NCBI RefSeq assembly: GCF_006152065.1
Contig: NZ_VDFW01000002.1
Location: 62,001 to 126,000, forward strand
Direction: 5' to 3'
Length of the DNA stretch: 64,000 nt
Source of the DNA: Amycolatopsis alkalitolerans
Lineage (GTDB): Bacteria > Actinomycetota > Actinomycetes > Mycobacteriales > Pseudonocardiaceae
In this document: positions 1 through 64,000 of the stretch, one piece after another
Layout: each line of letters opens with the position of its first letter
How positions within the stretch are numbered: the first letter of the stretch is position 1
Notes under the pieces: model-generated
What the model saw: the letters and a program-made list of their open reading frames with translations, nothing else
Told to the model about the DNA's origin: nothing
Database searches by the model: none
Made by a program: the position numbers and the translations under genes

Positions 1-411
1 GACGCGCCGCCTGAGCGGGTCATGGCGGTGATCGCGGACTTCGCCTCCTATCCCGAGTGGGCGAAGCAGGTCCGCGAGACCGAGGTGCTCGTCACCGGTG
101 ACGAAGGCAGGCCCAAACAGGTTCGGCTGACACTGGACGCCGGGCCGATCAAGGACGTCTACACCCTCGAGTACGACTGGGCGGCCGACGGCCGCGCGGT
201 GAGCTGGCACCTGGTCAAGGGCCAGATGCAGAAGGCGCAGGACGGCCGGTACGAGCTCACGGACACCGCCTCCGGCGGGACGAAGGTGACGTACACGTTG
301 TCGGTCGAGCTGGTGCTCCCGATGATCGGCCTGCTGCGCCGCAAGGCGGAGAAGATGGTGATGGACACCGCGCTCAAGGAGCTCAAGCGCAGGGTCGAGG
401 ATCTCCGCTGA
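1..411 (+). CDS. SRPBCC (START-like) family protein, 5' partial
   Basis: The reading frame is open from base 1, and the first seven codons before the ATG at 22 fit the family N-terminus (a DAPPERV-type stretch ahead of MAVIADF). The true start therefore lies outside the window. The visible part of about 136 residues has the SRPBCC pattern: an early 'ADFASYPEWA' helix segment, alternating strands and a long C-terminal helix ending in LKELKRRVEDL. Family members form a hydrophobic-cavity fold that binds lipids or polyketide-like ligands; the ligand here is unknown. The ArsA-like gene begins one base after the stop, so the two are co-transcribed. The SRPBCC plus ArsA-like pairing is conserved in actinobacteria. 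The family call is firm, the role is not. Confidence 0.8.
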   Translation, partial: DAPPERVMAVIADFASYPEWAKQVRETEVLVTGDEGRPKQVRLTLDAGPIKDVYTLEYDWAADGRAVSWHLVKGQMQKAQDGRYELTDTASGGTKVTYTLSVELVLPMIGLLRRKAEKMVMDTALKELKRRVEDLR

Positions 412-412
412 C

Positions 413-1555
413 ATGCGGCTGCTGCTGTTCACCGGCAAGGGGGGCGTCGGGAAGACGACCCTCGCGGCGGCGACCGCGGCCGGGCTCGCGGCACGGGGGC
501 ACAAGACGCTGGTGGTCTCGACCGATCCGGCGCATTCGCTCGGTGACGCGTTCGCGAAGCGGCTGGCCGCCGAACCGGCCGAAGTGGATCATCTCCTGCA
601 CGGCGCGCAGGTGGACTCGCGCGGTCTGGTCGACGGCATGTGGCAGGAGCTGCGCGGCAAACTGCGCGCCGCGCTCGCCGGGGCTGGTATCGACGCGCTC
701 GACGCCGAGGAGCTGACCGTGCTGCCCGGCGTGGACGAGTTGCTCGCGCTCACCGAGGTGCAGCGCCTGGCCGAGTCCGGCCGCTGGGACACCGTCGTCG
801 TCGACTGCGGGCCGACCGCGGAAACACTGCGGCTGCTGGCGCTTCCCGAGGCGGTTTCCGGGTATCTGAACCGGATGTGGCAGGTGAAGCTCGCCGGCCC
901 GCGCGGCACCGTCGAAGCCGTCCGGCGCCTCGGCGCGCATCTGGAGTCCCTGCGGGAGTTGCTCACCGATCCCGCGGTGACCGGGGTTCGGCTCGTGCTG
1001 ACGCCGGAACGGGTGGTCGTCGCCGAAGCGCGCCGCACGCTCAGTTCCCTTGCCCTGCGCGGGATCCGGATCGAGGGCGTGATCGTGAACCGCCTGATGC
1101 CCGCGCCCGGGATGTGGCGCGGCGCCGCCGCGTCCTGGCTGCGGACGCGGCGGCGCCAGCAGGATCAGGTGCTGGACGAACTGGCCGGTTCGGGGCTCTC
1201 GGATTTCGCGCGGGTGGAGCACCGGGCGACCGAGCCGGTCGGCCTGTCCGCGCTGCTGGAGATCTCGCGCGAACTCTACGGCGAGTCGGATCCGTTGTCC
1301 CCCAACGAGACCGCAGTCACACCGCTGCTCGACGTGTCCGAGCGGGACGGTGGGTTCGAGCTGCGGATCGCGCTCCCGCTCGGGCCCGAAGCCGCGGTGG
1401 ATCTGGCCAGAGTGGACGATGACCTGGCGATCACCGTCGACGGGTTCCGCCGCCTCGTCGCGCTGCCCGAGGCTCTGCGTCCCTGCCGCATCACCGGTGC
1501 CGTGTCGGACGTGCGCGGGCTGGTCGTGTCCTTGACCCACCCCGGGAGGCCCTGA
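413..1555 (+). CDS. ArsA/GET3-like P-loop ATPase
   Basis: A 380-residue protein opening with the deviant Walker A loop of the ArsA/MinD class (GKGGVGKTT, residues 8-16), followed by an STDPAHSLGDAF switch-type motif and a DCGPTAETLRLL segment near residue 130. These mark an anion-transporting/tail-anchor-type ATPase fold. There is a single ATPase unit rather than the doubled arrangement of classical ArsA, and no arsenic operon surrounds it, so arsenite pumping is not supported. It starts one base after the SRPBCC stop and its own stop overlaps the next ATG (TGATG), indicating translational coupling. The C-terminal third resembles a small beta-rich HSP20-like domain, as in other actinobacterial members. 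Biological role unknown. Confidence 0.85.
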   Translation: MRLLLFTGKGGVGKTTLAAATAAGLAARGHKTLVVSTDPAHSLGDAFAKRLAAEPAEVDHLLHGAQVDSRGLVDGMWQELRGKLRAALAGAGIDALDAEELTVLPGVDELLALTEVQRLAESGRWDTVVVDCGPTAETLRLLALPEAVSGYLNRMWQVKLAGPRGTVEAVRRLGAHLESLRELLTDPAVTGVRLVLTPERVVVAEARRTLSSLALRGIRIEGVIVNRLMPAPGMWRGAAASWLRTRRRQQDQVLDELAGSGLSDFARVEHRATEPVGLSALLEISRELYGESDPLSPNETAVTPLLDVSERDGGFELRIALPLGPEAAVDLARVDDDLAITVDGFRRLVALPEALRPCRITGAVSDVRGLVVSLTHPGRP

Positions 1556-1932
1556 TGACCGACACCGAGGCCACGAGTCTGGCCGAGGAGATCCGGTTGC
1601 TGGTGGAGATGGTCGCCGAACGGGCCGCGCCGTGGCTGGAGGGGATCGTCGCCGCGGGGCATGGCACTGACGAGCGCGCGGAAGGCGCGGGCTGCGGGTG
1701 GTGCCCACTGTGCGCGGTGGTCGCCGTCGTGCGCGGGGAACGGCCGGAGTTCGTGGCGCGGCTGGTGGAGCAACTGGCGCAACTGGTCGCGTTGCTGCGG
1801 GCGGTGCTCGCGGACCGCTGGGACCCCGAGCACGGCTTCCACATGCCGGGTTTCTCCCCGGAGCCCAAGCCCGAGCCGGCCTCGCCCCGGGTGCAGCACA
1901 TTCCCGTGCAGTGGCGCGGCGAGGAGCCCTGA
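1555..1932 (+). CDS. Conserved small actinobacterial protein with CxxC motif
   Basis: A 125-residue soluble protein, translationally coupled to the ATPase by an ATGA overlap and immediately followed by the glucokinase GTG. The N-terminal half is helical and acidic. A C-G-W-C-P-L-C segment near residues 46-52 could bind metal or form a disulfide. The C-terminus is Pro/Glu-rich. It is not recognised as a named family. Its fixed place between an ArsA-like ATPase and glucokinase suggests a partner of the ATPase/SRPBCC pair, which is inference from position only. Confidence 0.7.
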   Translation: MTDTEATSLAEEIRLLVEMVAERAAPWLEGIVAAGHGTDERAEGAGCGWCPLCAVVAVVRGERPEFVARLVEQLAQLVALLRAVLADRWDPEHGFHMPGFSPEPKPEPASPRVQHIPVQWRGEEP

Positions 1933-2883
1933 GTGCCGGCGATCGGACTGGACGTCGGCGGAACGAGCGTGCGCGCCGCGGTGGTCGACGCGCAGGGGTC
2001 CATTCTGGACACCGCGAGGGTCGGCACGCCGAGCGACGAGAATGCCTTGGAAGACGCCATTTCCGGCGTGATCGACGAGCTGCGCAACCGGCACGACGAC
2101 GTGACGGCGGTGGGGCTGGCGGTGGCGGGCTTCGTCGCCAGCGACCGGCGCACGGTGATGTTCGCGCCGCATCTGGCGTGGCGGGCGGCGCCGGTCTCCG
2201 ACCGCATCGCGAAACGCGTCGGCCTGCCGGTGACCCTCGAACACGACGCGAACGCCGCGGCGCTCGGCGAACACCGGTTCGGCGCGGCGCGCGGCGCGCG
2301 GGTGGCCGCGCTGGTGGCGATCGGCACCGGGATCGGCGCGGGCCTGCTGCTGGACGGCGAGATCTACCGCGGCGCCTACGGGGTCGCGCCCGAACTGGGG
2401 CATCTGACGGTCGTGCCGGGCGGGCGCGCGTGCCCGTGCGGCAAGTACGGCTGCTGGGAGCGGTACTGCAGCGGCACCGCGCTGGCCGCGACGGCGATCG
2501 AACTGCTCGCCCGGTATCCAGGGCAGTCGACGGTGCTGGCGCGCGAGATGTCGGAAGATCCGGGCTCGATCACCGGCCGCCGCGTCGCCGGTGCCGCCCG
2601 CGACGGCGATCCCATCGCGCAGCGTGCGGTCGCGGAGCTGGCGAAATGGCTCGGGGAAGGGCTCGCGCTGGTCGCGGACGTGTTCGACCCGGAGATCATG
2701 GTGATCGCGGGCGGGGTGTCCGGTTCGGCGACGCTGTTCCTCGACGAGGCTCGCGAGCATTACACGGCGGCGATCACCGGAGCCCGGCACCGGCCGCTGG
2801 CGCGGATCCGTACCGCGCATCTGGGCGAGGATGCGGCCATGGTCGGTGCCGCCGCGCTGGCCCTGGACGCCCCGTCCATGTGA
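1933..2883 (+). CDS. glk: ROK-family glucokinase
   Basis: A 316-residue sugar kinase of the ROK family (GTG start directly after the previous stop). The phosphate-1 motif DVGGT sits at residues 7-11, the sugar-binding EHDAN at 103-107, the phosphate-2 loop GTGIGAG at 131-137, and the ROK zinc site is complete (His157 with Cys167, Cys169 and Cys174 in CPCGKYGC). The pattern and length match bacterial glucokinases that phosphorylate glucose with ATP or polyphosphate at the start of glycolysis. Phosphofructokinase and pyruvate kinase lie further along the window, so several glycolytic steps are loosely grouped. Confidence 0.9.
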   Translation: MPAIGLDVGGTSVRAAVVDAQGSILDTARVGTPSDENALEDAISGVIDELRNRHDDVTAVGLAVAGFVASDRRTVMFAPHLAWRAAPVSDRIAKRVGLPVTLEHDANAAALGEHRFGAARGARVAALVAIGTGIGAGLLLDGEIYRGAYGVAPELGHLTVVPGGRACPCGKYGCWERYCSGTALAATAIELLARYPGQSTVLAREMSEDPGSITGRRVAGAARDGDPIAQRAVAELAKWLGEGLALVADVFDPEIMVIAGGVSGSATLFLDEAREHYTAAITGARHRPLARIRTAHLGEDAAMVGAAALALDAPSM

Positions 2884-2895
2884 CAAGGTGGGGGA

Positions 2896-3756
2896 ATGCT
2901 GAGGCCGGACGACGGGGACGGGTTCGTCGAATGCCTCGGCGGGCACCGGCACTGGGGCCGGTTCGGCGCGGCGGGACTGCTGCTGGCCGATCCGGAGCGC
3001 GGAGTGCTGTTGCAGCGCCGGGCGTGGTGGACCCATCACGGCAGTACCTGGGCACTGCCGGGTGGCGCGCGGCAAAGCCACGAAAACGCCTGGCAGGCCG
3101 CGACCCGCGAGGCCGGGGAGGAAGCCGGGATTCCCGGTGACGCCGTGCGGCCGCTGTCCTCGTGGACCGTCGATCACGGTGGCTGGACTTACACGACGGT
3201 GCTCGCGCGGACCGTGCGGCCGGTGCGTGAGCAGGTGATGAACACCGAGAGTGAGGAGCTGCGGTGGGTGCCGCCGGCGACGGTGGCGGACTACGAACTG
3301 CACCGGGACTTCGCTTCGGCCTGGCCGCGGTTGCATCCGGAACTGGGCCGCGAACTGGTCCTCGTCGTCGACGGCGCGAACGTCGTCGGCGCTCGCCCGG
3401 ACGGCTGGTGGCGTGACCGGGCGGGAGCGGCCGGCCGGTTGCGGGATCAGCTGGCCGGCCTGGTGTGTCAGGGCTTCGCCACGTCCGTGGACTGGTCGTG
3501 GTGGCCGCGCATCGTGCTGGTGGTCGAAGGGCAGGCGCGTGGTGTCGGCGCGGTCGAGAACGTGGAGATCGTCGCCGCGCCACGGGACGGCGACACGGCG
3601 ATCGTCGAGACGGTCCGGGCCCTGCGCGCCGACCGGCCGGAAGACCGCGTCGCGGTGGTGACGGCCGACCGCGAACTGCGCGGCCGGGTCAGCGCGGAGG
3701 GCGCGGAGTACCTGGGCCCGCGCACCCTGCTGACCGCGCTGGACCTCCACCACTGA
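2896..3756 (+). CDS. Nudix hydrolase fused to an NYN/PIN-like domain
   Basis: A 286-residue two-domain protein. Residues about 15-150 carry a complete Nudix box (residues 57-79: Gly, Glu seven before REAGEEAGI), so a pyrophosphohydrolase active on nucleoside diphosphate derivatives is expected. From residue 153 a second domain begins with LVLVVDGANVVG, has a central acidic patch (DGDTAIVETVRAL) and ends with VVTADRELRGRV. This is the pattern of NYN/PIN-like nucleases with their aspartate triad. The fusion implies processing of a nucleotide linked to RNA metabolism, for example removal of cap-like or damaged nucleotides. The substrate is unknown. It starts 12 bases after glk. Confidence 0.8.
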   Translation: MLRPDDGDGFVECLGGHRHWGRFGAAGLLLADPERGVLLQRRAWWTHHGSTWALPGGARQSHENAWQAATREAGEEAGIPGDAVRPLSSWTVDHGGWTYTTVLARTVRPVREQVMNTESEELRWVPPATVADYELHRDFASAWPRLHPELGRELVLVVDGANVVGARPDGWWRDRAGAAGRLRDQLAGLVCQGFATSVDWSWWPRIVLVVEGQARGVGAVENVEIVAAPRDGDTAIVETVRALRADRPEDRVAVVTADRELRGRVSAEGAEYLGPRTLLTALDLHH

Positions 3757-3757
3757 C

Positions 3758-3784
3758 GGGCGGGCTGTCCCAAGGTACCCGCCC
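3758..3784. terminator. Hairpin between convergent genes
   Basis: GGGCGGG and CCCGCCC form a perfect 7-bp stem around a 13-nt loop in the 37-bp gap between the convergent Nudix and reductase genes. A bidirectional terminator is likely, although no T tract follows. Confidence 0.5.
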
Positions 3785-3793
3785 TCATCGCGC

Positions 3794-4441
3794 TCACCGG
3801 TTCTTCGCCGTGAAGGTGAGGTGCGTGACGCCGCTCGGGGTCGAGACCGCCTCGATGTCGTAGCTCTCCTCGAGGGATTCCAGGCCGTCCCACAGCCGGA
3901 CACCGCGGCCGAGCACGATGGGCACCTGGACGACATGCATGCAGTCGACCAGCCCGGCGGTCACGAAGTCGCGCACGACGGTGGGCCCGCCGCCGATCCG
4001 CACGTCCTGCCCGTCGGCTGCTTTACGGGCCTGCTCGAGCGCCTCGCCGGGGGTGGCGTCGAGGAAATGGAAGGTGGTGCCGCCCTCCATCCGCATCGAC
4101 GGCCGCGGTCGGTGGGTCAGCACGAAGACCGGAGTGTGGAACGGCGGGTTGGGCCCCCACGCGCCCTGGTAGCCGGGATCGTCCTGCCAGCCGGGCGGGC
4201 CGAACTTTCCGGCACCCATGATCTCGGCGCCGATACCCGGGCCGTACCGTTCGGCGAACGCGTTGTCGGCGCCGGCGCTCCCGCCCGGGCCGCCGACCAT
4301 CTCATGCCAGAACCGGGTGGCGAACATCCACTCGTGCAGCCGTTCGCCGGCGTGCCCGAACGGGGCGTCGGCGGCCTGCCCTTCGCCGGTGGCGAAGCCG
4401 TCGAGCGAGATCGAGAAATTGTGGATGCGGACCTGGGACAT
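3794..4441 (-). CDS. Dihydrofolate reductase-like (RibD C-terminal) protein
   Basis: A 215-residue member of the DHFR/RibD-C superfamily. It has the N-terminal SLDGFATG substrate/NADPH segment, a central GGGPTVVRDFVTAGLVDCMHV nucleotide-binding region (here quoted across two motifs, GGGPTVV and DFVTAGLVD), and a C-terminal LGRGVRLWDG. Such stand-alone proteins are common in actinobacteria and have no firm substrate. It is divergent from the LysR regulator 105 bp away, so it is the natural candidate target of that regulator. There is a good GGAG-type ribosome site before the ATG on the minus strand. Confidence 0.8.
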   Translation of the reverse strand: MSQVRIHNFSISLDGFATGEGQAADAPFGHAGERLHEWMFATRFWHEMVGGPGGSAGADNAFAERYGPGIGAEIMGAGKFGPPGWQDDPGYQGAWGPNPPFHTPVFVLTHRPRPSMRMEGGTTFHFLDATPGEALEQARKAADGQDVRIGGGPTVVRDFVTAGLVDCMHVVQVPIVLGRGVRLWDGLESLEESYDIEAVSTPSGVTHLTFTAKNR

Positions 4442-4506
4442 CGCAACGCTCCTTCCGGCGAACTGGCTGTCGGAGACCAGCCTGGATCCTCAGACCCATG
4501 ACGTCT

Positions 4507-4538
4507 AATGCCAATAACCGGACAAAAGCATTGATAAT
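4507..4538 (+). promoter_or_regulatory. Dyad and -10-like box upstream of the LysR gene
   Basis: AATGC (4507-4511) and GCATT (4528-4532) form an inverted repeat in the divergent gap. GATAAT (4533-4538) follows directly and resembles a -10 hexamer. The LysR ATG at 4547 is only 9 bases past this box and no ribosome-binding site precedes it, which fits a leaderless transcript with an autoregulatory site. Confidence 0.35.
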
Positions 4539-4546
4539 CTCGATGC

Positions 4547-5446
4547 ATGCTGAACCTGGTCCATCTCAAGGTGCTGGCCGTGGTGGCGCGCCACGGGTCC
4601 GTGACCGGAGCGGCGAAGGAACTGCACTACTCGCAGCCGTCGGTCAGCCATCACCTGTCCCGCTTGGAAAAGGCCACCGGCGCCAAGCTCGTTCAGCGCG
4701 TCGGCCGTGGGATCCGGTTGACCCCGGAGGGGCGGCTGCTGGCCAACCGCGCCACCGAGATCGTGGGACGGGTCGACGCGGCGACCAAGGAACTGGCATC
4801 ACAGGTCGGGTTGCAGGCGGGGCGGGTTCGCCTGGCCGCGAACGCGTCGACGCTGAGCACGATCGTGCCGACGGCCGCCGCCACGCTGGCCGGCGCGTAC
4901 CCAGGACTCGAGCTGCACCTGATCGACCGGCACCCGGTCGAGGCGTTCCAGATGCTGCGACAGGGCGAGATCGACATCGCACTCGTCTTCCGGCACGCCG
5001 GGGACCCGGCCGACGAAGAAGGGTTTCGCCTCCTCCACCTCGGCGAAGACCCGATCTACCTGGTGAGCCGACGACCGGGCGACAGCCTCGCCAACCATCG
5101 CGAGTCCCCCTGGATCGGCGGATGCGAACGGTGCCAGCAGGAGCTGATCACGGTGTGCCGGCACGAAGGCTTCGCCCCGCGCACGGCCTCGCTCAGCGAC
5201 GACATGGTCGTCGTGCAAGCTTTCGTCGCGGCGGGCGTCGGCGTCGCGATCCTGCCCGGGCTCGCGCTCCAGGCTCACCACCGGCCCGACGTCCACGCCG
5301 CCGAACTCACCGGCCACCCGCGCCAGCTTTACGCCGCCACCTACGGCGAGCCACCAGACCCGCCCGCCGTCGCCGCCGTACTGGCCACGCTGGCTGAGGC
5401 GGCCACCTCGGCCATACGCCGCGGCATCACGTCCACGCGTCGATGA
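4547..5446 (+). CDS. LysR-family transcriptional regulator
   Basis: A 299-residue LysR protein. The N-terminal winged helix-turn-helix spans residues 1-65 with the typical VTGAAKELHYSQPSVSHHLS recognition region, followed by a periplasmic-binding-protein-like effector domain (about 90-290). It is transcribed away from the DHFR-like reductase and overlaps the 3' end of the methyltransferase on the other strand by 20 bases. The effector is unknown; the adjacent reductase is the likely target. Confidence 0.9.
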   Translation: MLNLVHLKVLAVVARHGSVTGAAKELHYSQPSVSHHLSRLEKATGAKLVQRVGRGIRLTPEGRLLANRATEIVGRVDAATKELASQVGLQAGRVRLAANASTLSTIVPTAAATLAGAYPGLELHLIDRHPVEAFQMLRQGEIDIALVFRHAGDPADEEGFRLLHLGEDPIYLVSRRPGDSLANHRESPWIGGCERCQQELITVCRHEGFAPRTASLSDDMVVVQAFVAAGVGVAILPGLALQAHHRPDVHAAELTGHPRQLYAATYGEPPDPPAVAAVLATLAEAATSAIRRGITSTRR

Positions 5447-6239
5447 CGTGCACCATCTTCGCGCCGGGGTCGTCGGTGCCCGCGGGCATGAGGTCCGCCG
5501 CCGGGAAACCAGCCGCGCGCAGTGCGGTCGCCGCCTCCTCCGGCGTGTCGAAATGCAGGTGCACGCGGCCGCGGACGGTCGCCGCGATCAGGCCGGCGCC
5601 GACCCGCGAGGGAAACGAGTCACCGTGCGGGCGAAGGACGACGTCCGCGAAGTAGGCGCCGGTGGGGAAGCGCCGGAGCACCTCGGCGAACCGGTGCCAC
5701 ATCCCGGTGACCGTGTCGAAGTCGAAGTAGTTCAGCAGGCCCTCGGTCACGATCGCGGTCCCGGTCGACGGATCCAGCGAATCGGCCAGTGCGCCGATGC
5801 TCGACGGGCCGTCCGTGGCGAGTGCGTCGACCGTGGCGACGCGCGGGGCGGGGCCGTTCAGCCGCTCGAGGAGCCGTTGTTTACGCGCGGCCATCCGAGG
5901 CAGGTCGGCCTCCACATAGGTCAACCCGTCGTAGCGCCGCGAAAACCGCCAGCCGCGCGCCGACAGCCCGGCCGCGATCTCGATGACCTGCCCGACCTCG
6001 CCGCGCTCGATGGCGCCCGCGAGCAGCCGGTCCAGCATCCGGTGCCGCGCCACGAGCAGACCTTCGAACGTGGGCTGCCCCAGCAGCCGGCTGACCCGCA
6101 TCGCCGGTTCGACGGCGTGGAACAGCACCCGCCCCTCCGGGGTCGCCAGCTGCCGCGGAGCGAGCCCGTTGCGCACCCAGACGTACCCGGTGTAGTGGCC
6201 GGTCGGGCTGATGGCCTCGGAACCGCGCGGGAGCAACAC
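5427..6239 (-). CDS. Leucine carboxyl methyltransferase-like (PPM/TcmP-type) SAM methyltransferase
   Basis: A 270-residue class I SAM-dependent methyltransferase of the LCM/TcmP type. The motif I region reads VIEIAAGLSARGW and a downstream TEGLLNYF matches the family's acidic SAM-binding and post-motif segments. The GTG at 6239 is preferred because the frame further upstream lies over the divergent transporter and does not resemble the family. The substrate is unknown (carboxyl or hydroxyl methylation of a small molecule or protein C-terminus). It is divergent from the DMT transporter, about 50 bp away. Confidence 0.75.
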   Translation of the reverse strand: MLLPRGSEAISPTGHYTGYVWVRNGLAPRQLATPEGRVLFHAVEPAMRVSRLLGQPTFEGLLVARHRMLDRLLAGAIERGEVGQVIEIAAGLSARGWRFSRRYDGLTYVEADLPRMAARKQRLLERLNGPAPRVATVDALATDGPSSIGALADSLDPSTGTAIVTEGLLNYFDFDTVTGMWHRFAEVLRRFPTGAYFADVVLRPHGDSFPSRVGAGLIAATVRGRVHLHFDTPEEAATALRAAGFPAADLMPAGTDDPGAKMVHVIDAWT

Positions 6240-6291
6240 ACGGGGGATCCTAGAGATCGGGACGGCCCGGCGCGATGGAAGGCGGTCGAGG

Positions 6292-7122
6292 ATGCTGCTC
6301 GGTGTGGTGTTCGCGGTACTCGCCGCGGCCACGAACGCGGCCGGGTCGGTCATGCAGCGCACGGGGGCCCGCAAGCAGCCCGAGGGCAGCCGTCTCTCCC
6401 GGGACATGCTCCTGCATCTGGTGACCCAGCGGGTGTGGATCGCCGGGGTGCTGACCACGCTCGCGGGCCTGGGCCTGCAGGCACTCGCACTGGCCAACGC
6501 GCCGATCGTGGTGGTCCAGTCGTTGCTGGTCAGCGAGCTCGGGTTCGTCCTGGTGCTCTCCAGCGTCGTGTTCCGCACCCGCCTGCCGGCGCGGGAGTGG
6601 GCCGCGCTCGCCGGGCTGGGCGCCGGGGTCGCGCTCCTGCTGGTTTCGCTCTCGCCGGGCGGCGGGCGGCCGCACGTGCCCGTGCCGACGTGGCTGCTCG
6701 CCAGCGGGGTGACGGTCGCGACCGTCGCGGTGCTCGTCGCGATCGGCGTCCGGTATCGGCATGTGCGGCGGGCGGCGTACCTCGGCATCGCGGCGGGAAT
6801 GTGGTTCGGGTTCACCGCCGTGCTCATCGACGGGATCACCGCGGACGGGCTGTTCTCGGCCTGGCAGACCTACGCGATGGTGGTGGCCGGACCGGCGGGA
6901 TTCTTCCTGCTGCAGAACGCCTTGCGGGCCGGGCCGCTCGTCGCGTCGCAACCGGGGCTGACGCTCGCCAACCCGCTCGTCGCGCTCGGCTGGGGCGTCG
7001 CGGTGTTCGGCGAGCAGGTGCGCGGCGGCCCGTGGCTGGCCGGTTCGCTGATCGCGGCGGCGCTCATCGCCGCCTGCACGCTGCAGCTCGCCGGTTCCCA
7101 CCTCCTGGACGATGCCGAATGA
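6292..7122 (+). CDS. DMT/EamA-like multi-spanning transporter
   Basis: A 276-residue integral membrane protein with about nine hydrophobic segments. It begins MLLGVVFAVLAAATNAAGSV, has the drug/metabolite-transporter layout, and has a late PLVALGWGVAVFGE segment typical of the second EamA repeat. The ATG at 6292 is chosen because the upstream in-frame part is not hydrophobic and would overlap the divergent methyltransferase start. It converges on mftR with one base between stops. No substrate can be inferred; a link to mycofactocin is only positional. Confidence 0.75.
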   Translation: MLLGVVFAVLAAATNAAGSVMQRTGARKQPEGSRLSRDMLLHLVTQRVWIAGVLTTLAGLGLQALALANAPIVVVQSLLVSELGFVLVLSSVVFRTRLPAREWAALAGLGAGVALLLVSLSPGGGRPHVPVPTWLLASGVTVATVAVLVAIGVRYRHVRRAAYLGIAAGMWFGFTAVLIDGITADGLFSAWQTYAMVVAGPAGFFLLQNALRAGPLVASQPGLTLANPLVALGWGVAVFGEQVRGGPWLAGSLIAAALIAACTLQLAGSHLLDDAE

Positions 7123-7123
7123 G

Positions 7124-7714
7124 TCACGCGACGGCGGCGCTCAGCTCGAGCACGCCGGCGTCGAGCAGCTCCCGCAGGTCGCTGCCGGGGTTGCGCAGCC
7201 ACTGCTCGTACGCCGCCAGGGCAACCCCGAGCGTGGCGTACGCGATCGCTTGCGGCGCAAGGGAATCCGGCGGTGTCCCGAGCCGCTTCGCGACGAACTC
7301 GGCGAGCACCTGGCGCCAGTCCGCGTAGCGCAGCGTCGAATGCGCCTGCAGCGCGGGCGTGGTGAGGATCAGCTCCATCCGGCGGCGGTGCCACGGCGCC
7401 TCCGCCGGGTCGACCCGGTTGAAGTCCACCAGCGCGCCCCGGATCGCGTCGACCAGCGGCACGTCCGGTGGGTACTCGGCGAGTTGCCGGCGCATCCGGC
7501 GCAGCTCGCGGTCGAAATCGCCCCAGGCGACGTCGTTCTTCGACGGGAAGTACCGGAAGAACGTGCGGCGCCCGATCCCGGCGGCCTGCGCGATGTCGTC
7601 GACCGTGGTGCGCTCGAAACCCTGGCGTGCGAACAGTTCGAACGCGGCGTGCTCCACTTCGGAGCGCGACGTGATCGGCCTGCGCCCGGCACGCGGGGTG
7701 CCCTGATCGGTCAT
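7124..7714 (-). CDS. mftR: MftR, TetR-family mycofactocin regulator
   Basis: A 196-residue TetR regulator with an N-terminal helix-turn-helix (AAFELFARQGFERTTVDDIA then GIGRRTFFRYF), about residues 20-65, matching the regulator that accompanies mycofactocin loci. Start choice: the ATG at 7714; an alternative ATG at 7726 would add four residues. It is divergent from mftA with an 82-bp gap containing two inverted repeats. In mycobacteria MftR represses the mft operon and responds to acyl-CoA thioesters, and the same role is inferred here. Confidence 0.85.
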   Translation of the reverse strand: MTDQGTPRAGRRPITSRSEVEHAAFELFARQGFERTTVDDIAQAAGIGRRTFFRYFPSKNDVAWGDFDRELRRMRRQLAEYPPDVPLVDAIRGALVDFNRVDPAEAPWHRRRMELILTTPALQAHSTLRYADWRQVLAEFVAKRLGTPPDSLAPQAIAYATLGVALAAYEQWLRNPGSDLRELLDAGVLELSAAVA

Positions 7715-7728
7715 TGCCTCTTCCATTC

Positions 7729-7768
7729 GGCACTCGGTGCCATTATTGTCTGTGGCGCGGGCCGCGCC
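7729..7768. promoter_or_regulatory. Inverted repeats in the mftR-mftA divergent region
   Basis: Two perfect dyads lie in the gap: GGCAC-TCG-GTGCC (7729-7741) and GGCGCGG-G-CCGCGCC (7754-7768). A -10-like TATTGT (7744-7749), with a weak -35-like TTCCAT (7721-7726) 17 bases upstream, would place the first dyad between the promoter elements, suited to repression by MftR. The mftA ribosome site AAGGGAG is at 7784-7790. Confidence 0.45.
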
Positions 7769-7796
7769 GTGGCGGCCGTCACGAAGGGAGCATCCC

Positions 7797-7895
7797 ATGT
7801 CCGAGGCGCAGCAGGTTTCGCAGGACGAGGCTGTGGTGGAAGACGAGCTGCTCGTCGAAGAGGTCTCCATCGACGGTATGTGCGGCGTGTACTGA
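7797..7895 (+). CDS. mftA: MftA, mycofactocin precursor peptide
   Basis: A 32-residue peptide read directly from the sequence: MSEAQQVSQDEAVVEDELLV then EEVSIDGMCGVY. The acidic leader and the C-terminal core IDGMCGVY are diagnostic of the mycofactocin precursor. The terminal Val-Tyr is the part decarboxylated and cyclised by MftC and released by MftE. It is preceded by a strong AAGGGAG ribosome site six bases from the ATG. It is the first gene of a run extending at least to mftE at 19255. Confidence 0.95.
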   Translation: MSEAQQVSQDEAVVEDELLVEEVSIDGMCGVY

Positions 7896-7899
7896 GCTC

Positions 7900-8166
7900 G
7901 TGTTCGCACCCGAGAAGCCCTACCGGTGCTCGCCGCGGGTCGCGCTCCGGCCGGAACCCTTCGGCGCGCTGGCCTACGACTTCGGCACCCGCAGGCTCTC
8001 CTTCCTCAAGACGAAGCTGCTGGTCGAGGTGGTACGCACGCTCGAGGCCCAGCCCAACGTGCACACCACCCTCGCCGCCGCGGGCGTGCCGGACGAGCAG
8101 CGGTCGTCGTACCTGAAGGCCCTCGAAGGCCTGGCCGAGAACGGAACCATCGAGCGACGGAACTGA
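7900..8166 (+). CDS. mftB: MftB, peptide-recognition chaperone (RRE)
   Basis: An 88-residue protein from a GTG four bases after the mftA stop. The sequence (FAPEKPYRCSPRVALRPEPFG, read here as YRCSPRVALRPEPFG, then AYDFGTRRLSFLKTKLLVEV) fits the PqqD-like RiPP recognition element that binds the MftA leader and presents it to MftC. The start is chosen because the frame further upstream runs antiparallel to nothing conserved and lies under mftA in another frame. The length matches known MftB proteins. Confidence 0.9.
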   Translation: MFAPEKPYRCSPRVALRPEPFGALAYDFGTRRLSFLKTKLLVEVVRTLEAQPNVHTTLAAAGVPDEQRSSYLKALEGLAENGTIERRN

Positions 8167-8176
8167 AGGGCGTGCG

Positions 8177-9349
8177 ATGAAGCTCGTCGAGCATTTCAAG
8201 GAAGGGCTCACCTCGCCCATCTGCCTGACCTGGGAACTGACCTACGCCTGCAATCTCTCGTGCGTGCACTGCCTCTCGTCGTCCGGGCGACGCGACCCGC
8301 GCGAGCTGAGCACCGGGGAGTGCAAGGCGGTCATCGACGAGCTGCAGCGGATGCAGGTCTTCTACGTGAACATCGGCGGCGGAGAGCCCACCGTGCGGCC
8401 CGACTTCTGGGAACTGGTCGAGTACGCGGTCGCGCACCAGGTGGGGGTCAAGTTCTCCACGAACGGCGTGAAGCTGACCCCGGAGCGGGCCCGCTGGCTC
8501 GCCTCGACCGACTACGTGGACGTGCAGATTTCGCTCGACGGGGCGACCCCGGAGGTCAACGACGCGGTTCGCGGGCCGGGTTCGTACGACACGGCGATTC
8601 GCGCGATGACCAACCTGCGCGAGGCCGGGTTCCGCGGCTTCAAGCTCAGCGTCGTGATGACCAGGCAGAATGTGGGCCAGCTGGACCAGTTCGCCGACAT
8701 CGCGGACACCTACGGCGCGCAGCTGCGGATCACCCGGCTGCGGCCCTCGGGTCGCGGCGCCGACGTCTGGGACGAGCTGCATCCCACCGCCGAGCAGCAG
8801 CTGCGCCTGTACGACTGGCTGGTCGCCCGTGGCGAGAAGGTGCTCACCGGCGACTCGTTCTTCCACCTCAACGCGCTCGGCTCGGATCCGTTGCCCGGCC
8901 TGAACCTCTGCGGCGCCGGCCGCGTGGTGTGCCTCATCGACCCGGTGGGCGACGTCTACGCCTGCCCGTTCGCGATCCACCAGGAGTTCCTGGCCGGAAA
9001 CGTCCGCGACGAGGGCGGGTTCGCTCGCGTGTGGACGGATTCGGAGCTGTTCACCGAGCTGCGCGGGCCGCAGACCGGCGGCGCCTGCACGTCGTGCTCG
9101 GCGTATGACGCGTGCCAGGGCGGGTGCATGGCCGCCAAGTTCTTCACCGGCCTGCCGCTCGACGGGCCGGATCCGGAATGCATCAAGGGCCACGGCGAGC
9201 TGGCGTTACAGGGCGCCGGCGCGGCGCCTCGGTCCGATGTGGACCATTCACACCGGAAGAGCCGCAAGGTTCCTGTGAGCATCGGCTTCGGCCCGCCTTC
9301 GCGGCCGGATCGTGCCTGCGACACGAGTCCCCTCGCTGATCTGCGATGA
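8177..9349 (+). CDS. mftC: MftC, radical SAM/SPASM maturase
   Basis: A 390-residue radical SAM enzyme. The CxxxCxxC cluster is C25-N-L-S-C29-V-H-C32, GGGEPTVRPD follows at about residue 72, and a C-terminal SPASM domain has the cysteine series LCGAGRVVC, YACPF, CTSCSAYDACQGGC and a late PEC. MftC decarboxylates the terminal tyrosine of MftA and then forms a carbon-carbon bond with valine. A tail of about 45 residues after ECIKGHGE is poorly conserved. The stop overlaps the next start by four bases. Confidence 0.95.
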   Translation: MKLVEHFKEGLTSPICLTWELTYACNLSCVHCLSSSGRRDPRELSTGECKAVIDELQRMQVFYVNIGGGEPTVRPDFWELVEYAVAHQVGVKFSTNGVKLTPERARWLASTDYVDVQISLDGATPEVNDAVRGPGSYDTAIRAMTNLREAGFRGFKLSVVMTRQNVGQLDQFADIADTYGAQLRITRLRPSGRGADVWDELHPTAEQQLRLYDWLVARGEKVLTGDSFFHLNALGSDPLPGLNLCGAGRVVCLIDPVGDVYACPFAIHQEFLAGNVRDEGGFARVWTDSELFTELRGPQTGGACTSCSAYDACQGGCMAAKFFTGLPLDGPDPECIKGHGELALQGAGAAPRSDVDHSHRKSRKVPVSIGFGPPSRPDRACDTSPLADLR

Positions 9350-11223
9350 GCGACATCACCGGCCCGGTCGAGATCGCGGGACGGACCGCACCGAGCCGCG
9401 TCCTGTTCGGACCGCACGAGACGAACCTCGCGCGCGGGCGCGTACTGTCCGACCGGCACGTCGCCTACTACGCGGCACGAGCCGCGGGCGGGGCGGGCGC
9501 CATCGTCACCGAAACGGCGAGCGTGCACGACTCCGACTGGCCCTACGAGCGCGCGCCGCTGGCCGCGCTGTGCGGGCCCGGTTGGTCGGCAACGGTCGAG
9601 GCGTGCCGCCCGCATGGCGCGCTGGTGCTCGCCGGTCTCGGGCATGCCGGTTCGCAGGGGTCCTCGGCGTTCGGGCAGTCCGCCCTCTGGGCGCCTTCGC
9701 GGGTGCCGGACGTGGCGAGCCGCGAGCTGCCGATGGAAATGGAGGGCGGCGAGATCCGGGCGCTCGTCGATGGCTTCCGGGAGGCCGCCGCACTCGCGAC
9801 GGAGTCCGGAATGGACGGTGTCGAGCTGGACGCCGGGCAGTACTCGCTGCTGCGGCAGTTCTCCTCGGCTCTGACGAACCAGCGCGCCGACGACTACGCC
9901 GACAAGACCTTGCTGCTGAAGGAAGTCCTGGCCGCCGTGCGGGAGGCGGTCGGTGACCGCATCATCGGGCTGCGCCTGTCGTGCGACGAGCTGGCGCCGT
10001 GGGCGGGGATCACGCCGGAACAGGCCGCCGAACTCGCCGCGGGGCTCGCGCCGGGCGTCGATTACCTCGTGCCGGTCCGGGGCTCCGCGATGAGCGCGTC
10101 GGCCACCCGGCCGGACCTGCACACCGAACCGGGGTTCAACCTCGACCTGTGCCGCCGCATCACCGAAGCCGTGGCTGGGCGGACGCTGACGGTGCTGCAG
10201 GGCAGTGTGGTCGATCACGCGCAGGCGCAGCGGGCGCTCGACGACGGTGTCGCGAACCTGGTCGAGATGACCCGCGCGCAGATCGCCGAACCCGGGCTGG
10301 TCGCGAAGGTGCGCGCGGACGAGAAGCCGCGCCCGTGCGTGCTGTCCAACCAGAAATGCCGCGTACGGGACAACCGCAACCCGATCGTGAGCTGCGTCGG
10401 CGAGCCCCGCAGCGGGCACGAGACCGAGGACCCGGCGCTCGAAGGCCGTGACACGCCGCGCGACGTCCTGGTGATCGGTGGCGGCCCGGCCGGGCTGGAG
10501 GCCGCGCGCGTGCTCGCGATGCGCGGGCACCGGGTCGAGTTGCGGGAGCGCGCCGATCGCCTCGGCGGCATGCTGCGGCTCGCGGCGAACGTCGGCGGCC
10601 GGGCGCGGCTCGGGCGCCTCGCCGACTGGCTGGAGAGCGAAGTTCTCCGGCTCGGCGTCCGGGTGGTGACCGGGGCCGAGGTGACCGCGGTGCCCGGCGG
10701 GGCGATCGTCGCGACGGGATCCGTTGCGGGGCCTCGCAACTACTCCGTGCACGGTGGGACGGTGATCGATGTCGTCGATCTGCTGGCGGGGGCGTCGCTG
10801 CCGGACGGCCCGGTCGTGGTGGCCGACCCAGTCGGGGACTTCGTCGGTGTGGGCGTGGCGGAACTGCTGGCCGCACAGGGGAAAGCGGTCACGATCGTGA
10901 GCCAGGACCAGGTGATCGGCACGCAGCTGGCGCTGACCGGCGACCTCGCCGACGCGAACACGCGGTTGCAGCAGGCCGGGGTCACCCTCGCCAAACGGTC
11001 GGTGCTGCGGGAGGTGCACGCGGGGCACGTGGTGGTCGAGGACGTGTTCACCGCCGAGCGCCGCGAGCTGGAGGGTGCCGCCGTGGTCCACTGTGGACAT
11101 CGGTTGCCGAACCCGCTGCCCGGTGAGCGCCGCGCGGGTGACTGTGTCGCCCCGCGGACGGTGCACGAAGCGATTCTCGAAGGGCGTCGCGCGGCGATGG
11201 CACGGGAAAGAGTACTGGCATGA
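9346..11223 (+). CDS. Mycofactocin-associated FadH/OYE-family flavoprotein (first copy, degenerate cluster site)
   Basis: A 625-residue protein with the two-part layout of 2,4-dienoyl-CoA reductase: an OYE-like FMN TIM barrel (about 1-330), an Fe-S linker, then FAD/NAD(P)-binding Rossmann domains starting with VLVIGGGPAGLEAARVLA near residue 383. The linker reads CVLSNQKC then a later Cys, so the second cysteine of the usual CxxCxxxC is Ser. The barrel also lacks the YGGxxxNR flavin signature seen in the next gene. It occupies the place where mftD stands in mycobacterial clusters. It overlaps both neighbours by four bases. Electron transfer to or from mycofactocin is inferred. Confidence 0.8.
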   Translation: MSDITGPVEIAGRTAPSRVLFGPHETNLARGRVLSDRHVAYYAARAAGGAGAIVTETASVHDSDWPYERAPLAALCGPGWSATVEACRPHGALVLAGLGHAGSQGSSAFGQSALWAPSRVPDVASRELPMEMEGGEIRALVDGFREAAALATESGMDGVELDAGQYSLLRQFSSALTNQRADDYADKTLLLKEVLAAVREAVGDRIIGLRLSCDELAPWAGITPEQAAELAAGLAPGVDYLVPVRGSAMSASATRPDLHTEPGFNLDLCRRITEAVAGRTLTVLQGSVVDHAQAQRALDDGVANLVEMTRAQIAEPGLVAKVRADEKPRPCVLSNQKCRVRDNRNPIVSCVGEPRSGHETEDPALEGRDTPRDVLVIGGGPAGLEAARVLAMRGHRVELRERADRLGGMLRLAANVGGRARLGRLADWLESEVLRLGVRVVTGAEVTAVPGGAIVATGSVAGPRNYSVHGGTVIDVVDLLAGASLPDGPVVVADPVGDFVGVGVAELLAAQGKAVTIVSQDQVIGTQLALTGDLADANTRLQQAGVTLAKRSVLREVHAGHVVVEDVFTAERRELEGAAVVHCGHRLPNPLPGERRAGDCVAPRTVHEAILEGRRAAMARERVLA

Positions 11224-13178
11224 GCGGCGGACGGTACCGGTACCTGTTCTCGCCCCTGCGGGTCGGGCCGCTGGTGGTGCGCAACCGGATCGTGTTCTCC
11301 GCGCACCTGACGAACTACGCGCGGGACGGGCTGCCGAGCGAGCAGCACGCCGAGTACTACGCGGCGAGGGCGGCCGGAGGCGCGGGCCTGATCATCACCG
11401 AGGAGCACTCGACCCACCGCACGGACTGGCCGTACGAGAAGCTCATCCACGGTTTCCACCGCGAGGTCATCCCCGGCTACCGGCGCATCACCGAAGCGGT
11501 GCACGCGCACGGCACGCCGATCCTCGCCCAGCTCAACCACAACGGTGGCCAGGCGTCCTCGATGTACTCGCGGCTGCCGGTATGGGCGCCGTCGCCGGTG
11601 CCCGATCCGATGTTCCGCGAGGTGCCCAAGGCGATCGACACTCGTGAGATCGCAGAAGTGGTCGCGGGCTACGGCACCGTCGCGGGTCACTGCGCCGAGG
11701 GCGGGTTCGACGGCGTCGAGCTGCAATGCTCGCATTCGTCGATCGTGCGCGGTTTCCTTTCGCCCGCCACGAACAAGCGCACCGACGCCTACGGCGGTGC
11801 GCTGGAGAACCGGGCTCGGATCCTGCTGGAGATCATCGATGCCGTCCGCGAGGCGATCGGGCCGCAGCGCGCGCTCGGCGTGCGGATCTGCGGCGACGAG
11901 CTGATCGAGGGCGGCACCACGATCGACGAGGCCGTCGAGGTCGCGAAGCTGGTGGAGGCGACCGGGAAGGTCGACTACATCAACACCTCGATCGGGGTGG
12001 CCACCTCGACGCTGTTCATGATCGAGGCGTCGATGGCCATCCCGCCGGGCTACGCGCTGTTCATCGCGAACGCGATCCGCGACGCGGTGCGCCTGCCGGT
12101 GATCGGCGTCGGCCGGATCAAGGACCCGGTCCAGGCCGAACGCGCGCTGGCGGAAGGGCACTGCGATCTCGTCGGGGTGGTGCGCGGCCAGATCGCGGAC
12201 GCCGATTTCGTCGCGAAGGCCCGCGCCGGGCATGCCACGGAGATCCGAACCTGCCTGTCCTGCAACCAGGAGTGCGTCGGCCGGATGGGCCTGAACCGCT
12301 GGCTCGGCTGCATCGAAAACCCGCGCACGGGCAAGGAGGCAGTGCCGTTACCGATGCCCGGCCCGCAGCCGAAACGGGTGCTCGTCGTCGGCGGCGGACC
12401 GGCGGGCCTGCAGGCCGCGTCCACCGCCGCGCAGCGCGGGCACCACGTCACGTTGTTCGAGCGGAACGACGCCACCGGCGGACAGGTCGCGCTCGCCGCG
12501 AGCGTGCCCGGCCGCGCGGAATTCCTTGACGTGGTACGCAATCTGCTCGCCGAATGCCAGCGGTACGGGGTCGATGTCAAGACCGGCGCCGAAGCCTCAG
12601 CCGAGCTGCTGCTGGCCGAGTCGCCCGACGCGGTCGTGCTGGCGACCGGGGCCAAGCCGCAGTCGCCGTACTGGGCGGGCGATCTGGATCGCGTCGTGGA
12701 CGTGCGCGACGTGCTGGACGGCCGGGTGTCGCCCGAAGGCGAGGTCGTCCTCCTCGACGATCTCGGGTTCCACCAGGCGACCTCGGTCGCCGAACTGCTC
12801 GCCGACCGCGGCTGCTCGGTGCGGATCACCACGTCGGGCATGGTCGTCGGGCAGGATCTCGGGGTGACGCTCGACATGGAGACGTTCAACGTGCGGGCGC
12901 ACGCGAAGGGCATCCGGCAGCACACCGACGAGGTGATCCTCGGTGCGTCCGAAGTGGACGGCCGGATCACCCTGCAGGTGCTGACCCACACGACCGGTGC
13001 GATGCGCGAGGTCCGCTGTGACTGGGTGGTGTGCGCGACTCATCAGGAGCCCGAGGACGAGCTGTGGCAGGAGCTGAAGGGCGCACCGTTCGAGGTGTAC
13101 CGCGCGGGTGACTGCGTGACGCCACGCCGGGCGCACGCCGCCGTCATCGAGGGCCACCGGATCGGGGTGGCGTTGTGA
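11220..13178 (+). CDS. Mycofactocin-associated FadH/OYE-family flavoprotein (second copy)
   Basis: A 652-residue paralogue of the preceding gene with the family features intact: a barrel with LNHNGGQASS and TDAYGGALENRARILLEI (FMN contacts), the complete cluster motif CLSCNQEC followed by GCIENP, and the NAD(P)/FAD domain opening VLVVGGGPAGLQAASTA at about residue 382. Such proteins reduce enoyl or carbonyl substrates, or pass electrons between FMN, a 4Fe-4S cluster and FAD. In this operon a redox step on, or with, mycofactocin is likely. The stop overlaps the ETF-alpha-like gene. Confidence 0.85.
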   Translation: MSGGRYRYLFSPLRVGPLVVRNRIVFSAHLTNYARDGLPSEQHAEYYAARAAGGAGLIITEEHSTHRTDWPYEKLIHGFHREVIPGYRRITEAVHAHGTPILAQLNHNGGQASSMYSRLPVWAPSPVPDPMFREVPKAIDTREIAEVVAGYGTVAGHCAEGGFDGVELQCSHSSIVRGFLSPATNKRTDAYGGALENRARILLEIIDAVREAIGPQRALGVRICGDELIEGGTTIDEAVEVAKLVEATGKVDYINTSIGVATSTLFMIEASMAIPPGYALFIANAIRDAVRLPVIGVGRIKDPVQAERALAEGHCDLVGVVRGQIADADFVAKARAGHATEIRTCLSCNQECVGRMGLNRWLGCIENPRTGKEAVPLPMPGPQPKRVLVVGGGPAGLQAASTAAQRGHHVTLFERNDATGGQVALAASVPGRAEFLDVVRNLLAECQRYGVDVKTGAEASAELLLAESPDAVVLATGAKPQSPYWAGDLDRVVDVRDVLDGRVSPEGEVVLLDDLGFHQATSVAELLADRGCSVRITTSGMVVGQDLGVTLDMETFNVRAHAKGIRQHTDEVILGASEVDGRITLQVLTHTTGAMREVRCDWVVCATHQEPEDELWQELKGAPFEVYRAGDCVTPRRAHAAVIEGHRIGVAL

Positions 13179-14065
13179 TGATCGCGGTGATCGTGGTCCG
13201 GGACGGGATGCTGCCGCTCGGCGCGGACGAGACCGTCGCCGAGGCCGGTGGCGCGGCTGTGCTGGTCGGCACCGGGGTGAAGGAGGCGGCCGGCGAGCTG
13301 CCCTCGCTGAGCACCGGGCGCCTGGCCGAGAACGGGACGTTCGCGCCCGGCCGGTGGGCGCGGCAGCTGGCGGCGGTTCTCGACGAGGAACAGATCCTGC
13401 TCCCGTCGTCGCCCGATGGACGTGATCTCGCGCCACGCCTGGCCGCCGAACTCGGCCGCCCGCTGCTCGCGGGCGCGATCCGAATGACCGAGCAGGGCGC
13501 CGAGGTCGCGCGCTGGGGCGGCCGGGTCTGCGTCGATCTCATCGCCGGAGGACCGTTCGTCGCGACCCTGCAACCCGGCGTGCGGGGCAGCGCGCCCGTT
13601 CACCAAGCGATGCTGACCGAGATCGAACTGCCCGACGCCGAGGCGCCGGACGTGACCGTGATCGAGGTGCTCGACCCGGAACCAGGCACGGTCGACCTCG
13701 CCGAAGCGCCGAGGATCTTCGGCGCCGGTGCCGGGCTCGGCCGCGCGGAAGCCGTGGACCTGCTGGGAAAGGTTGCGAACGCGATGGGTGCGTCCCTCGG
13801 CGCGACCCGCGTGGTGACCGACGCGGGCTGGACCGGCTACCAGCGCCAGATCGGCACGACCGGCGTCGTGGTGCGTCCCGAACTGTACGTCGCGTTCGGG
13901 GTTTCCGGTGCCGCGCAGCATCTCGGCGGGCTCGGTGACCCGGCGCACGTCGTCAGCGTGAACACCGATCCGTCCTGTCCCATGACCGCGATGGCCGATC
14001 TGGGCATCGTCGCCGACGCGCAGGCGGTGCTCGCCGAGCTGGCCCGGACGCTGGAGGTGCGATGA
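13175..14065 (+). CDS. Electron transfer flavoprotein alpha subunit-like
   Basis: A 296-residue ETF alpha-like protein. The C-terminal FAD-binding domain is clear: GAGAGLG, ATRVVTDAGWTGYQRQIG, YVAFGVSGAAQHLGG and VVSVNTDPSCPMTAMADLGI, in the order found in ETF alpha subunits. The N-terminal domain is shorter and divergent. It forms a unit with the ETF beta-like gene at 15713 and FixC/FixX-like genes between them. An ETF dimer would collect electrons from flavoenzymes and pass them to the quinone reductase encoded next door. Confidence 0.85.
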   Translation: MMIAVIVVRDGMLPLGADETVAEAGGAAVLVGTGVKEAAGELPSLSTGRLAENGTFAPGRWARQLAAVLDEEQILLPSSPDGRDLAPRLAAELGRPLLAGAIRMTEQGAEVARWGGRVCVDLIAGGPFVATLQPGVRGSAPVHQAMLTEIELPDAEAPDVTVIEVLDPEPGTVDLAEAPRIFGAGAGLGRAEAVDLLGKVANAMGASLGATRVVTDAGWTGYQRQIGTTGVVVRPELYVAFGVSGAAQHLGGLGDPAHVVSVNTDPSCPMTAMADLGIVADAQAVLAELARTLEVR

Positions 14066-15414
14066 CCCACACCGGACCCGGCTCACAGTCCACTGTGGTG
14101 GATGAATCGACAAGGACCTTCGACGTCGTCGTGGTCGGTGCGGGTCCCGCCGGCTCGGCCGCCGCTCTCGAAGTCGCGCGGGCAGGGCATTCGGTCGCGC
14201 TCGTCGAACGCGGGCCGTTCCCCGGGGCGAAGAACGTGTTCGGCGGGGTGGTCTACGGGCGCATCCTCGACGAGCTGGTGCCGAACTGGTGGGAGCACAT
14301 CCCGGTGCAGCGCTGGGTGACCCGCCGCCAGACCATGGTGATGACCCCGGCGCAGGCGCTCACCATCGACTTCCGCACGCAGGACTGGGGGAGCCCGCCG
14401 TACAACGGGGCCACCGCGCACCGTGCCGACCTGGACTCGTGGCTGGCCGAGCAGGCCGTCGAAGCCGGTGCCGTGCTCGTACCGTCCACTGTGGCCACCG
14501 GGCTGCTGCGCGATCACGCGGGCGCGGTGGCCGGGGTGCGCACCGACCGGCCCGACGGCGACCTCACCGCGGGGGTGGTGATCGCGTGTGACGGGGTGAA
14601 CTCGTTCCTGGCCAAGGAAGCCGGGATGTACCCGACCGGTCACGAGGCCGAGCACCTGACGCTGGGGGTCAAGCAGACCCTCGCGCTGCCACGGCAGGTG
14701 ATCGAGGACCGGTTCGCCGTCACCGGGCGCGACGGCGTGGACATAGAGATGCTCGGCTGCACCCGGGGCATCCCCGGCGGCGGTTTCCTCTACACCAACC
14801 TGGATTCGATCAGCATCGGCGTGGTGCTGGGACTTTCCGCGGTGAGCAAGGCGAAGACGCGGCCCGAGGAGCTGATCGCCGAGCTGAAACGGCATCCCGC
14901 GATCGCGCCGCTGATCAAGGGCGGGGAGCAGATCGAATACTCCGCGCACCTGATCCCCGAGGGCGGTTACCACGCGATGCCCGAACTGGTCGGTGACGGG
15001 ATGCTGGTCGCGGGCGACGCGGCCGCGATGTGCCTCGCGGCCGGGATCTGGCTGGAGGGCGTGAACTTCGCGCTCGGCGCCGGGATGTACGCGGGGCGTT
15101 CGGCGGTGAAGGCACTGGAGTCCGGCGACGTGTCGAAGCGCGGGCTCGCCGGGTACCGCACGATGCTCGAGGAGTCGTTCGTGCTCACCGACCACCGGAA
15201 ACTGCGCGACTTCCCGGACCTGGTGCTCTCGGACCGGGTGCAGCGCAACTACCCGGGGCTCGTCTGCGATCTCGTGCAAGGACTGTTCCAAGTGGATAAT
15301 CCGCTGCCGAAACCGGGACTCCGCAAGCTCGCCATGCGCAGCGCGAAGGACAACGGGGTGCGCTGGCGTGATCTGCTGCGCGACGGCTGGACCGGACTGC
15401 GGGGGTTGAAATGA
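14062..15414 (+). CDS. fixC: FixC-like FAD-dependent ETF-quinone oxidoreductase
   Basis: A 450-residue FAD protein with the dinucleotide fold VVVVGAGPAGSAAALEVA at about residues 14-31, the FixC/ETF-QO signature GAKNVFGGVVYG, and a late GDAAAMCLAAGIWLEGVNFA FAD-pyrophosphate segment. With the FixX-like ferredoxin that follows, it matches the split ETF:quinone oxidoreductase of fix operons. Here no nitrogen-fixation genes occur, so the electron source is more likely mycofactocin-linked dehydrogenation. Confidence 0.88.
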   Translation: MTHTGPGSQSTVVDESTRTFDVVVVGAGPAGSAAALEVARAGHSVALVERGPFPGAKNVFGGVVYGRILDELVPNWWEHIPVQRWVTRRQTMVMTPAQALTIDFRTQDWGSPPYNGATAHRADLDSWLAEQAVEAGAVLVPSTVATGLLRDHAGAVAGVRTDRPDGDLTAGVVIACDGVNSFLAKEAGMYPTGHEAEHLTLGVKQTLALPRQVIEDRFAVTGRDGVDIEMLGCTRGIPGGGFLYTNLDSISIGVVLGLSAVSKAKTRPEELIAELKRHPAIAPLIKGGEQIEYSAHLIPEGGYHAMPELVGDGMLVAGDAAAMCLAAGIWLEGVNFALGAGMYAGRSAVKALESGDVSKRGLAGYRTMLEESFVLTDHRKLRDFPDLVLSDRVQRNYPGLVCDLVQGLFQVDNPLPKPGLRKLAMRSAKDNGVRWRDLLRDGWTGLRGLK

Positions 15415-15710
15415 CCGATCAGCGATACCAGGAACGGGCCTTCGAGGACGTGATGTCCACGGTGGAGTTCCGGGTCTCCGAGCGCCCGCACATTACCGTG
15501 GACACCGAGGTGTGCCGCTCGTGCACGACCCGGGCCTGCGTGTACGCGTGCCCGGCGGACCTGTTCGTGCCGACGAGCGAGGGCGGCATCCTGTTCAACT
15601 ACGAGCAGTGCTTCGAATGCGGGACCTGCTACCAGGTCTGCAACGGTGAGGGCGCGATCAGCTGGAGCTACCCCGACGGGGGCTACGGCGTCGTGTTCAA
15701 GAGGGGATAG
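15411..15710 (+). CDS. fixX: FixX-like ferredoxin
   Basis: A 99-residue ferredoxin with eight cysteines at about positions 35, 38, 43, 47 and 67, 70, 73, 77 (CRSCTTRACVYACP and CFECGTCYQVC). The second set is a regular 4Fe-4S site; the first has changed spacing, as in FixX. It pairs with the FixC-like protein to form the cluster-carrying part of an ETF:quinone oxidoreductase. It overlaps fixC by four bases and ends two bases before the ETF beta-like gene. Confidence 0.9.
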   Translation: MTDQRYQERAFEDVMSTVEFRVSERPHITVDTEVCRSCTTRACVYACPADLFVPTSEGGILFNYEQCFECGTCYQVCNGEGAISWSYPDGGYGVVFKRG

Positions 15711-15712
15711 CC

Positions 15713-16540
15713 ATGCTGGTCGTCGCCGCCCTGCGCTGGAGCGATCAGCGCGCCGCCGTGGATCCGCTCACCGGTGAGGTGCGCACCGACGTGCACACGA
15801 GCGGCGCGAGCGCCGCCGACAGGGCCGCGCTCGAACACGCGCTGCGCATCGCCGAAGCGTTCGGCGCGCGCTGCCTCGCCGTGACCGTGGGCCCGGCCGA
15901 GGCGGACGACATGCTCCGGGATGCGCTTTCGTCCGGCGCGCACGAGGTGGTCCGGGTCGATGGCCCCCCGGCGACGGTCGCCGAGGACGGCAGCGCGACC
16001 GCACGCCTGTTGCTGGCCGGGCTCCCCGAACGCCCGGACGTCGTCGTATGCGGGGATCATTCGGCGGATCGCGGGACCGGCAGCACCCCGGCCTTCCTGG
16101 CCCAGCGGCTCGGTGCCTGCCAGGCGCTCGGCCTGATCGAACTGTCGGCCGCCGACGGTGCACTGCACGCCGTGCGGCGGCTCGACGGCGGGCGGCGGGA
16201 ACGGCTCAGGTTCGGCCTGCCCGCGGTGTGCTCGGTCGAGCCGGCCGGCGTCGTGCTGCGCCGTGCGCCGCTGCCCGCGACGATCGCCGCCCGGACGGCC
16301 GAGATCCCGGTCGTGCGAGCGGGTGTGCTCGAGTCGCTGAGCGCGGGTGCGGTGAAGGCGTACCGGCCCCGGCCACGTGCCTTACCCGCGCCGGTGGGCG
16401 CCGAACCGCATCAACGGGTGCTCGCGCTCACGGGTGCGCTCGTCGAGCGAACGCCGCCGAAGGTGGTGCGGCCGGAGACGGCCGAAGAGGCCGCGCGCGA
16501 ACTGCTCGACTACCTGCGGCGGCATGGGTACGCGCCATGA
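15713..16540 (+). CDS. Electron transfer flavoprotein beta subunit-like
   Basis: A 275-residue ETF beta-like protein: N-terminal DPLTGEV, then ALEHALRIAEAFG, the GAHEVVRVDG segment, VVVCGDHSADRGTGSTPAFLA (nucleotide-binding region) and a C-terminal arm with LPAPVGA. It completes the ETF pair. The split order etfA-fixC-fixX-etfB differs from canonical fixABCX and supports a specialised mycofactocin-associated set. It overlaps the SDR gene by four bases. Confidence 0.82.
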   Translation: MLVVAALRWSDQRAAVDPLTGEVRTDVHTSGASAADRAALEHALRIAEAFGARCLAVTVGPAEADDMLRDALSSGAHEVVRVDGPPATVAEDGSATARLLLAGLPERPDVVVCGDHSADRGTGSTPAFLAQRLGACQALGLIELSAADGALHAVRRLDGGRRERLRFGLPAVCSVEPAGVVLRRAPLPATIAARTAEIPVVRAGVLESLSAGAVKAYRPRPRALPAPVGAEPHQRVLALTGALVERTPPKVVRPETAEEAARELLDYLRRHGYAP

Positions 16541-17319
16541 GCCGCGTCGCGCTGGTGACCGGGGCCGCCCGGGGAATCGGCGCGGCGGTGGTGCACGGGC
16601 TGGCCGCCGAGGGGTGGCGAGTCCTCGCTCTTGATCTGTGCGCCGATCTGCCGGGCGTGCCGTATTCGCTGGGGCGTAAGGAAGAACTGGGCGCGCTGGT
16701 GAAGCGGTGGCCGGGTCAGGTGCTCGACGTCGCCGCCGACGTACGAGACCAGGAGTCGCTGGCCGAGGCCGTGGCGCTTGCGGAACGGGAGTTCGGCGGG
16801 CTCGACGCGGCGGTCGCCGCGGCCGCGATCATGGCGGGCGGCGAACCGTTGTGGGAGACCACGGACGCCGAATGGGACGCGCTGTTCGACACCGGGGTGC
16901 GCGGGGTCTTCAACCTCGCCCGCGCCGCCGTGCCCGCGCTGCTACGGCGGCCGGAACCGCGCTCGGGCCGGTTCGTCGCGCTCGCGTCCGCGGCCGCGCA
17001 CAAGGGGTTGTGGCATCTCGCGGGGTACAACGCGGCGAAACATGCGGTCGTCGGGCTGATCAAGGGGCTCGCCACCGATCTGCGCGGGACCGGCGTGACC
17101 GCGACGGCCGTCTCACCGGGTTCGACGCGGACCGCGATGCTCGACGCCACTGCCACGTTGTACGACCTGGCCGACGTCGAGGAGTTCTCGCGGCACCAGC
17201 TTGCCGAGCGATTGCTGGAGCCCGAGGAGGTCGCCGCCGCCGTGTGCTGGCTGTGCGGTGAGCAGTCGTCCGCGATCACCGGAACGGTCGTGCACGCCGA
17301 CGGGGGGTTCACGGCGTGA
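16537..17319 (+). CDS. Mycofactocin-type short-chain dehydrogenase
   Basis: A 260-residue SDR with TGAARGIG at 8-15, catalytic Ser151, Tyr164 and Lys168 (YNAAK), and a C-terminal GTVVHADGGF. The insert after the second strand (DLCADLPGVPYSLGRKEEL) is the feature that distinguishes mycofactocin-coupled SDRs, which hold NAD non-exchangeably and hand hydride to mycofactocin. The ATG overlaps the etfB stop; its own stop overlaps the mftF GTG. Confidence 0.85.
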   Translation: MSRVALVTGAARGIGAAVVHGLAAEGWRVLALDLCADLPGVPYSLGRKEELGALVKRWPGQVLDVAADVRDQESLAEAVALAEREFGGLDAAVAAAAIMAGGEPLWETTDAEWDALFDTGVRGVFNLARAAVPALLRRPEPRSGRFVALASAAAHKGLWHLAGYNAAKHAVVGLIKGLATDLRGTGVTATAVSPGSTRTAMLDATATLYDLADVEEFSRHQLAERLLEPEEVAAAVCWLCGEQSSAITGTVVHADGGFTA

Positions 17320-18587
17320 AGCTGTGGGTTCGCCTCGATCCGGGGACGCGCGTCCTCGGTCAGGTGCTGATCGGCGGCGCCCCGCTGCGGGTCCTGCGGC
17401 TTTCGAAGGCCGGTGCCCGGCTGGTCCTCCAGTGGCGTGACGGGGCCGAGGTCGGGGACACGCCGCAGCAGCGCAAGCTCGCGGACCGGCTGATCGAGGC
17501 GGGTATCGCGCATCCCGAGTACGGCGAGGCCCACCTGACGCCCGCGGACGTGACGGTCGTCGTGCCGGCGCGTGACCCGGTGGCATTGCCCGCCGCGGAC
17601 GTGGTGATCGACGACGGCTCGCGCACCCCGATTCCCGGTGCCACCGAGCGGCATCCGGTCTCTCGCGGGCCCGCCGCCGCCCGCAACACCGGTCTCGCAC
17701 ACGTCACGTCGGAGTTGACGGCTTTCCTCGACGCGGACACCGAACCCCAGCCCGGCTGGCTTGACGCGCTCCTGCCGCATTTCGAGGATCCGTCGGTGGT
17801 CGCTGTCGCCCCGCGAATCCGCAGTGCGCCGGGAAGTTCGGCACTCGAGCGGTACGAACGCGAGTGCTCCGCCCTGGATCTCGGCGACGCCCCGGCGCAG
17901 GTGGGGCCCGGCCGTCGCGTGACCTACGTGCCGACCGCCGCGCTCGTCGTGCGCACCGCCGCGGCGCGCGAGGCCGGGGGCTTCGACGAGCGGCTGCGCT
18001 TCGGCGAGGACGTGGACTTCGTGTGGCGGCTGCGGGGCCGCGTGCGCTACGAACCACGGTCGGAGGTGCTGCACGCGCCCCGGAAAACCTGGCGTGCCTG
18101 GGTGAAACAGCGGTTCGACTACGGGACTTCGGCCGCACCACTGGCGAAAAGACATGGTCACAAGGCCATGGCGCCGCTGCGGGTGTCCGGGTGGACGGCA
18201 CTGGCCTGGGGACTCGTGGCCCTTCGGAAGCCTGGCCTCGGTGCCGCCGTCGCGCTCGGCACGGCCGCGCTGCTGCCCCGCAAGCTCGAACCGCTCGGCG
18301 TGCCGGCGCGCGAAGCCCTGACCATCGCGCTGCGCGGGCACCTCGGTGCCGGCCGGTACTTCGCGGACGCGCTCACCCGGACGTGGGGGCCGGTCGCGCT
18401 GCCGCTGCTGGCCACCACGGCGAGCGGCCGGATCATCCTCGCGCTCGCGCTTGCGCGGCACCTCCGTGAACCGCGCCGGATCGCCGACGACCTCAGTTAC
18501 GGCGCGGGAGTCTGGTACGGCTGCTGGCAGGAACGGACGATCACGCCGCTGGTCCCGGACTTTTCCAACTGGCCTGGGAAAAGATGA
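17316..18587 (+). CDS. mftF: MftF, mycofactocin glycosyltransferase
   Basis: A 423-residue family 2 glycosyltransferase. After an N-terminal PqqD-like stretch of about 75 residues come VTVVVPARD, DDGS, the DxD-type FLDADTEPQ near residue 138, and GEDVDFVWRLR. MftF adds a beta-1,4-glucose chain to premycofactocin. The C-terminal third has hydrophobic segments suggesting membrane association. GTG start in a GTGA overlap with the SDR stop. Confidence 0.92.
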   Translation: MKLWVRLDPGTRVLGQVLIGGAPLRVLRLSKAGARLVLQWRDGAEVGDTPQQRKLADRLIEAGIAHPEYGEAHLTPADVTVVVPARDPVALPAADVVIDDGSRTPIPGATERHPVSRGPAAARNTGLAHVTSELTAFLDADTEPQPGWLDALLPHFEDPSVVAVAPRIRSAPGSSALERYERECSALDLGDAPAQVGPGRRVTYVPTAALVVRTAAAREAGGFDERLRFGEDVDFVWRLRGRVRYEPRSEVLHAPRKTWRAWVKQRFDYGTSAAPLAKRHGHKAMAPLRVSGWTALAWGLVALRKPGLGAAVALGTAALLPRKLEPLGVPAREALTIALRGHLGAGRYFADALTRTWGPVALPLLATTASGRIILALALARHLREPRRIADDLSYGAGVWYGCWQERTITPLVPDFSNWPGKR

Positions 18588-19255
18588 TGAAAGACCACAC
18601 CTGGACCGAACTCACCCCGCGCCTGCTCGTGGTGCCGCTGGGCGCGACCGAGCAGCACGGTCCGCACCTGCCGTTCACGGTGGACACGGAGATCGCCGTC
18701 GCACTGTGTGAAAGCCTTGCGCGGCAACGAAACGATGTCGTGGTCGCGCCCGCGCTGCCGTACGGATCCAGCGGCGAACACGCCGGTTTTCCCGGCACGC
18801 TGTCGATCGGGCAGGAAGCGACCGAGACGGTCCTCGTGGAACTGGGGCGTTCGGCCGGCGCGTTCGCCGGGGTGCTGCTCGTCTGCGCGCACGGCGGAAA
18901 CGCCGGACCACTCGGGCGGGCTGTCGCGAAACTCCGTTACGAGGGAAGGAGTGTGCGCGCCTGGAGCCCGAGGGGACCGAGCGAGGACAGCCACGCCGGC
19001 CGGACCGAGACCTCGGTGATGCTCGCGCTGCGCCCGGAAGCCGTGCGGCTCGACAAGCTCGAAACCGGCAACACCACGCCGCTGCCGGACTTGATCGATC
19101 CGTTGCGGGCCGGCGGGGTGCGTGCGGTGAGTCCCAATGGGGTGCTCGGTGACCCGTTCGGCGCGAACGCGAAGGAAGGGCGGGAAATCTTGCACGGCTG
19201 GGGGAAGAGTCTACTTAACTCTGTCGCGGCGCTTGCGGCGGATGTCATGATGTAG
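18584..19255 (+). CDS. mftE: MftE, creatininase-family peptidase
   Basis: A 223-residue creatininase homologue with the metal-binding set E23-Q-H25-G-P-H28, D34, CAHGGNAG near residue 100 and DSHAGRTETS near 135. MftE cleaves the modified MftA to free the C-terminal Val-Tyr-derived product. It lies last in the overlapping run, after mftF, whereas in mycobacteria mftE precedes mftF. Confidence 0.92.
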   Translation: MMKDHTWTELTPRLLVVPLGATEQHGPHLPFTVDTEIAVALCESLARQRNDVVVAPALPYGSSGEHAGFPGTLSIGQEATETVLVELGRSAGAFAGVLLVCAHGGNAGPLGRAVAKLRYEGRSVRAWSPRGPSEDSHAGRTETSVMLALRPEAVRLDKLETGNTTPLPDLIDPLRAGGVRAVSPNGVLGDPFGANAKEGREILHGWGKSLLNSVAALAADVMM

Positions 19256-19293
19256 CGGTCCCATACTGCGACGTCACAAAGAGGTGGAGCGTA

Positions 19294-20409
19294 GTGAAGA
19301 CGAAAGCCGCTGTTCTGCACGACGCACACAAGCCGTTCGAGATCGAGGAACTGGAGCTCGACGGGCCGCGCGCGGGCGAAGTCCTGATCAAGTACACGGC
19401 CGCCGGGCTGTGCCATTCGGATCTGCACCTGATCGACAACGACCTCGTGCCCAGGTTCCCGATCGTCGGCGGGCACGAGGGCGCCGGGATCATCGAGGAC
19501 GTCGGCCCCGGGGTCACCAAGGTCAAGCCCGGTGACCACGTGGTCTGCAGCTTCATCCCCAACTGCGGGACCTGCCGCTACTGTGCCACCGGCCGGTCCA
19601 ACCTGTGCGACATGGGTGCCACCATCCTCGACGGCTACATGCCCGACGGGACTTTCCGGTTCCACCGCGGCGGGACCGACTACGGCGCCATGTGCATGCT
19701 CGGCACGTTCTCCGAGCGGGCCACCATCTCCCAGCACTCGGTGGTCAAGGTGGACGACGGGCTGCCGCTGGAGACGGCGGTCCTCGTCGGCTGCGGCGTG
19801 CCCACCGGCTGGGGCACCGCCAACTACGCCGGCGGCGTCCGCGCTGGGGACACCGTCGTCGTCTACGGCGTCGGCGGGATCGGGATCAACGCGGTGCAGG
19901 GCGCCGCGCACGCCGGCGCGCTGAACGTCGTCGTGGTCGACCCGGTGGAGCTCAAACGCGCGACGGCGCTGAAGCTCGGCGCCACGCACGCGTTCGCCAC
20001 CGCCGACGAGGCGCTCGCCACGGTCAGCGAGCTGACCTGGGGCCAGATGGCCGGCCAGGCGCTGATCACGGTCGGCACGGTCGACGAGGACGTGGTGACC
20101 GCGGCGTTCAACACGGTCGGCAAGGGCGGCACGGTCGTCATCACCGGCCTGGCGAACCCCGAGAAGCTCACCGTGCACGTCTCGGGCGGGGTGCTCACCC
20201 TGTTCGAGAAGACGATCAAGGGCACGCTGTTCGGCTCGGCCAACCCGCAGTACGACATCGTGCGGCTGCTGCGGCTGTACCAGGCGGGCGCGATCAAGCT
20301 CGACGAACTGGTCACCCGCCGTTACACCCTCGAGCAGGTCAACGAGGGCTACCAGGACCTCCGCGACGGCAAGAACATCCGCGGCGTCCTGATGCACGGC
20401 GGCGAGTGA
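19294..20409 (+). CDS. NDMA-dependent (mycofactocin-linked) zinc alcohol dehydrogenase
   Basis: A 371-residue zinc alcohol dehydrogenase from a GTG with GAGGTGGAG ahead of it. Catalytic zinc ligands Cys40, His61 and Glu62 and structural cysteines 91, 94, 97 and 105 are present; the Rossmann loop VYGVGGIGINAVQG is near residue 191. The length, HRGGTDYGAMCMLGTFSE and the operon context fit the nicotinoprotein alcohol dehydrogenases that need mycofactocin, or the artificial acceptor NDMA, to reoxidise bound NADH. It starts 38 bases after mftE and may share its transcript. Confidence 0.88.
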   Translation: MKTKAAVLHDAHKPFEIEELELDGPRAGEVLIKYTAAGLCHSDLHLIDNDLVPRFPIVGGHEGAGIIEDVGPGVTKVKPGDHVVCSFIPNCGTCRYCATGRSNLCDMGATILDGYMPDGTFRFHRGGTDYGAMCMLGTFSERATISQHSVVKVDDGLPLETAVLVGCGVPTGWGTANYAGGVRAGDTVVVYGVGGIGINAVQGAAHAGALNVVVVDPVELKRATALKLGATHAFATADEALATVSELTWGQMAGQALITVGTVDEDVVTAAFNTVGKGGTVVITGLANPEKLTVHVSGGVLTLFEKTIKGTLFGSANPQYDIVRLLRLYQAGAIKLDELVTRRYTLEQVNEGYQDLRDGKNIRGVLMHGGE

Positions 20410-20442
20410 CCGCCCCCGCACCGCCGTTTGTGCCTGCACCGT

Positions 20443-20475
20443 CCCACGCGGTACCTTGTCGCGATATCGCGTGGG
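20443..20475. terminator. Hairpin between alcohol dehydrogenase and cold-shock genes
   Basis: CCCACGCG (20443-20450) pairs perfectly with CGCGTGGG (20468-20475); outside a single mismatch three more bases pair. It could end the mycofactocin transcript or form part of the cold-shock 5' leader, since it is about 40 bases before that start. Confidence 0.4.
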
Positions 20476-20512
20476 GCGGTTCTCGGCCCTCGATGCAATG
20501 CGGGGTTCACTG

Positions 20513-20884
20513 GTGGTCACGGGTAAGGTCGTCCGGTTCGACGAAATCCGCGGTTACGGTTTCGTAGCGCCGGAAAACGGGGGCGAGGACGTGTTCGTGC
20601 ACGTCAACGATCTCGACGTGGACAAGCGGCTGATCGCGCCCGGCGCGATCGTCGAGTTCACTATGGAGGATGGCGAACGCGGGCCGAAGGCGTCGAATGT
20701 GCGGGTCGTGCGCAACGCCAGAGCCGCGGTCGAGGAGGAGTTCGTGCCGGTGGGCCTGGACTTCCGCGAGGAACTCACCGAGGCGTTGCTGACCGGAGCG
20801 CCGACGCTCACCGCCGAACAGGTGCTGCGCGTGCGAAAAACCGTCTTCGACCTGGTCCGCCAGCACGGCTGGCTCGACGAGTAG
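20513..20884 (+). CDS. Cold-shock-domain protein with C-terminal helical extension
   Basis: A 123-residue protein. Residues 1-65 form a cold-shock domain with modified RNP motifs (GYGFVAPE and DVFVHVNDL), which bind single-stranded nucleic acid. Residues 75-123 are a non-CSD tail containing FREELTEALLTGAPTLTAEQVLRVRKTVFDLV, predicted as helices (described by its ends FREELTEAL and VRKTVFDLV). The GTG at 20513 gives the family start MVTGKVVRFD; an ATG at 20498 would add five residues. Confidence 0.82.
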   Translation: MVTGKVVRFDEIRGYGFVAPENGGEDVFVHVNDLDVDKRLIAPGAIVEFTMEDGERGPKASNVRVVRNARAAVEEEFVPVGLDFREELTEALLTGAPTLTAEQVLRVRKTVFDLVRQHGWLDE

Positions 20885-20972
20885 GCTGCCACTGGTCTGG
20901 ACCACTGTCGGAATGCTCGGCGAGGCTCTCCGCCCAAAGTGGACGGAAGGCGGCTGCCCGCACCGAGCCGCC

Positions 20973-21005
20973 GGCCGGAGGTCAGGTCGTCGAGCACCTC
21001 CGGCC
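20973..21005. terminator. Stem-loop after the cold-shock gene
   Basis: GGCCGGAGGT (20973-20982) pairs perfectly over 10 bp with ACCTCCGGCC (20996-21005) around a 13-nt loop in the 138-bp gap before the next gene. Likely a terminator. Confidence 0.5.
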
Positions 21006-21022
21006 GCCAGTACCCTGTGTCT

Positions 21023-22090
21023 GTGCCCGATCTCGGTGAGTACCGGCGGAAGCGGGATCCGAAGCGGACCCCCGAGCCCGTGCCTGCCGGCGACCCGGTG
21101 CCGCGCGGCAACGACGACACGTTCGTCATCCAGGAACATCACGCCCGGCAGCTGCACTGGGACGTGCGGTTCGAGCGCGGTGGGGTGCTCGTGTCGTGGG
21201 CCGTGCCGAAGGGGCTGCCACCGCTGCCGGACACGACGCGGCTCGCCGTGCACACCGAGGACCATCCGCTGGAGTACGCGACGTTCGAGGGCGAGATCCC
21301 GGCGGGCGAGTACGGCGGCGGGCTCATGAAGATCTGGGACCGCGGCCGGTACGAGACGCTGCACTGGAACGACCACAAGGTCGAGGTCGTCCTGCACGGC
21401 TCGCGGGTGCGCGGCAAGTACCTCTTCGTGAACCGGCGCAAGGACGACCGGGACTGGATCGTGCGCCGGGTGGATCCGCCGCAGCGGCGCGGGTTCGCCG
21501 AACTGCCCAGATTCGTCCAGCCGATGGTGCCCCGCAAGGGAAACCTCCCCGAAGACGACGGCGCCTGGGGTTACGAGTTCACCTGGGACGGGCTCCGCGC
21601 GCAGGTGCGCGTGGAGGGCGGCCGGGCCGAGGTCCGGGACGCCGAAGGCGACGAGATCACCGGCCGGTACCCGGAGCTGAAAGGCCTCGGGGAGCAACTG
21701 GGCGCCACCGAGGTCCTGCTGGACGGGGAGCTGATCGCCCTGGAAGGCGCGAAGCCCAGCGCGGCGGCGTTGCGGCGCCGGGCGGGCGCGGATCACCGGC
21801 AGGCCAAGCGCCTCATGGACCGGACTCCCGTGCTCTACCTGCCGTTCGACGTCCTGCATCTGGACGGCCGCGCCCAGCTCGATCAGCCCTATCAGCGGCG
21901 GCGGCAACGGCTGCGCAGGCTCGGCCTCGAGGGCGACAGCTGGCGAGTGCCGCAGCACTACACCGGAGGCGGTGCCGACGTCCTGGCTGCCGCGCTCGAG
22001 AACGGGCTGACCGGGATCATCGCGAAACGGCTCGACTCGGTGTACGAACCGGGCCGCCGCAGCGACGCCTGGCGCGTCATCACGCGCTAG
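21023..22090 (+). CDS. LigD-type 3'-phosphoesterase domain fused to a degenerate ATP-dependent ligase domain
   Basis: A 355-residue protein (GTG at 21023; a GTG at 21017 is possible). Residues 30-155 match the LigD 3'-phosphoesterase module with its catalytic set in place: His39, His45, Asp47, Arg49 and His81, plus SWAVPKG. Residues 165-355 resemble an ATP-dependent ligase adenylation domain, but motif I reads YEFTWDGLR, with Thr187 where the AMP-accepting Lys should be. The C-terminal WxKxK motif V reads WRVITR. A LDGELIAL motif III remains. It likely trims 3' ends at breaks and cannot ligate unless another residue acts. No polymerase domain. Confidence 0.8.
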   Translation: MPDLGEYRRKRDPKRTPEPVPAGDPVPRGNDDTFVIQEHHARQLHWDVRFERGGVLVSWAVPKGLPPLPDTTRLAVHTEDHPLEYATFEGEIPAGEYGGGLMKIWDRGRYETLHWNDHKVEVVLHGSRVRGKYLFVNRRKDDRDWIVRRVDPPQRRGFAELPRFVQPMVPRKGNLPEDDGAWGYEFTWDGLRAQVRVEGGRAEVRDAEGDEITGRYPELKGLGEQLGATEVLLDGELIALEGAKPSAAALRRRAGADHRQAKRLMDRTPVLYLPFDVLHLDGRAQLDQPYQRRRQRLRRLGLEGDSWRVPQHYTGGGADVLAAALENGLTGIIAKRLDSVYEPGRRSDAWRVITR

Positions 22091-22137
22091 GTTCGCCGGC
22101 ACAGGTCACCGCCGCCGGCGGCGACCTGTGCCGAACC
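22090..22137. terminator. Long bidirectional terminator hairpin
   Basis: GGTTCG, a CC bulge and GGCACAGGTC pair with GACCTGTGCC GAACC; the loop itself holds the palindrome GCCGCCGGCGGC. It fills the whole gap between two convergent genes. Confidence 0.75.
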
Positions 22138-23381
22138 TCAGTCCGCGATCCAGCTGCCGTGGAAGCCTTCCGGCACCCGGGCGGGCAGCTTGACCGAGGC
22201 GACCTCGCGCATGTCCGTGGCGTCGAGGACGACGAGGTCGCTGCCGTCACGCGAGCGGTCGTACGCGTAGGTGATCAGCCAGTTCGGTGGGGCGAACACG
22301 GCTTCGCCCGGCGTTCGGCCCGGGCCGAACTCATGCGCCCGCGAGCCGCCGGCATGCAGGTCGTACCGGATGAGCGCGTCGTGGGTGGTCACCTGGCCGT
22401 AGCGGGCGTCGAGCCCCGCCAGCCGGTCGTCGATGCGCGGGAACTCGCACCCCCGGTCGTCGAGCTGCTCCTCGCGGACCGTCCCGGTGCGCAGGTCGAT
22501 GGTCCACCGCCACAGCGTCGAGGGCGAGTCCTCGTGGCCGTCCCACCACAGGTGCTCGTACCGCACGACGTGCAGCACGATCGCGTCCCCGGCCTCGTGC
22601 CCGTTGAGCGTGTGGAAGACGTAGCACGGGTCGATCGACAACCACCGCACGTCACCGAACGGGTCTTCCCGCGACAGCACCCCGATCCGCGCCCCGTTGC
22701 TCGCGTCCCAGTGGAACGGCATGCCGGGGCCGGGGGCGAACACGACCGGAAGGTCGAGGAACACCACGTGCCGGCGGGTGAGCGTGAAGTCGTGCACCAT
22801 CGTCGGCCCCGGCACGGTGACCGGCCGGGAGACTTCGAGGTCGCCCGCCGCGCTCGCCCGGTGGTAGGTCACGTACGGCTCTCTCACGTCGTAGCCGAAG
22901 AAGTGCAGCTCGCCGGTTTCCGGGCAGATCTTGGGATGCGCCGTCATCGACGTCCGCAGCTTGCCGTCGAAGTCATACGGCCCAACGGTTTCCAGTTCGT
23001 GCGTCACCTCGTACGGCAGCGAGGACTCGACGAGCGCCAGGGTCCTGCCCGCGTGGTTGACCACATGCGTGTTGGCGAGAGACGCGGTGAGGTCCCGCGT
23101 CCCGTCCTCGTTGCGCACCCGCACCGACGGGTCCTCGAAACTGCGCGTGCGCACCCAGCGGTTGCGGTACCAGGCGGCGCGCCCGTGCTCCAGCCGGACC
23201 CCGTGGATCATGCCGTCGCCGGTGAACCAGTGCTGCGATTCATCCCGCGGATTCGGGCCGTTGCGCAGGTACCAGCCGGTCAGTTCGGGCGGGATCGCCC
23301 GGTGACGGGCAGGTCGAACGCGGTCAGCTCATCGTGGACGGGTGCGTAGTTTCCCGTCAGGTGGAACGAAGTGGTGGTCAT
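22138..23381 (-). pseudogene. Carotenoid oxygenase (CCD/lignostilbene dioxygenase family), frameshifted
   Basis: From the ATG at 23381 the N-terminus reads HLTGNYAPVHDELTAFDLPV (19 to 20 residues), then runs into a stop after about 33 codons. The correct continuation, PPELTGWYLRNGPNPRDESQ and onward, is in another frame. One base is missing near 23298-23303. Downstream the body is intact to the stop, with the four iron-ligand histidine regions (MTAHPKI, MVHDFTL, FHTLNGHEAG, GFHGSW). An intact enzyme would cleave a carotenoid or stilbene double bond. Either a recent inactivation or a sequencing indel. Confidence 0.82.
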
Positions 23382-23419
23382 GACAGGCCCTTCAGCCCCG
23401 TGGCTTTCTCGACCGCAGC

Positions 23420-23593
23420 GTGGCACGCGTGACCGAGCGGCGTGACGAGTTGCGCAGACTAGAAGAGCAGATCGACTGGGGCGACGACGCGCTGTCGGTG
23501 TACGGCGGACTCGCCCTCGAATGGGGGCTCCGGTTCACCGAGATGCACCGTGCGTGGGCCGAATGGGCACTGACCCAGTTGCCTGAGAAATAG
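23420..23593 (+). pseudogene. C-terminal remnant of a PadR-family regulator
   Basis: About 57 codons ending at TAG 23591-23593 read VTERRDELRRLEEQIDWGDD and then LALEWGLRFTEMHRAWAEWA, matching the coiled C-terminal domain of PadR regulators. The N-terminal winged helix is absent: an in-frame stop at 23381 closes the frame, next to the carotenoid oxygenase start. The gene has probably lost its 5' part, and the breakpoint coincides with the promoter side of the broken oxygenase. Confidence 0.5.
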
Positions 23594-23681
23594 CCCCGCC
23601 ACGCTCGTGTTCGCTCGCAGAAGCCCGTTTCCGCCGTGGCTGCCGCCGGATTGGTCACGAACGACGCAGTAGGGTCGGGGC

Positions 23682-24389
23682 ATGCAGGACCGCCTCTACT
23701 TCCGCCAGCTGCTGTCCGGCCGTGACTTCGCGGCCGGCGATCCGGTCGCCACGCAGATGCTCAATTTCGCTTATCTGATCGGTGATCGCGAGACGCGGGA
23801 GGCGGTGGTCGTCGACCCGGCGTACGCCGTCGGTGACCTGCTGGACGTGCTCGCGGCCGACGACATGCGCCTCGCCGGGGTGCTCGCGACGCACCACCAC
23901 CCCGATCACGTCGGCGGCAGCATGATGGGCTTCACCCTGGCCGGGCTCGCGGAACTGCTCGCGCGCGAGCCGGTGCCGGTGCACGTCAACCGGGACGAGG
24001 CCGAATGGGTGCGGCGCGTGACCGGCCTGTCCGCCACCGACCTGACCGCGCACGACCACGACGACGTCGTGCGTGTCGGCGAGATCCCGATCCGGCTGCT
24101 GCACACCCCCGGGCACACCCCGGGCAGCCAGTGCTTCCTGCTCGACGACCGGCTCGTCGCGGGGGACACGCTGTTCCTGGAAGGGTGCGGCCGCACCGAC
24201 TTCCCCGGCGGGGACGCGGAAGCGATGTACCACAGCCTGCGCGCGCTCGCCGAACTCCCCGGCGACCCGGTGGTCTACCCGGGGCACCAGTACTCGCCCG
24301 CCCCCTCGGCGGCGCTGTCGACCGTACGCCGCACGAACTTCGTCTACCGCCCGAAATCCCTCGACGAATGGAAGACCCTCTTCGCCTAA
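23682..24389 (+). CDS. MBL-fold metallo-hydrolase (glyoxalase II/persulfide dioxygenase-like)
   Basis: A 235-residue beta-lactamase-fold hydrolase. The metal motif HHHPDH is at residues 71-76, followed by HTPGHTPGSQ, GDTLFLEGCGRTDFPGGD and a final YPGHQYSP. This order of ligands and the GCGRTDFPGG loop are those of glyoxalase II or ETHE1-type persulfide dioxygenases. Which of the two cannot be decided. No rhodanese domain is attached. Monocistronic, with a weak ribosome site. Confidence 0.82.
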   Translation: MQDRLYFRQLLSGRDFAAGDPVATQMLNFAYLIGDRETREAVVVDPAYAVGDLLDVLAADDMRLAGVLATHHHPDHVGGSMMGFTLAGLAELLAREPVPVHVNRDEAEWVRRVTGLSATDLTAHDHDDVVRVGEIPIRLLHTPGHTPGSQCFLLDDRLVAGDTLFLEGCGRTDFPGGDAEAMYHSLRALAELPGDPVVYPGHQYSPAPSAALSTVRRTNFVYRPKSLDEWKTLFA

Positions 24390-24390
24390 C

Positions 24391-24455
24391 CCGCCCGCGA
24401 GTCCGGCTCTCACCGCCCGCGAGTCGGAATTCGCCGCGCGCGAGTTCGGCTTTCA
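24391..24455. repeat. Three tandem degenerate 21-22-nt units
   Basis: Units at 24391-24412, 24413-24433 and 24434-24455 share the core CCGCSCGCGAGT followed by a variable TCGGCTTTCA-like part. They lie between the convergent metallo-hydrolase and glycerate kinase. Similar short CGCGAGT-type units are the kind of intergenic repeat dispersed in actinobacterial genomes. No T tract or long hairpin is seen. Confidence 0.55.
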
Positions 24456-24469
24456 GCCCGTCCGCCCGG

Positions 24470-25552
24470 CTACAGCCAGTCCTCCGCGACCTTCGCGGCC
24501 AGCCGCTCCAGGAGGGGGGCCGTCTCGGTCATGCACCGGTCCACATCGGACTCGATCTCGGTCAGCCCGTACCCCGCGGCGAACCCGTGCCGCTTCAGGG
24601 TTTCCTGCGTCAGCGCGATCCGCCCGGCCACCGCGATCACCGGGATTCCCGCCACCCGCGCGGCGATCCCGGCCGGCCCCTTGCCGTGCAAGGTCTGCTC
24701 GTCGAACGACCCCTCGCCGGTGATCACCAGATCCGCGCCGGGCAGCATCCGCGCGAATCCCGTCATCTCGAGCACGACGTCGATCCCGGGCCGGAACGTT
24801 GCGCCCAGGATCGACAGCGCCGCGAACCCGGTGCCGCCCGCGGCACCCGCACCCGGCGCGTCCGCCATCCCGGTCCCGGCTATCTCCGCGAAATGCGCGA
24901 GCGCCCGGTCCAGCAGCACGACGTCCTCCGGTGTGGCGCCCTTCTGCGGTCCGTACACCGCCGCCGCACCGTGCTCGCCCAGCAGTGGATTGTCCACGTC
25001 GCTCGCGACCACGATCTCCGCCTTCCGCAGCGCGCTGAGATCGATACTCGCCAGATCGAGCAAAGCCTTGCCGCCCAAGGGAATCTCAGCGCCGTTCGCG
25101 TCCAGCAACCGGGCGCCGAGCCCGCGCAGGAGCCCGGCCCCGCCGTCCGTGCTGGCGCTGCCGCCGAGCCCCAGCACGATCTTGGTGCACCCGTCGTCGA
25201 GCGCCCGCGTGACGAGCTCGCCGACACCGAGCGTGTTCGCCGTCAACGGCGCGAGCTCCGCCATCATGCTCAGCCCGGACACGGCCGCCAGTTCGACGAT
25301 CGCCGTGCCGTCCTTGCGTGCGTACCCCGTCCGCACCCGTTCGCCGGTGGGCCCGGTCGCCTCGGCCAGCACGTACTCGAACCCCGCCGCGACCGCTGCC
25401 GCGACCGTCCCGTCCCCGCCGTCCGCGATGGGGCACTCCAGCGTCTGGACCTCGGGACGTACCCGCCGCAGGCCCGCCGCGATCGCATCCGCGACCTCGG
25501 TGGCGGGCAGGCTTCCCTTGAACTTGTCCGGGGCGATCACGACTCTGGGCAT
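24470..25552 (-). CDS. Glycerate kinase (GlxK/GarK family)
   Basis: A 360-residue glycerate kinase beginning VVIAPDKFKGSLPATEVADA, with CPIADGGDGTVAA near residue 42, LGLGGSASTDGGAGLL near 130 and TGEGSFDEQTLHGKGP near 275. All are family signatures. It phosphorylates D-glycerate to 2- or 3-phosphoglycerate, feeding lower glycolysis. It starts 20 bases downstream of a small membrane-protein gene on the same strand and probably forms a three-gene transcript with it and the esterase. Confidence 0.92.
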   Translation of the reverse strand: MPRVVIAPDKFKGSLPATEVADAIAAGLRRVRPEVQTLECPIADGGDGTVAAAVAAGFEYVLAEATGPTGERVRTGYARKDGTAIVELAAVSGLSMMAELAPLTANTLGVGELVTRALDDGCTKIVLGLGGSASTDGGAGLLRGLGARLLDANGAEIPLGGKALLDLASIDLSALRKAEIVVASDVDNPLLGEHGAAAVYGPQKGATPEDVVLLDRALAHFAEIAGTGMADAPGAGAAGGTGFAALSILGATFRPGIDVVLEMTGFARMLPGADLVITGEGSFDEQTLHGKGPAGIAARVAGIPVIAVAGRIALTQETLKRHGFAAGYGLTEIESDVDRCMTETAPLLERLAAKVAEDWL

Positions 25553-25572
25553 GCCGGGAAGACTAGCCGCCG

Positions 25573-26049
25573 CTAGACCTGCGCTCCGTTGCTCGGGTCG
25601 GCGCCGTCGGGCGGGCCCTGCTTGACCCGGAGCAGCAGCAGCGCGAGCGCGGTGGCCAGCGACAGGATGCCCAGGGGCGTGCCCAGCGACTGGGTGATCC
25701 CGATCAGGCCGGGCGCGATCAGCAGGAACAAGCCCACCAGGAAGAACAGCAGTACGATGAACGCGCCTTTACCGGGCCGGGGTAGCGGGGGCGGCTCCGG
25801 CGGGACGTAGTGCTCGTCCTCCGCCGGATCTTCGCCGAAGACGGTGTCCTCCCAGGTCGTGCCCCCGCCACGCCACGACGGGTCGGCCGGTTCGGGCTCG
25901 GGGGGAGGCGCGGGCTCGGGCGGGATCCTGTCGGCCCTGGGCTCGGCCGGTTCGTCCACGAACTCCCCGACGCCCTCCGCACGCAGGTCGGCGACGATCG
26001 CCGCGAAGGTCGCGTCCACGTCCTCGGGGTCGGTGCCGTGCGAGCTCAT
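25573..26049 (-). CDS. Conserved membrane protein with acidic proline-rich N-terminus
   Basis: A 158-residue protein. The first 90 residues are acidic and proline-rich (EPEPADPSWRGGGTTWED region) with no fold signature. Two hydrophobic segments follow (FIVLLFFLVGLFLLIAPGLI and LGILSLATALALLLLRV). The N-terminal part is likely cytoplasmic. Its ATG overlaps the esterase stop by four bases, so translation is coupled. Function unknown. Confidence 0.75.
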   Translation of the reverse strand: MSSHGTDPEDVDATFAAIVADLRAEGVGEFVDEPAEPRADRIPPEPAPPPEPEPADPSWRGGGTTWEDTVFGEDPAEDEHYVPPEPPPLPRPGKGAFIVLLFFLVGLFLLIAPGLIGITQSLGTPLGILSLATALALLLLRVKQGPPDGADPSNGAQV

Positions 26050-26807
26050 CGGGATCCCACCTGCTCCTGTGCGAACTCCACGCTGCGCTCGAAGATCAGC
26101 GGAGCGTCACGGTCGAGCGTAGCCACGTGGAAGCTGTTCTCGAGCACCACCTCTGCGACGTTCTCGCTCCGCACGCCTTCGAGCACGATCCGCGCGTTGA
26201 CCGGTTCCACCACATGATCCACCCGCGAGTGGAACAGCAACAGCGGTTGCGTCACCTTCGGCAGGTCGGCGCGCACGAGCCGCCACAACTGCGCGAGGCT
26301 CGCCGCCGCGCGGACCGGGGTGCGCGGGTACGCCAGCTCCGTCACGCCGGGCTTGGCGATGTCGCTCGCGATCCCGGCGACCGACGGCAGCACCCGCGAC
26401 AGCACGGGCAGGAGCTTCGCGTCCCACCGCAGCGTGGTCACCGAGGGATTGACCAGCACGAGACCCGCGACCTGCTCGCCGAAGTCCTGCGCCAGCCGCA
26501 GCGCGAGCGTGCCGCCCATGGACAGCCCGAACACGAACACCGATTCACAGTGCTCACGGAGCGCGAGCAGCTCCCCGCGCACGCAGCCGTACCAGTCCGG
26601 CCAGCTCGTACGGTTGAGCTCGGGCCAGGACGTGCCGTGGCCGGGCAGGAGCGGGCAGCGGACGGTGTACTCGCGCTCGGCCAGGTACTCGGCCCACGGC
26701 CGCATGCTCTGCGGCGTGCTGGTGAAGCCGTGGCAGAGCAGCACCCCGGCCTCGACCGATCCGGTGTGCGAGAACGGTTCCGCACCGGCGAGCACGGGCA
26801 TGTCCAT
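26046..26807 (-). CDS. Alpha/beta hydrolase (Est30-like carboxylesterase/monoacylglycerol lipase)
   Basis: A 253-residue alpha/beta hydrolase. HGFTSTPQSM forms the oxyanion region at about 26-35, nucleophile Ser96 is in GLSMGG, and the Asp and His are in HSRVDHVV and NSFHVATLD. This is the pattern of Est30/Est1-type esterases that act on short acyl esters. The ATG at 26807 is chosen because upstream sequence is unconserved and enters the promoter region of the divergent acyltransferase. Confidence 0.87.
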   Translation of the reverse strand: MDMPVLAGAEPFSHTGSVEAGVLLCHGFTSTPQSMRPWAEYLAEREYTVRCPLLPGHGTSWPELNRTSWPDWYGCVRGELLALREHCESVFVFGLSMGGTLALRLAQDFGEQVAGLVLVNPSVTTLRWDAKLLPVLSRVLPSVAGIASDIAKPGVTELAYPRTPVRAAASLAQLWRLVRADLPKVTQPLLLFHSRVDHVVEPVNARIVLEGVRSENVAEVVLENSFHVATLDRDAPLIFERSVEFAQEQVGSR

Positions 26808-26982
26808 CCGCCCTTCTCCGTGATCCGACCCACCCCATCGTCGCACGCTGACCGGGCTGAGGACATGCCCGGCGCACCTGTGAGATCGCGCCCAAAGGCG
26901 GGGCCCGCATTGTGCTCGGCCGGTCACGGTTCGTACCCTGCAGGGGCAGGCTGGTCGGGCAGGTGTTGAGGGGCAGGTCTTC

Positions 26983-27738
26983 GTGCTGTACCGGTTGCTC
27001 AAATGGGTGCTGCTCGGCCCGTTGCTGCGGACGCTGTGGCCGACCAAGGTCTCCGGCACCGAGCACATCCCGGCCACCGGCGGTGCCATCCTCGCCAGCA
27101 ACCACCTCGCGGTCGCCGACTCGTTCTTCATGCCGCTGCGCGTGCGCCGGCGGGTCACGTTCCCCGCCAAGTCCGAGTACTTCACCGAAAAGGGTTTCAA
27201 GGGCCGGCTGAAGAAGTGGTTCTTCACCGGGGTCGGCCAGATCCCCATCGACCGCTCCGGCGGGAGCGCGGCGCAGGCGGCGCTGGACACCGCGATCCGG
27301 CTGCTGCGCGAAGGCAACCTGCTGGGCATCTACCCCGAAGGCACCCGATCGCCCGACGGCAGGCTGCACAAGGGCAAGACCGGGGTCGCGCGGATCGCGC
27401 TGGAGGCCAGGGTGCCGGTGATCCCGGTCGCGATGATCGGCACCGAGAAGGTCAACCCGATCGGCTCGAAGATGTGGCGCCCGCGCCGGCTGGAGATCCG
27501 CTTCGGCGAGCCGCTGGACTTCTCCCGGTACCAGGGCCTGCAGGGCGACCGGTTCGTGGAGCGCTCGATCACCGACGAGATCATGTATGCCCTGATGGAG
27601 CTGTCGGGCCAGGAGTACGTCGACATCTACGCGGCACGGGCGAAGGAGCTGCTCGCGGCCGAGGCCGCCGGCGTGCGCGCCGCGGTTCCCGTACAGGCCG
27701 GCGCGGTCGACCGGATACCGGAGACCAAGGCCGGTTAG
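26983..27738 (+). CDS. plsC: 1-acyl-glycerol-3-phosphate acyltransferase (PlsC family)
   Basis: A 251-residue PlsC-type acyltransferase from a GTG. The catalytic HX4D is His41-Asp46 (NHLAVADS) and the glycerol-phosphate motif is YPEGTRS near residue 117; PVIPVAMIG follows. The enzyme transfers acyl groups to lysophosphatidate or a related acceptor at the membrane, and an N-terminal hydrophobic segment agrees. It is followed after 14 bases by the exoribonuclease gene. Confidence 0.88.
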   Translation: MLYRLLKWVLLGPLLRTLWPTKVSGTEHIPATGGAILASNHLAVADSFFMPLRVRRRVTFPAKSEYFTEKGFKGRLKKWFFTGVGQIPIDRSGGSAAQAALDTAIRLLREGNLLGIYPEGTRSPDGRLHKGKTGVARIALEARVPVIPVAMIGTEKVNPIGSKMWRPRRLEIRFGEPLDFSRYQGLQGDRFVERSITDEIMYALMELSGQEYVDIYAARAKELLAAEAAGVRAAVPVQAGAVDRIPETKAG

Positions 27739-27752
27739 CCTAGGGTTCTGCG

Positions 27753-28235
27753 GTGCGATTCTTCTACGACACCGAGTTCATCGAGGACGGCGTGACGATC
27801 GACCTGGTGTCGATCGGTGTCGTGGACGAGCGGGGCCGGGAGTTCTACGCCGTTTCGACTGATTTCGATCCGGGTAAGGCCGGCCCGTGGGTGCGCGAGA
27901 ACGTGCTGCCGAAGCTGCCCGCACCCGCCGATCAGGCCTGGCGCAGCCGCGAGAAGATCCGGGCCGACCTGCTGGAGTTCTTCGGCAAGCCGCCGGGCGG
28001 CATCGAGCTGTGGGCCTGGTACGCGGCCTACGACCACGTCGCGCTCGCCCAGCTGTGGGGCCCGATGCCCGCCCTGCCCCGGCAGCTGCCCCGGTTCACC
28101 CGCGACCTGCGGCAACGCTGGGAGGACGCGGGCAAACCGAAGCTGCCCGCCCCTCCCACCGACGCCCACGACGCCCTCGCCGACGCGCGCCACAACCTGG
28201 AGCGCTGGCGCGTGATCGAGCGCGTCCGCCGCTGA
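27753..28235 (+). CDS. DEDDh 3'-5' exoribonuclease (Rv2179c/AS family)
   Basis: A 160-residue exoribonuclease. Exo I is MRFFYDTEF with Asp6 and Glu8; an internal WAWYAAYDHVALAQLWG holds Exo II; HDALADARHNLERW at the C-terminus supplies the final His and Asp. This matches the short Rv2179c-type family, which degrades RNA 3' overhangs. GTG start, preceded by a TAGGGTTCTGCG spacer. It converges on aroG across a strong hairpin. Confidence 0.88.
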   Translation: MRFFYDTEFIEDGVTIDLVSIGVVDERGREFYAVSTDFDPGKAGPWVRENVLPKLPAPADQAWRSREKIRADLLEFFGKPPGGIELWAWYAAYDHVALAQLWGPMPALPRQLPRFTRDLRQRWEDAGKPKLPAPPTDAHDALADARHNLERWRVIERVRR

Positions 28236-28245
28236 GCATCCGTGG

Positions 28246-28300
28246 TGCCGTGAGGGGGTCCCTCATGGCACATAAGGGCATGAGGGACCCCCTCACGGCA
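28246..28300. terminator. Perfect 22-bp hairpin terminator
   Basis: Arms at 28246-28267 and 28279-28300 are perfectly complementary over 22 bp around an 11-nt loop. The core TGAGGGGGTCCCTCA is the type of short repeat often found between actinobacterial genes. It separates the convergent exoribonuclease and DAHP synthase genes. Confidence 0.85.
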
Positions 28301-28301
28301 T

Positions 28302-29384
28302 TCAGCGGTTCGCGACCGCCGCGGCCAGCTCGTCGAGCAGGTCCGCCGTGGACGCCCAGTCCAGGCAGGCGTCGGTGATGGACTGCCCGTAGGTCAGCTC
28401 CGAAGCCTTGCCCAGCACGAGGTCCTGCCGCCCGGCCTCGAGGAAGCTTTCGAGCATCACGCCGACGATGCCGCGTTCACCGTCGCCGATGCGCCCGGCC
28501 ACCTCCCGTACCACCTCGGCCTGCCGCACGTGGTCCTTGCCGCTGTTGCCGTGCGACGCGTCGATGATCACGCGTTCCGGCAGGCCGCTCTTGGCCAGCC
28601 GTGCGAGCGTGTCGCGTACGGTCTCCGCGTCGTAGTTCGGCCCACCGGTGTGACCGCGCAGGATGACGTGGCAGTCGGGGTTGCCCGACGTGGTGATCAG
28701 CGCGGCCAGCCCGTCGGTGTTGATCCCGGGGAACACGTGGCTCGCCGCCGCGGCACGCGCCGCGTCGACCGCGACCTGCACGTCGCCCTCGGTCGAGTTC
28801 TTGATCCCGACCGGCATCGACAGCGCGCTGCACAGCTGCCGGTGCACCTGGCTCGCCGCGGTCCGCGCACCGATCGAGCCCCAGCTCACGGTGTCGGCGA
28901 TGAACTGCGGGGTGATCGGGTCGAGGAACTCGCACCCGACCGGCAGCCCGAGCCGGGAGATGTCGAGCAGCAGCTTGCGCGCCATCCGCAGGCCCTGGTT
29001 CACCGCGTAACTGCCGTCCAGCGCCGGGTCGTTGATCAGCCCTTTCCAGCCCAGGGTCGTGCGCGGCTTTTCGAAGTACACCCGCATGATCACGTGCAGC
29101 CGGTCGCGCAGCGTTTCGGCCTTCTCGGCCAGCCGGATCGCGTAGTCGACGGCGGCCTCCGGATCGTGCACCGAGCACGGGCCGACGACGACGAGCAGCC
29201 GTTCGCCGGTGCCGTTCAGGATGTCGGCGGTCGCGGCGCGCCCGGCCGCGACGGTCTTCGCCACGGCCGTGTCCATCGGGTGTTCCTGCCGCAGCAGGGC
29301 GGGGGAGATCAGCGGGCTGATGCCCACGGTGCGCTGGTTGTCCAGCGACTCCAGGGGTTCCGCGGGGCCTGCGGGGATCTGCAT
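28302..29384 (-). CDS. aroG: Type I (AroFGH-class) 3-deoxy-7-phosphoheptulonate synthase
   Basis: A 360-residue type I-alpha DAHP synthase: GPCSVHDPEAA near residue 69, MRVYFEKPRTTLGWKGLIND near 100 (metal/PEP region), GCEFLDPITPQ, SWGSIGARTAASQVHR, and a C-terminal SITDACLDW. These match enterobacterial AroF/G/H. It condenses PEP and erythrose 4-phosphate, the first shikimate-pathway step. The ATG at 29384 has GAAAGGA ahead of it inside a possible hairpin. An aromatic-codon leader frame lies upstream. Feedback specificity cannot be read from the sequence. Confidence 0.92.
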   Translation of the reverse strand: MQIPAGPAEPLESLDNQRTVGISPLISPALLRQEHPMDTAVAKTVAAGRAATADILNGTGERLLVVVGPCSVHDPEAAVDYAIRLAEKAETLRDRLHVIMRVYFEKPRTTLGWKGLINDPALDGSYAVNQGLRMARKLLLDISRLGLPVGCEFLDPITPQFIADTVSWGSIGARTAASQVHRQLCSALSMPVGIKNSTEGDVQVAVDAARAAAASHVFPGINTDGLAALITTSGNPDCHVILRGHTGGPNYDAETVRDTLARLAKSGLPERVIIDASHGNSGKDHVRQAEVVREVAGRIGDGERGIVGVMLESFLEAGRQDLVLGKASELTYGQSITDACLDWASTADLLDELAAAVANR

Positions 29385-29441
29385 GGCGGTCCTTTCGTGA
29401 CCGGCCCGCCGTACCCGCCGAGCCGGTCTTTCATCCGGCTC
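29385..29441 (-). promoter_or_regulatory. Hairpins between the aromatic leader frame and aroG
   Basis: On the minus strand, after the leader stop, GAGCCGG and CCGGCTC form a perfect 7-bp stem (29420-29441) with an 8-nt loop. Next, GGCGG (29406-29410) can pair with CCGCC (29385-29389), with inner GGTC/GACC pairing, enclosing the GAAAGGA ribosome site directly before the ATG. These suit attenuation or translational sequestering that depends on ribosome position in the leader. Confidence 0.5.
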
Positions 29442-29452
29442 GGGTGGAAGGT

Positions 29453-29521
29453 TCAGCGCGCGGCGATCTCGCCGGCTGGCCCACCCAGGGCCGGCCCGCT
29501 AAACCAGAAATACCGCTGCAC
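29453..29521 (-). CDS. Aromatic leader peptide upstream of aroG (candidate attenuator)
   Basis: A 22-codon frame starting at GTG reads MQRYFWFSG then PALGGPAGEIAAR and stops at 29453. Codons 4-7 are TAT TTC TGG TTT, one each for Tyr and Trp and two for Phe, the three end products of the pathway aroG begins. An AGGG lies 8 bases before the GTG. The frame ends 68 bases before the aroG start. Leaders of this kind are known upstream of DAHP synthase genes in corynebacteria. Translation is inferred, not shown. Confidence 0.72.
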   Translation of the reverse strand: MQRYFWFSGPALGGPAGEIAAR

Positions 29522-29631
29522 GGGCGTGACCCTATCAAAGGCGACGGGCGCTTAACCGATCAAGGCCCGGCGCCGCTACGCTGGCGGTCGAGAACTGTGA
29601 CGAGACCGACTTTTCGAAAGGGCTGGTTCCC

Positions 29632-30657
29632 ATGCGAGTGGGGGTGCTGACCGGTGGCGGCGACTGCCCCGGGCTGAACGCGGTGATCCGGGCCGTGGTC
29701 CGCAAGGGGATCGAGATCATGGGCTGGGAGGTCGTCGGCTTCCGCAACGGCTGGCGCGGCCCGATGACCGGCGAGAGCCGGCCTCTCGGCCTCAGCGACG
29801 TCGAGGAGATCCTGACCAGGGGCGGCACGATCCTCGGCTCTTCGCGCACCAACCCGTACAAGGAGGACGGCGGCGTCGACAAGATCAAGGCGACGCTGGC
29901 CGACCAGCGGATCGACGCGCTGATCGCGATCGGCGGCGAGGACACGCTCGGCGTGGCGAAGAAGCTGACCGATGAGGGCATCGGTGTCGTCGGCGTGCCG
30001 AAGACGATCGACAACGACCTCGCGGCGACCGACTACACGTTCGGTTTCGACACGGCCGTGCACATCGCGACCGAGGCCATCGACCGCCTGCGCACGACGG
30101 CCGAATCGCACTACCGCGCGATCGTCGTCGAGGTGATGGGCCGGCACGCGGGCTGGATAGCGCTGCACTCGGGTCTGGCCGGCGGGGCGAACGTGATCCT
30201 GGTGCCGGAGAACCCGTTCTCCATCGACCAGGTCGTCGAGTGGGTCGAGCGGCGCTTCGAGCGCATGTACGCGCCGATCATCGTGGTCGCGGAGGGTGCG
30301 CTGCCCGAGGGCGGCGCAGAGATGCTGACCAGCGGCGAGAAGGACGCGTTCGGGCACGTCCGGCTCGGCGGCGTCGGCACCTGGCTGGCCGACGAGATCG
30401 CCGCGCGTACCGGCAAGGAGTCGCGCGCGGTGGTGCTCGGGCACGTCCAGCGCGGTGGCACGCCGACGGCGTACGACCGCGTGCTCGCGACCCGGTTCGG
30501 CCTGCACGCCGTCGACGCGGTCAAGGACGGCGACTTCGGCACGATGGTCGCCCTGCGCGGCACGGACATCGTGCGCGTCAAGCTCGCCGAGGCGACGGCC
30601 GAACTGAAGACCGTGCCCCCGGAGCGCTACGAAGAGGCCGAGGTCTTCTTCGGCTGA
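29632..30657 (+). CDS. pfp: 6-phosphofructokinase, PPi-dependent type
   Basis: A 341-residue phosphofructokinase: GGGDCPGLNAVIR at 8-20, GGED at 101-104, PKTIDNDL at 123-130 and MGRHAGWIAL. Position 104 is Asp and 124 is Lys. In ATP-dependent enzymes both are Gly, and Asp104/Lys124 mark PPi-dependent enzymes such as that of Amycolatopsis methanolica. It therefore probably uses pyrophosphate reversibly to phosphorylate fructose 6-phosphate. It diverges from aroG and overlaps the globin gene end-to-end by 31 bases. Confidence 0.88.
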   Translation: MRVGVLTGGGDCPGLNAVIRAVVRKGIEIMGWEVVGFRNGWRGPMTGESRPLGLSDVEEILTRGGTILGSSRTNPYKEDGGVDKIKATLADQRIDALIAIGGEDTLGVAKKLTDEGIGVVGVPKTIDNDLAATDYTFGFDTAVHIATEAIDRLRTTAESHYRAIVVEVMGRHAGWIALHSGLAGGANVILVPENPFSIDQVVEWVERRFERMYAPIIVVAEGALPEGGAEMLTSGEKDAFGHVRLGGVGTWLADEIAARTGKESRAVVLGHVQRGGTPTAYDRVLATRFGLHAVDAVKDGDFGTMVALRGTDIVRVKLAEATAELKTVPPERYEEAEVFFG

Positions 30658-31106
30658 GGTTCCCACGGGGGCATCGGCCAGTCCCATTTCGGCATCGGCT
30701 CGTCCGTGCTCGGTTCCGCGCCAGGACGCGAGAACAGCACGGCGAGCCGGCTGCCCCATTCCACGTACCCGGCGAAGGCCGCGCGGAACTCCGGGTCGGC
30801 CGGAAGGCCGACCTCGTCGGCGGCGTCCATCAGCAGCGAAACCCACCGGCGGCGCTGCTCTTCGGTGATACCGCGGCCGAGGTGCCGGGAGATCATGTGC
30901 GCGTGCCCGCCGCGTTCGGTGCTGTAGTGAGCGGGTCCGCCGAACACCTCCCCGAGCCAGTCCGCGACATGCCGCGGGTGCCCGGGGTCCATGCCGCGGA
31001 ACACCGGTTCGAGCAGGTCGTCGGCGAGCACCTTGCCGTAGAACACTTCGAAGAGCTTGACGAGCGCCGGCCGGCCACCGGCCCACTCGTACAGGCTGGG
31101 TGTCAT
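30627..31106 (-). CDS. Group II truncated haemoglobin
   Basis: A 159-residue truncated globin. LYEWAGGRPALVKLFEVFYG is the N-terminal segment; HPRHVADWLGEVFGGP and HAHMISRHLG hold the E/F-region and proximal histidine, as in group II trHbs. The last 30 residues are Pro/Trp-rich (KWDWPMPPWEPQPKKTS). Such proteins bind O2, NO or peroxide. The ATG at 31106 gives the family start. It is divergent from an HxlR regulator with a perfect dyad between them. Confidence 0.87.
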   Translation of the reverse strand: MTPSLYEWAGGRPALVKLFEVFYGKVLADDLLEPVFRGMDPGHPRHVADWLGEVFGGPAHYSTERGGHAHMISRHLGRGITEEQRRRWVSLLMDAADEVGLPADPEFRAAFAGYVEWGSRLAVLFSRPGAEPSTDEPMPKWDWPMPPWEPQPKKTSASS

Positions 31107-31143
31107 GAGCCAAGGCAACACCGGCTGCAGGCGGTGGGCAAGT

Positions 31144-31161
31144 ACGCACCTTCCGGTGCGT
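31144..31161. promoter_or_regulatory. Perfect dyad between globin and HxlR genes
   Basis: ACGCACC-TTCC-GGTGCGT is a 7-4-7 inverted repeat, 15 bases before the HxlR GTG and in the 70-bp divergent gap. It is the likely operator of the HxlR protein, acting on its own gene and the globin. Confidence 0.55.
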
Positions 31162-31176
31162 GGTGAAGGAGGACCG

Positions 31177-31524
31177 GTGGCGCGGCGCTACTACTGCCCG
31201 GTCGAGCTGACGCTGGACGTCGTGGGCGGCCGGTGGAAAGCGGTGATCCTGGCGCATCTGAAGGAAGGCGTGCACCGCTACGGCGAGCTGCGCCGCCGGA
31301 TGCCGGGCATCAGCGAGAAGATGCTGACCCAGCAACTGCGCGAGCTGGAGTCGGACGGCCTGGTGGAGCGCGAGGCCTTCGACGAGCGGCCGCCGCGCGT
31401 GGAGTACCGCCTCACCCTGGACGGCGGCGCGCTCGGCCCGGCGCTGCAGGCCCTGTACGAGTGGGGTGAACGCCGGGCGGCCGCGGAGGGGATCGCGTTC
31501 GCGCCGCTGCCTGACGCACCGTGA
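31177..31524 (+). CDS. HxlR-family transcriptional regulator
   Basis: A 115-residue winged helix protein with the HxlR core YYCPVELTLDVVGGRWKAVI, GISEKMLTQQLRELESDGLV and RVEYRLTLDGGALGPAL. Only one early Cys (in YYCPVE) is present; in HxlR relatives such a Cys can sense electrophiles or oxidants. GTG start with a perfect AAGGAGG ahead. Divergent from the truncated globin, suggesting stress-linked control of that gene. Confidence 0.88.
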   Translation: MARRYYCPVELTLDVVGGRWKAVILAHLKEGVHRYGELRRRMPGISEKMLTQQLRELESDGLVEREAFDERPPRVEYRLTLDGGALGPALQALYEWGERRAAAEGIAFAPLPDAP

Positions 31525-31548
31525 GCGCGTTGCACCAGTGCCGACGGC

Positions 31549-31887
31549 GTCGCCGACACGTGGGACGGGGGCGCCCTTCGCGGGAACTTCGGGCAGCTCA
31601 AGTGGTTCAAGGTGATGTATCCCGGCCTGAAGGTCATCTACTCGGCAGCGAGGTGGTGACCGCGGCGATCACCGCCGACGGCACCTCCGGCGGCAAGATC
31701 GACGCGGCCGACTACGGCGGCGCGGCGCAGTACGCCGACTGGTACAACGAAGTACGAGGCGGGTATCGAGGACTACAAGATCCTCAAGACCCGCTGCCCG
31801 GCGAACGGCACCGTCGCGGGCACGGCGTACAGGTTCTGCGGTGGCGAATGGTGGAGCTACGACACCCTCAGCGCGATCGCGGGGTGA
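31549..31887 (+). pseudogene. Degraded GH18 chitinase remnant
   Basis: Three short blocks match successive parts of actinobacterial family 18 chitinases: VADTWDGG and GNFGQLKWFKVMYPGLKVIY (frame 1), EVVTAAITADGTSGGKIDAA plus DYGGAAQYADWYN (frame 0), and YEAGIEDYKILKTRCPANGT with WWSYDT (frame 1, stop at 31885). The catalytic DxxDxDWE strand and most of the barrel are missing. Frame changes and internal deletions show a decayed gene of roughly a quarter of normal length. Confidence 0.7.
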
Positions 31888-31938
31888 CGGCGACGCGCCT
31901 CGGCCACCTTGTCGGTGACGCTGGCTATCGTCAGACCC

Positions 31939-32604
31939 GTGACGTTCGCCGGATTCGGGGAGCACGCCATCGAGTTCTACGACGGGCTGCTCGCCGACAA
32001 TTCGAAGCCCTACTGGGAAGACCACCTGAAGATCTACCGCGAGCACGTCCGCGGCCCGATGGAGGCGCTGCTCGCCGAGCTGACGCCCGAGTTCGGCCCG
32101 GACTTCGGCGAGGGCAAGGTCTTCCGCCCGCATCGCGACGTCCGGTTCGCCAAGGACAAGAGCCCGTACAAGACCCATTGCGGTGCCGTGATCGAGCAGG
32201 GTCGCGGCGGGGGCGCCTACTACGTCGAGGTGTCCTCCGCCGGGTTGCGGGTCGGCGGTGGTTGCTTCCATCTGCAGTCCGACCAGCTGGCCCGGTTCCG
32301 GCAGGCGGTCGACACCGACCTCCACGGCGGCGTGCTCGAGCGAATTCTCGCCAAACTCCGCAAGGCCGGCTGGCAGATCCTCGGCGACACCTTGCGCACG
32401 AAACCACGCGGGTTCGCCGAGGATCACCCCCGGCTCGAACTGCTCAAACACCGCTCGCTGTACGCGGTCCGCAGCTGGGAACCCGACGACACGCTGCACG
32501 AACGCCGTTGCCTGGACCGCGTGCGGAAGGCGTGGCGGCAGGTGCGTGACTTCAACGAGTGGGCCCGGGATCACGTGGGGGTAAGCGAGCAGCCGCGTCG
32601 CTGA
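31939..32604 (+). CDS. DUF2461-family protein
   Basis: A 221-residue DUF2461 member: FYDGLLADNSKPYWEDHLKI near the start, RPHRDVRFAKDKSPYKTHCG near residue 75, a GGGCFHLQSDQLARFR segment and a helical C-terminus. GTG 31939 is preferred; the upstream part overlaps chitinase debris. Family function is unknown, and no partner is evident. Confidence 0.8.
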   Translation: MTFAGFGEHAIEFYDGLLADNSKPYWEDHLKIYREHVRGPMEALLAELTPEFGPDFGEGKVFRPHRDVRFAKDKSPYKTHCGAVIEQGRGGGAYYVEVSSAGLRVGGGCFHLQSDQLARFRQAVDTDLHGGVLERILAKLRKAGWQILGDTLRTKPRGFAEDHPRLELLKHRSLYAVRSWEPDDTLHERRCLDRVRKAWRQVRDFNEWARDHVGVSEQPRR

Positions 32605-32660
32605 CTCGATCTCGGGATCGGTAAAGACGAAACGGCCGCAAGGGGCTACGCTGTTCAAAC

Positions 32661-34085
32661 GTGAGCCGACGCGCGAAGATCGTTTGTACGCTTGGTCCCG
32701 CCACCGCGACAGCGGAGAAGGTGCGGGCCCTCGTCGATGCCGGGATGGACGTCGCGAGGATGAACTTCAGCCACGGCAGCCACGGTGACCACAAGCAGGT
32801 CTACAACCTGGTCCGTGACGCCGCCGCGGCGACTGGGCGCGCGGTCGGCATCATGGCCGATCTGCAGGGCCCCAAGATCCGGCTCGGCACGTTCGCCGGC
32901 GGGCCCGTCGAGTGGCGCGCGGGCGACATCGTGCGCATCACGGTCGAGGACGTCGCCGGCACGCACGACCGCGTGTCGACCACGTACAAGGGCCTGGCCA
33001 AGGACGCCAAGCCCGGGGACAGGCTGCTCGTCGACGACGGGAACATCGGCCTGGTCGTGAAGGGCGTCGAGGGCTCCGACGTGGTCTGCGAGGTCACCGA
33101 GGGTGGCCCCGTCAGCAACAACAAGGGTGTCTCGCTGCCGGGGATGGACGTGTCCGTGCCCGCGATGTCGGACAAGGACATCGAGGACCTGGAGTTCGCG
33201 CTCGAGCTCGGGGTGGACTTCGTGGCGCTGTCCTTCGTGCGCTCGCCCGCCGACATCGACCTGGTGCACCAGGTGATGGACCGGGTCGGCCGCGGCCGGC
33301 TGCCGGTGATCGCCAAGCTCGAGAAGCCCGAGGCGGTCTACAACCTCGAAGCCATCGTGCTGGCCTTCGACGGGGTCATGGTCGCCCGTGGTGACCTGGG
33401 CGTCGAGCTGCCGCTGGAGCAGGTGCCGCTGGTGCAGAAACGGGCGATCCAGATCGCGCGCGAGAACGCCAAGCCGGTCATCGTCGCCACCCAGATGCTC
33501 GACTCGATGATCAACAATTCTCGCCCGACCCGCGCCGAGGCCTCCGACGTGGCCAACGCGGTGCTCGACGGCACCGACGCGGTGATGCTCTCCGGGGAGA
33601 CCAGCGTCGGCCGGTACCCGATCGAGACGGTGCGCACGATGGGCCGGATCGTGGAGGCGGTCGAGACCGACTCGCCGACCGTGCCGCCGCTGTCGCACGT
33701 GCCGCGGACCAAGCGAGGCGTCATCTCGTACGCGGCGCGGGACATCGGGGAGCGGCTCAACGCCAAGGCGCTCGTCGCGTTCACGCAGTCCGGTGACACA
33801 GTGCGCCGGCTCGCGCGGCTGCACACCCGGTTGCCGCTGCTGGCCTTCACGCCCGAGGAAGGGGTGCGCGCGCAGCTCTCGATGACCTGGGGCACGGTCA
33901 CGCATATCGTCGCGAAGGTCGACTCGACCGACAAGATGATCGAGCAGGTCGATCACGCGATGCTGGAAATGGAGCGATACCAGCCTGGTGATCTGGTGGT
34001 CATCGTGGCCGGTTCGCCGCCCGGCACGGTCGGCACCACGAACCTCATCCGCGTGCACCGCCTTGGCGAGGACGACCACGCCTAG
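32661..34085 (+). CDS. pyk: Pyruvate kinase
   Basis: A 474-residue pyruvate kinase from a GTG. RAKIVCTLGPATA, MNFSHGSHGDH, the active-site loop LPVIAKLEKPEAV near residue 220 and the allosteric-domain region VVATQMLDSMINNSRPTRAE are typical, with DAVMLSGETSVGRYPIE following. It converts PEP and ADP to pyruvate and ATP, a step that competes with the DAHP synthase for PEP. Followed by tesB after 9 bases, so probably co-transcribed. Confidence 0.95.
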   Translation: MSRRAKIVCTLGPATATAEKVRALVDAGMDVARMNFSHGSHGDHKQVYNLVRDAAAATGRAVGIMADLQGPKIRLGTFAGGPVEWRAGDIVRITVEDVAGTHDRVSTTYKGLAKDAKPGDRLLVDDGNIGLVVKGVEGSDVVCEVTEGGPVSNNKGVSLPGMDVSVPAMSDKDIEDLEFALELGVDFVALSFVRSPADIDLVHQVMDRVGRGRLPVIAKLEKPEAVYNLEAIVLAFDGVMVARGDLGVELPLEQVPLVQKRAIQIARENAKPVIVATQMLDSMINNSRPTRAEASDVANAVLDGTDAVMLSGETSVGRYPIETVRTMGRIVEAVETDSPTVPPLSHVPRTKRGVISYAARDIGERLNAKALVAFTQSGDTVRRLARLHTRLPLLAFTPEEGVRAQLSMTWGTVTHIVAKVDSTDKMIEQVDHAMLEMERYQPGDLVVIVAGSPPGTVGTTNLIRVHRLGEDDHA

Positions 34086-34094
34086 AGTGGGCCG

Positions 34095-35003
34095 ATGACA
34101 GACCTGGCGAAAGACGCCGCGGCCGAGCTCGACATCACCGGAGGCGCCGGCGGGCAGGCCGTGCTCGACCATCTGGTCGACCTGCTGGATCTGGAGAAGA
34201 TCGAGGAGAACATCTTCCGCGGCGTCAGCCCCGCGAACTCGCCCGTGCGCGTGTTCGGCGGCCAGGTCGCCGGCCAGGCGCTCGTCGCCGCCGGGCGCAC
34301 CGTGCCGAGCGAGCGCAAGGTGCACTCTCTGCACGCGTACTTCATCCGCCCGGGTGATCCGAGTATTCCGATCGTCTACGAGGTCGATCGCATCCGGGAT
34401 GGCCGTTCGTTCACGACCCGGCGGGTGACCGGGGTGCAGCGCGGTAAGGCGATCTTCGCGCTGTCGGCCTCGTTCCAGCGGCCGGAGCCGGGGCTCGAGC
34501 ACGCCGACGAGATGCCGGACGTGCCCGCCCCCGAGACGCTCCTGACGTTCGCCGAGCGAATGCGGGACTTCCCGGACCTGTCCGGCACCCGCCGCCGGCC
34601 GCGCCCGATCGACGTCCGCTACGTCAACGACCCACCATGGGTGACCCGGCAGACCGGGCGGGCCGAGGCGCGAAATCAGGTGTGGATGCGCGCGGACGGC
34701 CGCCTTCCCGACGAGGACCTGCTGCACGTCTGCGTGCTGACCTACGCCTCGGACATGACGCTGCTGGACTCGCCGCTCGCGCGGCACGGGATCTACTGGG
34801 AGCTGGACGAGGTCAGCGGCGCGAGCCTCGACCACGCGCTGTGGTTCCACCGCCCGTTCCGCGCGGACGAATGGTTCCTCTACGACACGACCTCCCCTTC
34901 GGCCTCCGGTGCGCGCAGTCTCGCCACCGGCCGCTTCTTCGCCGCGGACGGCACCCTCATCGCGACCGTGGTGCAGGAGGGGCTCCTGCGCGTGCCCTCC
35001 TGA
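34095..35003 (+). CDS. tesB: Acyl-CoA thioesterase II (TesB family)
   Basis: A 302-residue double hot-dog thioesterase. N-terminal repeat: FRGVSPANSPVRVFGGQVAG and VHSLHAYFIRPGDPSIPIVY; second repeat: ASLDHALWFHRPFRADEW with YDTTSPSASGARSLATGRFF. The Asp and Thr/Gln triad positions are consistent. It hydrolyses medium and long-chain acyl-CoA. Stop adjoins that of the gene on the other strand with no gap. Confidence 0.92.
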   Translation: MTDLAKDAAAELDITGGAGGQAVLDHLVDLLDLEKIEENIFRGVSPANSPVRVFGGQVAGQALVAAGRTVPSERKVHSLHAYFIRPGDPSIPIVYEVDRIRDGRSFTTRRVTGVQRGKAIFALSASFQRPEPGLEHADEMPDVPAPETLLTFAERMRDFPDLSGTRRRPRPIDVRYVNDPPWVTRQTGRAEARNQVWMRADGRLPDEDLLHVCVLTYASDMTLLDSPLARHGIYWELDEVSGASLDHALWFHRPFRADEWFLYDTTSPSASGARSLATGRFFAADGTLIATVVQEGLLRVPS

Positions 35004-35360
35004 TCAGCCCACCGAATGCAGATGCGCGGCGCGGTGCCGGGGCCGCGGGAGGCCGGGCATCGCCGCCTCGACCGTGCCGAGCCGCAACTGGATGGCGAGG
35101 TACACGCGGCAGGGCAGGGGGCCGCGGCGCCGGAAGCGGAACCGCGATGTCCGTGGCCAGCACACCGCGCACCGGCCGCGCTCGTCGGGCGCGTGCTCGG
35201 CGAGCACGGCCCGCAAGGTCTCCACGAGCAGCGGAATCTCGTGGCGCGCCAGGTCGGCCGCTCTGCCGGTGTCGGCCAGCCCGGCGGTGCGCCGCAGATC
35301 GTCCAGGCGCCGGTGTACCGACCGCTGGAGTGGTCCGGTTGGTGAGCAGTCCCTGTGCAC
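35004..35360 (-). CDS. Hypothetical protein with CxxC, DNA-region neighbour of XRE/DUF397
   Basis: A 118-residue basic protein. A helical N-terminal half (ARHEIPLLVETLRAVLAEHA) leads to GRCAVCW, an Arg-rich run RTSRFRFRRRG and LPCRVYLAIQLRLG. This layout recurs in small proteins next to XRE-DUF397 genes in Pseudonocardiaceae and Streptomyces. GTG 35360 has GGGAGG five bases ahead. Not recognised as a named family; perhaps zinc-binding. Confidence 0.6.
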   Translation of the reverse strand: MHRDCSPTGPLQRSVHRRLDDLRRTAGLADTGRAADLARHEIPLLVETLRAVLAEHAPDERGRCAVCWPRTSRFRFRRRGPLPCRVYLAIQLRLGTVEAAMPGLPRPRHRAAHLHSVG

Positions 35361-35471
35361 GCCGCCTCCCGCGAAACCGCCCGTGTCGGGGCTGGATTGC
35401 CGGAAACAGGCGCAGGATGCCACTCTATAACAGCAATATGCAATTTGCAGTCCGCCATCCGGGGAAAAGTA

Positions 35472-35483
35472 ACCCAGTTGGGT
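35472..35483. promoter_or_regulatory. Small dyad before the XRE regulator
   Basis: ACCCA-GT-TGGGT in the 228-bp divergent gap, which is locally AT-rich (TATAACAGCAATATGCAATT, 35427-35446). On the minus strand TATAGA could be a -10 box for the 118-residue protein gene. Function is a guess. Confidence 0.25.
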
Positions 35484-35588
35484 AGGTTGTGGGTCGGTCC
35501 GCCGAGAGAATTGGCTGGTTAGATGTAGAACGCGTGGACAGGCAACCACAACCGGAGAATGGGCGCGGGCCAACGCGGAGGTGTAACA

Positions 35589-36443
35589 GTGAAACGGGGT
35601 CAGGGTCCCACCATTCGCCGCCGGCGGCTGGCCAGCGAGTTGCGCCGGTTGCGCGAAGCCGCGGATCTGACCATCGACGAGGTCGGCGAAAAGCTGGAAT
35701 GCTCGGCTTCGAAGGTGAGCCGGATCGAAACGGGACATGTCGGGGTCACTCCGCGTGATGCGCGGGACATGCTTGAACTCTATGGACTTACCGGCGACGA
35801 ACGGGAAGCGCTCGTTCAGCTCGCTCGTGAAGCCCGCAAACCGGGCTGGTGGCACGCCTACAAGGAGGTCTTCACCGGCACGTTCGTGGGTCTCGAAGCG
35901 GATGCCAGCTCACTGCGCGCGTTCCAGGCGCTGCTTGTTCCCGGGCTGCTGCAGACCGAGACCTACGCCCGCGCGGTGATCAGGGCGATGCGGCCGGACT
36001 CGGACGAAACGGAGATCGAGCGCCGGGTCGCCGCGCGCACGGCCCGCCAGCGGCTGCTTTCGGATCCGAACCCGCCCGAGTACTGGGCGGTCATCGACGA
36101 GGCGGTGCTGCACCGCGTGGTCGGCGGGCCCGAGGTCATGGTGCAGCAGGCGAACCGCCTGCTGGAGCTCGGGCAGTTACCGCATGTGACCATTCAGGTG
36201 GTGCCGTTCACGGCCGGCGCGCATCCGGGGATGGAGGGACCGTTTCTGATCCTCGGTTTTCCGGAGCAGGCCGATCAGGACGTCGTGTATGTGGACAGCA
36301 CATCCGGTGGCTTCTTTCTCGAGCTACCCCCCGATGTGCGCCGCTATTCGCTCATGTTCGATCATCTCCGTGCCGCGGCGCTCAAACCGGATGACTCGCT
36401 AGGTCTGGTCGCCGAAGCCGCGGAACGGTATTCGGCCGAATAG
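35589..36443 (+). CDS. XRE-family regulator with DUF5753 domain
   Basis: A 284-residue protein. Residues 10-65 are a helix-turn-helix (RRLREAADLTIDEVGEKLEC then SKVSRIETG); the rest is DUF5753, with LRAFQALLVPGLLQTETYAR near residue 110 and VVPFTAGAHPGMEGPFLILG near 210. Such regulators are paired with small DUF397 proteins that counteract them and affect development or secondary metabolism. The GTG at 35589 has GGAGG seven bases ahead. The DUF397 gene follows 40 bases downstream. Confidence 0.9.
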   Translation: MKRGQGPTIRRRRLASELRRLREAADLTIDEVGEKLECSASKVSRIETGHVGVTPRDARDMLELYGLTGDEREALVQLAREARKPGWWHAYKEVFTGTFVGLEADASSLRAFQALLVPGLLQTETYARAVIRAMRPDSDETEIERRVAARTARQRLLSDPNPPEYWAVIDEAVLHRVVGGPEVMVQQANRLLELGQLPHVTIQVVPFTAGAHPGMEGPFLILGFPEQADQDVVYVDSTSGGFFLELPPDVRRYSLMFDHLRAAALKPDDSLGLVAEAAERYSAE

Positions 36444-36483
36444 AAAGAACACCATCGCGGGACGACTCAAGGAGTGGGGAGCT

Positions 36484-36675
36484 ATGACGAACGGTGAATT
36501 TGCCGGGGGCACCTGGCGCAAGAGCAGCTACAGCGGCGGCGGCAACGACTGTGTCGAGGTCGCCCTGCTCGCCGACCGGATCGGTGTCCGCGATTCCAAG
36601 AATCCCGGCGCGGGCGCCCTGAGCGTCTCCCCGTCGGGCTGGCGCGGGTTCCTGCGCGTGCTCGACCGGGACTGA
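36484..36675 (+). CDS. DUF397 protein
   Basis: A 63-residue DUF397 protein with the full family signature: TWRKSSYSGGGNDCVEVA, VRDSKNPGAGALSVSPSGW and FLRVL. It is the expected partner (antagonist) of the preceding XRE-DUF5753 regulator. A GTGGGGAG ribosome site precedes the ATG. A terminator follows. Confidence 0.93.
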   Translation: MTNGEFAGGTWRKSSYSGGGNDCVEVALLADRIGVRDSKNPGAGALSVSPSGWRGFLRVLDRD

Positions 36676-36686
36676 GCGTCTCACCC

Positions 36687-36730
36687 GACCCCTTACACCG
36701 CTGAGCAGGGCCGACGCGGGGTAAGGGGTC
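36687..36730 (+). terminator. Terminator after DUF397 gene
   Basis: GACCCCTTACACCGC (36687-36701) pairs with GCGGGGTAAGGGGTC (36716-36730) over 15 bp with one mismatch, followed by TTCTGCTGTC. Confidence 0.7.
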
Positions 36731-36841
36731 TTCTGCTGTCCGGCGCCGCCGTGGACGGCGTGATCTGCCGATGCCGGGGCACCTCCCTCAGGACGACTCT
36801 GAGGTTCGCAACGAACCACCGGAGCGGAAGAGGGATTCCCG

Positions 36842-37036
36842 ATGCGAAACGACTGGATCTTCGACGCGGTGCAGGCCGAGGTGGCGTACCGGACCGAGGA
36901 GCTGCACAAGGCCTGGCCGGCCGGGCGCAAGCGCCGGCGCTGGCGGCTGGGCAGAAGGATCCCGGAGGTGCATGTGCCGCAGCAGCGGCGCCCGAGCCGG
37001 GACGAGGCACCCCTTACCCAGGCTCGGGCGCGGTAG
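36842..37036 (+). CDS. Small basic hypothetical protein
   Basis: A 64-residue protein: MRNDWIFDAVQAEVAYRTEE, then a very basic middle (AGRKRRRWRLGRRIPE) and an unstructured end. An AGAGGG sits about 8 bases upstream. It has no known domain. It may be expressed with, or regulate, the large LuxR-family gene 88 bases downstream. The call rests on codon usage and the start region only. Confidence 0.5.
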   Translation: MRNDWIFDAVQAEVAYRTEELHKAWPAGRKRRRWRLGRRIPEVHVPQQRRPSRDEAPLTQARAR

Positions 37037-37052
37037 CGGGGGACCAGGGGGC

Positions 37053-37072
37053 CTGCTTACGAACGTAAGCAG
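37053..37072. promoter_or_regulatory. 20-bp perfect palindrome upstream of the LuxR-family gene
   Basis: CTGCTTACG-AA-CGTAAGCAG is perfectly symmetrical and lies 52 bases before the start at 37125. Its size matches lux-box-type sites bound by LuxR-fold proteins, so autoregulation by the downstream product is plausible. Confidence 0.55.
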
Positions 37073-37124
37073 TATGCGGCCGAGAGCGAAAACCGTTCCG
37101 GGACTGTCGGTGGGGTAGGTAAGA

Positions 37125-40100
37125 ATGCGTCTTGTGCCTCGTTTGGGTTCCGGTATCCCCCTGGTCGCGCGTGTCGACGAAATGCGCCGTCTGCGTGCCG
37201 GCTTCACCCGTGCGGAACGTGGTGAAGCCGGCGCCGTCCTGCTGTCGGGGGACGCGGGCGTCGGGAAGACGAGGCTGCTCGCGGAACTCGCGGAGTTCGC
37301 GGGCACCCGCGGCGCGCTGGTGCTGACCGGCCGCTGCCTGGACGTGCGCGAGGGCGGCCTCCCGTACCTGCCGTTCGCGGAGGCGCTGGGCCCGCTGGCC
37401 ACGGCGGACGACGCGGCCATCGCCGACGCGGTGCGGATCCGCCCGGCGCTGGGGCGGTTGCTCCCGCTCGCGCAGCCCGGGCCGGTGGCCAGCGCGGAGC
37501 ATGCGCCGGTCACCTCCGAGCGCGACGTGCCGTACCGGCCGCCCGTGGAACAGGATCTGGGGCAGCTGCAGCTGTTCGACGGGGTGCTGGGGGTGCTCAC
37601 CGAGATCGCCGAGCACCGCCCGGTCCTGCTGCTACTGGAGGATCTGCACTGGGCCGACGGGTCGACCCGGAACCTGCTGTCGTTCCTGCTTTCGCGGCTG
37701 CGCGCGCAGCGGCTGCTGATCGTGGCGAGCTACCGCGAGGAGGACGTGCACCGGCGGCATCCGCTGCGGGGCCTGCTGGTCGAGCTGGTGCGGCTGCCCG
37801 CGGTCGGCCAGATCGAGCTGCACCCGCTGAAGGAGGCCGACGCGCGAGCGTTCGTCGAAGCCCTCGCGGACAGCCCGCTCGCCCCCGAATTAGTCGCCAA
37901 CGTGGCCGAACGGTCCGAGGGCAACCCGTTCTTCGCCGAGGAACTGCTCGCCTCGTGTGCCGACCACGAGGATCTCCCGGCCGGGCTCGCCGAAGTGCTG
38001 CTGGCGCGGCTGGAACGGCTCTCCACCGACGCGCGGCGAGTGCTGCGGGTGATCTCCGTCGCCGGCGAGTCGGTCTCGCACGCGGCGCTCGCGGAGGTGT
38101 CCGGGCTCGGGGAGGACGAGCTCGACGAGGCCTTGCGCGAGGCGGTGCAGCACCACGCCCTGGTGGTGGAGAAGGGCGCGTACGCGTTCCGCCACGCGTT
38201 GCTGCAGGAGGCGGTGTACGGCGATTTGCTGCCGGGGGAGCGCACCCGGATGCACGCGGCGTACGCGGCCCGGATCCTGCGCACCCCGCAGGGCCGCGGG
38301 CACGACGCGAAGCTGGCGTACCACAGCCTGCAGAGCCGGGATCTCACCGCGGCGTTGCCCGCGTTGCTGCGCGCGGCCGACGAGGCGGAGCGGCTGGGCG
38401 CGCCTGGTGCGGCGCTGCGGCACGTCGAGCAGGCGCTGGAGATCTGGGACGCGGTCCCGGCCCCGGCGCGCCCGCCCGGAGCCGACGAGCTGCGGTTACT
38501 GCATGAGGCTTCGTACTTCGCCGGCACCTCGGGCGAGCCGGAGCGCGCGATCGCGTACGCGCGCTCGGCCGTGCAGGAGCTGACCGCGGAGACGAACGTC
38601 GAGCGTGCGACCAAGACGTGGCGGCGGCTCGCTGAGGCACTGATGAACGTCGAGGGTTCGATCGACGAGGCCCACGAGGCGATCGACCGTGCCTGGGAGC
38701 TGATCGCCGCGGCCGAACCGAGCAAGACCCGGGCCTGGGTCCTCGCGACCAGGGCGGCGATCCTGCGCGGTATCGATCGTCCGGAGGAGTCGCTGGTCAG
38801 CGCGCAGACGGCGGTCGCGGACGCGCGGTCGGCCGGCAGTGCCGGAGCGGAGGCCTCGGCACTGATCACGCTGGGCGCGCTCGCCGACAACGTCGCCGAC
38901 TTCGCCGAGGCGCGGGACAGGCTGCGCAGTGCCGAGCGCAAGGCCGGCGAGGCGGCGGCGCCGAACGTCGAGCTGCGGGCGTTGTGCTTCCTGGCGCTCA
39001 GTTATGACGACCAGGGGGAGATCTCCGCGGCGATCAAGGTGTACGAGCGCGGCATAAAACGGGCTGAGGAGACCGGGCTGACGTGGAGCGCCTACGGGCT
39101 CGAGCTGCGCGCCCGGCACCTGTCGCTGCGCTACCAGCGTGGAGACTGGCCCGGCGAGTCCGTCACCGGCACGCCCGCGCGCGGAGTGTCCAGTGTGCTC
39201 ACGGCGCGGATGACCGCGAGCTGGCTGCCGATCGTGGTGTCGAAGGGCGGGTTCACCGCCGCGGGCAAGCTCCTGGCCGAGCTGCGGCCGCACTGGTGGG
39301 CCGAACCGATGACGGCGATGGCGGCCGGGAGCGCGGGTACCGAGTTGGCGTACTGGCAAGGTGATCACGAAACGGCGGTCAAACGGGCCAACGAGGCGAT
39401 CGACTTCCTCGACGCGCTCGACGCGGAGTACCGGTTGAGCTGGATCCGGATCGGCGCCGCCGCGCTGCCCGCCGCTGCCGCGCAGGCCGCGGCGGCCCGC
39501 CTGCGCGGGGACGACGAGGCGGCCAAAGCCGCGGTCGAGGCGGGCAGACAGCTCGTCGAGAGAGTCCGCTTCGGGGCCGAACACGGCAAGCCACGCGCGG
39601 GTGTCCTGGGGCCGGAGGGCCGGGCCTGGCTCGCGCGCGCCGAGGCCGCCGCGAGCGGGCTGGAGGGCGCGGCGGATCCGGCGCTGTGGGCGAAGGCGGT
39701 CGCGGAGTTCGGCTACGGGCAGGTGTACGAGCAGGCCGTGTGCCGGTGGCAGCACGCGGAGGCGCTGCTCGCCGCGTCGGAGCCGGGGCGCGCGGCCGAA
39801 GAGCTGGTCAAGGCGCATGAAACCGCGGAGAAGTTGCGGGCCGCCCCGCTGCGCGACGCGGCGCGTGAGCTGGCGCGCCGGGCGAGGATCGAGCTGCCGG
39901 GCGTCGTGGAGGCGGTGCTGCCCCAGCGGGACACGGTGGATCCGCTGACGGAACGCGAGCGGGCGGTGCTGGAGCGGGTCGCGCTGGGCAGGACGAACCG
40001 GCAGGTCGGCGAGGAGCTCTACATCAGCGAGAAGACGGTGAGCGTGCACCTGTCCCGCGTGATGGCGAAGCTCGGCGCCACCCGCCGCGCCGAAGCCGTC

Positions 40101-40139
40101 GCGATCGCCTACGACCGGGGCCTGCTGGTGCGAACCTGA
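37125..40139 (+). CDS. Large ATP-binding LuxR-family (LAL) regulator
   Basis: A 1004-residue protein of the LAL class. Walker A GDAGVGKT at 42-49 and Walker B LLLLEDLHWAD near 170 belong to an AAA-type NTPase (about 15-280); the middle (about 330-900) is TPR-like helical repeats rich in Ala, Glu and Arg; residues 940-1004 are a LuxR helix-turn-helix (LTERERAVLERVALGRTNRQ, then ISEKTVSVHLSRVMAKLGA). LALs are usually activators, sometimes for secondary metabolism or sugar uptake. No cluster adjoins it, so the target is unknown. Confidence 0.92.
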   Translation: MRLVPRLGSGIPLVARVDEMRRLRAGFTRAERGEAGAVLLSGDAGVGKTRLLAELAEFAGTRGALVLTGRCLDVREGGLPYLPFAEALGPLATADDAAIADAVRIRPALGRLLPLAQPGPVASAEHAPVTSERDVPYRPPVEQDLGQLQLFDGVLGVLTEIAEHRPVLLLLEDLHWADGSTRNLLSFLLSRLRAQRLLIVASYREEDVHRRHPLRGLLVELVRLPAVGQIELHPLKEADARAFVEALADSPLAPELVANVAERSEGNPFFAEELLASCADHEDLPAGLAEVLLARLERLSTDARRVLRVISVAGESVSHAALAEVSGLGEDELDEALREAVQHHALVVEKGAYAFRHALLQEAVYGDLLPGERTRMHAAYAARILRTPQGRGHDAKLAYHSLQSRDLTAALPALLRAADEAERLGAPGAALRHVEQALEIWDAVPAPARPPGADELRLLHEASYFAGTSGEPERAIAYARSAVQELTAETNVERATKTWRRLAEALMNVEGSIDEAHEAIDRAWELIAAAEPSKTRAWVLATRAAILRGIDRPEESLVSAQTAVADARSAGSAGAEASALITLGALADNVADFAEARDRLRSAERKAGEAAAPNVELRALCFLALSYDDQGEISAAIKVYERGIKRAEETGLTWSAYGLELRARHLSLRYQRGDWPGESVTGTPARGVSSVLTARMTASWLPIVVSKGGFTAAGKLLAELRPHWWAEPMTAMAAGSAGTELAYWQGDHETAVKRANEAIDFLDALDAEYRLSWIRIGAAALPAAAAQAAAARLRGDDEAAKAAVEAGRQLVERVRFGAEHGKPRAGVLGPEGRAWLARAEAAASGLEGAADPALWAKAVAEFGYGQVYEQAVCRWQHAEALLAASEPGRAAEELVKAHETAEKLRAAPLRDAARELARRARIELPGVVEAVLPQRDTVDPLTERERAVLERVALGRTNRQVGEELYISEKTVSVHLSRVMAKLGATRRAEAVAIAYDRGLLVRT

Positions 40140-40241
40140 TCGACGTGCAGCGGGCGGCGCCGTGGGAGCGAAGCCGCGATCCCGGTGCAAGCCGACCAGG
40201 CCGGTGGGAAAACCTACAAGCCGGTTGACCTGTCCTGCGGA

Positions 40242-41846
40242 TCAGCGGATCCGGCGCAGCAGGCGGATGCCCGCTGTCATCCCGCGCGCCCACAGCTTCG
40301 GCGGTACCGGGCGCGGCGGCCGCAGCCGCAGCCCGCGCTGCACGGCGATCGACTGCGATTCCGTGTACTTGAGCAGCCCTTCGGCGCCGTTGCGGCGGCC
40401 GTAGCCGGACTCCTTCATCCCGCCCATCGGCAGCGCGACCGTGCCGAACGTCGCGGCGTAGCCCTCGTTCACGTTGACGGTGCCTGCCTTGATCCGCGCG
40501 GCCACCGCCCAGCCCGCGGCGGTGTCACCGGTCCACACGCTGGCGTTGAGTCCGAACGCCGAGTCGTTCGCTCGCTCGATCGCGTCCTCGACATCCGCGT
40601 ACCCGTAGATCGAGACCACTGGGCCGAACGTCTCGCCCGCGAAGAGGTCGACGTTCTCCGGCACGTCCGCGAGGATCGTCGGTTCGTAGAACAGCGGGCC
40701 GAGATCGGGCCGCGCCCGCCCACCGGTGAGCACGGTGGCGCCCTTCGCGCGCGCGTCCTCGACGTGCGCGGACACCGACGAAAGCTGGTTCGGCGAAGTC
40801 AACGAGCCCATGTCCGCCCCGTAGCCGAGATCGCCGCCGAGCCGCAGCGCCTGCGCCCTGGCGACGAACGCGCGCGTGAACTCCTCGCGGATGCGTTCGT
40901 GCACGTAGATTCGCTCGACCGAAACGCACAGCTGGCCCGCCGAAGCGAAGCAGGCCGTCACCGCCCCCGCGGCGGCCTTCGCGACGGGCGCGTCCGGCAG
41001 CACGATCATCGGGTTCTTCCCGCCCAGTTCGAGCGAATAGCCGGTCAGCCGGCCCGCGACCTTCGCCGCGAGATGCTTCCCGGTCGGGGTGGAACCGGTG
41101 AAGCACAGGTAGTCCGCCTCCTCGACGAGCGCGTCGCCGATCACCGACCCGCGGCCGAGCACGATTCGCCACAGGCCCGCGGGGAGCCCGGCTTCTTCGG
41201 CCAGTTCGTGCAGCCACAACGCGGACAGCGCGGTCTGGTTGTCCGGTTTCTGGACGACGGCGTTGCCCGCGACGAGAGCGGGAAGCACATCCATCGCGGT
41301 CAGCGCGAGGGGATAGTTCCAGGGCGAGATCACGCCGACGACACCCTTCGGATGCCGGAGCTCACCGGCCTTCGTCAGCACGGGCAACGCCCCGGCCACC
41401 CGTTTCGCGCCGAGGATGCGGGCACTGTGCTTGCCGTAGTAGCCGGCGACGAGCGCGGTCGAGGCGACCTCGTCGAACGCGTCGAGCCGGGCCTTGCCCG
41501 CTTCGAGCTGGATGAGGTCGAGGATCTCGTCCTGGCGGCCGAGGATCAGATCGTGCAGGCGGGTCAGGACCTGCTGGCGCTCGCGCACCGGCCGGGCCGC
41601 CCACGAGCGCTGCGCCTGCCGGGCGTCGCCGAACACCTTGCGCACGTCCGCGTCGGTCGCCTGCGGGATGGTCGCGCTCGCGAGCCCGGTAAAGGGGGCG
41701 ACGATTTCCACGGGCGCCGAGTCCTGGCCCCCGGCCGCGCGGCGCACCAGCTGAGTGGCGCGCGCGGCGGACGGCGCGCCGACGACCCCGCCCACGGTGG
41801 TCGGTTTGCTGGCTTCGTGCCCGCTGGTCGCGGCAGTGCTCGTCAT
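40242..41846 (-). CDS. gabD2: Succinate-semialdehyde dehydrogenase (GabD2-type)
   Basis: A 534-residue aldehyde dehydrogenase: VGVISPWNYPLALTAMDVLP near residue 170, FTGSTPTGKHLA, the general-base LELGGKNPMIV near 275 and nucleophile Cys in FASAGQLCVSVERIYV near 305, then ETFGPVVSIYGY. The layout resembles actinobacterial GabD2, which oxidises succinic semialdehyde with NADP. N-terminal 50 residues are an extra basic leader (MTSTAATSGHEASKPTT). A dyad lies 35 bases upstream. Confidence 0.85.
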   Translation of the reverse strand: MTSTAATSGHEASKPTTVGGVVGAPSAARATQLVRRAAGGQDSAPVEIVAPFTGLASATIPQATDADVRKVFGDARQAQRSWAARPVRERQQVLTRLHDLILGRQDEILDLIQLEAGKARLDAFDEVASTALVAGYYGKHSARILGAKRVAGALPVLTKAGELRHPKGVVGVISPWNYPLALTAMDVLPALVAGNAVVQKPDNQTALSALWLHELAEEAGLPAGLWRIVLGRGSVIGDALVEEADYLCFTGSTPTGKHLAAKVAGRLTGYSLELGGKNPMIVLPDAPVAKAAAGAVTACFASAGQLCVSVERIYVHERIREEFTRAFVARAQALRLGGDLGYGADMGSLTSPNQLSSVSAHVEDARAKGATVLTGGRARPDLGPLFYEPTILADVPENVDLFAGETFGPVVSIYGYADVEDAIERANDSAFGLNASVWTGDTAAGWAVAARIKAGTVNVNEGYAATFGTVALPMGGMKESGYGRRNGAEGLLKYTESQSIAVQRGLRLRPPRPVPPKLWARGMTAGIRLLRRIR

Positions 41847-41880
41847 GGTCCCTCCGTTGGCGCGGTTACCGACGAGTACA

Positions 41881-41897
41881 CCATACCGCCGGTATGG
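41881..41897. promoter_or_regulatory. Dyad upstream of gabD2
   Basis: CCATACC-GCC-GGTATGG, 7-3-7 perfect, lies between gabD2 and the end of the membrane-protein gene on the same strand. Typical size for a TetR or MarR operator; the binding protein is unknown. The nearby TetR protein at 42589 is one candidate. Confidence 0.4.
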
Positions 41898-41901
41898 CAG
41901 G

Positions 41902-42516
41902 TCAACTCCACGTCGGCGGAGACCCCTGCTCCGGCGGTAGCTGATGGATCACCGTCGACGGGAACCCCATCGGCGGCGTGGCATCCGAGGACGGCGACCG
42001 CGGCTGGGCCACCGCCAGGGCGCCTGCCACCAGGGCGACCACCGCACCACCCACGACGACCCAGAACCCAGGCCGATCTCGTAGACGGTCCGCGAGACGC
42101 CGCTGCCGGCCGCGGGGTTCGAGTAGCTCTGCGCCGCCTGGACCACCATCGCCAGCATGAAGGCGACCGCGACGGGCGACCGCGACGGCGGCCGCTGCGG
42201 CCGCGACCAGCGCGATCCGTGCCGCGGCAGGGGATCGGAGCGCCGCCACCGCCGCGCCCAGGAGCGCGGCGGCCGTCACCGCGATCGGGAGCCCGAAGTA
42301 GGGCACATGGCCGGCGCTATAGGCGAGTGCCAGATCCCCTTGCGGCGGTGGATCGAAGGTGCGGGTCCAGGAGGTCACCACCATCTGCTGGTCTCGGACG
42401 CCGCGCGCGAAATGGGCCGTGACGGTCAGGGGCAGGATGCTGCCGGCGATCAGCAGCCCGGCGGCGACGGCGGCCGGCGCCGCGGTGACCGGGCGGGGAA
42501 GGGACCGCGTGTCCAT
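41902..42516 (-). CDS. Small integral membrane protein with two compensating frame changes
   Basis: As written, 204 residues. TM segments: VTAAPAAVAAGLLIAGSILP, FGLPIAVTAAALLGAAVAAL (about 78-97), ALVAAAAAAVAVA and WVVVGGAVVALVAGALAVA. Between the last two the written frame turns basic (RRGRLHAGDGG), while the +1 frame over the same bases (about 42175 to 42070) gives the far better FMLAMVVQAAQSYSNPAAG. An extra base near 42175 and a missing one near 42070 explain this. The family is not recognised. Confidence 0.6.
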   Translation of the reverse strand: MDTRSLPRPVTAAPAAVAAGLLIAGSILPLTVTAHFARGVRDQQMVVTSWTRTFDPPPQGDLALAYSAGHVPYFGLPIAVTAAALLGAAVAALRSPAAARIALVAAAAAAVAVARRGRLHAGDGGPGGAELLEPRGRQRRLADRLRDRPGFWVVVGGAVVALVAGALAVAQPRSPSSDATPPMGFPSTVIHQLPPEQGSPPTWS

Positions 42517-42588
42517 GACGGCACTCCGTCCTCCAGATGTCCCTCCAGCATGGCGCGCCCAGGTGGGGTAGGTAAACGCCGGCCGGTG

Positions 42589-43182
42589 TCAGAACGCCGC
42601 GGCCACGCGCTTCCACTCCTCCAGCAACTTCTTCCGGCGCGCGGGCGAGCCGCCCAGTTCGGCGTCCAGCGCCAGCCCGCGCATGAGGTTCACCGTCAGC
42701 CAGAACAGGGTTTCGGCCTGCTCGGCGGGGAGTCCGTCGGCGAGGAAGCGGATCTTCTCCAGCGCGGCGCGGCCCATCGCGCGGTCGACGGGACGGATCG
42801 CGGCGCGCAGGGCCGGGTCGGTGCGCGCGGCGATCCACAGTTCGGTCGAGGCCGTGGCCAGCGCGCCCGAGTAGCCCGCCCACAGCATGTCGATCGCGGC
42901 CGGGATGGCGTCGGCGCCCCGGGGCAGCTTGCCCAGCGATCCGGCGAGCGCGTCCATCCGCTTGGTGGTCAGATGCCCGACCGCGGCCGCCATCAGTTCG
43001 GCCTTGGCCGCGAAATGGTGCTGTGCCGCGCCTTTCGACACCCCGGCGCGCGTGCAGATCTCCTGCATCGAGGTGCGCGCGTACCCGAGTTCGACCAGGC
43101 AGTCGATCGTCGCGTCGAGCAGCGCCGTCCTGGTCTGCTCGCGGCGCTGCGCCTGGGTGCGGTGCCCTCGGGGCTCGACCAC
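42589..43182 (-). CDS. TetR-family transcriptional regulator
   Basis: A 197-residue TetR regulator. HTH at about 15-60: LLDATIDCLVELGYARTSMQ and GVSKGAAQHHFAAKAELMAA; the C-terminal part (TELWIAARTDPALRAAI) is ligand-binding. GTG 43182 follows GGGAGG. It is divergent from an acyl-CoA dehydrogenase with 71 bp between, so it probably represses that gene in response to an acyl-CoA ligand (inference). Confidence 0.88.
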   Translation of the reverse strand: MVEPRGHRTQAQRREQTRTALLDATIDCLVELGYARTSMQEICTRAGVSKGAAQHHFAAKAELMAAAVGHLTTKRMDALAGSLGKLPRGADAIPAAIDMLWAGYSGALATASTELWIAARTDPALRAAIRPVDRAMGRAALEKIRFLADGLPAEQAETLFWLTVNLMRGLALDAELGGSPARRKKLLEEWKRVAAAF

Positions 43183-43253
43183 GGTGCCTCCCGGATGTAC
43201 ATTCTGGTCAGAACTTACCTTCCAGCTGTAATGTATTTCTAGGAGGCCCAGCC
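43183..43253. promoter_or_regulatory. Divergent promoter region TetR/acyl-CoA dehydrogenase
   Basis: Contains AGGAGG (43241-43246) for the dehydrogenase, a -10-like TAATGT with TGGTCA 18 bases upstream, and a TACATT/AATGTA inverted repeat 27 bases apart. AT-richer than the flanks. Confidence 0.35.
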
Positions 43254-44402
43254 GTGCCACTGCCGACACCGAACAGCGCCTGGGGGCGGGAGCTGGCCGA
43301 CTTCCGTGAGCTGGCAAGGACTTTCTGCCAGAAGGAACTCGCGCCCAATGCCGAGCGGTGGAGCGAGCAGAAGCAGGTCGACCGGGAGCTCTGGCGCAAG
43401 GCGGGGGAGGTCGGCCTGCTCGCGATCTCGATCCCCGAGGAGTACGGCGGCGGTGGCGGCACGTTCGCGCACGAAGCCGTCCTCTTCGAGGAGCAGGCGC
43501 GCTCGGGCGACAGCGCGTGGGGCGTCGCCGTGCACAACGGGATCGTCGCGCACTACCTGCTGGCCTACGCGAGCGAAGAGAAGAAGCGCGAATGGCTGCC
43601 GAAGTTCGCCAGCGGCGAGATGGTGGGCGCCATCGGGATGACCGAACCGGGCACGGGATCCGACCTGCAGGGCATCACCACGCGCGCCGTCCGCGACGGA
43701 GACCACTACGTCATCAACGGCGCCAAGACGTTCATCACCAACGGCGGCCTCGCCGACCTCGTCGTGCTCGCCGTCAAGACCGATCCCGACGCCGGCGCGC
43801 AAGGGGTGTCGCTGATCGGCGTCCCGGCCGACACCCCCGGCTTCCGCCGTGGGCGGCTGCTGGACAAGATCGGGCTCAAGGGGCAGGACACCGCCGAGCT
43901 GTTCTTCGACGACGTGCGCGTGCCCGCGGCCAACCTCCTCGGCGCGCGCGAGGGCGAGGGCTTCATCCAGATGATGCAGCAGCTGCCGCAGGAAAGGCTC
44001 ATCATCGCCATCGGCGCGATGGCCGGGATGGAGGCGGCGATCGAGCAGACCATCGCCTACACCAAGGAGCGCACCGCGTTCGGGCGCCCGATCTTCGGTT
44101 TCCAGAACACCAAGTTCACCCTCGCCGAGGCCGCCACGGAGGCCGCGGTCGCGCGCGCGTTCGTCGATCAGTGCATCGAGCGGCACCTCGCCGGCGAACT
44201 CGACGTGCAGGGCGCCGCGATGGCGAAGCTGTGGACGACCGAGCGGGTCAACAAGGTCGTGGACGACTGCCTGCAGCTGTTCGGCGGCTATGGCTACATG
44301 ACCGAGTACCCGATCGCCCGCGCCTGGACCGACGTCCGTATCCAGCGGATCTTCGGCGGTACCAGCGAGATCATGAAGGAGATCATCTCCCGCACCCTGT
44401 AG
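43254..44402 (+). CDS. Acyl-CoA dehydrogenase (isovaleryl/long-chain type base)
   Basis: A 382-residue acyl-CoA dehydrogenase: MTEPGTGSDLQGI (FAD-binding) at about 129-141, INGAKTFITNGG, QMMQQLPQERLIIA, and QLFGGYGYMTEYPIAR near the end. At the position of the medium-chain catalytic Glu the sequence is FGGTSEI (Gly). The base is therefore probably Glu247 in PQERL, as in isovaleryl-CoA and long-chain enzymes. GTG start with AGGAGG seven bases ahead. Control by the divergent TetR is likely. Confidence 0.9.
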   Translation: MPLPTPNSAWGRELADFRELARTFCQKELAPNAERWSEQKQVDRELWRKAGEVGLLAISIPEEYGGGGGTFAHEAVLFEEQARSGDSAWGVAVHNGIVAHYLLAYASEEKKREWLPKFASGEMVGAIGMTEPGTGSDLQGITTRAVRDGDHYVINGAKTFITNGGLADLVVLAVKTDPDAGAQGVSLIGVPADTPGFRRGRLLDKIGLKGQDTAELFFDDVRVPAANLLGAREGEGFIQMMQQLPQERLIIAIGAMAGMEAAIEQTIAYTKERTAFGRPIFGFQNTKFTLAEAATEAAVARAFVDQCIERHLAGELDVQGAAMAKLWTTERVNKVVDDCLQLFGGYGYMTEYPIARAWTDVRIQRIFGGTSEIMKEIISRTL

Positions 44403-44459
44403 CGGCGGCTTCGCTCAGTGGACTAAGGTTGCGGGCTCCGCCTCGGCGCCGGACCTGCC

Positions 44460-44570
44460 GCGGTGATCGGCTACTGCATCGGCGGTGCCTTGGCGATGCG
44501 CACCGCGGCCGCCCACCCGGGCCAGGTGGCGGCCGTCGCCGGATTCCACCCCGGCTTCTTGGTCACCGCA
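44460..44570 (+). pseudogene. Dienelactone hydrolase fragment
   Basis: About 37 codons read VIGYCIGGALAMRTAAAHPG and QVAAVAGFHPGFLVT, the nucleophile-cysteine region (GYCIGG) of dienelactone hydrolases. No matching N- or C-terminal parts occur: upstream begins only after the dehydrogenase stop, downstream turns into unrelated codons. A deletion remnant. Confidence 0.6.
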
Positions 44571-44803
44571 CCACCAGCCCGACGCAGCTTCGCTGAAGCC
44601 ACAACCGCTTCTTGCCGCTCGCAAATCCCGTTACACCGGCCGCTCGCGGCATGTCCTGGACGGGGGAGCGACGGCCGGAAGTTACCCTCGGGACGCATAC
44701 GGAGAGTCAGGAGTGACCGCTGAGCGGGTGAAAGCCTGTCGGAATGCCTGTTCGTTGGGCAGGATGGCGGGGTATCCCGGGCAGCGGCCCGCGAAACGAA
44801 CGG

Positions 44804-44980
44804 ATGGAGCGCATGTCGGCGAACGCGAAGAAGGTCGCCATCGTCGCGGTGGTCGGGCTCGTCCTGTTCTTCCTGATCACCAAGCCGACCCAGTCGGCCG
44901 ACGTCGTGCACAACGTCCTCGGCTGGCTGCGCGACGGCGCCGAGGCGATCGTGACCTTCGTGCGCGCCCTGTTCTCCTGA
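44804..44980 (+). CDS. Small membrane protein
   Basis: A 58-residue protein, MERMSANAKKVAIVAVVGLV then LFFLITKP, one transmembrane helix, followed by an amphipathic VVHNVLGWLRDGAEAIVTFV. The ATG at 44813 (MSANAKK) is an equally good start and has GGAG closer by. A terminator hairpin 15 bases after the stop supports a real gene. Function unknown. Confidence 0.65.
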   Translation: MERMSANAKKVAIVAVVGLVLFFLITKPTQSADVVHNVLGWLRDGAEAIVTFVRALFS

Positions 44981-44994
44981 CCCCAGACCGAGCC

Positions 44995-45024
44995 TGCCGG
45001 CACCGCGGACCCGCGGTGCCGGCA
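44995..45024 (+). terminator. Perfect 14-bp terminator hairpin
   Basis: TGCCGGCACCGCGG and CCGCGGTGCCGGCA with a two-base centre, shortly after the small membrane-protein gene. Confidence 0.8.
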
Positions 45025-45265
45025 CCTCGTGTACCCGGGGACTAGCGGTAACGGAAAGTCACGAAATCCGGAATTTGGGGCGCTCCATTCCACCATCCGG
45101 GTGGATCAACGTGATTAACCCCCTGGTCGTCGAATTCGTCGGCCGAAGGGTCTGGCGCACCGGCATGAATTCCCTCTACGGTGCTCACATTGCGTGACCA
45201 GCTGGTTCTGGCGCGCTCGATCGCTCGATCATCACGACTTGTCGTTGGGGCACAAGGAGGCAGGG

Positions 45266-45748
45266 ATGACCGGAGATCCCGGAGTTGATGCGGTTATCCG
45301 CCAGTGGGCGGCGGAACGCGAGCAGACGGCCGAGGAGCAGGAGACCGACCGGATCGCCTCCGCGTGGCTCGCCGAAGTACCGCAGCAGCCACCAGGGATT
45401 CCCGGCCAGCGCGCCCGGTCCGGAGCCCGCGGCTGGGCCCCGGTCGAATCGGCCGATCCCGACTACCTCGACGCGATGCGCGAGCGGCTCCCGGGAGTAC
45501 CGCACGATCTGCTGGTCGCCGCCGCCGGCTGGTGGCAGATGATCGGGGACGTGACCGAGGCCGCCAAATGGTGGGACGCCGGGATCAGCCCGCTCGACCA
45601 GCGCGCACTCGACTACCGCGCGGCCGGTCTGGCCCCCGCCGACCTGAGCCGCCGGCTCGGCCCGATGACCGTGCTGCAGCACCTGCGCCGCGGCAGCGCG
45701 CCCGCGTGGTGCGTCGCCCGGCTCGCCCGCCAGCAGCGCGCCAGCTAG
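45266..45748 (+). CDS. Conserved hypothetical protein
   Basis: A 160-residue soluble protein starting MTGDPGVDAVIRQWAAEREQ behind a perfect AAGGAGG. It is acidic in the first 50 residues; then WWQMIGDVTEAAKWWDAGIS and LDQRALDYRAAGLAPADLSR, suggestive of a small helical domain like those in actinobacterial regulator partners. No family recognised. The 240 bases upstream hold an AT-rich promoter area and a GCTCGATC direct repeat near 45215. Confidence 0.7.
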   Translation: MTGDPGVDAVIRQWAAEREQTAEEQETDRIASAWLAEVPQQPPGIPGQRARSGARGWAPVESADPDYLDAMRERLPGVPHDLLVAAAGWWQMIGDVTEAAKWWDAGISPLDQRALDYRAAGLAPADLSRRLGPMTVLQHLRRGSAPAWCVARLARQQRAS

Positions 45749-45817
45749 CTCAAGCCGCCGTAACGTCGGGTCGCGTACGGTCGTTGGACCTACAGGCGCC
45801 GGCGGGAGGCAGGATTC

Positions 45818-46672
45818 TTGGGCACGGAGCAGGTCGAGCAGGAAACCGGCGAAGTGCCCGCCGAGCCGGACGGGCCGGGACGCGCCGGGCTCGCGGCGCT
45901 CGGCCGGCTCGGCATAGTGGTGGCGGTCCTTGCGGCGGCGGCGGTCGGCGTGCTGGTGACCACCCGGGTCAGCACCCCGGCACCCGGCGAGACGACCACC
46001 GACATCCCGGCGCTGTCGGTCAAGGCGGCGGATGTCGCGCCAGGGTCGACGGCCCCCGCCAACGCCACGGTCAGCGGCGCCCCCGTCGTGCACCAGAAGC
46101 AGGAGACCGGCCCGGACCTGCTGTCGGTCTGGGCGGGCAAGGTGTCCGACGTGACCGGGATCCCGGCCCGCGCGCTCGTCGCCTACGGCAACGCCGAGCT
46201 GGCGCTGCGCGAAGACCAGCCGCGCTGCCGGATCTCGTGGGCCACGCTGGCCGGTATCGGGCGGATCGAGTCGAACCACGGCCAGTACGGCGGAGCGGTG
46301 CTGCAGGCCAACGGCTACCCGTCGAAGCCGATCGTGGGCGTGCCGCTCGACGGTTCCGGCGGGGTCAGGGCCATCCCCGACACCGATCACGGGCGCCTCG
46401 ACGGTGACCCGAACCACGACCGCGCGGTCGGCCCGATGCAGTTCATCCCGTCGACCTGGGCGAAGTGGGGCGGCGGCTACGATCCGCAGCAGATCGACGC
46501 CGCCGCGCTCGCCGCGGCGAAGTACCTGTGCGCCGGCGGGCGCGACATGTCGACCCCCGCGGGCTGGTGGCAGGGCGTGCTGTCCTACAACAACTCGGTC
46601 GACTACGCGCAGAAGGTGTTCGGGCTCGCCGACTCCTACGCCAGGGCCGCGCAGGTGGTAAAGGTCTCGTGA
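45818..46672 (+). CDS. Lytic transglycosylase (MltB/SLT-like) with N-terminal anchor
   Basis: A 284-residue protein from a TTG with GGGAGG ahead. One transmembrane helix (LGIVVAVLAAAAVGVLVTT) near residue 35, a Pro/Thr-rich spacer, then the catalytic domain: WATLAGIGRIESNHGQYGG with the general-acid Glu, VGPMQFIPSTWAKWG, and AALAAAKYLCAGGRDMSTPA. It cuts peptidoglycan glycan strands outside the membrane. Similar to resuscitation-linked transglycosylases in mycobacteria. Followed closely by two membrane-protein genes. Confidence 0.88.
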   Translation: MGTEQVEQETGEVPAEPDGPGRAGLAALGRLGIVVAVLAAAAVGVLVTTRVSTPAPGETTTDIPALSVKAADVAPGSTAPANATVSGAPVVHQKQETGPDLLSVWAGKVSDVTGIPARALVAYGNAELALREDQPRCRISWATLAGIGRIESNHGQYGGAVLQANGYPSKPIVGVPLDGSGGVRAIPDTDHGRLDGDPNHDRAVGPMQFIPSTWAKWGGGYDPQQIDAAALAAAKYLCAGGRDMSTPAGWWQGVLSYNNSVDYAQKVFGLADSYARAAQVVKVS

Positions 46673-46698
46673 AGCGCGCCGAGTGCTAGCGTCGAGGT

Positions 46699-47082
46699 GT
46701 GCCAGCCGGGTTCCTCACGCCACGCCGTCTCACGATCGGGGTGCTGTGCGTGCTGAGCCTGATCGGGTCGGTCGGGCTGGCCTGGTGGCAGTGGGACCGG
46801 TTCGAGTCGGCCTCCGGCACCTTCCAGAACCTGGGCTACGTGCTGCAGTGGCCGCTGTTCGGCCTGTTCCCGGCGTTCATGGTGCTGCGCATCCGCAAGC
46901 TGCGCCGGGAAGCGGCGGACAAGGCGGAGACCGCCGATTCGGAGCCGGACCGCGCGCCTGTCGTCGAGGTGCCCAAGCCCCGGCCCGTCTCCCGGCCGGG
47001 CGTCGAGGACCAGGACGACGAGCTGGTGGCCTACAACCGCTACCTCGCCGAGCTCTACGAACGAGACCAACAAGAGCGCTAG
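46699..47082 (+). CDS. Actinobacterial two-helix membrane protein
   Basis: A 127-residue protein: LTIGVLCVLSLIGSVGLAWW and LQWPLFGLFPAFMVLRI are transmembrane; the remainder is a charged cytoplasmic tail ending ELVAYNRYLAELYERDQQER. It matches a conserved partner usually next to the DUF3817 protein, 12 bases downstream. GTG start. Function unknown. Confidence 0.75.
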   Translation: MPAGFLTPRRLTIGVLCVLSLIGSVGLAWWQWDRFESASGTFQNLGYVLQWPLFGLFPAFMVLRIRKLRREAADKAETADSEPDRAPVVEVPKPRPVSRPGVEDQDDELVAYNRYLAELYERDQQER

Positions 47083-47094
47083 GAGATAGACCGC

Positions 47095-47436
47095 ATGGTG
47101 AGCACTGAAGGCACCGCGAAGGCCGCGACTTCGCTGCGGGGGCCACTGCTGCGGTACCGGGTGCTGGCCTACGCCACCGGTGTCGCGCTGCTGTGCCTGA
47201 CCGCCGCGTTCATCCTCAAGTACGCGTTCGACTCGCCGGGCATGATGAGCTGGGCCGGGGTCACCCACGGCGTCTTCTACATGGTGTACCTGGTGATGGC
47301 GGTGGATCTGGCGCTCAAGGCCCGCTGGTCGATCAAGGGCACGGTGTTCGTGCTGCTCGCCGGCACCATCCCGTTCCTGTCCTTCGTCGCCGAGCGCGCG
47401 GTCACGCACCGGGTCGGTTCGGGCCGGAAGCTCTGA
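47095..47436 (+). CDS. DUF3817 membrane protein
   Basis: A 113-residue integral membrane protein with three hydrophobic segments (VLAYATGVALLCLTAAFILK; GVFYMVYLVMAVDLAL; GTVFVLLAGTIPFLSFVAE) and a conserved H at WAGVTHGVFYM, as in DUF3817. It overlaps the SpeD-SpeE fusion tail-to-tail by 35 bases. Function unknown. Confidence 0.85.
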   Translation: MVSTEGTAKAATSLRGPLLRYRVLAYATGVALLCLTAAFILKYAFDSPGMMSWAGVTHGVFYMVYLVMAVDLALKARWSIKGTVFVLLAGTIPFLSFVAERAVTHRVGSGRKL

Positions 47437-48616
47437 CCAGCAGCGGCGGCACGGTGTTGCCCCGCAGGGCGGACGCGTCGATCGTCTCCGGGCGGTAGTT
47501 CGCCTTCTCGAGCCTGCCCTCCAGGCCCGGTTCGCCCGGTGCCACGCGGCCGGACAGGAACGCCCACTCGTGCTCGTCGGAGCCGTAGTAGACGACGGTG
47601 CCGAAGGCCCCGGTGAACCGCCGCCACGCGCTGATCAGCGTTTCGTTGCGCCACATCGTCGGGCAGCCTGCCTGGCTCGACACCACGCCGCCGGGCGCCA
47701 GCAGCGCCGTGCAGCGGGCGAGGAACTCCGTGCCGTACAAGCGGTTGTGCTGCGCCGACGGGTCGTCGTTCTCGTCCGGCAGATCGATGACGACGACGTC
47801 GTACCCCGGTTCTGCACCCGCCAGGAACTCCCAGCCGTCGCGGTAGTGCACGCGGACCTGGCCGTCCCCGCGCTCGGCGGCGGCGAGCTCGGCCGGGGTG
47901 TAGCCGTAAGGCAGATGCTCGGCGCAGGCGCGCACCGCGACCTGGTCGATGTCGACGTGATCGACGATCTCGGCGCCCTCCGCGACGGCCAGCCGGCTCG
48001 CGACGCCTTCGCTGGAGCCGATGATCAGTACACGCCGGACCCGCGCGGCGAGCAGCATCGGCGGCACCATGAGCGCCTCGTGGTAGGTGAGCTGGGTGGC
48101 CTCGGTGCTCTGGCGCTCGCCGTCGCAGAACAGCGAGATTCCCTGCGCCGTGCGCCCGATCAGCAGGTGCTGGAACTCCGTCCGGGTTTCGAACAGGACC
48201 TCCGAAACCTCCCACGACCGGGAAAGCCCGCGCCCGACCGGCTCGGTCAGCTGCCGGGCCCGGTGCCCCCGGCTGGCGGCGCTGGTGCGCAGCGACCGCG
48301 TGCCGAGCGCCCGCGCGAGCAGCCGCACGGCCAGCTCGGGATCGGCGCGCGCACCGCAGGTGAACACGTCCGCGAACGCGGCGCCGAGCTCGGGATAGGT
48401 GTGCACCGACGCGTGCGATTCGGCGAGCAGCGCGAGGACCGTGACCCCGCGCGGGGAAAACTGGTGCGCCAGCACGTCGATCACTGTCGCGCCTGCCTCC
48501 GCGACCGCCGTGCGCAGCGTCTCGCGCAGGAACTCCGGGTCGTCGAGCAGGTGTGGTTCGATCCCGTCCAGCTCCGCGAGCACGTGCCGGCCGGAGAAGG
48601 CGCCGATCTCAGTCAA
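47402..48616 (-). CDS. AdoMet decarboxylase (SpeD) fused to spermidine synthase-like (SpeE) domain
   Basis: A 404-residue fusion. Residues 8-115 are a SpeD proenzyme: the self-cleavage site is Glu66-Ser67 in ESHASVHTYPE and Cys87 in FTCG is the catalytic acid. Residues 140-404 are an aminopropyltransferase-like fold: TQLTYHEALMVPP, VLIIGSSEGVASRLA and VVVIDLPDENDDP, where classical enzymes have GGGDGG and D-S/T-D. TTG 48616 overlaps the upstream decarboxylase stop by 8 bases. It would make decarboxylated AdoMet and use it in cis. Confidence 0.82.
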   Translation of the reverse strand: MTEIGAFSGRHVLAELDGIEPHLLDDPEFLRETLRTAVAEAGATVIDVLAHQFSPRGVTVLALLAESHASVHTYPELGAAFADVFTCGARADPELAVRLLARALGTRSLRTSAASRGHRARQLTEPVGRGLSRSWEVSEVLFETRTEFQHLLIGRTAQGISLFCDGERQSTEATQLTYHEALMVPPMLLAARVRRVLIIGSSEGVASRLAVAEGAEIVDHVDIDQVAVRACAEHLPYGYTPAELAAAERGDGQVRVHYRDGWEFLAGAEPGYDVVVIDLPDENDDPSAQHNRLYGTEFLARCTALLAPGGVVSSQAGCPTMWRNETLISAWRRFTGAFGTVVYYGSDEHEWAFLSGRVAPGEPGLEGRLEKANYRPETIDASALRGNTVPPLLVRASGPNRPGA

Positions 48617-49715
48617 GGCAGTAGGTCCGCAACGGCCCGATCCCGTTGAACGACACCGACGAATAGCTCGCCGTGTACGCACCGGCGTCGAGGATCTCGA
48701 CCGGGTCGCCCGCCTTCAGCGAAAGCGGCAGCTCGTACGGCGTGTGTTGATAGAGCACGTCGTCACCATCGCATGTCGGCCCCGCGATGACGACCGGGCC
48801 CCGCTCGCCGGGGCCCGCGTCGACGCGGTACGGGATCGCCTCGTTCTCCGTTTCGGCCAGGCCGTTGTAGCGCCCGATGTCCAGGTAGACCCACCGGTGC
48901 TCGCCGCGCTGGGCGACCAGCACGATCTCGGCCCGGATCAAGCCGGCTCCGGCGACGATCGCGCGGCCGGGTTCGAGCGCGGTTTCCGGCGCGCCGGCGG
49001 GAAAGTGCGCGGCCAGCGAGGCACGGATGGCGGCCGAGTACCGCGCGAGCGACGGGACCGGGGCGCGGTAGGTGACGCCGAAGCCGCCGCCGAGGTTGAG
49101 GCGCCGGAACGGGAACTCGGCGAAGATCTTGGCCGCGGCCGCGATCCCGGCGTCCCAGGCGGCCGGGTCGGCCTGCTGCGAGCCGACGTGGAAGGCCACC
49201 CCCGCCGGATCAAGGCCGAGTTCGGCGGCCCGGCGCAGCAGCCCGGCGGCCTCGGCGGGCGAGCAGCCGAACTTGCGGCCGAACGGGGTGGCCGAGGCGG
49301 GAGCGTCCACCAGCACCCGCACGGTGACCGACGCCCCCGGGGCGTGCTCGGCCAGATGTGCCAGGTCGGACGCGGCGTCGGTGACGAACTCGCGGACCCC
49401 GCGGTCGAAGGCGAACGCGATGTCGGCCGGTTTCTTGATCGGGTTGCCGTACGAGAGCCGGTCCGGCGCCACGCCTTCGGCAAGGCAGGCGGTGATCTCC
49501 GCGGGGCCGGCGACGTCGAAGCCACCGCCCGCGGCCAGTACGGCGCGCAGCACGGCGGGCTCCGGATTGGCTTTCACCGCATAGAAAAGGAGCGAGTGCG
49601 GGAGTTCGCGCGCGAACTCCCGCACTCGCTCGGTCACCACGGCCGGGTCGATGACGAGGAAGGGCGACGGCGGGTGCTGCCCCGCCAGGAAGCGGCGGAT
49701 CCGTTCGAGGCTCAC
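48609..49715 (-). CDS. Ornithine/lysine-type PLP decarboxylase (fold III)
   Basis: A 368-residue alanine-racemase-fold decarboxylase. FYAVKANPEPAVLRAVLAAG has the PLP lysine (Lys at about 49), GGGFGVTYRAPV the phosphate site, EPGRAIVA near 245 and GPTCDGDDVL with the catalytic Cys near 315. The C-terminus GAYTASYSSVSFNG matches ornithine decarboxylases better than diaminopimelate decarboxylase. It would supply putrescine (or cadaverine) to the coupled aminopropyltransferase. Confidence 0.85.
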   Translation of the reverse strand: MSLERIRRFLAGQHPPSPFLVIDPAVVTERVREFARELPHSLLFYAVKANPEPAVLRAVLAAGGGFDVAGPAEITACLAEGVAPDRLSYGNPIKKPADIAFAFDRGVREFVTDAASDLAHLAEHAPGASVTVRVLVDAPASATPFGRKFGCSPAEAAGLLRRAAELGLDPAGVAFHVGSQQADPAAWDAGIAAAAKIFAEFPFRRLNLGGGFGVTYRAPVPSLARYSAAIRASLAAHFPAGAPETALEPGRAIVAGAGLIRAEIVLVAQRGEHRWVYLDIGRYNGLAETENEAIPYRVDAGPGERGPVVIAGPTCDGDDVLYQHTPYELPLSLKAGDPVEILDAGAYTASYSSVSFNGIGPLRTYCLD

Positions 49716-49728
49716 GCCCTACAGCGTG

Positions 49729-51324
49729 TCAGGACCCGATGCCGGTCAGCGCCCGGACCTCCATCTCCGCGTACTTCGCCGGATCGCCCTTGCGCCCGCC
49801 CACCAGCGTGCCGACGAACCCGCACACGAACGAGAACGGGATCGACACCAGACCCGGGTTGGTCAGCGGGAACCAGTGGAAGTCCACGCCCTTGATGATC
49901 GCCGTCGAACTGCCCGAGACGACCGGCGAGAAGATCACCAGCACCACGGACGAGATCAGCCCGCCGTACATGCCCCACAGCGTTCCGGTCGTGTTGAACC
50001 GCTTCCAGAACATCGTGTACAGCAGCGTCGACAGGTTCGCCGAGGCCGCGACCGCGAACGCCAGCGCCACCAGGAACGCGACGTTCTGGCCGTTGGCGAG
50101 GATGCCGCCGAAGATCGACAGGACACCGATCGCCAGTGCCGTCCGGCGGGCGACGCGCACCTCGTCGGCCGGCTCGGCGTGCCCGTGCTTGAAGACGTTG
50201 GCGTACACGTCGTGGGCGAAGGACGCCGAAGCGGTGATCGTCAGGCCCGCGACCACCGCGAGGATCGTCGCGAACGCCACCGCGGAGACGATGCCCAGCA
50301 GCACCGTGCCGCCGATGTGCAGCGCGAGCAGCGGCGCGGCGGAGTTCTCGCCCCCGGGCGCGGCCTTGATCTCGGCGGTGCCCACCAGCGCCGTAGCGCC
50401 GAAGCCGATCACCAGCGTGCACAGGTAGAAGACGAACACGCACGCGGTCGCCCAGACCACCGAACGCCGCGCTTCGTGGGAGTTCGGCACGGTGTAGAAG
50501 CGCATCAGCACGTGCGGCAGGCCGGCGGTGCCGAGGACCAGCGCGACGGCGAGGGAGACGAAGTCGAGCTTCGTGGTGCCGCTCTTGCCGTACGCCGCGC
50601 CCGGTTGGAGCAGCTTCTCCCCGAGCGGGCTGTGGTAGGAGGCCTGGGAAAGCAGGTTGGACAGGCTGAACCCGAACTTGCCGAACAGGAACACCGTCAT
50701 CAGCACCACGGACAGGATCAGGATCCCGGCCTTGATGATCTGCACCCAGGTGGTGCCCTTCATGCCGCCGACCAGCACGTAGAAGATCATGACCAGGCCG
50801 ACGACCGCGATCACGACCGCCTGACCGAACTTGCCGTGCACGTTGAGCAGCAGCGCGATCAGCGCGCCGGCGCCCGCCATCTGCGCGAGCATGTAGAACA
50901 GCGAGATGACCAGCGTCGAGGTGGCCGCGGCGGCCCGGACCGGGCGCTGCTTCATCCGGAAGCTGAGCACGTCGCCCATCGTGAAGCGGCCCGTGTTGCG
51001 CAGCAGTTCCGCGACCAGCAGCAGGTCGAGCAGCCAGGCCACAAGGAAGCCGATGGAGTAGAGGAAGCCGTCGTAGCCGTTGATGGCGATCGCGCCGGCG
51101 ATGCCGAGGAACGACGCGGCGGACAGGAAGTCGCCGGACAGCGCGATTCCGTTCTGCCTGCCGGTGAACGAGCCGCTCGCCGCGTAGTAGTCGGACCGCG
51201 AGGACCGCCCGCTGCTGGCGCGGTACACGACGAACAGGGTGATCGCGACGAACACCGCGAATACCGAGGTGTTGAGAATCGGGTTGCTGTCCGGGCTTTC
51301 ACCGGCCGCGAACGTGTGGATCAT
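49729..51324 (-). CDS. Sodium:solute symporter (ActP/MctC-like)
   Basis: A 531-residue SSS-family permease of about 13 helices: YYAASGSFTGRQNGIALSGD, SFLGIAGAIAINGYDGFLYS, YVLVGGMKGTTWVQIIKAGI, and a central GTAGLPHVLMRFYTVPNSHE. This matches acetate/pyruvate permeases (ActP, MctC). The DUF485 gene four bases upstream is the usual partner. Unusually, it is followed by the amine decarboxylase after 13 bases, so substrate could be an amino acid-derived acid or amine instead. Confidence 0.88.
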   Translation of the reverse strand: MIHTFAAGESPDSNPILNTSVFAVFVAITLFVVYRASSGRSSRSDYYAASGSFTGRQNGIALSGDFLSAASFLGIAGAIAINGYDGFLYSIGFLVAWLLDLLLVAELLRNTGRFTMGDVLSFRMKQRPVRAAAATSTLVISLFYMLAQMAGAGALIALLLNVHGKFGQAVVIAVVGLVMIFYVLVGGMKGTTWVQIIKAGILILSVVLMTVFLFGKFGFSLSNLLSQASYHSPLGEKLLQPGAAYGKSGTTKLDFVSLAVALVLGTAGLPHVLMRFYTVPNSHEARRSVVWATACVFVFYLCTLVIGFGATALVGTAEIKAAPGGENSAAPLLALHIGGTVLLGIVSAVAFATILAVVAGLTITASASFAHDVYANVFKHGHAEPADEVRVARRTALAIGVLSIFGGILANGQNVAFLVALAFAVAASANLSTLLYTMFWKRFNTTGTLWGMYGGLISSVVLVIFSPVVSGSSTAIIKGVDFHWFPLTNPGLVSIPFSFVCGFVGTLVGGRKGDPAKYAEMEVRALTGIGS

Positions 51325-51328
51325 CTGA

Positions 51329-51754
51329 CTACCGCACTCCTGCCTGCTGCCGCACGGTTTCGACCTGGGGGTCCAGGCTGCGCTTCGCGAACCGCAGATA
51401 GGCGAACGTGATCAGGGCCGTCGAGACGAACTGCAGCACCCCCATCACGATCGCGACGTTGATCTCGCCGACGAGCTTCGTGCTCATGAACGCGGGCGCG
51501 TACGCGGCGAGAAGGACATATACGAGGTACCAGGCGATGAACAGCAGGGTCATCGGGAACGCGAACCGGCGGAACCGGCTGCGCAGGGTCCCGAACTCGG
51601 CGCTCCGCTGGATCGCCAGGTAGTCCACGTCGGCGCCGCGCTTGCGAGACTTCTGGGCCTCGTCGGCCGCCTCGAACAACGCGGGTATCTCACCGGTGTC
51701 CTCGGGTGAAGTCCGCGGCGCGGACCCTGGGACGTGCTGGACGACGTTCTGCAT
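51329..51754 (-). CDS. DUF485 membrane protein
   Basis: A 141-residue DUF485 protein, YjcH-like. After a cytoplasmic N-terminal 60 residues come FAFPMTLLFIAWYLVYVLLA and FVSTALITFAYLRFA. The ATG at 51754 follows GGGGAGG. It pairs with the SSS symporter. Confidence 0.87.
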   Translation of the reverse strand: MQNVVQHVPGSAPRTSPEDTGEIPALFEAADEAQKSRKRGADVDYLAIQRSAEFGTLRSRFRRFAFPMTLLFIAWYLVYVLLAAYAPAFMSTKLVGEINVAIVMGVLQFVSTALITFAYLRFAKRSLDPQVETVRQQAGVR

Positions 51755-52518
51755 GGCTTGCCTCCCCGGGCGAGCTGGCGAACCTTGAGCGGCACATGCT
51801 AGCCACGGGTCAATACGGCCCCTGCGGCAGGCTGGGTTCATTCTGTAAGCGTCAATTACTACGTTCACCAGGTGTAATGCGCCGTTCAGGCTAGAAGTGC
51901 GCGAGCGCGACCCGGAGTGATGTCACGGCGAGTAGCGATAGTCGAGAACTGTCACTCTACGGAGTGGATGGGTAGGAATTAACGAATTCGCAGCGTTAAG
52001 AGGGAAAAGATTGTCCGCTTTGCGCGTTTCGTCGTTAATTCTCTCGGATCGACCAGCCGGCGAAAGCCACATCATCGGGCGTTATTCTTCTGTAACTCGG
52101 GCGTCCGAAACACGGTCGGTGCGCCTTTGTGGCAGAGTTCAGGCAACCCCTGGGCTATGTGGGTGAAAGTGGACGAACGTGGTCCCACCAGGGTCGTCAC
52201 GTATCCGAACGGGTCAGCACGAGTGATCCACACGGTCGCGTCAACCCGTTGTTACAACGGGTATTTCCCCTGGTCGAAGCCATAATTCGTGGCGGGTTCA
52301 GTTGCTGCCCCATTGGTGTAAGCTCCCCTCGCCACGTTGACTCGCTGTGACCGAAGGCAGCCGACCCTGTTCGGACCATGCTGCACATCGCATCATGCGA
52401 GAACATCTGGGGGCGGCGGGTCGACGAGGCTGGGGACAACGCCGTCGGCCCGGGCAGGGCACGCACAGACGGACGTCGCAGGACGCGCACACGAGATGCC
52501 GGACAGGGAGTCACTTTC
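51755..52518. other. Long intergenic region (764 bp) with several dyads
   Basis: Lower-GC sequence between divergent genes. Recognised: GAATTAACGA (51976-51985) and TCGTTAATTC (52032-52041), a 10-bp inverted repeat with a 46-nt loop, and a palindrome at 52245-52261. It must hold promoters for the symporter operon and for the conservon. No convincing coding region; short frames present have no family signature. Confidence 0.6.
52245..52261. promoter_or_regulatory. Perfect 17-bp palindrome upstream of the conservon
   Basis: CCCGTTGT-T-ACAACGGG, 8-1-8 perfect symmetry, about 260 bases before the sensor start. Candidate operator. Confidence 0.5.
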
Positions 52519-55500
52519 GTGACCGTTGCAGGAGAAGGCCAAGTGCCGGTGGGACAGCTCCTAGGCCAGCAACCACGGCGAACCGCCAAGTGGCGCGCGA
52601 TCAGCAGATGGCGCGACTGGCGGCTGTCGGTCAAACTGGGCGCCGTCACGCTGGTGCCCATCCTCATCGCGCTGGTGCTCGGTGGGATCACCATCAGCAA
52701 CCAGGTCCAGCGGTCGGACGACTTCGACCGCATCGACCGGCTGGTCGTGCTCAGCACGGACGTGCGGGGGCTCGTGGACGCGCTGCAGACCGAGCGCACC
52801 CGCACCGCGGCCTTGCTCACGCAGGGCACTGTCGGCAGCTCGCCGGATCTCGACGCCGCCCGCGCCGCGACCGACAAGGCGCTCCAGCCGCTGAACATCG
52901 ACACCGACCGCGTCACCGAGGTCGACAGCGCGGTCGCCGCTCCCGGCACCGCCAGCAAGAACGCCCTCGCCCGGCTCGCCCAGGTCCGCCAGCAGGTCGC
53001 GGCCGGCCAGCTCGACTCCGTCCAGGCACTCGACGCCTACTCCGCGATGACCACCGCGCTGCTGAGTCTCGACACCTCGCTCGTGGCCGGCATCAGCGAC
53101 CCGTCGATCAGCGGCACCGCGAACGCGCTGCACGATCTGCAGGTCGCCAAGGAAGAGGTGTCGACCTCGCAGGCACTGCTCGGCTACGGCATCGCACGCG
53201 GCAGCCTCACCCCGATCCAGCTCAACCAGGTGCGCACGGCCGAGGTCCGCCTCACCGACCGGCTCGAGGACTTCCGCGCGGCCGCCAGCGGTGCGCAGAG
53301 CCAGGACTTCGACCGGACGGTCACCGGGCAGAACTTCGACACCCGCGGCCGCCTGGTCCGCAGCGTGCTCGACGCGCAGGGGCCGACCGCGAGCGGCGCG
53401 CTCGACGGGATCTCCGGCGAGCAGTGGAACGCCGCGTCGACCTCCGTCGTGGACTCGCTGCGCGCGCTCAGCTCACGCCTCGGTGACTCGGCACTGACCA
53501 CGTCCGGTGAGCTGGTCGACAGTTCGGGCACCGACGCGGGCCTGCTGGCCGTGCTGCTGTTCGCCGCGCTCGTGCTCACCGCCGCGGTCGTCTTCCTGAT
53601 CACCCGCCAGCTGCTGCGCTCGCTGCGGATGCTGCGCACGAGCGCGCTGGACGTCGCCGACCGGCAGCTGCCGGCGGCTGTCGCGAACATCCAGGAAGGC
53701 CGCGAGCAGAGCGCCGAGGTCACGCCCGTCTCGATCGGCACGGCCGACGAGATCGGCCAGGTGGCCAAGGCGTTCGACGCGGTGCACAGCCAGGCGCTGC
53801 GCCTGGCGATCGAGCAGGCGGCGATGAGGACCGGCTACTCCAGCGTGTTCATCAACCTCTCCCGCCGCAGCCAGAGCCTCGTGCAGCGGCAGCTGCAGAT
53901 GATCGAGCGGCTGGAGCGGGACGAGGAGGACGCCGACCAGCTGGCCACGCTGTTCCAGCTCGACCACCTCGCCACCCGGATGCGGCGCAACAACGAGAAC
54001 CTCATGGTCCTCTCCGGCGCCGAGCCGGGCCGCCGTTCCGGTCAGCCGGTGACCGTCACCGACGTGCTCCGGGCCGCGGTGTCGGAGATCGAGCAGTACC
54101 AGCGCGTTTCGGTGCAGACCCCGCCCACCGCGAAGATCGTCGGGTACGCCGCGAGCGATCTGATGCGCCTGGTCGCGGAGCTGCTCGACAACGCGACCGC
54201 GTTCTCCGCGCCCGAGACGCAGGTGACGGTGTCGACGCGGGTGGCCGAGACCGGTGGTCTCGTCGTCGACATCATGGACAAGGGCATCGGCATGAACGAG
54301 GCCGAGGTCGCCGAGGCCAACGCCCGGCTGACCGAGGCCGCGACGGTCGACCTCGCCACCTCGCGCCGGATGGGCCTGTTCGTGGTCGGCCGCCTCGCCG
54401 GGCGCCACCACATCGGGGTGAGCCTGCACGGCGGCAAGGACATCGCCGGTGTCCGCGCGACCGTGCACGTCCCCGCCGAGCTCGTGATGGACCTGCCGGA
54501 GTCGGCCATGCCCGCCCCGGCACCGGCGCAGCAGCCGGATCCGGCGCTGCCGCGCCGCCGCACCGTCAACGGCACCGGCCGCGCCGGCGCTCTGACCAGC
54601 CTCGCGGGTACCACGTCCGGCACGCTCGGCGACGGCGCCGCCCAGCCGGGGCCGTGGAGCCAGAACGGTCACTCGGGCATGCTGCCGCCGCGGCCGCCGT
54701 CGGACGTGGAGGTGTCCGGCACCGCGCTGTTCAGCCCGATCCGGCCGGATGACGAGATGGACCGCCCGCCGGCCGACCCGCAGCCCGGCGATCTGCCGGG
54801 TGACGTCCTCCCCGCGGGCTCCGCGCTGTTCGAGGCGAACACCAGCGCGGGTGCGCTCACCGAATGGTGGAGCGCGGCCGCGGCCGAACCCGCGCCGCCG
54901 CCCCCGCCCCCCGAGACGACGCCGATCTTCGACGAGACCCTCTCGGCCTGGTTCCGCAGCGACAAGCCGGCGCCGAAGCCCGGGAAGGCCGACGACGCGG
55001 AGAAACCCGCGGAAACCGGGGAAGCGGAGAAGGGCGAGCCGGAGCCGCAGGAGGAAGCGGAGACCAGGGCCACCACGGGCTGGGACTTCGCGGCCGACGA
55101 GAGTTTCCGAGCCGTGCGTGCCGCGTCGCAGGCTTCGCCGACCAGCTTCACCGAGGCCGGTCTGCCGCGCCGTCGCCGCGGTGAGCAGCTCATGCCCGGC
55201 AGCGCCGCTCCGGCTGCCTCCGCGCAGCCGGAGACCACCGGGGAGACCGCCCCGCCGTTGCCGGCGCGCGACCCGGCGGACATCCGTGGCCGGCTCAGCA
55301 GCTTCCAGCAGGGCCTCAGCCGGGCCCGGCATGCGGCGCACCAGCCCGCCGAGCCGCAGGCGCCGGCCGAGGAGCAGGCGCCCGCCGAGGAGCCGAAGAG
55401 CCAGGCGCTGCCGCGGCGGCGTCCTTCGCCCGGCCCGTCCGGGCTCCCGCAGCGCGCGGCGCGTGAGGAAGCCTGGCCGGACGCCAGGGCGGCCGAGACC

Positions 55501-56238
55501 GCGGCACCGGACACGCAGTGGCCGCAACCGGAGGACAACCCGCTGCCCTGGCGACAGCCGGCCGCGGAGTCCCCGTTGCCGCAGCGTCAGGCTGGGGCGG
55601 ACGGCTCGTTGCCCCGGCGTCAGCCGGGTGCGGAAAGCCCGCTGCCCCGGCGCCAGCCGGCGCCGCCGCGACCGGCCGCGGAGGAGTCACGGCAGCCGAC
55701 GGGCGAGTACCCGTTGCCGCAGCGCAGGCCCGCGGCGGAGGCGAATCCGCTGCCCCAGCGCCGTCCGGCGGACCCGCCGCGCCGGCTCGAACCGCCGGAG
55801 CAGCCCGCGGAGACCTCGGGGTCGTTCCTGTGGCAGAAGCCGCGGTTCCTCGACGAACCGGCGATGGAGAGCCCCGAGTCGCAGGCTCCGTTGCCGGGCA
55901 GGCAGCACCACGAGCCCGAGGGGACCATGGCCGAACCCGTCGCCGCGGCGGGCGAGTCGTCGTGGTCCTTCGCGACGGACGAGAGCTGGCGGACGGTGCA
56001 GGCGGTTTCGCAGGCAGCTCCGTCGGGCTACACGGCGGCGGGCTTGCCGCGCCGCCGTCGTGGCGAGCAACTCATGCCAGGTAGTGCGTCTTCCGTGGGC
56101 GCGGCGGGACCCCGCACCCAGCGTGACCCGCGGGATGTGCGTGGCAGGCTGAACAGTTTCCAGCAAGGTGTCCGGCGTGGACGGCACCGCACAGGTCAGC
56201 CGGCCGAGTCTGAACACGAAACGATGGAGGGTGAATGA
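52519..56238 (+). CDS. CvnA-type sensor histidine kinase-like protein with nitrate-sensing domain
   Basis: A 1239-residue sensor (GTG, GGGAG nine bases ahead). TM1 VTLVPILIALVLGGI near 45; an extracytoplasmic NIT-like domain (about 65-330: DFDRIDRLVVLSTDVRGLVD, ALQTERTR); TM2 LLAVLLFAALVLTAAVVFLI near 350; HAMP; a dimerisation region; and an HATPase (LMRLVAELLDNATAFSAPE, VVDIMDKGIGMNEAEV, about 545-650). The remaining 500+ residues are Pro-rich, with LPxRxP repeats and two copies of a LPRRRRGEQLMPGS module. Partner of the roadblock/DUF742/GTPase genes. Confidence 0.9.
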   Translation: MTVAGEGQVPVGQLLGQQPRRTAKWRAISRWRDWRLSVKLGAVTLVPILIALVLGGITISNQVQRSDDFDRIDRLVVLSTDVRGLVDALQTERTRTAALLTQGTVGSSPDLDAARAATDKALQPLNIDTDRVTEVDSAVAAPGTASKNALARLAQVRQQVAAGQLDSVQALDAYSAMTTALLSLDTSLVAGISDPSISGTANALHDLQVAKEEVSTSQALLGYGIARGSLTPIQLNQVRTAEVRLTDRLEDFRAAASGAQSQDFDRTVTGQNFDTRGRLVRSVLDAQGPTASGALDGISGEQWNAASTSVVDSLRALSSRLGDSALTTSGELVDSSGTDAGLLAVLLFAALVLTAAVVFLITRQLLRSLRMLRTSALDVADRQLPAAVANIQEGREQSAEVTPVSIGTADEIGQVAKAFDAVHSQALRLAIEQAAMRTGYSSVFINLSRRSQSLVQRQLQMIERLERDEEDADQLATLFQLDHLATRMRRNNENLMVLSGAEPGRRSGQPVTVTDVLRAAVSEIEQYQRVSVQTPPTAKIVGYAASDLMRLVAELLDNATAFSAPETQVTVSTRVAETGGLVVDIMDKGIGMNEAEVAEANARLTEAATVDLATSRRMGLFVVGRLAGRHHIGVSLHGGKDIAGVRATVHVPAELVMDLPESAMPAPAPAQQPDPALPRRRTVNGTGRAGALTSLAGTTSGTLGDGAAQPGPWSQNGHSGMLPPRPPSDVEVSGTALFSPIRPDDEMDRPPADPQPGDLPGDVLPAGSALFEANTSAGALTEWWSAAAAEPAPPPPPPETTPIFDETLSAWFRSDKPAPKPGKADDAEKPAETGEAEKGEPEPQEEAETRATTGWDFAADESFRAVRAASQASPTSFTEAGLPRRRRGEQLMPGSAAPAASAQPETTGETAPPLPARDPADIRGRLSSFQQGLSRARHAAHQPAEPQAPAEEQAPAEEPKSQALPRRRPSPGPSGLPQRAAREEAWPDARAAETAAPDTQWPQPEDNPLPWRQPAAESPLPQRQAGADGSLPRRQPGAESPLPRRQPAPPRPAAEESRQPTGEYPLPQRRPAAEANPLPQRRPADPPRRLEPPEQPAETSGSFLWQKPRFLDEPAMESPESQAPLPGRQHHEPEGTMAEPVAAAGESSWSFATDESWRTVQAVSQAAPSGYTAAGLPRRRRGEQLMPGSASSVGAAGPRTQRDPRDVRGRLNSFQQGVRRGRHRTGQPAESEHETMEGE

Positions 56239-56678
56239 CCTCGCCGCAGCCACAACAGAACCAGTTCGGATGGCTGGTCAACGATTTCGCTGAGCGTGTA
56301 CCGGGGGTCGCGCACGCCGTGGTCGTGTCCGCCGATGGGCTGCTGCTGACCGCGTCGAACCGCTTGCCCCTCGACCGGGCCGACCAGCTCGCCGCGGTCG
56401 CGTCCGGCCTCGTCAGCCTCACGCAGGGGGCGGCGCGCTGTTTCGAGGCCGGGGCGGTCAACGAGACCGTCGTGGAGATGGAACTCGGCATCATGGTGCT
56501 GATGTCCATCAGCGACGGCTCGTGCCTCGCGGTGCTCGCGGCGCCGAACTGTGACATCGGGCAGGTGGCCTACGAGATGACCATGCTCGTCGATCGCGTC
56601 GGTCAGATCCTCACCCCGGAGCTGCGTGCGCAGCTGCAGGGCTCCGGTGGTGCCCTGATCGGTGAACCGGTGGGATGA
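56235..56678 (+). CDS. CvnB-type roadblock/LC7 protein
   Basis: A 147-residue roadblock/LC7 protein: FAERVPGVAHAVVVSADGLL, LAAVASGLVSLTQGAARCFE and LMSISDGSCLAVLA. Its ATG overlaps the sensor stop. In conservons it acts with the CvnD GTPase at the membrane next to the sensor. Confidence 0.92.
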   Translation: MTSPQPQQNQFGWLVNDFAERVPGVAHAVVVSADGLLLTASNRLPLDRADQLAAVASGLVSLTQGAARCFEAGAVNETVVEMELGIMVLMSISDGSCLAVLAAPNCDIGQVAYEMTMLVDRVGQILTPELRAQLQGSGGALIGEPVG

Positions 56679-56685
56679 TGCCTCG

Positions 56686-57426
56686 ATGACCCCTCCCGAC
56701 GAGGACGACGCAACGTTCGCGGACGTCCTCAACGGCTTCACCTTGGATTCGGGACGTGGCCGCCGGAAGCGGAAGAAGGCCAGGGAACCCGAAGCCGGGG
56801 CCGAGCCGCGCCAGGAAGAGCCGGGTCCCGGCTCACCCGCGCCGCCGGGCCAGCCGAGCCCGTCGCCGCGGGTTCAGGAACAGCCGCCGGGCCCGCCCCG
56901 GTTCGCGGCCGAGCCCGCGCACGGCACGGGTTATTTCGAGCCCCCGTCCAGCCAGGGTTCGGGGTACTTCGAGCCCGCGCAGGGCACGAGCTTCGGTACC
57001 GGCTACTTCGAGCCGGCGGTCAGCAACGCCGGCCCGGCGCTGCCGGCGAGACCGGAACCGGCGCCGGCCGAGGACGAGACGGCAGCCGTCCGTCCGTATG
57101 CGCTGACCGGTGGCCGGACCAGGGCGAACTACGCACTGGAACTGGAGACGCTGATCTCCGTGAAAGACGTCGACGCCGCCCGCATGGACGCGGGGGCGAC
57201 GATGCAGTTCGAGCACCGTCAGATAGTGGAAGAGTGCCGGTCGCCACGGTCGGTCGCGGAGATCGCGGCGCTGCTGCGGGTTCCGCTCGGCGTGGCCAGG
57301 GTGCTCATCAGTGACGCGGCCGACGCGGGCTTGGTCACCGTACACAAGACCGTGTCCGGCAGCGAAAACGCCGAGGCGCATCTCATGTTGATGGAAAGGG
57401 TGTTGAGTGGACTCCGTCGGCTTTAA
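56686..57426 (+). CDS. CvnC-type DUF742 protein with GYFEP repeats
   Basis: A 246-residue protein. The N-terminal 120 residues are low complexity and contain three GTGYFEP-type repeats (GTGYFEPP, GSGYFEPA, GTGYFEPA). DUF742 occupies about 125-246: VRPYALTGGRTR, VEECRSPRSVAEIAALLRVP, LGVARVLISDAADAGLVTVH. An ATG at 56686 (MTPPDEDD) is chosen; 56662 is possible. The normal family length is about 120-200. Confidence 0.88.
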   Translation: MTPPDEDDATFADVLNGFTLDSGRGRRKRKKAREPEAGAEPRQEEPGPGSPAPPGQPSPSPRVQEQPPGPPRFAAEPAHGTGYFEPPSSQGSGYFEPAQGTSFGTGYFEPAVSNAGPALPARPEPAPAEDETAAVRPYALTGGRTRANYALELETLISVKDVDAARMDAGATMQFEHRQIVEECRSPRSVAEIAALLRVPLGVARVLISDAADAGLVTVHKTVSGSENAEAHLMLMERVLSGLRRL

Positions 57427-58024
57427 AACACCGCGGCCGGCCGCGCCGCAGACCATGACCTCGGCCAAGATCGTGGTCGCCGGTGGCTTCGGCGCCGGCA
57501 AGACGACCTTCGTCGGGTCCGTGTCGGAGATCGTGCCTCTCACCACCGAGGCCATGATGACCGACGCCAGCCGCGGCATCGACAACCTCGACAGCACCCC
57601 GAACAAGTCGACCACCACGGTGGCCATGGACTTCGGCCGGGTGTCGCTGGACGCGGATCTGATCCTGTACCTGTTCGGCACCCCGGGCCAGCAGCGGTTC
57701 TGGTTCATGTGGGACGACCTGGTGCGCGGGGCGATCGGGGCGGTGGTGCTCGCCGACACGCGCCGGCTCGCGGACTCGTTCGCGCCGATCGACTTCTTCG
57801 AGGACCGCAGGCTGCCGTACATCATCGGCGTGAACACGTTCGACGGTGTGATGCATCACGACATCGACGACGTGCGCGAAGCGCTCGCGATCGACCCGAG
57901 CGTGCCGATCGTGCGCTGCGACGCCCGTGACCGTGAGTCGACGAAGCAGACGCTGATCACGCTGGTCGAGTACGCCATGCGCCAGTGGATCTCGCTACGC
58001 GCGGCCAACGCGAACGCTCGCTGA
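57407..58024 (+). CDS. CvnD-type small GTPase
   Basis: A 205-residue GTPase of the conservon type: P-loop GGFGAGKTT (about 26-34), the switch-like STTTVAMDFGRV, FGTPGQQRFWFMW (DxxG-type), and GVNTFDG in place of NKxD. GTG start, overlapping the DUF742 gene by 20 bases. It functions with CvnB and the sensor. Confidence 0.92.
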   Translation: MDSVGFKTPRPAAPQTMTSAKIVVAGGFGAGKTTFVGSVSEIVPLTTEAMMTDASRGIDNLDSTPNKSTTTVAMDFGRVSLDADLILYLFGTPGQQRFWFMWDDLVRGAIGAVVLADTRRLADSFAPIDFFEDRRLPYIIGVNTFDGVMHHDIDDVREALAIDPSVPIVRCDARDRESTKQTLITLVEYAMRQWISLRAANANAR

Positions 58025-58100
58025 GTACGCCGGGATCGCGCGTGCCGTGCGGTTGTGCGCGCTCCTCGGACTGTGCCGTTTCACGGTGGCCCACGTCACG

Positions 58101-58128
58101 TTGACGGTTGGGTGTGAAATAGTAGGAA
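58101..58128 (+). promoter_or_regulatory. Candidate promoter of icmF
   Basis: TTGACG (58101-58106) and TAGGAA (58123-58128) with a 16-base spacer, about 20 bases before the start at 58148, and a TTGGGGG-type ribosome site. Confidence 0.35.
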
Positions 58129-58147
58129 GTCCGAGTATTTTGGGGGT

Positions 58148-61100
58148 ATGAGCGCGCCCCTGTACAAAGCCGTGCACCCGGTCCGGTTCGTCACCGCGTC
58201 GAGCCTGTTCGACGGCCACGACGCCTCGATCAACATCATGCGCCGCATCCTGCAGTCGCAGGGTGCGGAGGTCGTGCATCTCGGGCACAACCGGTCCGTC
58301 GACGAGGTTGTCACCGCCGCGATCGCCGAGGACGTCCAGGGCGTCGCGATCAGCGCGTACCAGGGCGGGCACGTCGAGTACTTCTCCTACCTGGTCGAGC
58401 TGCTGCGTGAGCGCGGCGCCGGGTACATCCGGGTCTACGGCGGCGGGGGCGGGGTGATCGTGCGCGAGGAGATCGAGCTGCTGCACTCGCGAGGGGTCGC
58501 GCGCATCTTCTCCCCGGATGACGGCCTGGAGCTGGGGCTGCCCGGGATGATCAACCTGATGATCAAGGAGTGCGACGTCGATCTGGCGGCGCGGCAGGCG
58601 GGTTCGGTCGACGAGTTGCTCGCGGGCGACGTGCGGGTTCTGGCGCGGGCGATCACGCAGCTGCAGGCGGGGGTGCTGCCCGGTGACTGGCATGAGGCGA
58701 TCGCCGAGACCGCGAGGAAGTGGACGGTGCCGGTGCTGGGCATCACCGGCACGGGCGGTTCGGGGAAGTCCTCGCTCACCGACGAGCTGATCCGCCGGTT
58801 CCGCCTCGACCAGCAGGACAAGGTGCGTGTCGCGGTGCTCGCGGTGGACCCGACACGCCGCCGCGGCGGCGGCGCGCTGCTGGGTGACCGCATCCGGATG
58901 AACAGCCTCGGCTCCGCGGTGTACTTCCGTTCGCTGGCAACGCGCACCAAGAGCGGCGAGATTCCGGAGGGGCTGGACCAGGCGATCGGAGCGTGCAAGG
59001 CCGCCGGGTACGACCTGGTGATCGTGGAGACCCCGGGCATCGGCCAGGGCGACGCGGGCATCGTGGACCATGTCGATCACTCGCTGTACGTGATGACGCC
59101 GGAGTTCGGCGCGGCCTCGCAGCTGGAGAAGATCGACATGCTCGACTTCGCGGACGTCGTGGCGATCAACAAGTTCGAGCGGCGTGGCGCGGAGGACGCG
59201 CGCCGGGACGTCGCGCGCCAGCTGGTGCGCAACCGCGAGGAGTTCGGCGCGTCGCCGGACGACATGCCGGTCTTCGGGACCAGTGCGGCGAAGTTCAACG
59301 ACGACGGGGTCACCGCGCTGTACCAGCAGCTGCGGGATGCCTTGGCGGACAAGGGGCTTTCGGTTTCCGCGGGCACGCTGCCGCGCGTCGGGGGCAAGGT
59401 GTCGACGTCGGCGGACACGATCATCCCGTCCTCGCGGGCGCGGTACCTCGCCGACATCTCGGACACCGTGCGCGGCTACCACCGGCGCACGCTGGAGCAG
59501 GTCGAGGCGGTGCGCGAACGCGACCAGCTCGCGGCGGCGAAGGCCGCGCTGGAGCGGGCCGACGCGGACACCGCGGCGATCGGCGAACTGCTCGACGAGG
59601 CGGAGTCGCGTGTGGACTCCTCGACCCGGCGCCTGCTCGACGAGTGGGCGGCGCTGTCCGAGTCCTACCGCGGCGAAGAGCTGGTGTTCAAGGTGCGGGA
59701 CCAGGAACTGCGCACCCAGCTGTGGCGGGAGACGTTGTCGGGCAACAAGATCCCGCGTGTCGCGCTGCCGAGGTACACCGAACGCGGGGAGCTGTTGTCC
59801 TTCCTGCGTCGCGAGCACCTGCCGGGCTATTTCCCTTACACCGCCGGGGTCTTCCCGTTCAAGCGGCAGGGTGAGGACCCGGCGCGCATGTTCGCGGGCG
59901 AGGGCGACCCGTTCCGCACGAACCGTCGCTTCAAGTACCTTTCGTCGGAATCGGCGGCGAAGCGGCTCTCGACCGCGTTCGACTCCGTGACGCTGTACGG
60001 CCACGACCCGGCGACCAGGCCCGACATCTACGGCAAGGTCGGCACCTCCGGCGTTTCGATCGCGTCGCTCGACGACATGAAGGCTCTTTACGACGGGTTC
60101 GATCTGACCGCGCCGTCGACCTCGGTGTCGATGACGATCAACGGTCCGGCGCCGACGATCCTCGCGTTCTTCCTCAACACGGCGATCGACCAGAAGATGG
60201 CGGCCTTCCGCGCCGAGCACGGCCGCGAGCCGAGCACCGAGGAGGCGGCGGACCTGCGTGAGTGGACGCTGCGCAACGTCCGCGGGACGGTGCAGGCCGA
60301 CATCCTCAAGGAGGATCAGGGGCAGAACACCTGCATCTTCTCGACCGAGTTCTCGCTGCGGATGATGGCCGACATCCAGGAATGGTTCATCTCCCATGGG
60401 GTGCGCAACTTCTACTCGGTGTCGATCTCGGGCTACCACATCGCCGAGGCCGGCGCGAACCCCATCTCGCAGCTGGCGTTCACTCTCGCCAACGGGTTCA
60501 CCTATGTCGAGTCATACCTCGCGCGCGGTATGCACATCGACGATTTTGCACCGAACCTGTCGTTCTTCTTCTCCAACGGGATGGACGCCGAGTACTCGGT
60601 GCTGGGCCGGGTCGCGCGGCGTATCTGGGCCACGGCGATGAAGGAGCGGTACGGCGCCAACGAGCGTTCGCAGAAGCTCAAGTACCACGTGCAGACCTCG
60701 GGCCGGTCGCTGCACGCGCAGGAGATCAGCTTCAACGACATCCGCACCACGCTGCAGGCGCTGTGCGCGCTGTACGACAACGCGAACTCCCTGCACACCA
60801 ACGCTTTCGACGAGGCGATCACGACGCCGAGCGAGCATTCGGTGCGCCGTGCGATGGCCATCCAGATGATCATCAACAAGGAGTGGGGCCTGTCGATGAA
60901 CGAGAACCCGTTACAGGGGGCGTTCATCATCGACGAGCTGACCGATCTGGTCGAGGAGGCCGTGCTCACCGAGTTCGACCGGATATCGGAGCGCGGCGGG
61001 GTGCTCGGCGCGATGGAAACCGGGTACCAGCGCGGCCGGATCCAGGACGAGTCGATGCTGTACGAGCGGCGCAAGCACGACGGCTCGCTGCCCATCGTCG

Positions 61101-61381
61101 GGGTCAACACGTTCCGCAGCCCGCATCCGGAGGAGGACGAGGCCGAGGTCGAACTGGCGCGCGCGACGGAGGAGGAGAAGCAGTCGCAGTTGCGGCGCGT
61201 CGCGGACTTCCAGCAGCATCACCGTGACGACGCCGAGCAGGCGCTCAAGGCCCTGCGCGACGCCGCCACGAGCGGCGAGAACGTGTTCGCGGTCCTGATG
61301 GACGCGGCGCGGTTCTGCACGCTCGGCCAGATCACCGACGCCTTCTTCGAAGTCGGCGGCCAATACCGCCGCAACGTCTGA
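58148..61381 (+). CDS. icmF: IcmF, fused isobutyryl-CoA mutase
   Basis: A 1077-residue fusion in the IcmF order. Residues 10-145 bind B12 (SLFDGHDAS with His24); residues 190-420 are a MeaI-type GTPase chaperone (GITGTGGSGKSSL, VETPGIGQGDAG, NKFERR); residues 540-1077 are the mutase barrel (YTAGVFPFKR, SVSISGYHIAEAGA near 760, LHTNAFDEAITTPSE). It interconverts isobutyryl- and n-butyryl-CoA (or isovaleryl/pivalyl-CoA) and protects its own radical cofactor. Own promoter; terminator hairpin downstream. Confidence 0.95.
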   Translation: MSAPLYKAVHPVRFVTASSLFDGHDASINIMRRILQSQGAEVVHLGHNRSVDEVVTAAIAEDVQGVAISAYQGGHVEYFSYLVELLRERGAGYIRVYGGGGGVIVREEIELLHSRGVARIFSPDDGLELGLPGMINLMIKECDVDLAARQAGSVDELLAGDVRVLARAITQLQAGVLPGDWHEAIAETARKWTVPVLGITGTGGSGKSSLTDELIRRFRLDQQDKVRVAVLAVDPTRRRGGGALLGDRIRMNSLGSAVYFRSLATRTKSGEIPEGLDQAIGACKAAGYDLVIVETPGIGQGDAGIVDHVDHSLYVMTPEFGAASQLEKIDMLDFADVVAINKFERRGAEDARRDVARQLVRNREEFGASPDDMPVFGTSAAKFNDDGVTALYQQLRDALADKGLSVSAGTLPRVGGKVSTSADTIIPSSRARYLADISDTVRGYHRRTLEQVEAVRERDQLAAAKAALERADADTAAIGELLDEAESRVDSSTRRLLDEWAALSESYRGEELVFKVRDQELRTQLWRETLSGNKIPRVALPRYTERGELLSFLRREHLPGYFPYTAGVFPFKRQGEDPARMFAGEGDPFRTNRRFKYLSSESAAKRLSTAFDSVTLYGHDPATRPDIYGKVGTSGVSIASLDDMKALYDGFDLTAPSTSVSMTINGPAPTILAFFLNTAIDQKMAAFRAEHGREPSTEEAADLREWTLRNVRGTVQADILKEDQGQNTCIFSTEFSLRMMADIQEWFISHGVRNFYSVSISGYHIAEAGANPISQLAFTLANGFTYVESYLARGMHIDDFAPNLSFFFSNGMDAEYSVLGRVARRIWATAMKERYGANERSQKLKYHVQTSGRSLHAQEISFNDIRTTLQALCALYDNANSLHTNAFDEAITTPSEHSVRRAMAIQMIINKEWGLSMNENPLQGAFIIDELTDLVEEAVLTEFDRISERGGVLGAMETGYQRGRIQDESMLYERRKHDGSLPIVGVNTFRSPHPEEDEAEVELARATEEEKQSQLRRVADFQQHHRDDAEQALKALRDAATSGENVFAVLMDAARFCTLGQITDAFFEVGGQYRRNV

Positions 61382-61382
61382 A

Positions 61383-61420
61383 CGTCGACCGAGTTCGACG
61401 GTCGGCGGCGTGGGTCGACG
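61383..61420. terminator. Hairpin between icmF and the methyltransferase
   Basis: CGTCGACC (61383-61390) pairs with GGTCGACG (61413-61420); an inner GACCG/CGGTC pairing is an alternative. Between two convergent genes. Confidence 0.5.
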
Positions 61421-61421
61421 G

Positions 61422-62144
61422 TTAGGGGCGGATCCGGGTCGCTTTGAGTTGCCAGACCGGCATGAGGAAGCGGCCCTGCTCGTCCACGGTGGGCGGGCCC
61501 CCGGCCGCCGCCTCCCCGGCGGGCGCTTCGGGCAGGCTCTCCCGCAGCCTGGTCAGCAACTCCGGGGTCATCGCGGTGGTGTAGTGCCGGCGCTCGAGGC
61601 GCGTGATACGCCAGCCCTTGCCGAACGTCTCGTGCAGGTTGTCGGCGCTGATCGCCCACGGCCCCGGGATCGGTCCCATCCTCTCCGCCAGGCAGAACAG
61701 GTGCAGCGTCGCGCCGGGCTTCGTGGCTCGGTGCAGGGCGGCCGCATACTCGTGCCGCTGCTCCTCGTTCAGGCAGTGATACAAGGCGCTGTCGAGCACC
61801 GTGTCGAACCGGTCGTCGAAGCCGTCGAGCCGGGTCGCTTCGGCGACGGCGAACTCCGCCCGCAACCCGCGCTCGGCCGCCTTCGCCCGCGCCCGCTCGA
61901 TCGCGGTCGGCGCGCCGTCGATCCCCGTCACGTCATGGCCCTTGCTCGCAAGGAACAGGGCGTTCTCCGCGAGACCGCAGCCCGCGTCCAGCACCGCGCC
62001 GTGGACCTCGCCCGCCGTCTCGATTTCGACCACGAGCGGCTGCGGCCCGCCGATGTCCCACGGGACGAGCGAGAGCCCGTCGACCAGCTCCCTGCCGCGG
62101 TACACGTCGTCGAAATCGACGTCGTCCACGTTCGGCATGTTCAT
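61422..62144 (-). CDS. Class I SAM-dependent methyltransferase
   Basis: A 240-residue methyltransferase: VLDAGCGLAENALFLASKGH (motif I) near residue 51, VTGIDGAPTAIERAR (motif II), and FDTVLDSALYHCLNEEQRH. The DSALYHCL part resembles methyltransferase family of the thiopurine/halide type. Substrate unknown. Start at MNMPNVDDV (62144) or MPNVDDV (62138). Confidence 0.85.
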   Translation of the reverse strand: MNMPNVDDVDFDDVYRGRELVDGLSLVPWDIGGPQPLVVEIETAGEVHGAVLDAGCGLAENALFLASKGHDVTGIDGAPTAIERARAKAAERGLRAEFAVAEATRLDGFDDRFDTVLDSALYHCLNEEQRHEYAAALHRATKPGATLHLFCLAERMGPIPGPWAISADNLHETFGKGWRITRLERRHYTTAMTPELLTRLRESLPEAPAGEAAAGGPPTVDEQGRFLMPVWQLKATRIRP

Positions 62145-62232
62145 GGGCCCTCCCAGCTATTCAACGGTTGATGAGTTCGATGCTCCTCCGGCCTGGGAAT
62201 TTCTGTCAAGGGACCGGCTGTTGCCCTGAGCT

Positions 62233-63054
62233 ATGAAGTTCGGAATCGCCACCTTCGTGACCGACGACAGTATCCGGCCCGTCCCGCTGGGCCGCGCCCT
62301 GGAAGAGCGCGGGTTCGACTCGCTGTTCCTCGCCGAGCATTCGCATATCCCAGCCAGCCGCGAGACCCCGTACCCGGGCGCCGACGAGATGCCGTCGCGC
62401 TATTACCGCACGCTCGACCCGTTCGTCACCCTGTCGGCGATCGCGTCCGTGACGACCGATTTGCTCCTGGCCACCGGGATCGCCCTGATGATCCAGCGAG
62501 ACGTCATCCACACCGCCAAAGAGGTAGCGAGTCTGGACATGATCTCCGGCGGGCGCATGCTGTTCGGCGTCGGCGTGGGCTGGAACCTCGAAGAGATGCG
62601 CAATCACGGCGCCGACCCGCGCACTCGCGGGGCGCTGCTGAACGAGCAGATCGAAGCGCTGAAAGAGATCTGGACGAACGACGAAGCCTCTTACGCCGGC
62701 ACGCACGTCCGGTTCGACCCGATCTTCCAGTGGCCGAAACCGGTCCAGACACCGCACCCGCCGATCTACGTCGGCGGCGAGAGCCGGGCCGCCCTCGACC
62801 GCCTGCTCAAGCACGGCGACGCGTGGTTGCCGCGCGGCGGTACCAGCGTCGAGGAGATCAAGCGCGTGCGCGCGTGGCTCGCGGACAACGGCAGGCCGGA
62901 TGTGCCGTTCACGATGTTCGCCGGCCGCGCCGACAAGGACCAGATCCAGGCCTACGCCGAGGCCGGCATCGACCGGTACACGTTCCTGCTGCCGGATCTG
63001 CCCGAATCCGAAGCGCTCGCCGAACTCGACCGCTTCGCGGCGCTCATCCCCTGA
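62233..63054 (+). CDS. LLM-class F420-dependent oxidoreductase
   Basis: A 273-residue luciferase-like monooxygenase family protein: RALEERGFDSLFLAEHSHIP at about 25-44, LLATGIALMIQRD, TAKEVASLDMISGGRMLFGV and GVGWNLEEM, then PPIYVGGESRAALDR. Such proteins in actinobacteria normally use F420 instead of FMN. Substrate unknown. Converges on the beta-lactamase-like gene with an 11-base overlap. Confidence 0.85.
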   Translation: MKFGIATFVTDDSIRPVPLGRALEERGFDSLFLAEHSHIPASRETPYPGADEMPSRYYRTLDPFVTLSAIASVTTDLLLATGIALMIQRDVIHTAKEVASLDMISGGRMLFGVGVGWNLEEMRNHGADPRTRGALLNEQIEALKEIWTNDEASYAGTHVRFDPIFQWPKPVQTPHPPIYVGGESRAALDRLLKHGDAWLPRGGTSVEEIKRVRAWLADNGRPDVPFTMFAGRADKDQIQAYAEAGIDRYTFLLPDLPESEALAELDRFAALIP

Positions 63055-63970
63055 CCAGCGACGCAAGTTGCTGGGTGCCCGTCGTCAATGCCTTGCTCAG
63101 CGCCTGATAGTGCGACAGTGGGGCGGAGGTCAGCACGACGACGACGTACCGCGCGTCCTTCCCGACCAGGCCCGTGGTGTTGAAGTACGCCGTCGAACCG
63201 CTGCTGCCCCAGCCCTGCTTGATTGCCCACGTGCTGCCCGGGAGGCCGTCGGGGATCCCGAAGTACTGGTCGGTGCCGTCGGCCGCGTCCTCGGACGCGT
63301 GGTACATCGCGTTGTACAGCAGCGCACGTGCGCTGTCGGGGATCTGGTCTTCGACATAGCGGTACACGGCCACGAGGTCCCGCGCGGTGATCTTGGTGTC
63401 GCCCCATTCGCCGGGCGTGGCCGGCGGGTTCGTCCCGGTCAGCCCCATCAGCGCCACGTCGCGGGTGATGATCGACGTGCCGCCGTCGGAGGCCCAGAAC
63501 GAGCTCGCGATCGCGTCGTCGCTCGCCGAAAGCATCTGGGTGATCCGGTTCTGGGTCGTGGTGTCCGGCGGTGCCCAGTTGTCCCGCGCCAGCAGGTCCA
63601 CCGCGATCAGCAGTTTCACCACCGACATGCTGGAGAACTGCTGGTCGGGTGCGAGGCTGGTCAGCACCGAGCCGGTCTGCCGGTCGTAGACCTCCATGCC
63701 GACCCTGGCGCTGGACACCGTCCCGCGCACGGCGGCCTGCACGCGTGCGGCGACTTCCTGCGAGTCGGGCGACGGCGCGGGTATGGGCGCCGACTGGGTC
63801 GCCAGCTGCGGGGCCGTCGTCTCGGTCGTCGTCTCGTCCGGCGCCGTCGCGGCATGGGCGCTGGCCACCGCTGCGGGGCCGCGGTCATGAACGACCGACA
63901 CGACCACCATGAACGCGGCGCCCGCGGCGACCGCTGAGAGTACGGCCCGTCCGGCCGTAGCGTGCTTCAC
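63044..63970 (-). CDS. Secreted class A beta-lactamase-like serine hydrolase
   Basis: A 308-residue exported protein. A Sec-type signal (AVLSAVAAGAAFMVVVSVVH) then a Thr/Pro-rich linker to residue 70, and a penicillin-binding fold. Nucleophile Ser116 in SVVK (116-119), SDD at SASDDAIA in the place of SDN, and KQGWGSSG in the place of the KTG strand. Length and gaps fit an actinobacterial serine hydrolase rather than a resistance beta-lactamase; the target is uncertain. Confidence 0.8.
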   Translation of the reverse strand: MKHATAGRAVLSAVAAGAAFMVVVSVVHDRGPAAVASAHAATAPDETTTETTAPQLATQSAPIPAPSPDSQEVAARVQAAVRGTVSSARVGMEVYDRQTGSVLTSLAPDQQFSSMSVVKLLIAVDLLARDNWAPPDTTTQNRITQMLSASDDAIASSFWASDGGTSIITRDVALMGLTGTNPPATPGEWGDTKITARDLVAVYRYVEDQIPDSARALLYNAMYHASEDAADGTDQYFGIPDGLPGSTWAIKQGWGSSGSTAYFNTTGLVGKDARYVVVVLTSAPLSHYQALSKALTTGTQQLASLVRG

Positions 63971-64000
63971 GAACGCAGAAACGTCGCGCCGGTACCGGTT

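Follow-up and report, generated by a model that had tools for sequence, protein, structure and literature searches.

A probable translational attenuator responsive to tyrosine, phenylalanine and tryptophan upstream of the DAHP synthase gene aroG of Amycolatopsis alkalitolerans

What is the role of a short open reading frame that contains four consecutive aromatic codons and lies directly upstream of a gene encoding 3-deoxy-7-phosphoheptulonate (DAHP) synthase? We addressed this question in a 64,000-nt stretch of the Amycolatopsis alkalitolerans genome (contig NZ_VDFW01000002.1, positions 62,001 to 126,000), referred to below as the window, whose numbering is used throughout (Table 1). Inspection of the minus strand confirmed the 22-codon frame described in an earlier sequence-only reading, with its GTG start and its run of aromatic codons, as well as the distance of 68 nt claimed between its stop codon and the ATG of aroG (29384). 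The locus has a short ORF with clustered codons for end products, placed before a biosynthetic gene, an arrangement characteristic of leader-peptide attenuators. It is probable (we estimate a probability of about 0.6) that the element is a ribosome-sensing translational attenuator of aroG; this reading is built on sequence comparison and folding models. The leader would very probably allow ribosomes to sense a shortage of Tyr, Phe or Trp, and then to switch the gene on.

Table 1. Features of the leader region and of aroG in the window (arms named in the 5' to 3' direction of the transcript).
Feature	Position	Strand	Basis
Putative -10 hexamer TAGGGT, spaced 7 nt from the leader GTG	29529..29534	(-)	sequence and conserved TAnnnT spacing
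Leader ORF, GTG start, MQRYFWFSGPALGGPAGEIAAR, TGA stop, 22 codons	29453..29521	(-)	ORF and conservation
Regulatory codons TAT TTC TGG TTT (Tyr Phe Trp Phe), codons 4-7	29501..29512	(-)	sequence and codon counts
Arm A, CCGGC, beginning at a distance of 9 nt from the first base of the final aromatic codon; can pair with D	29490..29494	(-)	complementarity only
Alternative pairing of A: GGCCC (29492-29488) with A' GGGCC (29482-29478)		(-)	complementarity only
Arm B, GGGUGGG, within the leader; pairs with C	29480..29486	(-)	swap test and scan
Arm C, CCACCC, directly 3' of the leader stop; pairs with B or E'	29442..29447	(-)	swap test
Arm D, GAGCCGG; pairs with A or E	29435..29441	(-)	near-invariant pairing
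Arm E, GACCGGCUC (29428-29420), and E', GGGU (29416-29413); pairs with CD or F	29413..29428	(-)	swap test and alignment
Arm F, GGGCCGGUC (29407-29399), preceded by GGC (29410-29408)	29399..29410	(-)	swap test
aroG Shine-Dalgarno sequence, AAAGGA	29390..29395	(-)	sequence
Arm G', GACCGCC, between the Shine-Dalgarno sequence and ATG	29385..29391	(-)	swap test and scan
aroG, class I DAHP synthase, 360 aa	28302..29384	(-)	NCBIfam TIGR00034 aroFGH, 2.4e-144

The conservation of the leader was analyzed with a detector applied to 246 regions upstream of class I DAHP synthase genes; 80 of these belong to named loci and one to the window, and 165 are from further loci. On the sense strand 184 of the 246 regions passed, compared with 0 of 246 on the antisense strand and 2 of 4,920 Markov shuffles, which is more than chance would give; the sequence-only reading had already called four consecutive aromatic codons at such a place very unlikely by chance. 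The figure of 184 includes repeats; among distinct regions 173 of 235 carry the leader. Codons for Phe, Trp and Tyr are all present in 157 of these 173 leaders, the others being devoid of Trp (12), Tyr (2) or Phe (2), and the order and number of the aromatic residues differ between leaders. A lack of conserved aromatic codons in relatives would have spoken against a regulatory role; the codons are in fact kept, since 73 of the 74 actinobacterial loci among the 80 named ones have the leader. The one exception is Antrihabitans cavernicola, and the leader is also absent from the six non-actinobacterial named loci (Chloroflexi, Thermomicrobiales, Deltaproteobacteria, Plesiocystis). An even sample of the class (78 matches) gave 48 leaders at 77 examined genes. 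Family f19, with no leader at any of its 22 examined loci (23 matched), makes up 22 of the 29 leader-less genes of this sample.

Within the family of the window's own enzyme, the leader precedes 61 of 65 examined orthologues with at least 60% identity versus 2 of 24 below 60%. This family comprises 106 places, 105 besides the window, of which 89 were counted and one more was examined as L082; none of the remaining 15 reaches 60% identity. In the count, 29 of the family loci were entered with a single identity value, in every case at least 78%. The leader goes with the primary orthologue in this family. Divergent class I DAHP synthases (47-59% identity) at loci L222, L223, L225-L228 and L231-L246 have no leader, and several leader-less divergent copies share a genome with a leader-bearing copy (such as G515, G498, G476, G445 and G408). 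These copies are perhaps secondary-metabolism enzymes released from control.

The regions missed by the detector are of several kinds: (i) L116 and L124 keep the RNA arms and have a longer leader, (ii) L102 and L105 have two aromatic codons, (iii) L189 and L192 look degenerate, (iv) L103 is masked and (v) L040 is without any sign of a leader. A further 42 places gave 30 loci, of which 20 were scored together with L250. Outside the class, Phe/Tyr-rich short ORFs were observed before DAHP synthase genes of family f58, at 6 of 14 scored loci (L254, L255, L257, L263, L275 and L276), and their aromatic clusters contain no Trp. The Rfam covariance models gave no gathering matches in the window, and none at the leader in seven loci at E values up to 1.

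The Tyr and Phe codons of the leaders are biased towards rare synonyms. In 74 leaders the ratio of TAT to TAC is 69:6 versus 1:397 in the downstream genes, and that of TTT to TTC is 81:43 versus 5:386; the corresponding background values in 37 long ORFs of the window are 19:282 and 10:417. The final Phe/Tyr codon is TTT in 176 of the 184 leaders. It could also be retained by constraint on the RNA; the TAT position lies outside the RNA arms.

These codons bear on the idea that the leader encodes an arrest peptide, in which the nascent chain would stall the ribosome and the aromatic residues would be read as a peptide motif instead of as sensors of tRNA charging. The conservation of the residues following the aromatic run (S-x-P-A-x-G-G) is compatible with such a peptide, but the codons of this stretch constitute arms A, B and A' and are conserved as nucleotides. 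Moreover, rare synonymous codons, which a peptide sensor does not need, are kept, the aromatic residues vary in order and number, and the QR codons are retained as CAGCG even in a different reading frame (GTG TCA GCG in L015 and L020). We consider an arrest peptide highly improbable. The same CAGCG, at the 5' end of the leader, is able to pair with CGCUG at the leader's own stop codon (29454-29518 in the window).

The AGGG sequence ahead of the GTG had been taken as a ribosome-binding site. This assignment was wrong: AGGG falls within TAGGGT, a -10-like hexamer that fits the actinobacterial form TAnnnT. Such a box is located 6, 7 or 8 nt 5' of the start in 74 of 74 leaders for which it was favoured and not required. 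In the 173 distinct leaders, where (as in the set of 184) the box was part of the detection rule, the spacing is 7 nt in 141 cases, 6 nt in 25 and 8 nt in 7. A strict scan for two sigma-70 hexamers gave no promoter match at the leader. Because the TAnnnT box sits 6-8 nt before the start codon, the leader mRNA is most likely leaderless, and transcription would start at or next to position 29521.

The RNA between the leader and aroG contains arms with more than one potential partner. Among the resulting structures is the perfect 7-bp stem GAGCCGG/CCGGCTC (29441-29435/29426-29420), found as the sequence-only reading had given it and corresponding to D:E. The second structure proposed there, enclosing the aroG ribosome site, was found as well: the Shine-Dalgarno (SD) sequence may be closed either by an outer stem, GGCGG/CCGCC (29410-29406/29389-29385), or by an inner stem, CGGUC/GACCG (29403-29399/29391-29387). 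Arm F can form 9 bp with E or pair with G' over the ribosome site. The 140-nt leader region is more stable than 199 of 200 shuffles (z -3.0).

To these arms we applied a swap test, in which pairing within a locus is compared with pairing between arms swapped among loci (38 non-redundant sequences of 95, 2000 permutations); the start of aroG was not located by the script in 25 of the 184 loci, and these were dropped from start-dependent tests. The expected co-variation of the paired arms was borne out for B:C, E:F (z -5.4) and F:G' (z -4.8), each at 0 of 2000 permutations, and more weakly for C:E' (12 of 2000), with the proviso that such tests do not fully remove relatedness among loci. The pairs E:G', B:F, C:F, D:F, D:G', A':E, A':C, A':G' and B:E' were not significant (171 to 1761 of 2000). 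We rejected A:F as the final switch; its pairing is perfect in Rhodococcus but does not co-vary (758 of 2000). A:A', A:D (77 of 2000), D:E and CAGCG:CGCUG are nearly invariant in this terminator-less class and vary too little for the test, so that the pairing of A:D and D:E rests on complementarity.

When 1,162 and 1,128 segment pairs were scanned without bias, B:C (z -5.1) and F:G' (z -4.4) came out at the top, the best F:G' segments spanning the outer stem (GGCGG:CCGCC in the window). E:F reached z -3.9, level with two uninterpreted combinations, namely the aromatic codons with the 3' part of the leader (z to -4.2) and parts of the leader with the start of aroG (z to -3.9); the largest positive z was 3.5. 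In an alignment of 50 sequences, 91.1% of the E:F cells are paired (0 of 500 shuffles), and 19 cells show double changes compared with 10.0 in shuffles (0 of 500). These double changes are confined to two base pairs, and the number of double-change pairs and of pair types was the same as in shuffles (472 and 452 of 500, respectively). D:E is paired in 99.4% of cells, with no double change. Taken from the sequences, these results support the view that B:C, C:E', E:F and F:G' alternate, and would form mutually exclusive structures between the leader and the gene.

Counted from the first base of the last Phe/Tyr codon, the predicted AB:CD duplex begins at a distance of 8 nt in 62 of the 88 distinct leaders that belong to the terminator-less class; among the other leaders the distance is 7 nt in 34 of 85, and 3-6 nt in most of the rest. 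Because AB:CD begins 7-8 nt downstream, a ribosome on the last Phe/Tyr codon would stand at the edge of the duplex.

We folded the RNA with ribosome masks, comparing in 38 sequences the energy needed to open the aroG site with the ribosome stalled and with the ribosome at the stop codon, with the ribosome edge varied. The "Trp" and "Tyr" masks were placed at constant distances, one and three codons 5' of the last Phe/Tyr codon, where Trp and Tyr are most often found, and do not coincide with the real codon in every sequence. With the edge at +12, a stall on the last Phe/Tyr codon made the site easier to open than it is at the stop in 28 of the 38 sequences, a stall one codon further upstream did so in 30 and a stall three codons upstream in 32; the site was harder to open in 3 sequences in each case. 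The respective energies in the window are 6.1, 6.8 and 7.4 kcal/mol, versus 12.3 kcal/mol at the stop. The effect of the last Phe codon vanishes at +15 (lower in 19, higher in 15 of 38) and +17 (14 and 16), and the stalls one and three codons upstream keep a lower opening energy than the stop up to +15. For a stall at the last Phe codon, the direction of the switch hinges on where the ribosome edge is placed: the ribosome would stand at the border of the duplex and may or may not open it. Dinucleotide shuffling of the middle region removes the mean effect (-0.1 to -0.3 versus -2.1 to -2.8). Chimeras of the leader of one locus and the post-leader of another show an equal effect, which indicates that it rests on an invariant shared core.

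In the minimum-energy folds of the window, a ribosome on the last Phe codon leaves AB:CD and E:F, and a ribosome at the stop codon leaves D:E and the hairpin closing the SD sequence. With stalls at Trp or Tyr, AB:CD is replaced by an A:A' hairpin together with D:E, and in all ribosome states the SD sequence keeps its GGA mostly paired. On these models, the proposed direction of the switch (ON when the ribosome is stalled) is likely.

A rival reading is a classical four-arm arrangement, in which the stalled ribosome masks A, D:E forms, and E:F, lying just upstream, blocks the ribosome site, F:G' being secondary. If the last Phe codon stood in the A site, a ribosome reaching to +15 would indeed cover most of A, and E:F pairs within loci in both the swap test and the alignment. 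Furthermore, a first mask test (edge at +15, 50 sequences, compared with unmasked RNA) found the site easier to open in 9 and harder in 31 sequences for the last Phe codon. In this test the numbers at the other positions were 23 and 17 for Trp, 31 and 9 for Tyr, and 9 and 26 for the stop codon. Against this arrangement, F:G', which encloses the SD sequence, co-varies about as strongly as E:F. A ribosome would also be too distant to mask A at 55 of 187 Trp codons, which lie 2-5 codons upstream of the last Phe/Tyr codon, and at 140 of 200 Tyr codons, which lie three codons upstream of it. Finally, stalls one and three codons upstream ease opening relative to the stop up to +15. We regard the four-arm arrangement as unlikely.

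The locus was also inspected for signs of transcriptional control. No terminator-like site was found at 29300-29650, and an intrinsic terminator is not recognizable there. The claim that control acts on translation and not on termination is supported for the clade of the window by this lack of a U-tract, together with the co-varying hairpin over the aroG ribosome site. Many relatives with the same leader do have a GC-rich hairpin followed by a U-tract between D and E (L051-L058, L061, L062, L064-L066, L069, L072-L074, L076-L080 and many others); a loose script rule counts 84 such loci, several of which are false.

In the terminator-bearing class, the swap test detected co-variation of AB:CD (0 of 2000), of CD with the region after the terminator (0 of 2000), of that region with F (1 of 2000), and of A:A' and A':C, the latter involving a segment that overlaps B (0 of 2000 each). 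F:G' was not significant in this class (147 of 2000, n=25). Only two signals of the scan clearly exceed its noise, the terminator and AB:CD; the background reaches z +4.8, and one uninterpreted pair -5.1. A search for an antiterminator in these relatives was unsuccessful, no arm clearly co-varying with the 5' arm of the terminator (A' 97, AB 572 of 2000); CD pairs with this arm less well than swapped CDs do (1998 of 2000).

If Rho or an unrecognised terminator controlled aroG, the hairpin near the SD sequence would be incidental. The hairpins of the relatives are in line with such transcriptional control, as is the related aroR leader of C. glutamicum, for which stalling is reported in PMC11802643 to raise transcription. 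Nevertheless, the window has no terminator-like site, and in the relatives the cost of the terminator hairpin shifts by more than 0.5 kcal/mol with ribosome position in only 18 of 84 loci. In addition, a phylogeny of 81 DAHP synthases groups all 51 terminator-less rows, which comprise the window and 50 named loci (L008 and L026 having been assigned to this class by hand), with one leader-less row in a single clade (support 100/99), and this clade has kept the arms. Transcriptional control of aroG in the window thus seems improbable. Since the terminator-less rows form one clade and terminator-bearing leaders are found to either side of the midpoint chosen for drawing the tree, the terminator was probably lost once.

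The best reading is therefore a terminator-less, translational, pan-aromatic attenuator whose relatives outside the clade mostly carry a U-tract hairpin. According to this model, transcription would begin at the leader GTG, and ribosomes would load on the bare 5' end. When charged Tyr-, Phe- or Trp-tRNA is scarce, the ribosome would halt at the rare codons for these residues, immediately 5' of arm A; AB:CD would be kept, E would be free to pair with F, and the aroG ribosome site would stay open (ON). When all three are charged, the ribosome would open AB:CD and rest at the stop codon over C, CD would pair with E-E', F with G', and the ribosome site would be shut (OFF). Observed are the leader sequence and its conservation, the pairing of B:C, E:F and F:G' (more weakly of C:E') within loci and the bias to rare codons; from these we infer the leaderless start, the translation, the stalling, the order of the states and the direction of the switch. 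Tentatively, and at somewhat less than even odds, we further propose that a single pan-aromatic leader element, much older than the genus, controls class I DAHP synthase genes of many actinobacteria (48 of 77 sampled genes of the class have it), and that in a clade of Pseudonocardiaceae and Nocardiaceae this element lost its terminator and turned into a translational switch of five arms, with the first step reversed, so that a starved ribosome preserves the first hairpin and a well-fed one destroys it.

The trp and pheA attenuators of Escherichia coli likewise combine end-product control codons with alternating RNA arms; in these systems arm 1 is covered by the stalled ribosome, and a terminator serves as the switch. 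In the element described here, arm A begins 9 nt downstream from the first base of the final control codon, and a hairpin over the SD sequence stands at the end of the chain.

Attenuation at corynebacterial DAHP synthase genes, invoked in the sequence-only reading, is described for C. glutamicum aroR before aroF in three articles: an aroF leader peptide is named in PMC4046766, aroR is called a translational regulatory leader in PMC7356990, and the AroR leader (Phe-Tyr-Phe) is reported to respond to Phe but not to Tyr limitation, with expression raised on Phe starvation, in PMC11802643. The window resembles this system in having a short aromatic-codon leader before a DAHP synthase gene. Unlike aroR, which is described as acting on transcription (PMC7356990 excepted), the window has a Tyr-Phe-Trp-Phe run and lacks a terminator, and a hairpin can cover its ribosome site. 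A comparable locus is L250, from the order of the window: it has the leader MRMWRFYFEKAPATRLT, TAnnnT at 7 nt, the arms GGCUCCGG...CCGGAGCC and a U-tract hairpin, and its arms and gene are similar to those of the window. Class I DAHP synthase was found at E 1e-20 in 1 of 13 genomes of the genus of L250.

Other actinobacterial parallels exist. The mycobacterial polycysteine ORFs (Canestrari et al. 2020, as cited in PMC9031893 and PMC13236596) are leaderless short ORFs with runs of the sensed amino acid that act by translation attenuation; in our case the leaderless start is predicted, three aromatic residues take the place of cysteine, and other genes are concerned. The trp, ilvB and leuA attenuators (Seliverstov et al. 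2005, PMC1262725) and the S. lividans leader peptides listed in PMC8079986 are leader peptides as well, several of them leaderless and several without a clear terminator, and the excerpts of these two sources seen by us do not name a DAHP synthase leader. Among the literature matches listed, with most subscription journals outside their coverage, the leader is unreported outside corynebacteria. The element is thus of a kind already known from C. glutamicum aroR, and the form found in the window is a new variant.

As regards the genome of A. alkalitolerans, a genome search showed that aroG is the sole match of its kind. A class II DAHP synthase is encoded on a different contig, and a script of a similar sort found no aromatic leader at that locus. 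The motif TGGTTTA followed by six free bases and CSGSC occurs at two sites in the genome (the leader and one other), and its backward control also at two. Genes encoding RNase AS and an acyltransferase adjoin aroG (26983-29384), as they presumably do the class II aroG of M. tuberculosis; a class II gene may have been replaced by a class I gene at one locus.

Between aroG and the convergent RNase AS gene, we observed a 22-bp perfect inverted repeat (TGCCGTGAGGGGGTCCCTCATG; 28246-28300), which caused chance miRNA matches in Rfam. Its 18-base half-site has 40 genome copies at no more than one mismatch (control 0), one of them directly 3' of the class II DAHP synthase match (C9:88858), and the repeat is a genome-wide palindromic one. 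The sequence TTGATCGGT (29555-29563), common to the Pseudonocardiaceae loci L001, L003, L012 and L013, lies upstream of the putative leader promoter, in the interval that in the window separates aroG from a divergent phosphofructokinase gene; it is a possible operator or divergent promoter. In Rhodococcus globerulus (L005, 1101-1233, minus strand), a cobalamin riboswitch match is located just upstream of the leader, on the opposite strand.

Actinobacteria are a main source of drugs made from aromatic precursors. If the proposed reading is true, their DAHP synthase genes would carry a cis-acting switch that reads the supply of Tyr, Phe and Trp jointly at the entry to the pathway, and edits of the leader are predicted to raise aromatic flux in Amycolatopsis-like producers. 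The distribution of the leader would also hint at how divergent copies of DAHP synthase evade control (it is absent from 22 of the 24 examined), and the element would offer a change that can be traced on a tree, from terminator-bearing leaders to control at the ribosome site.
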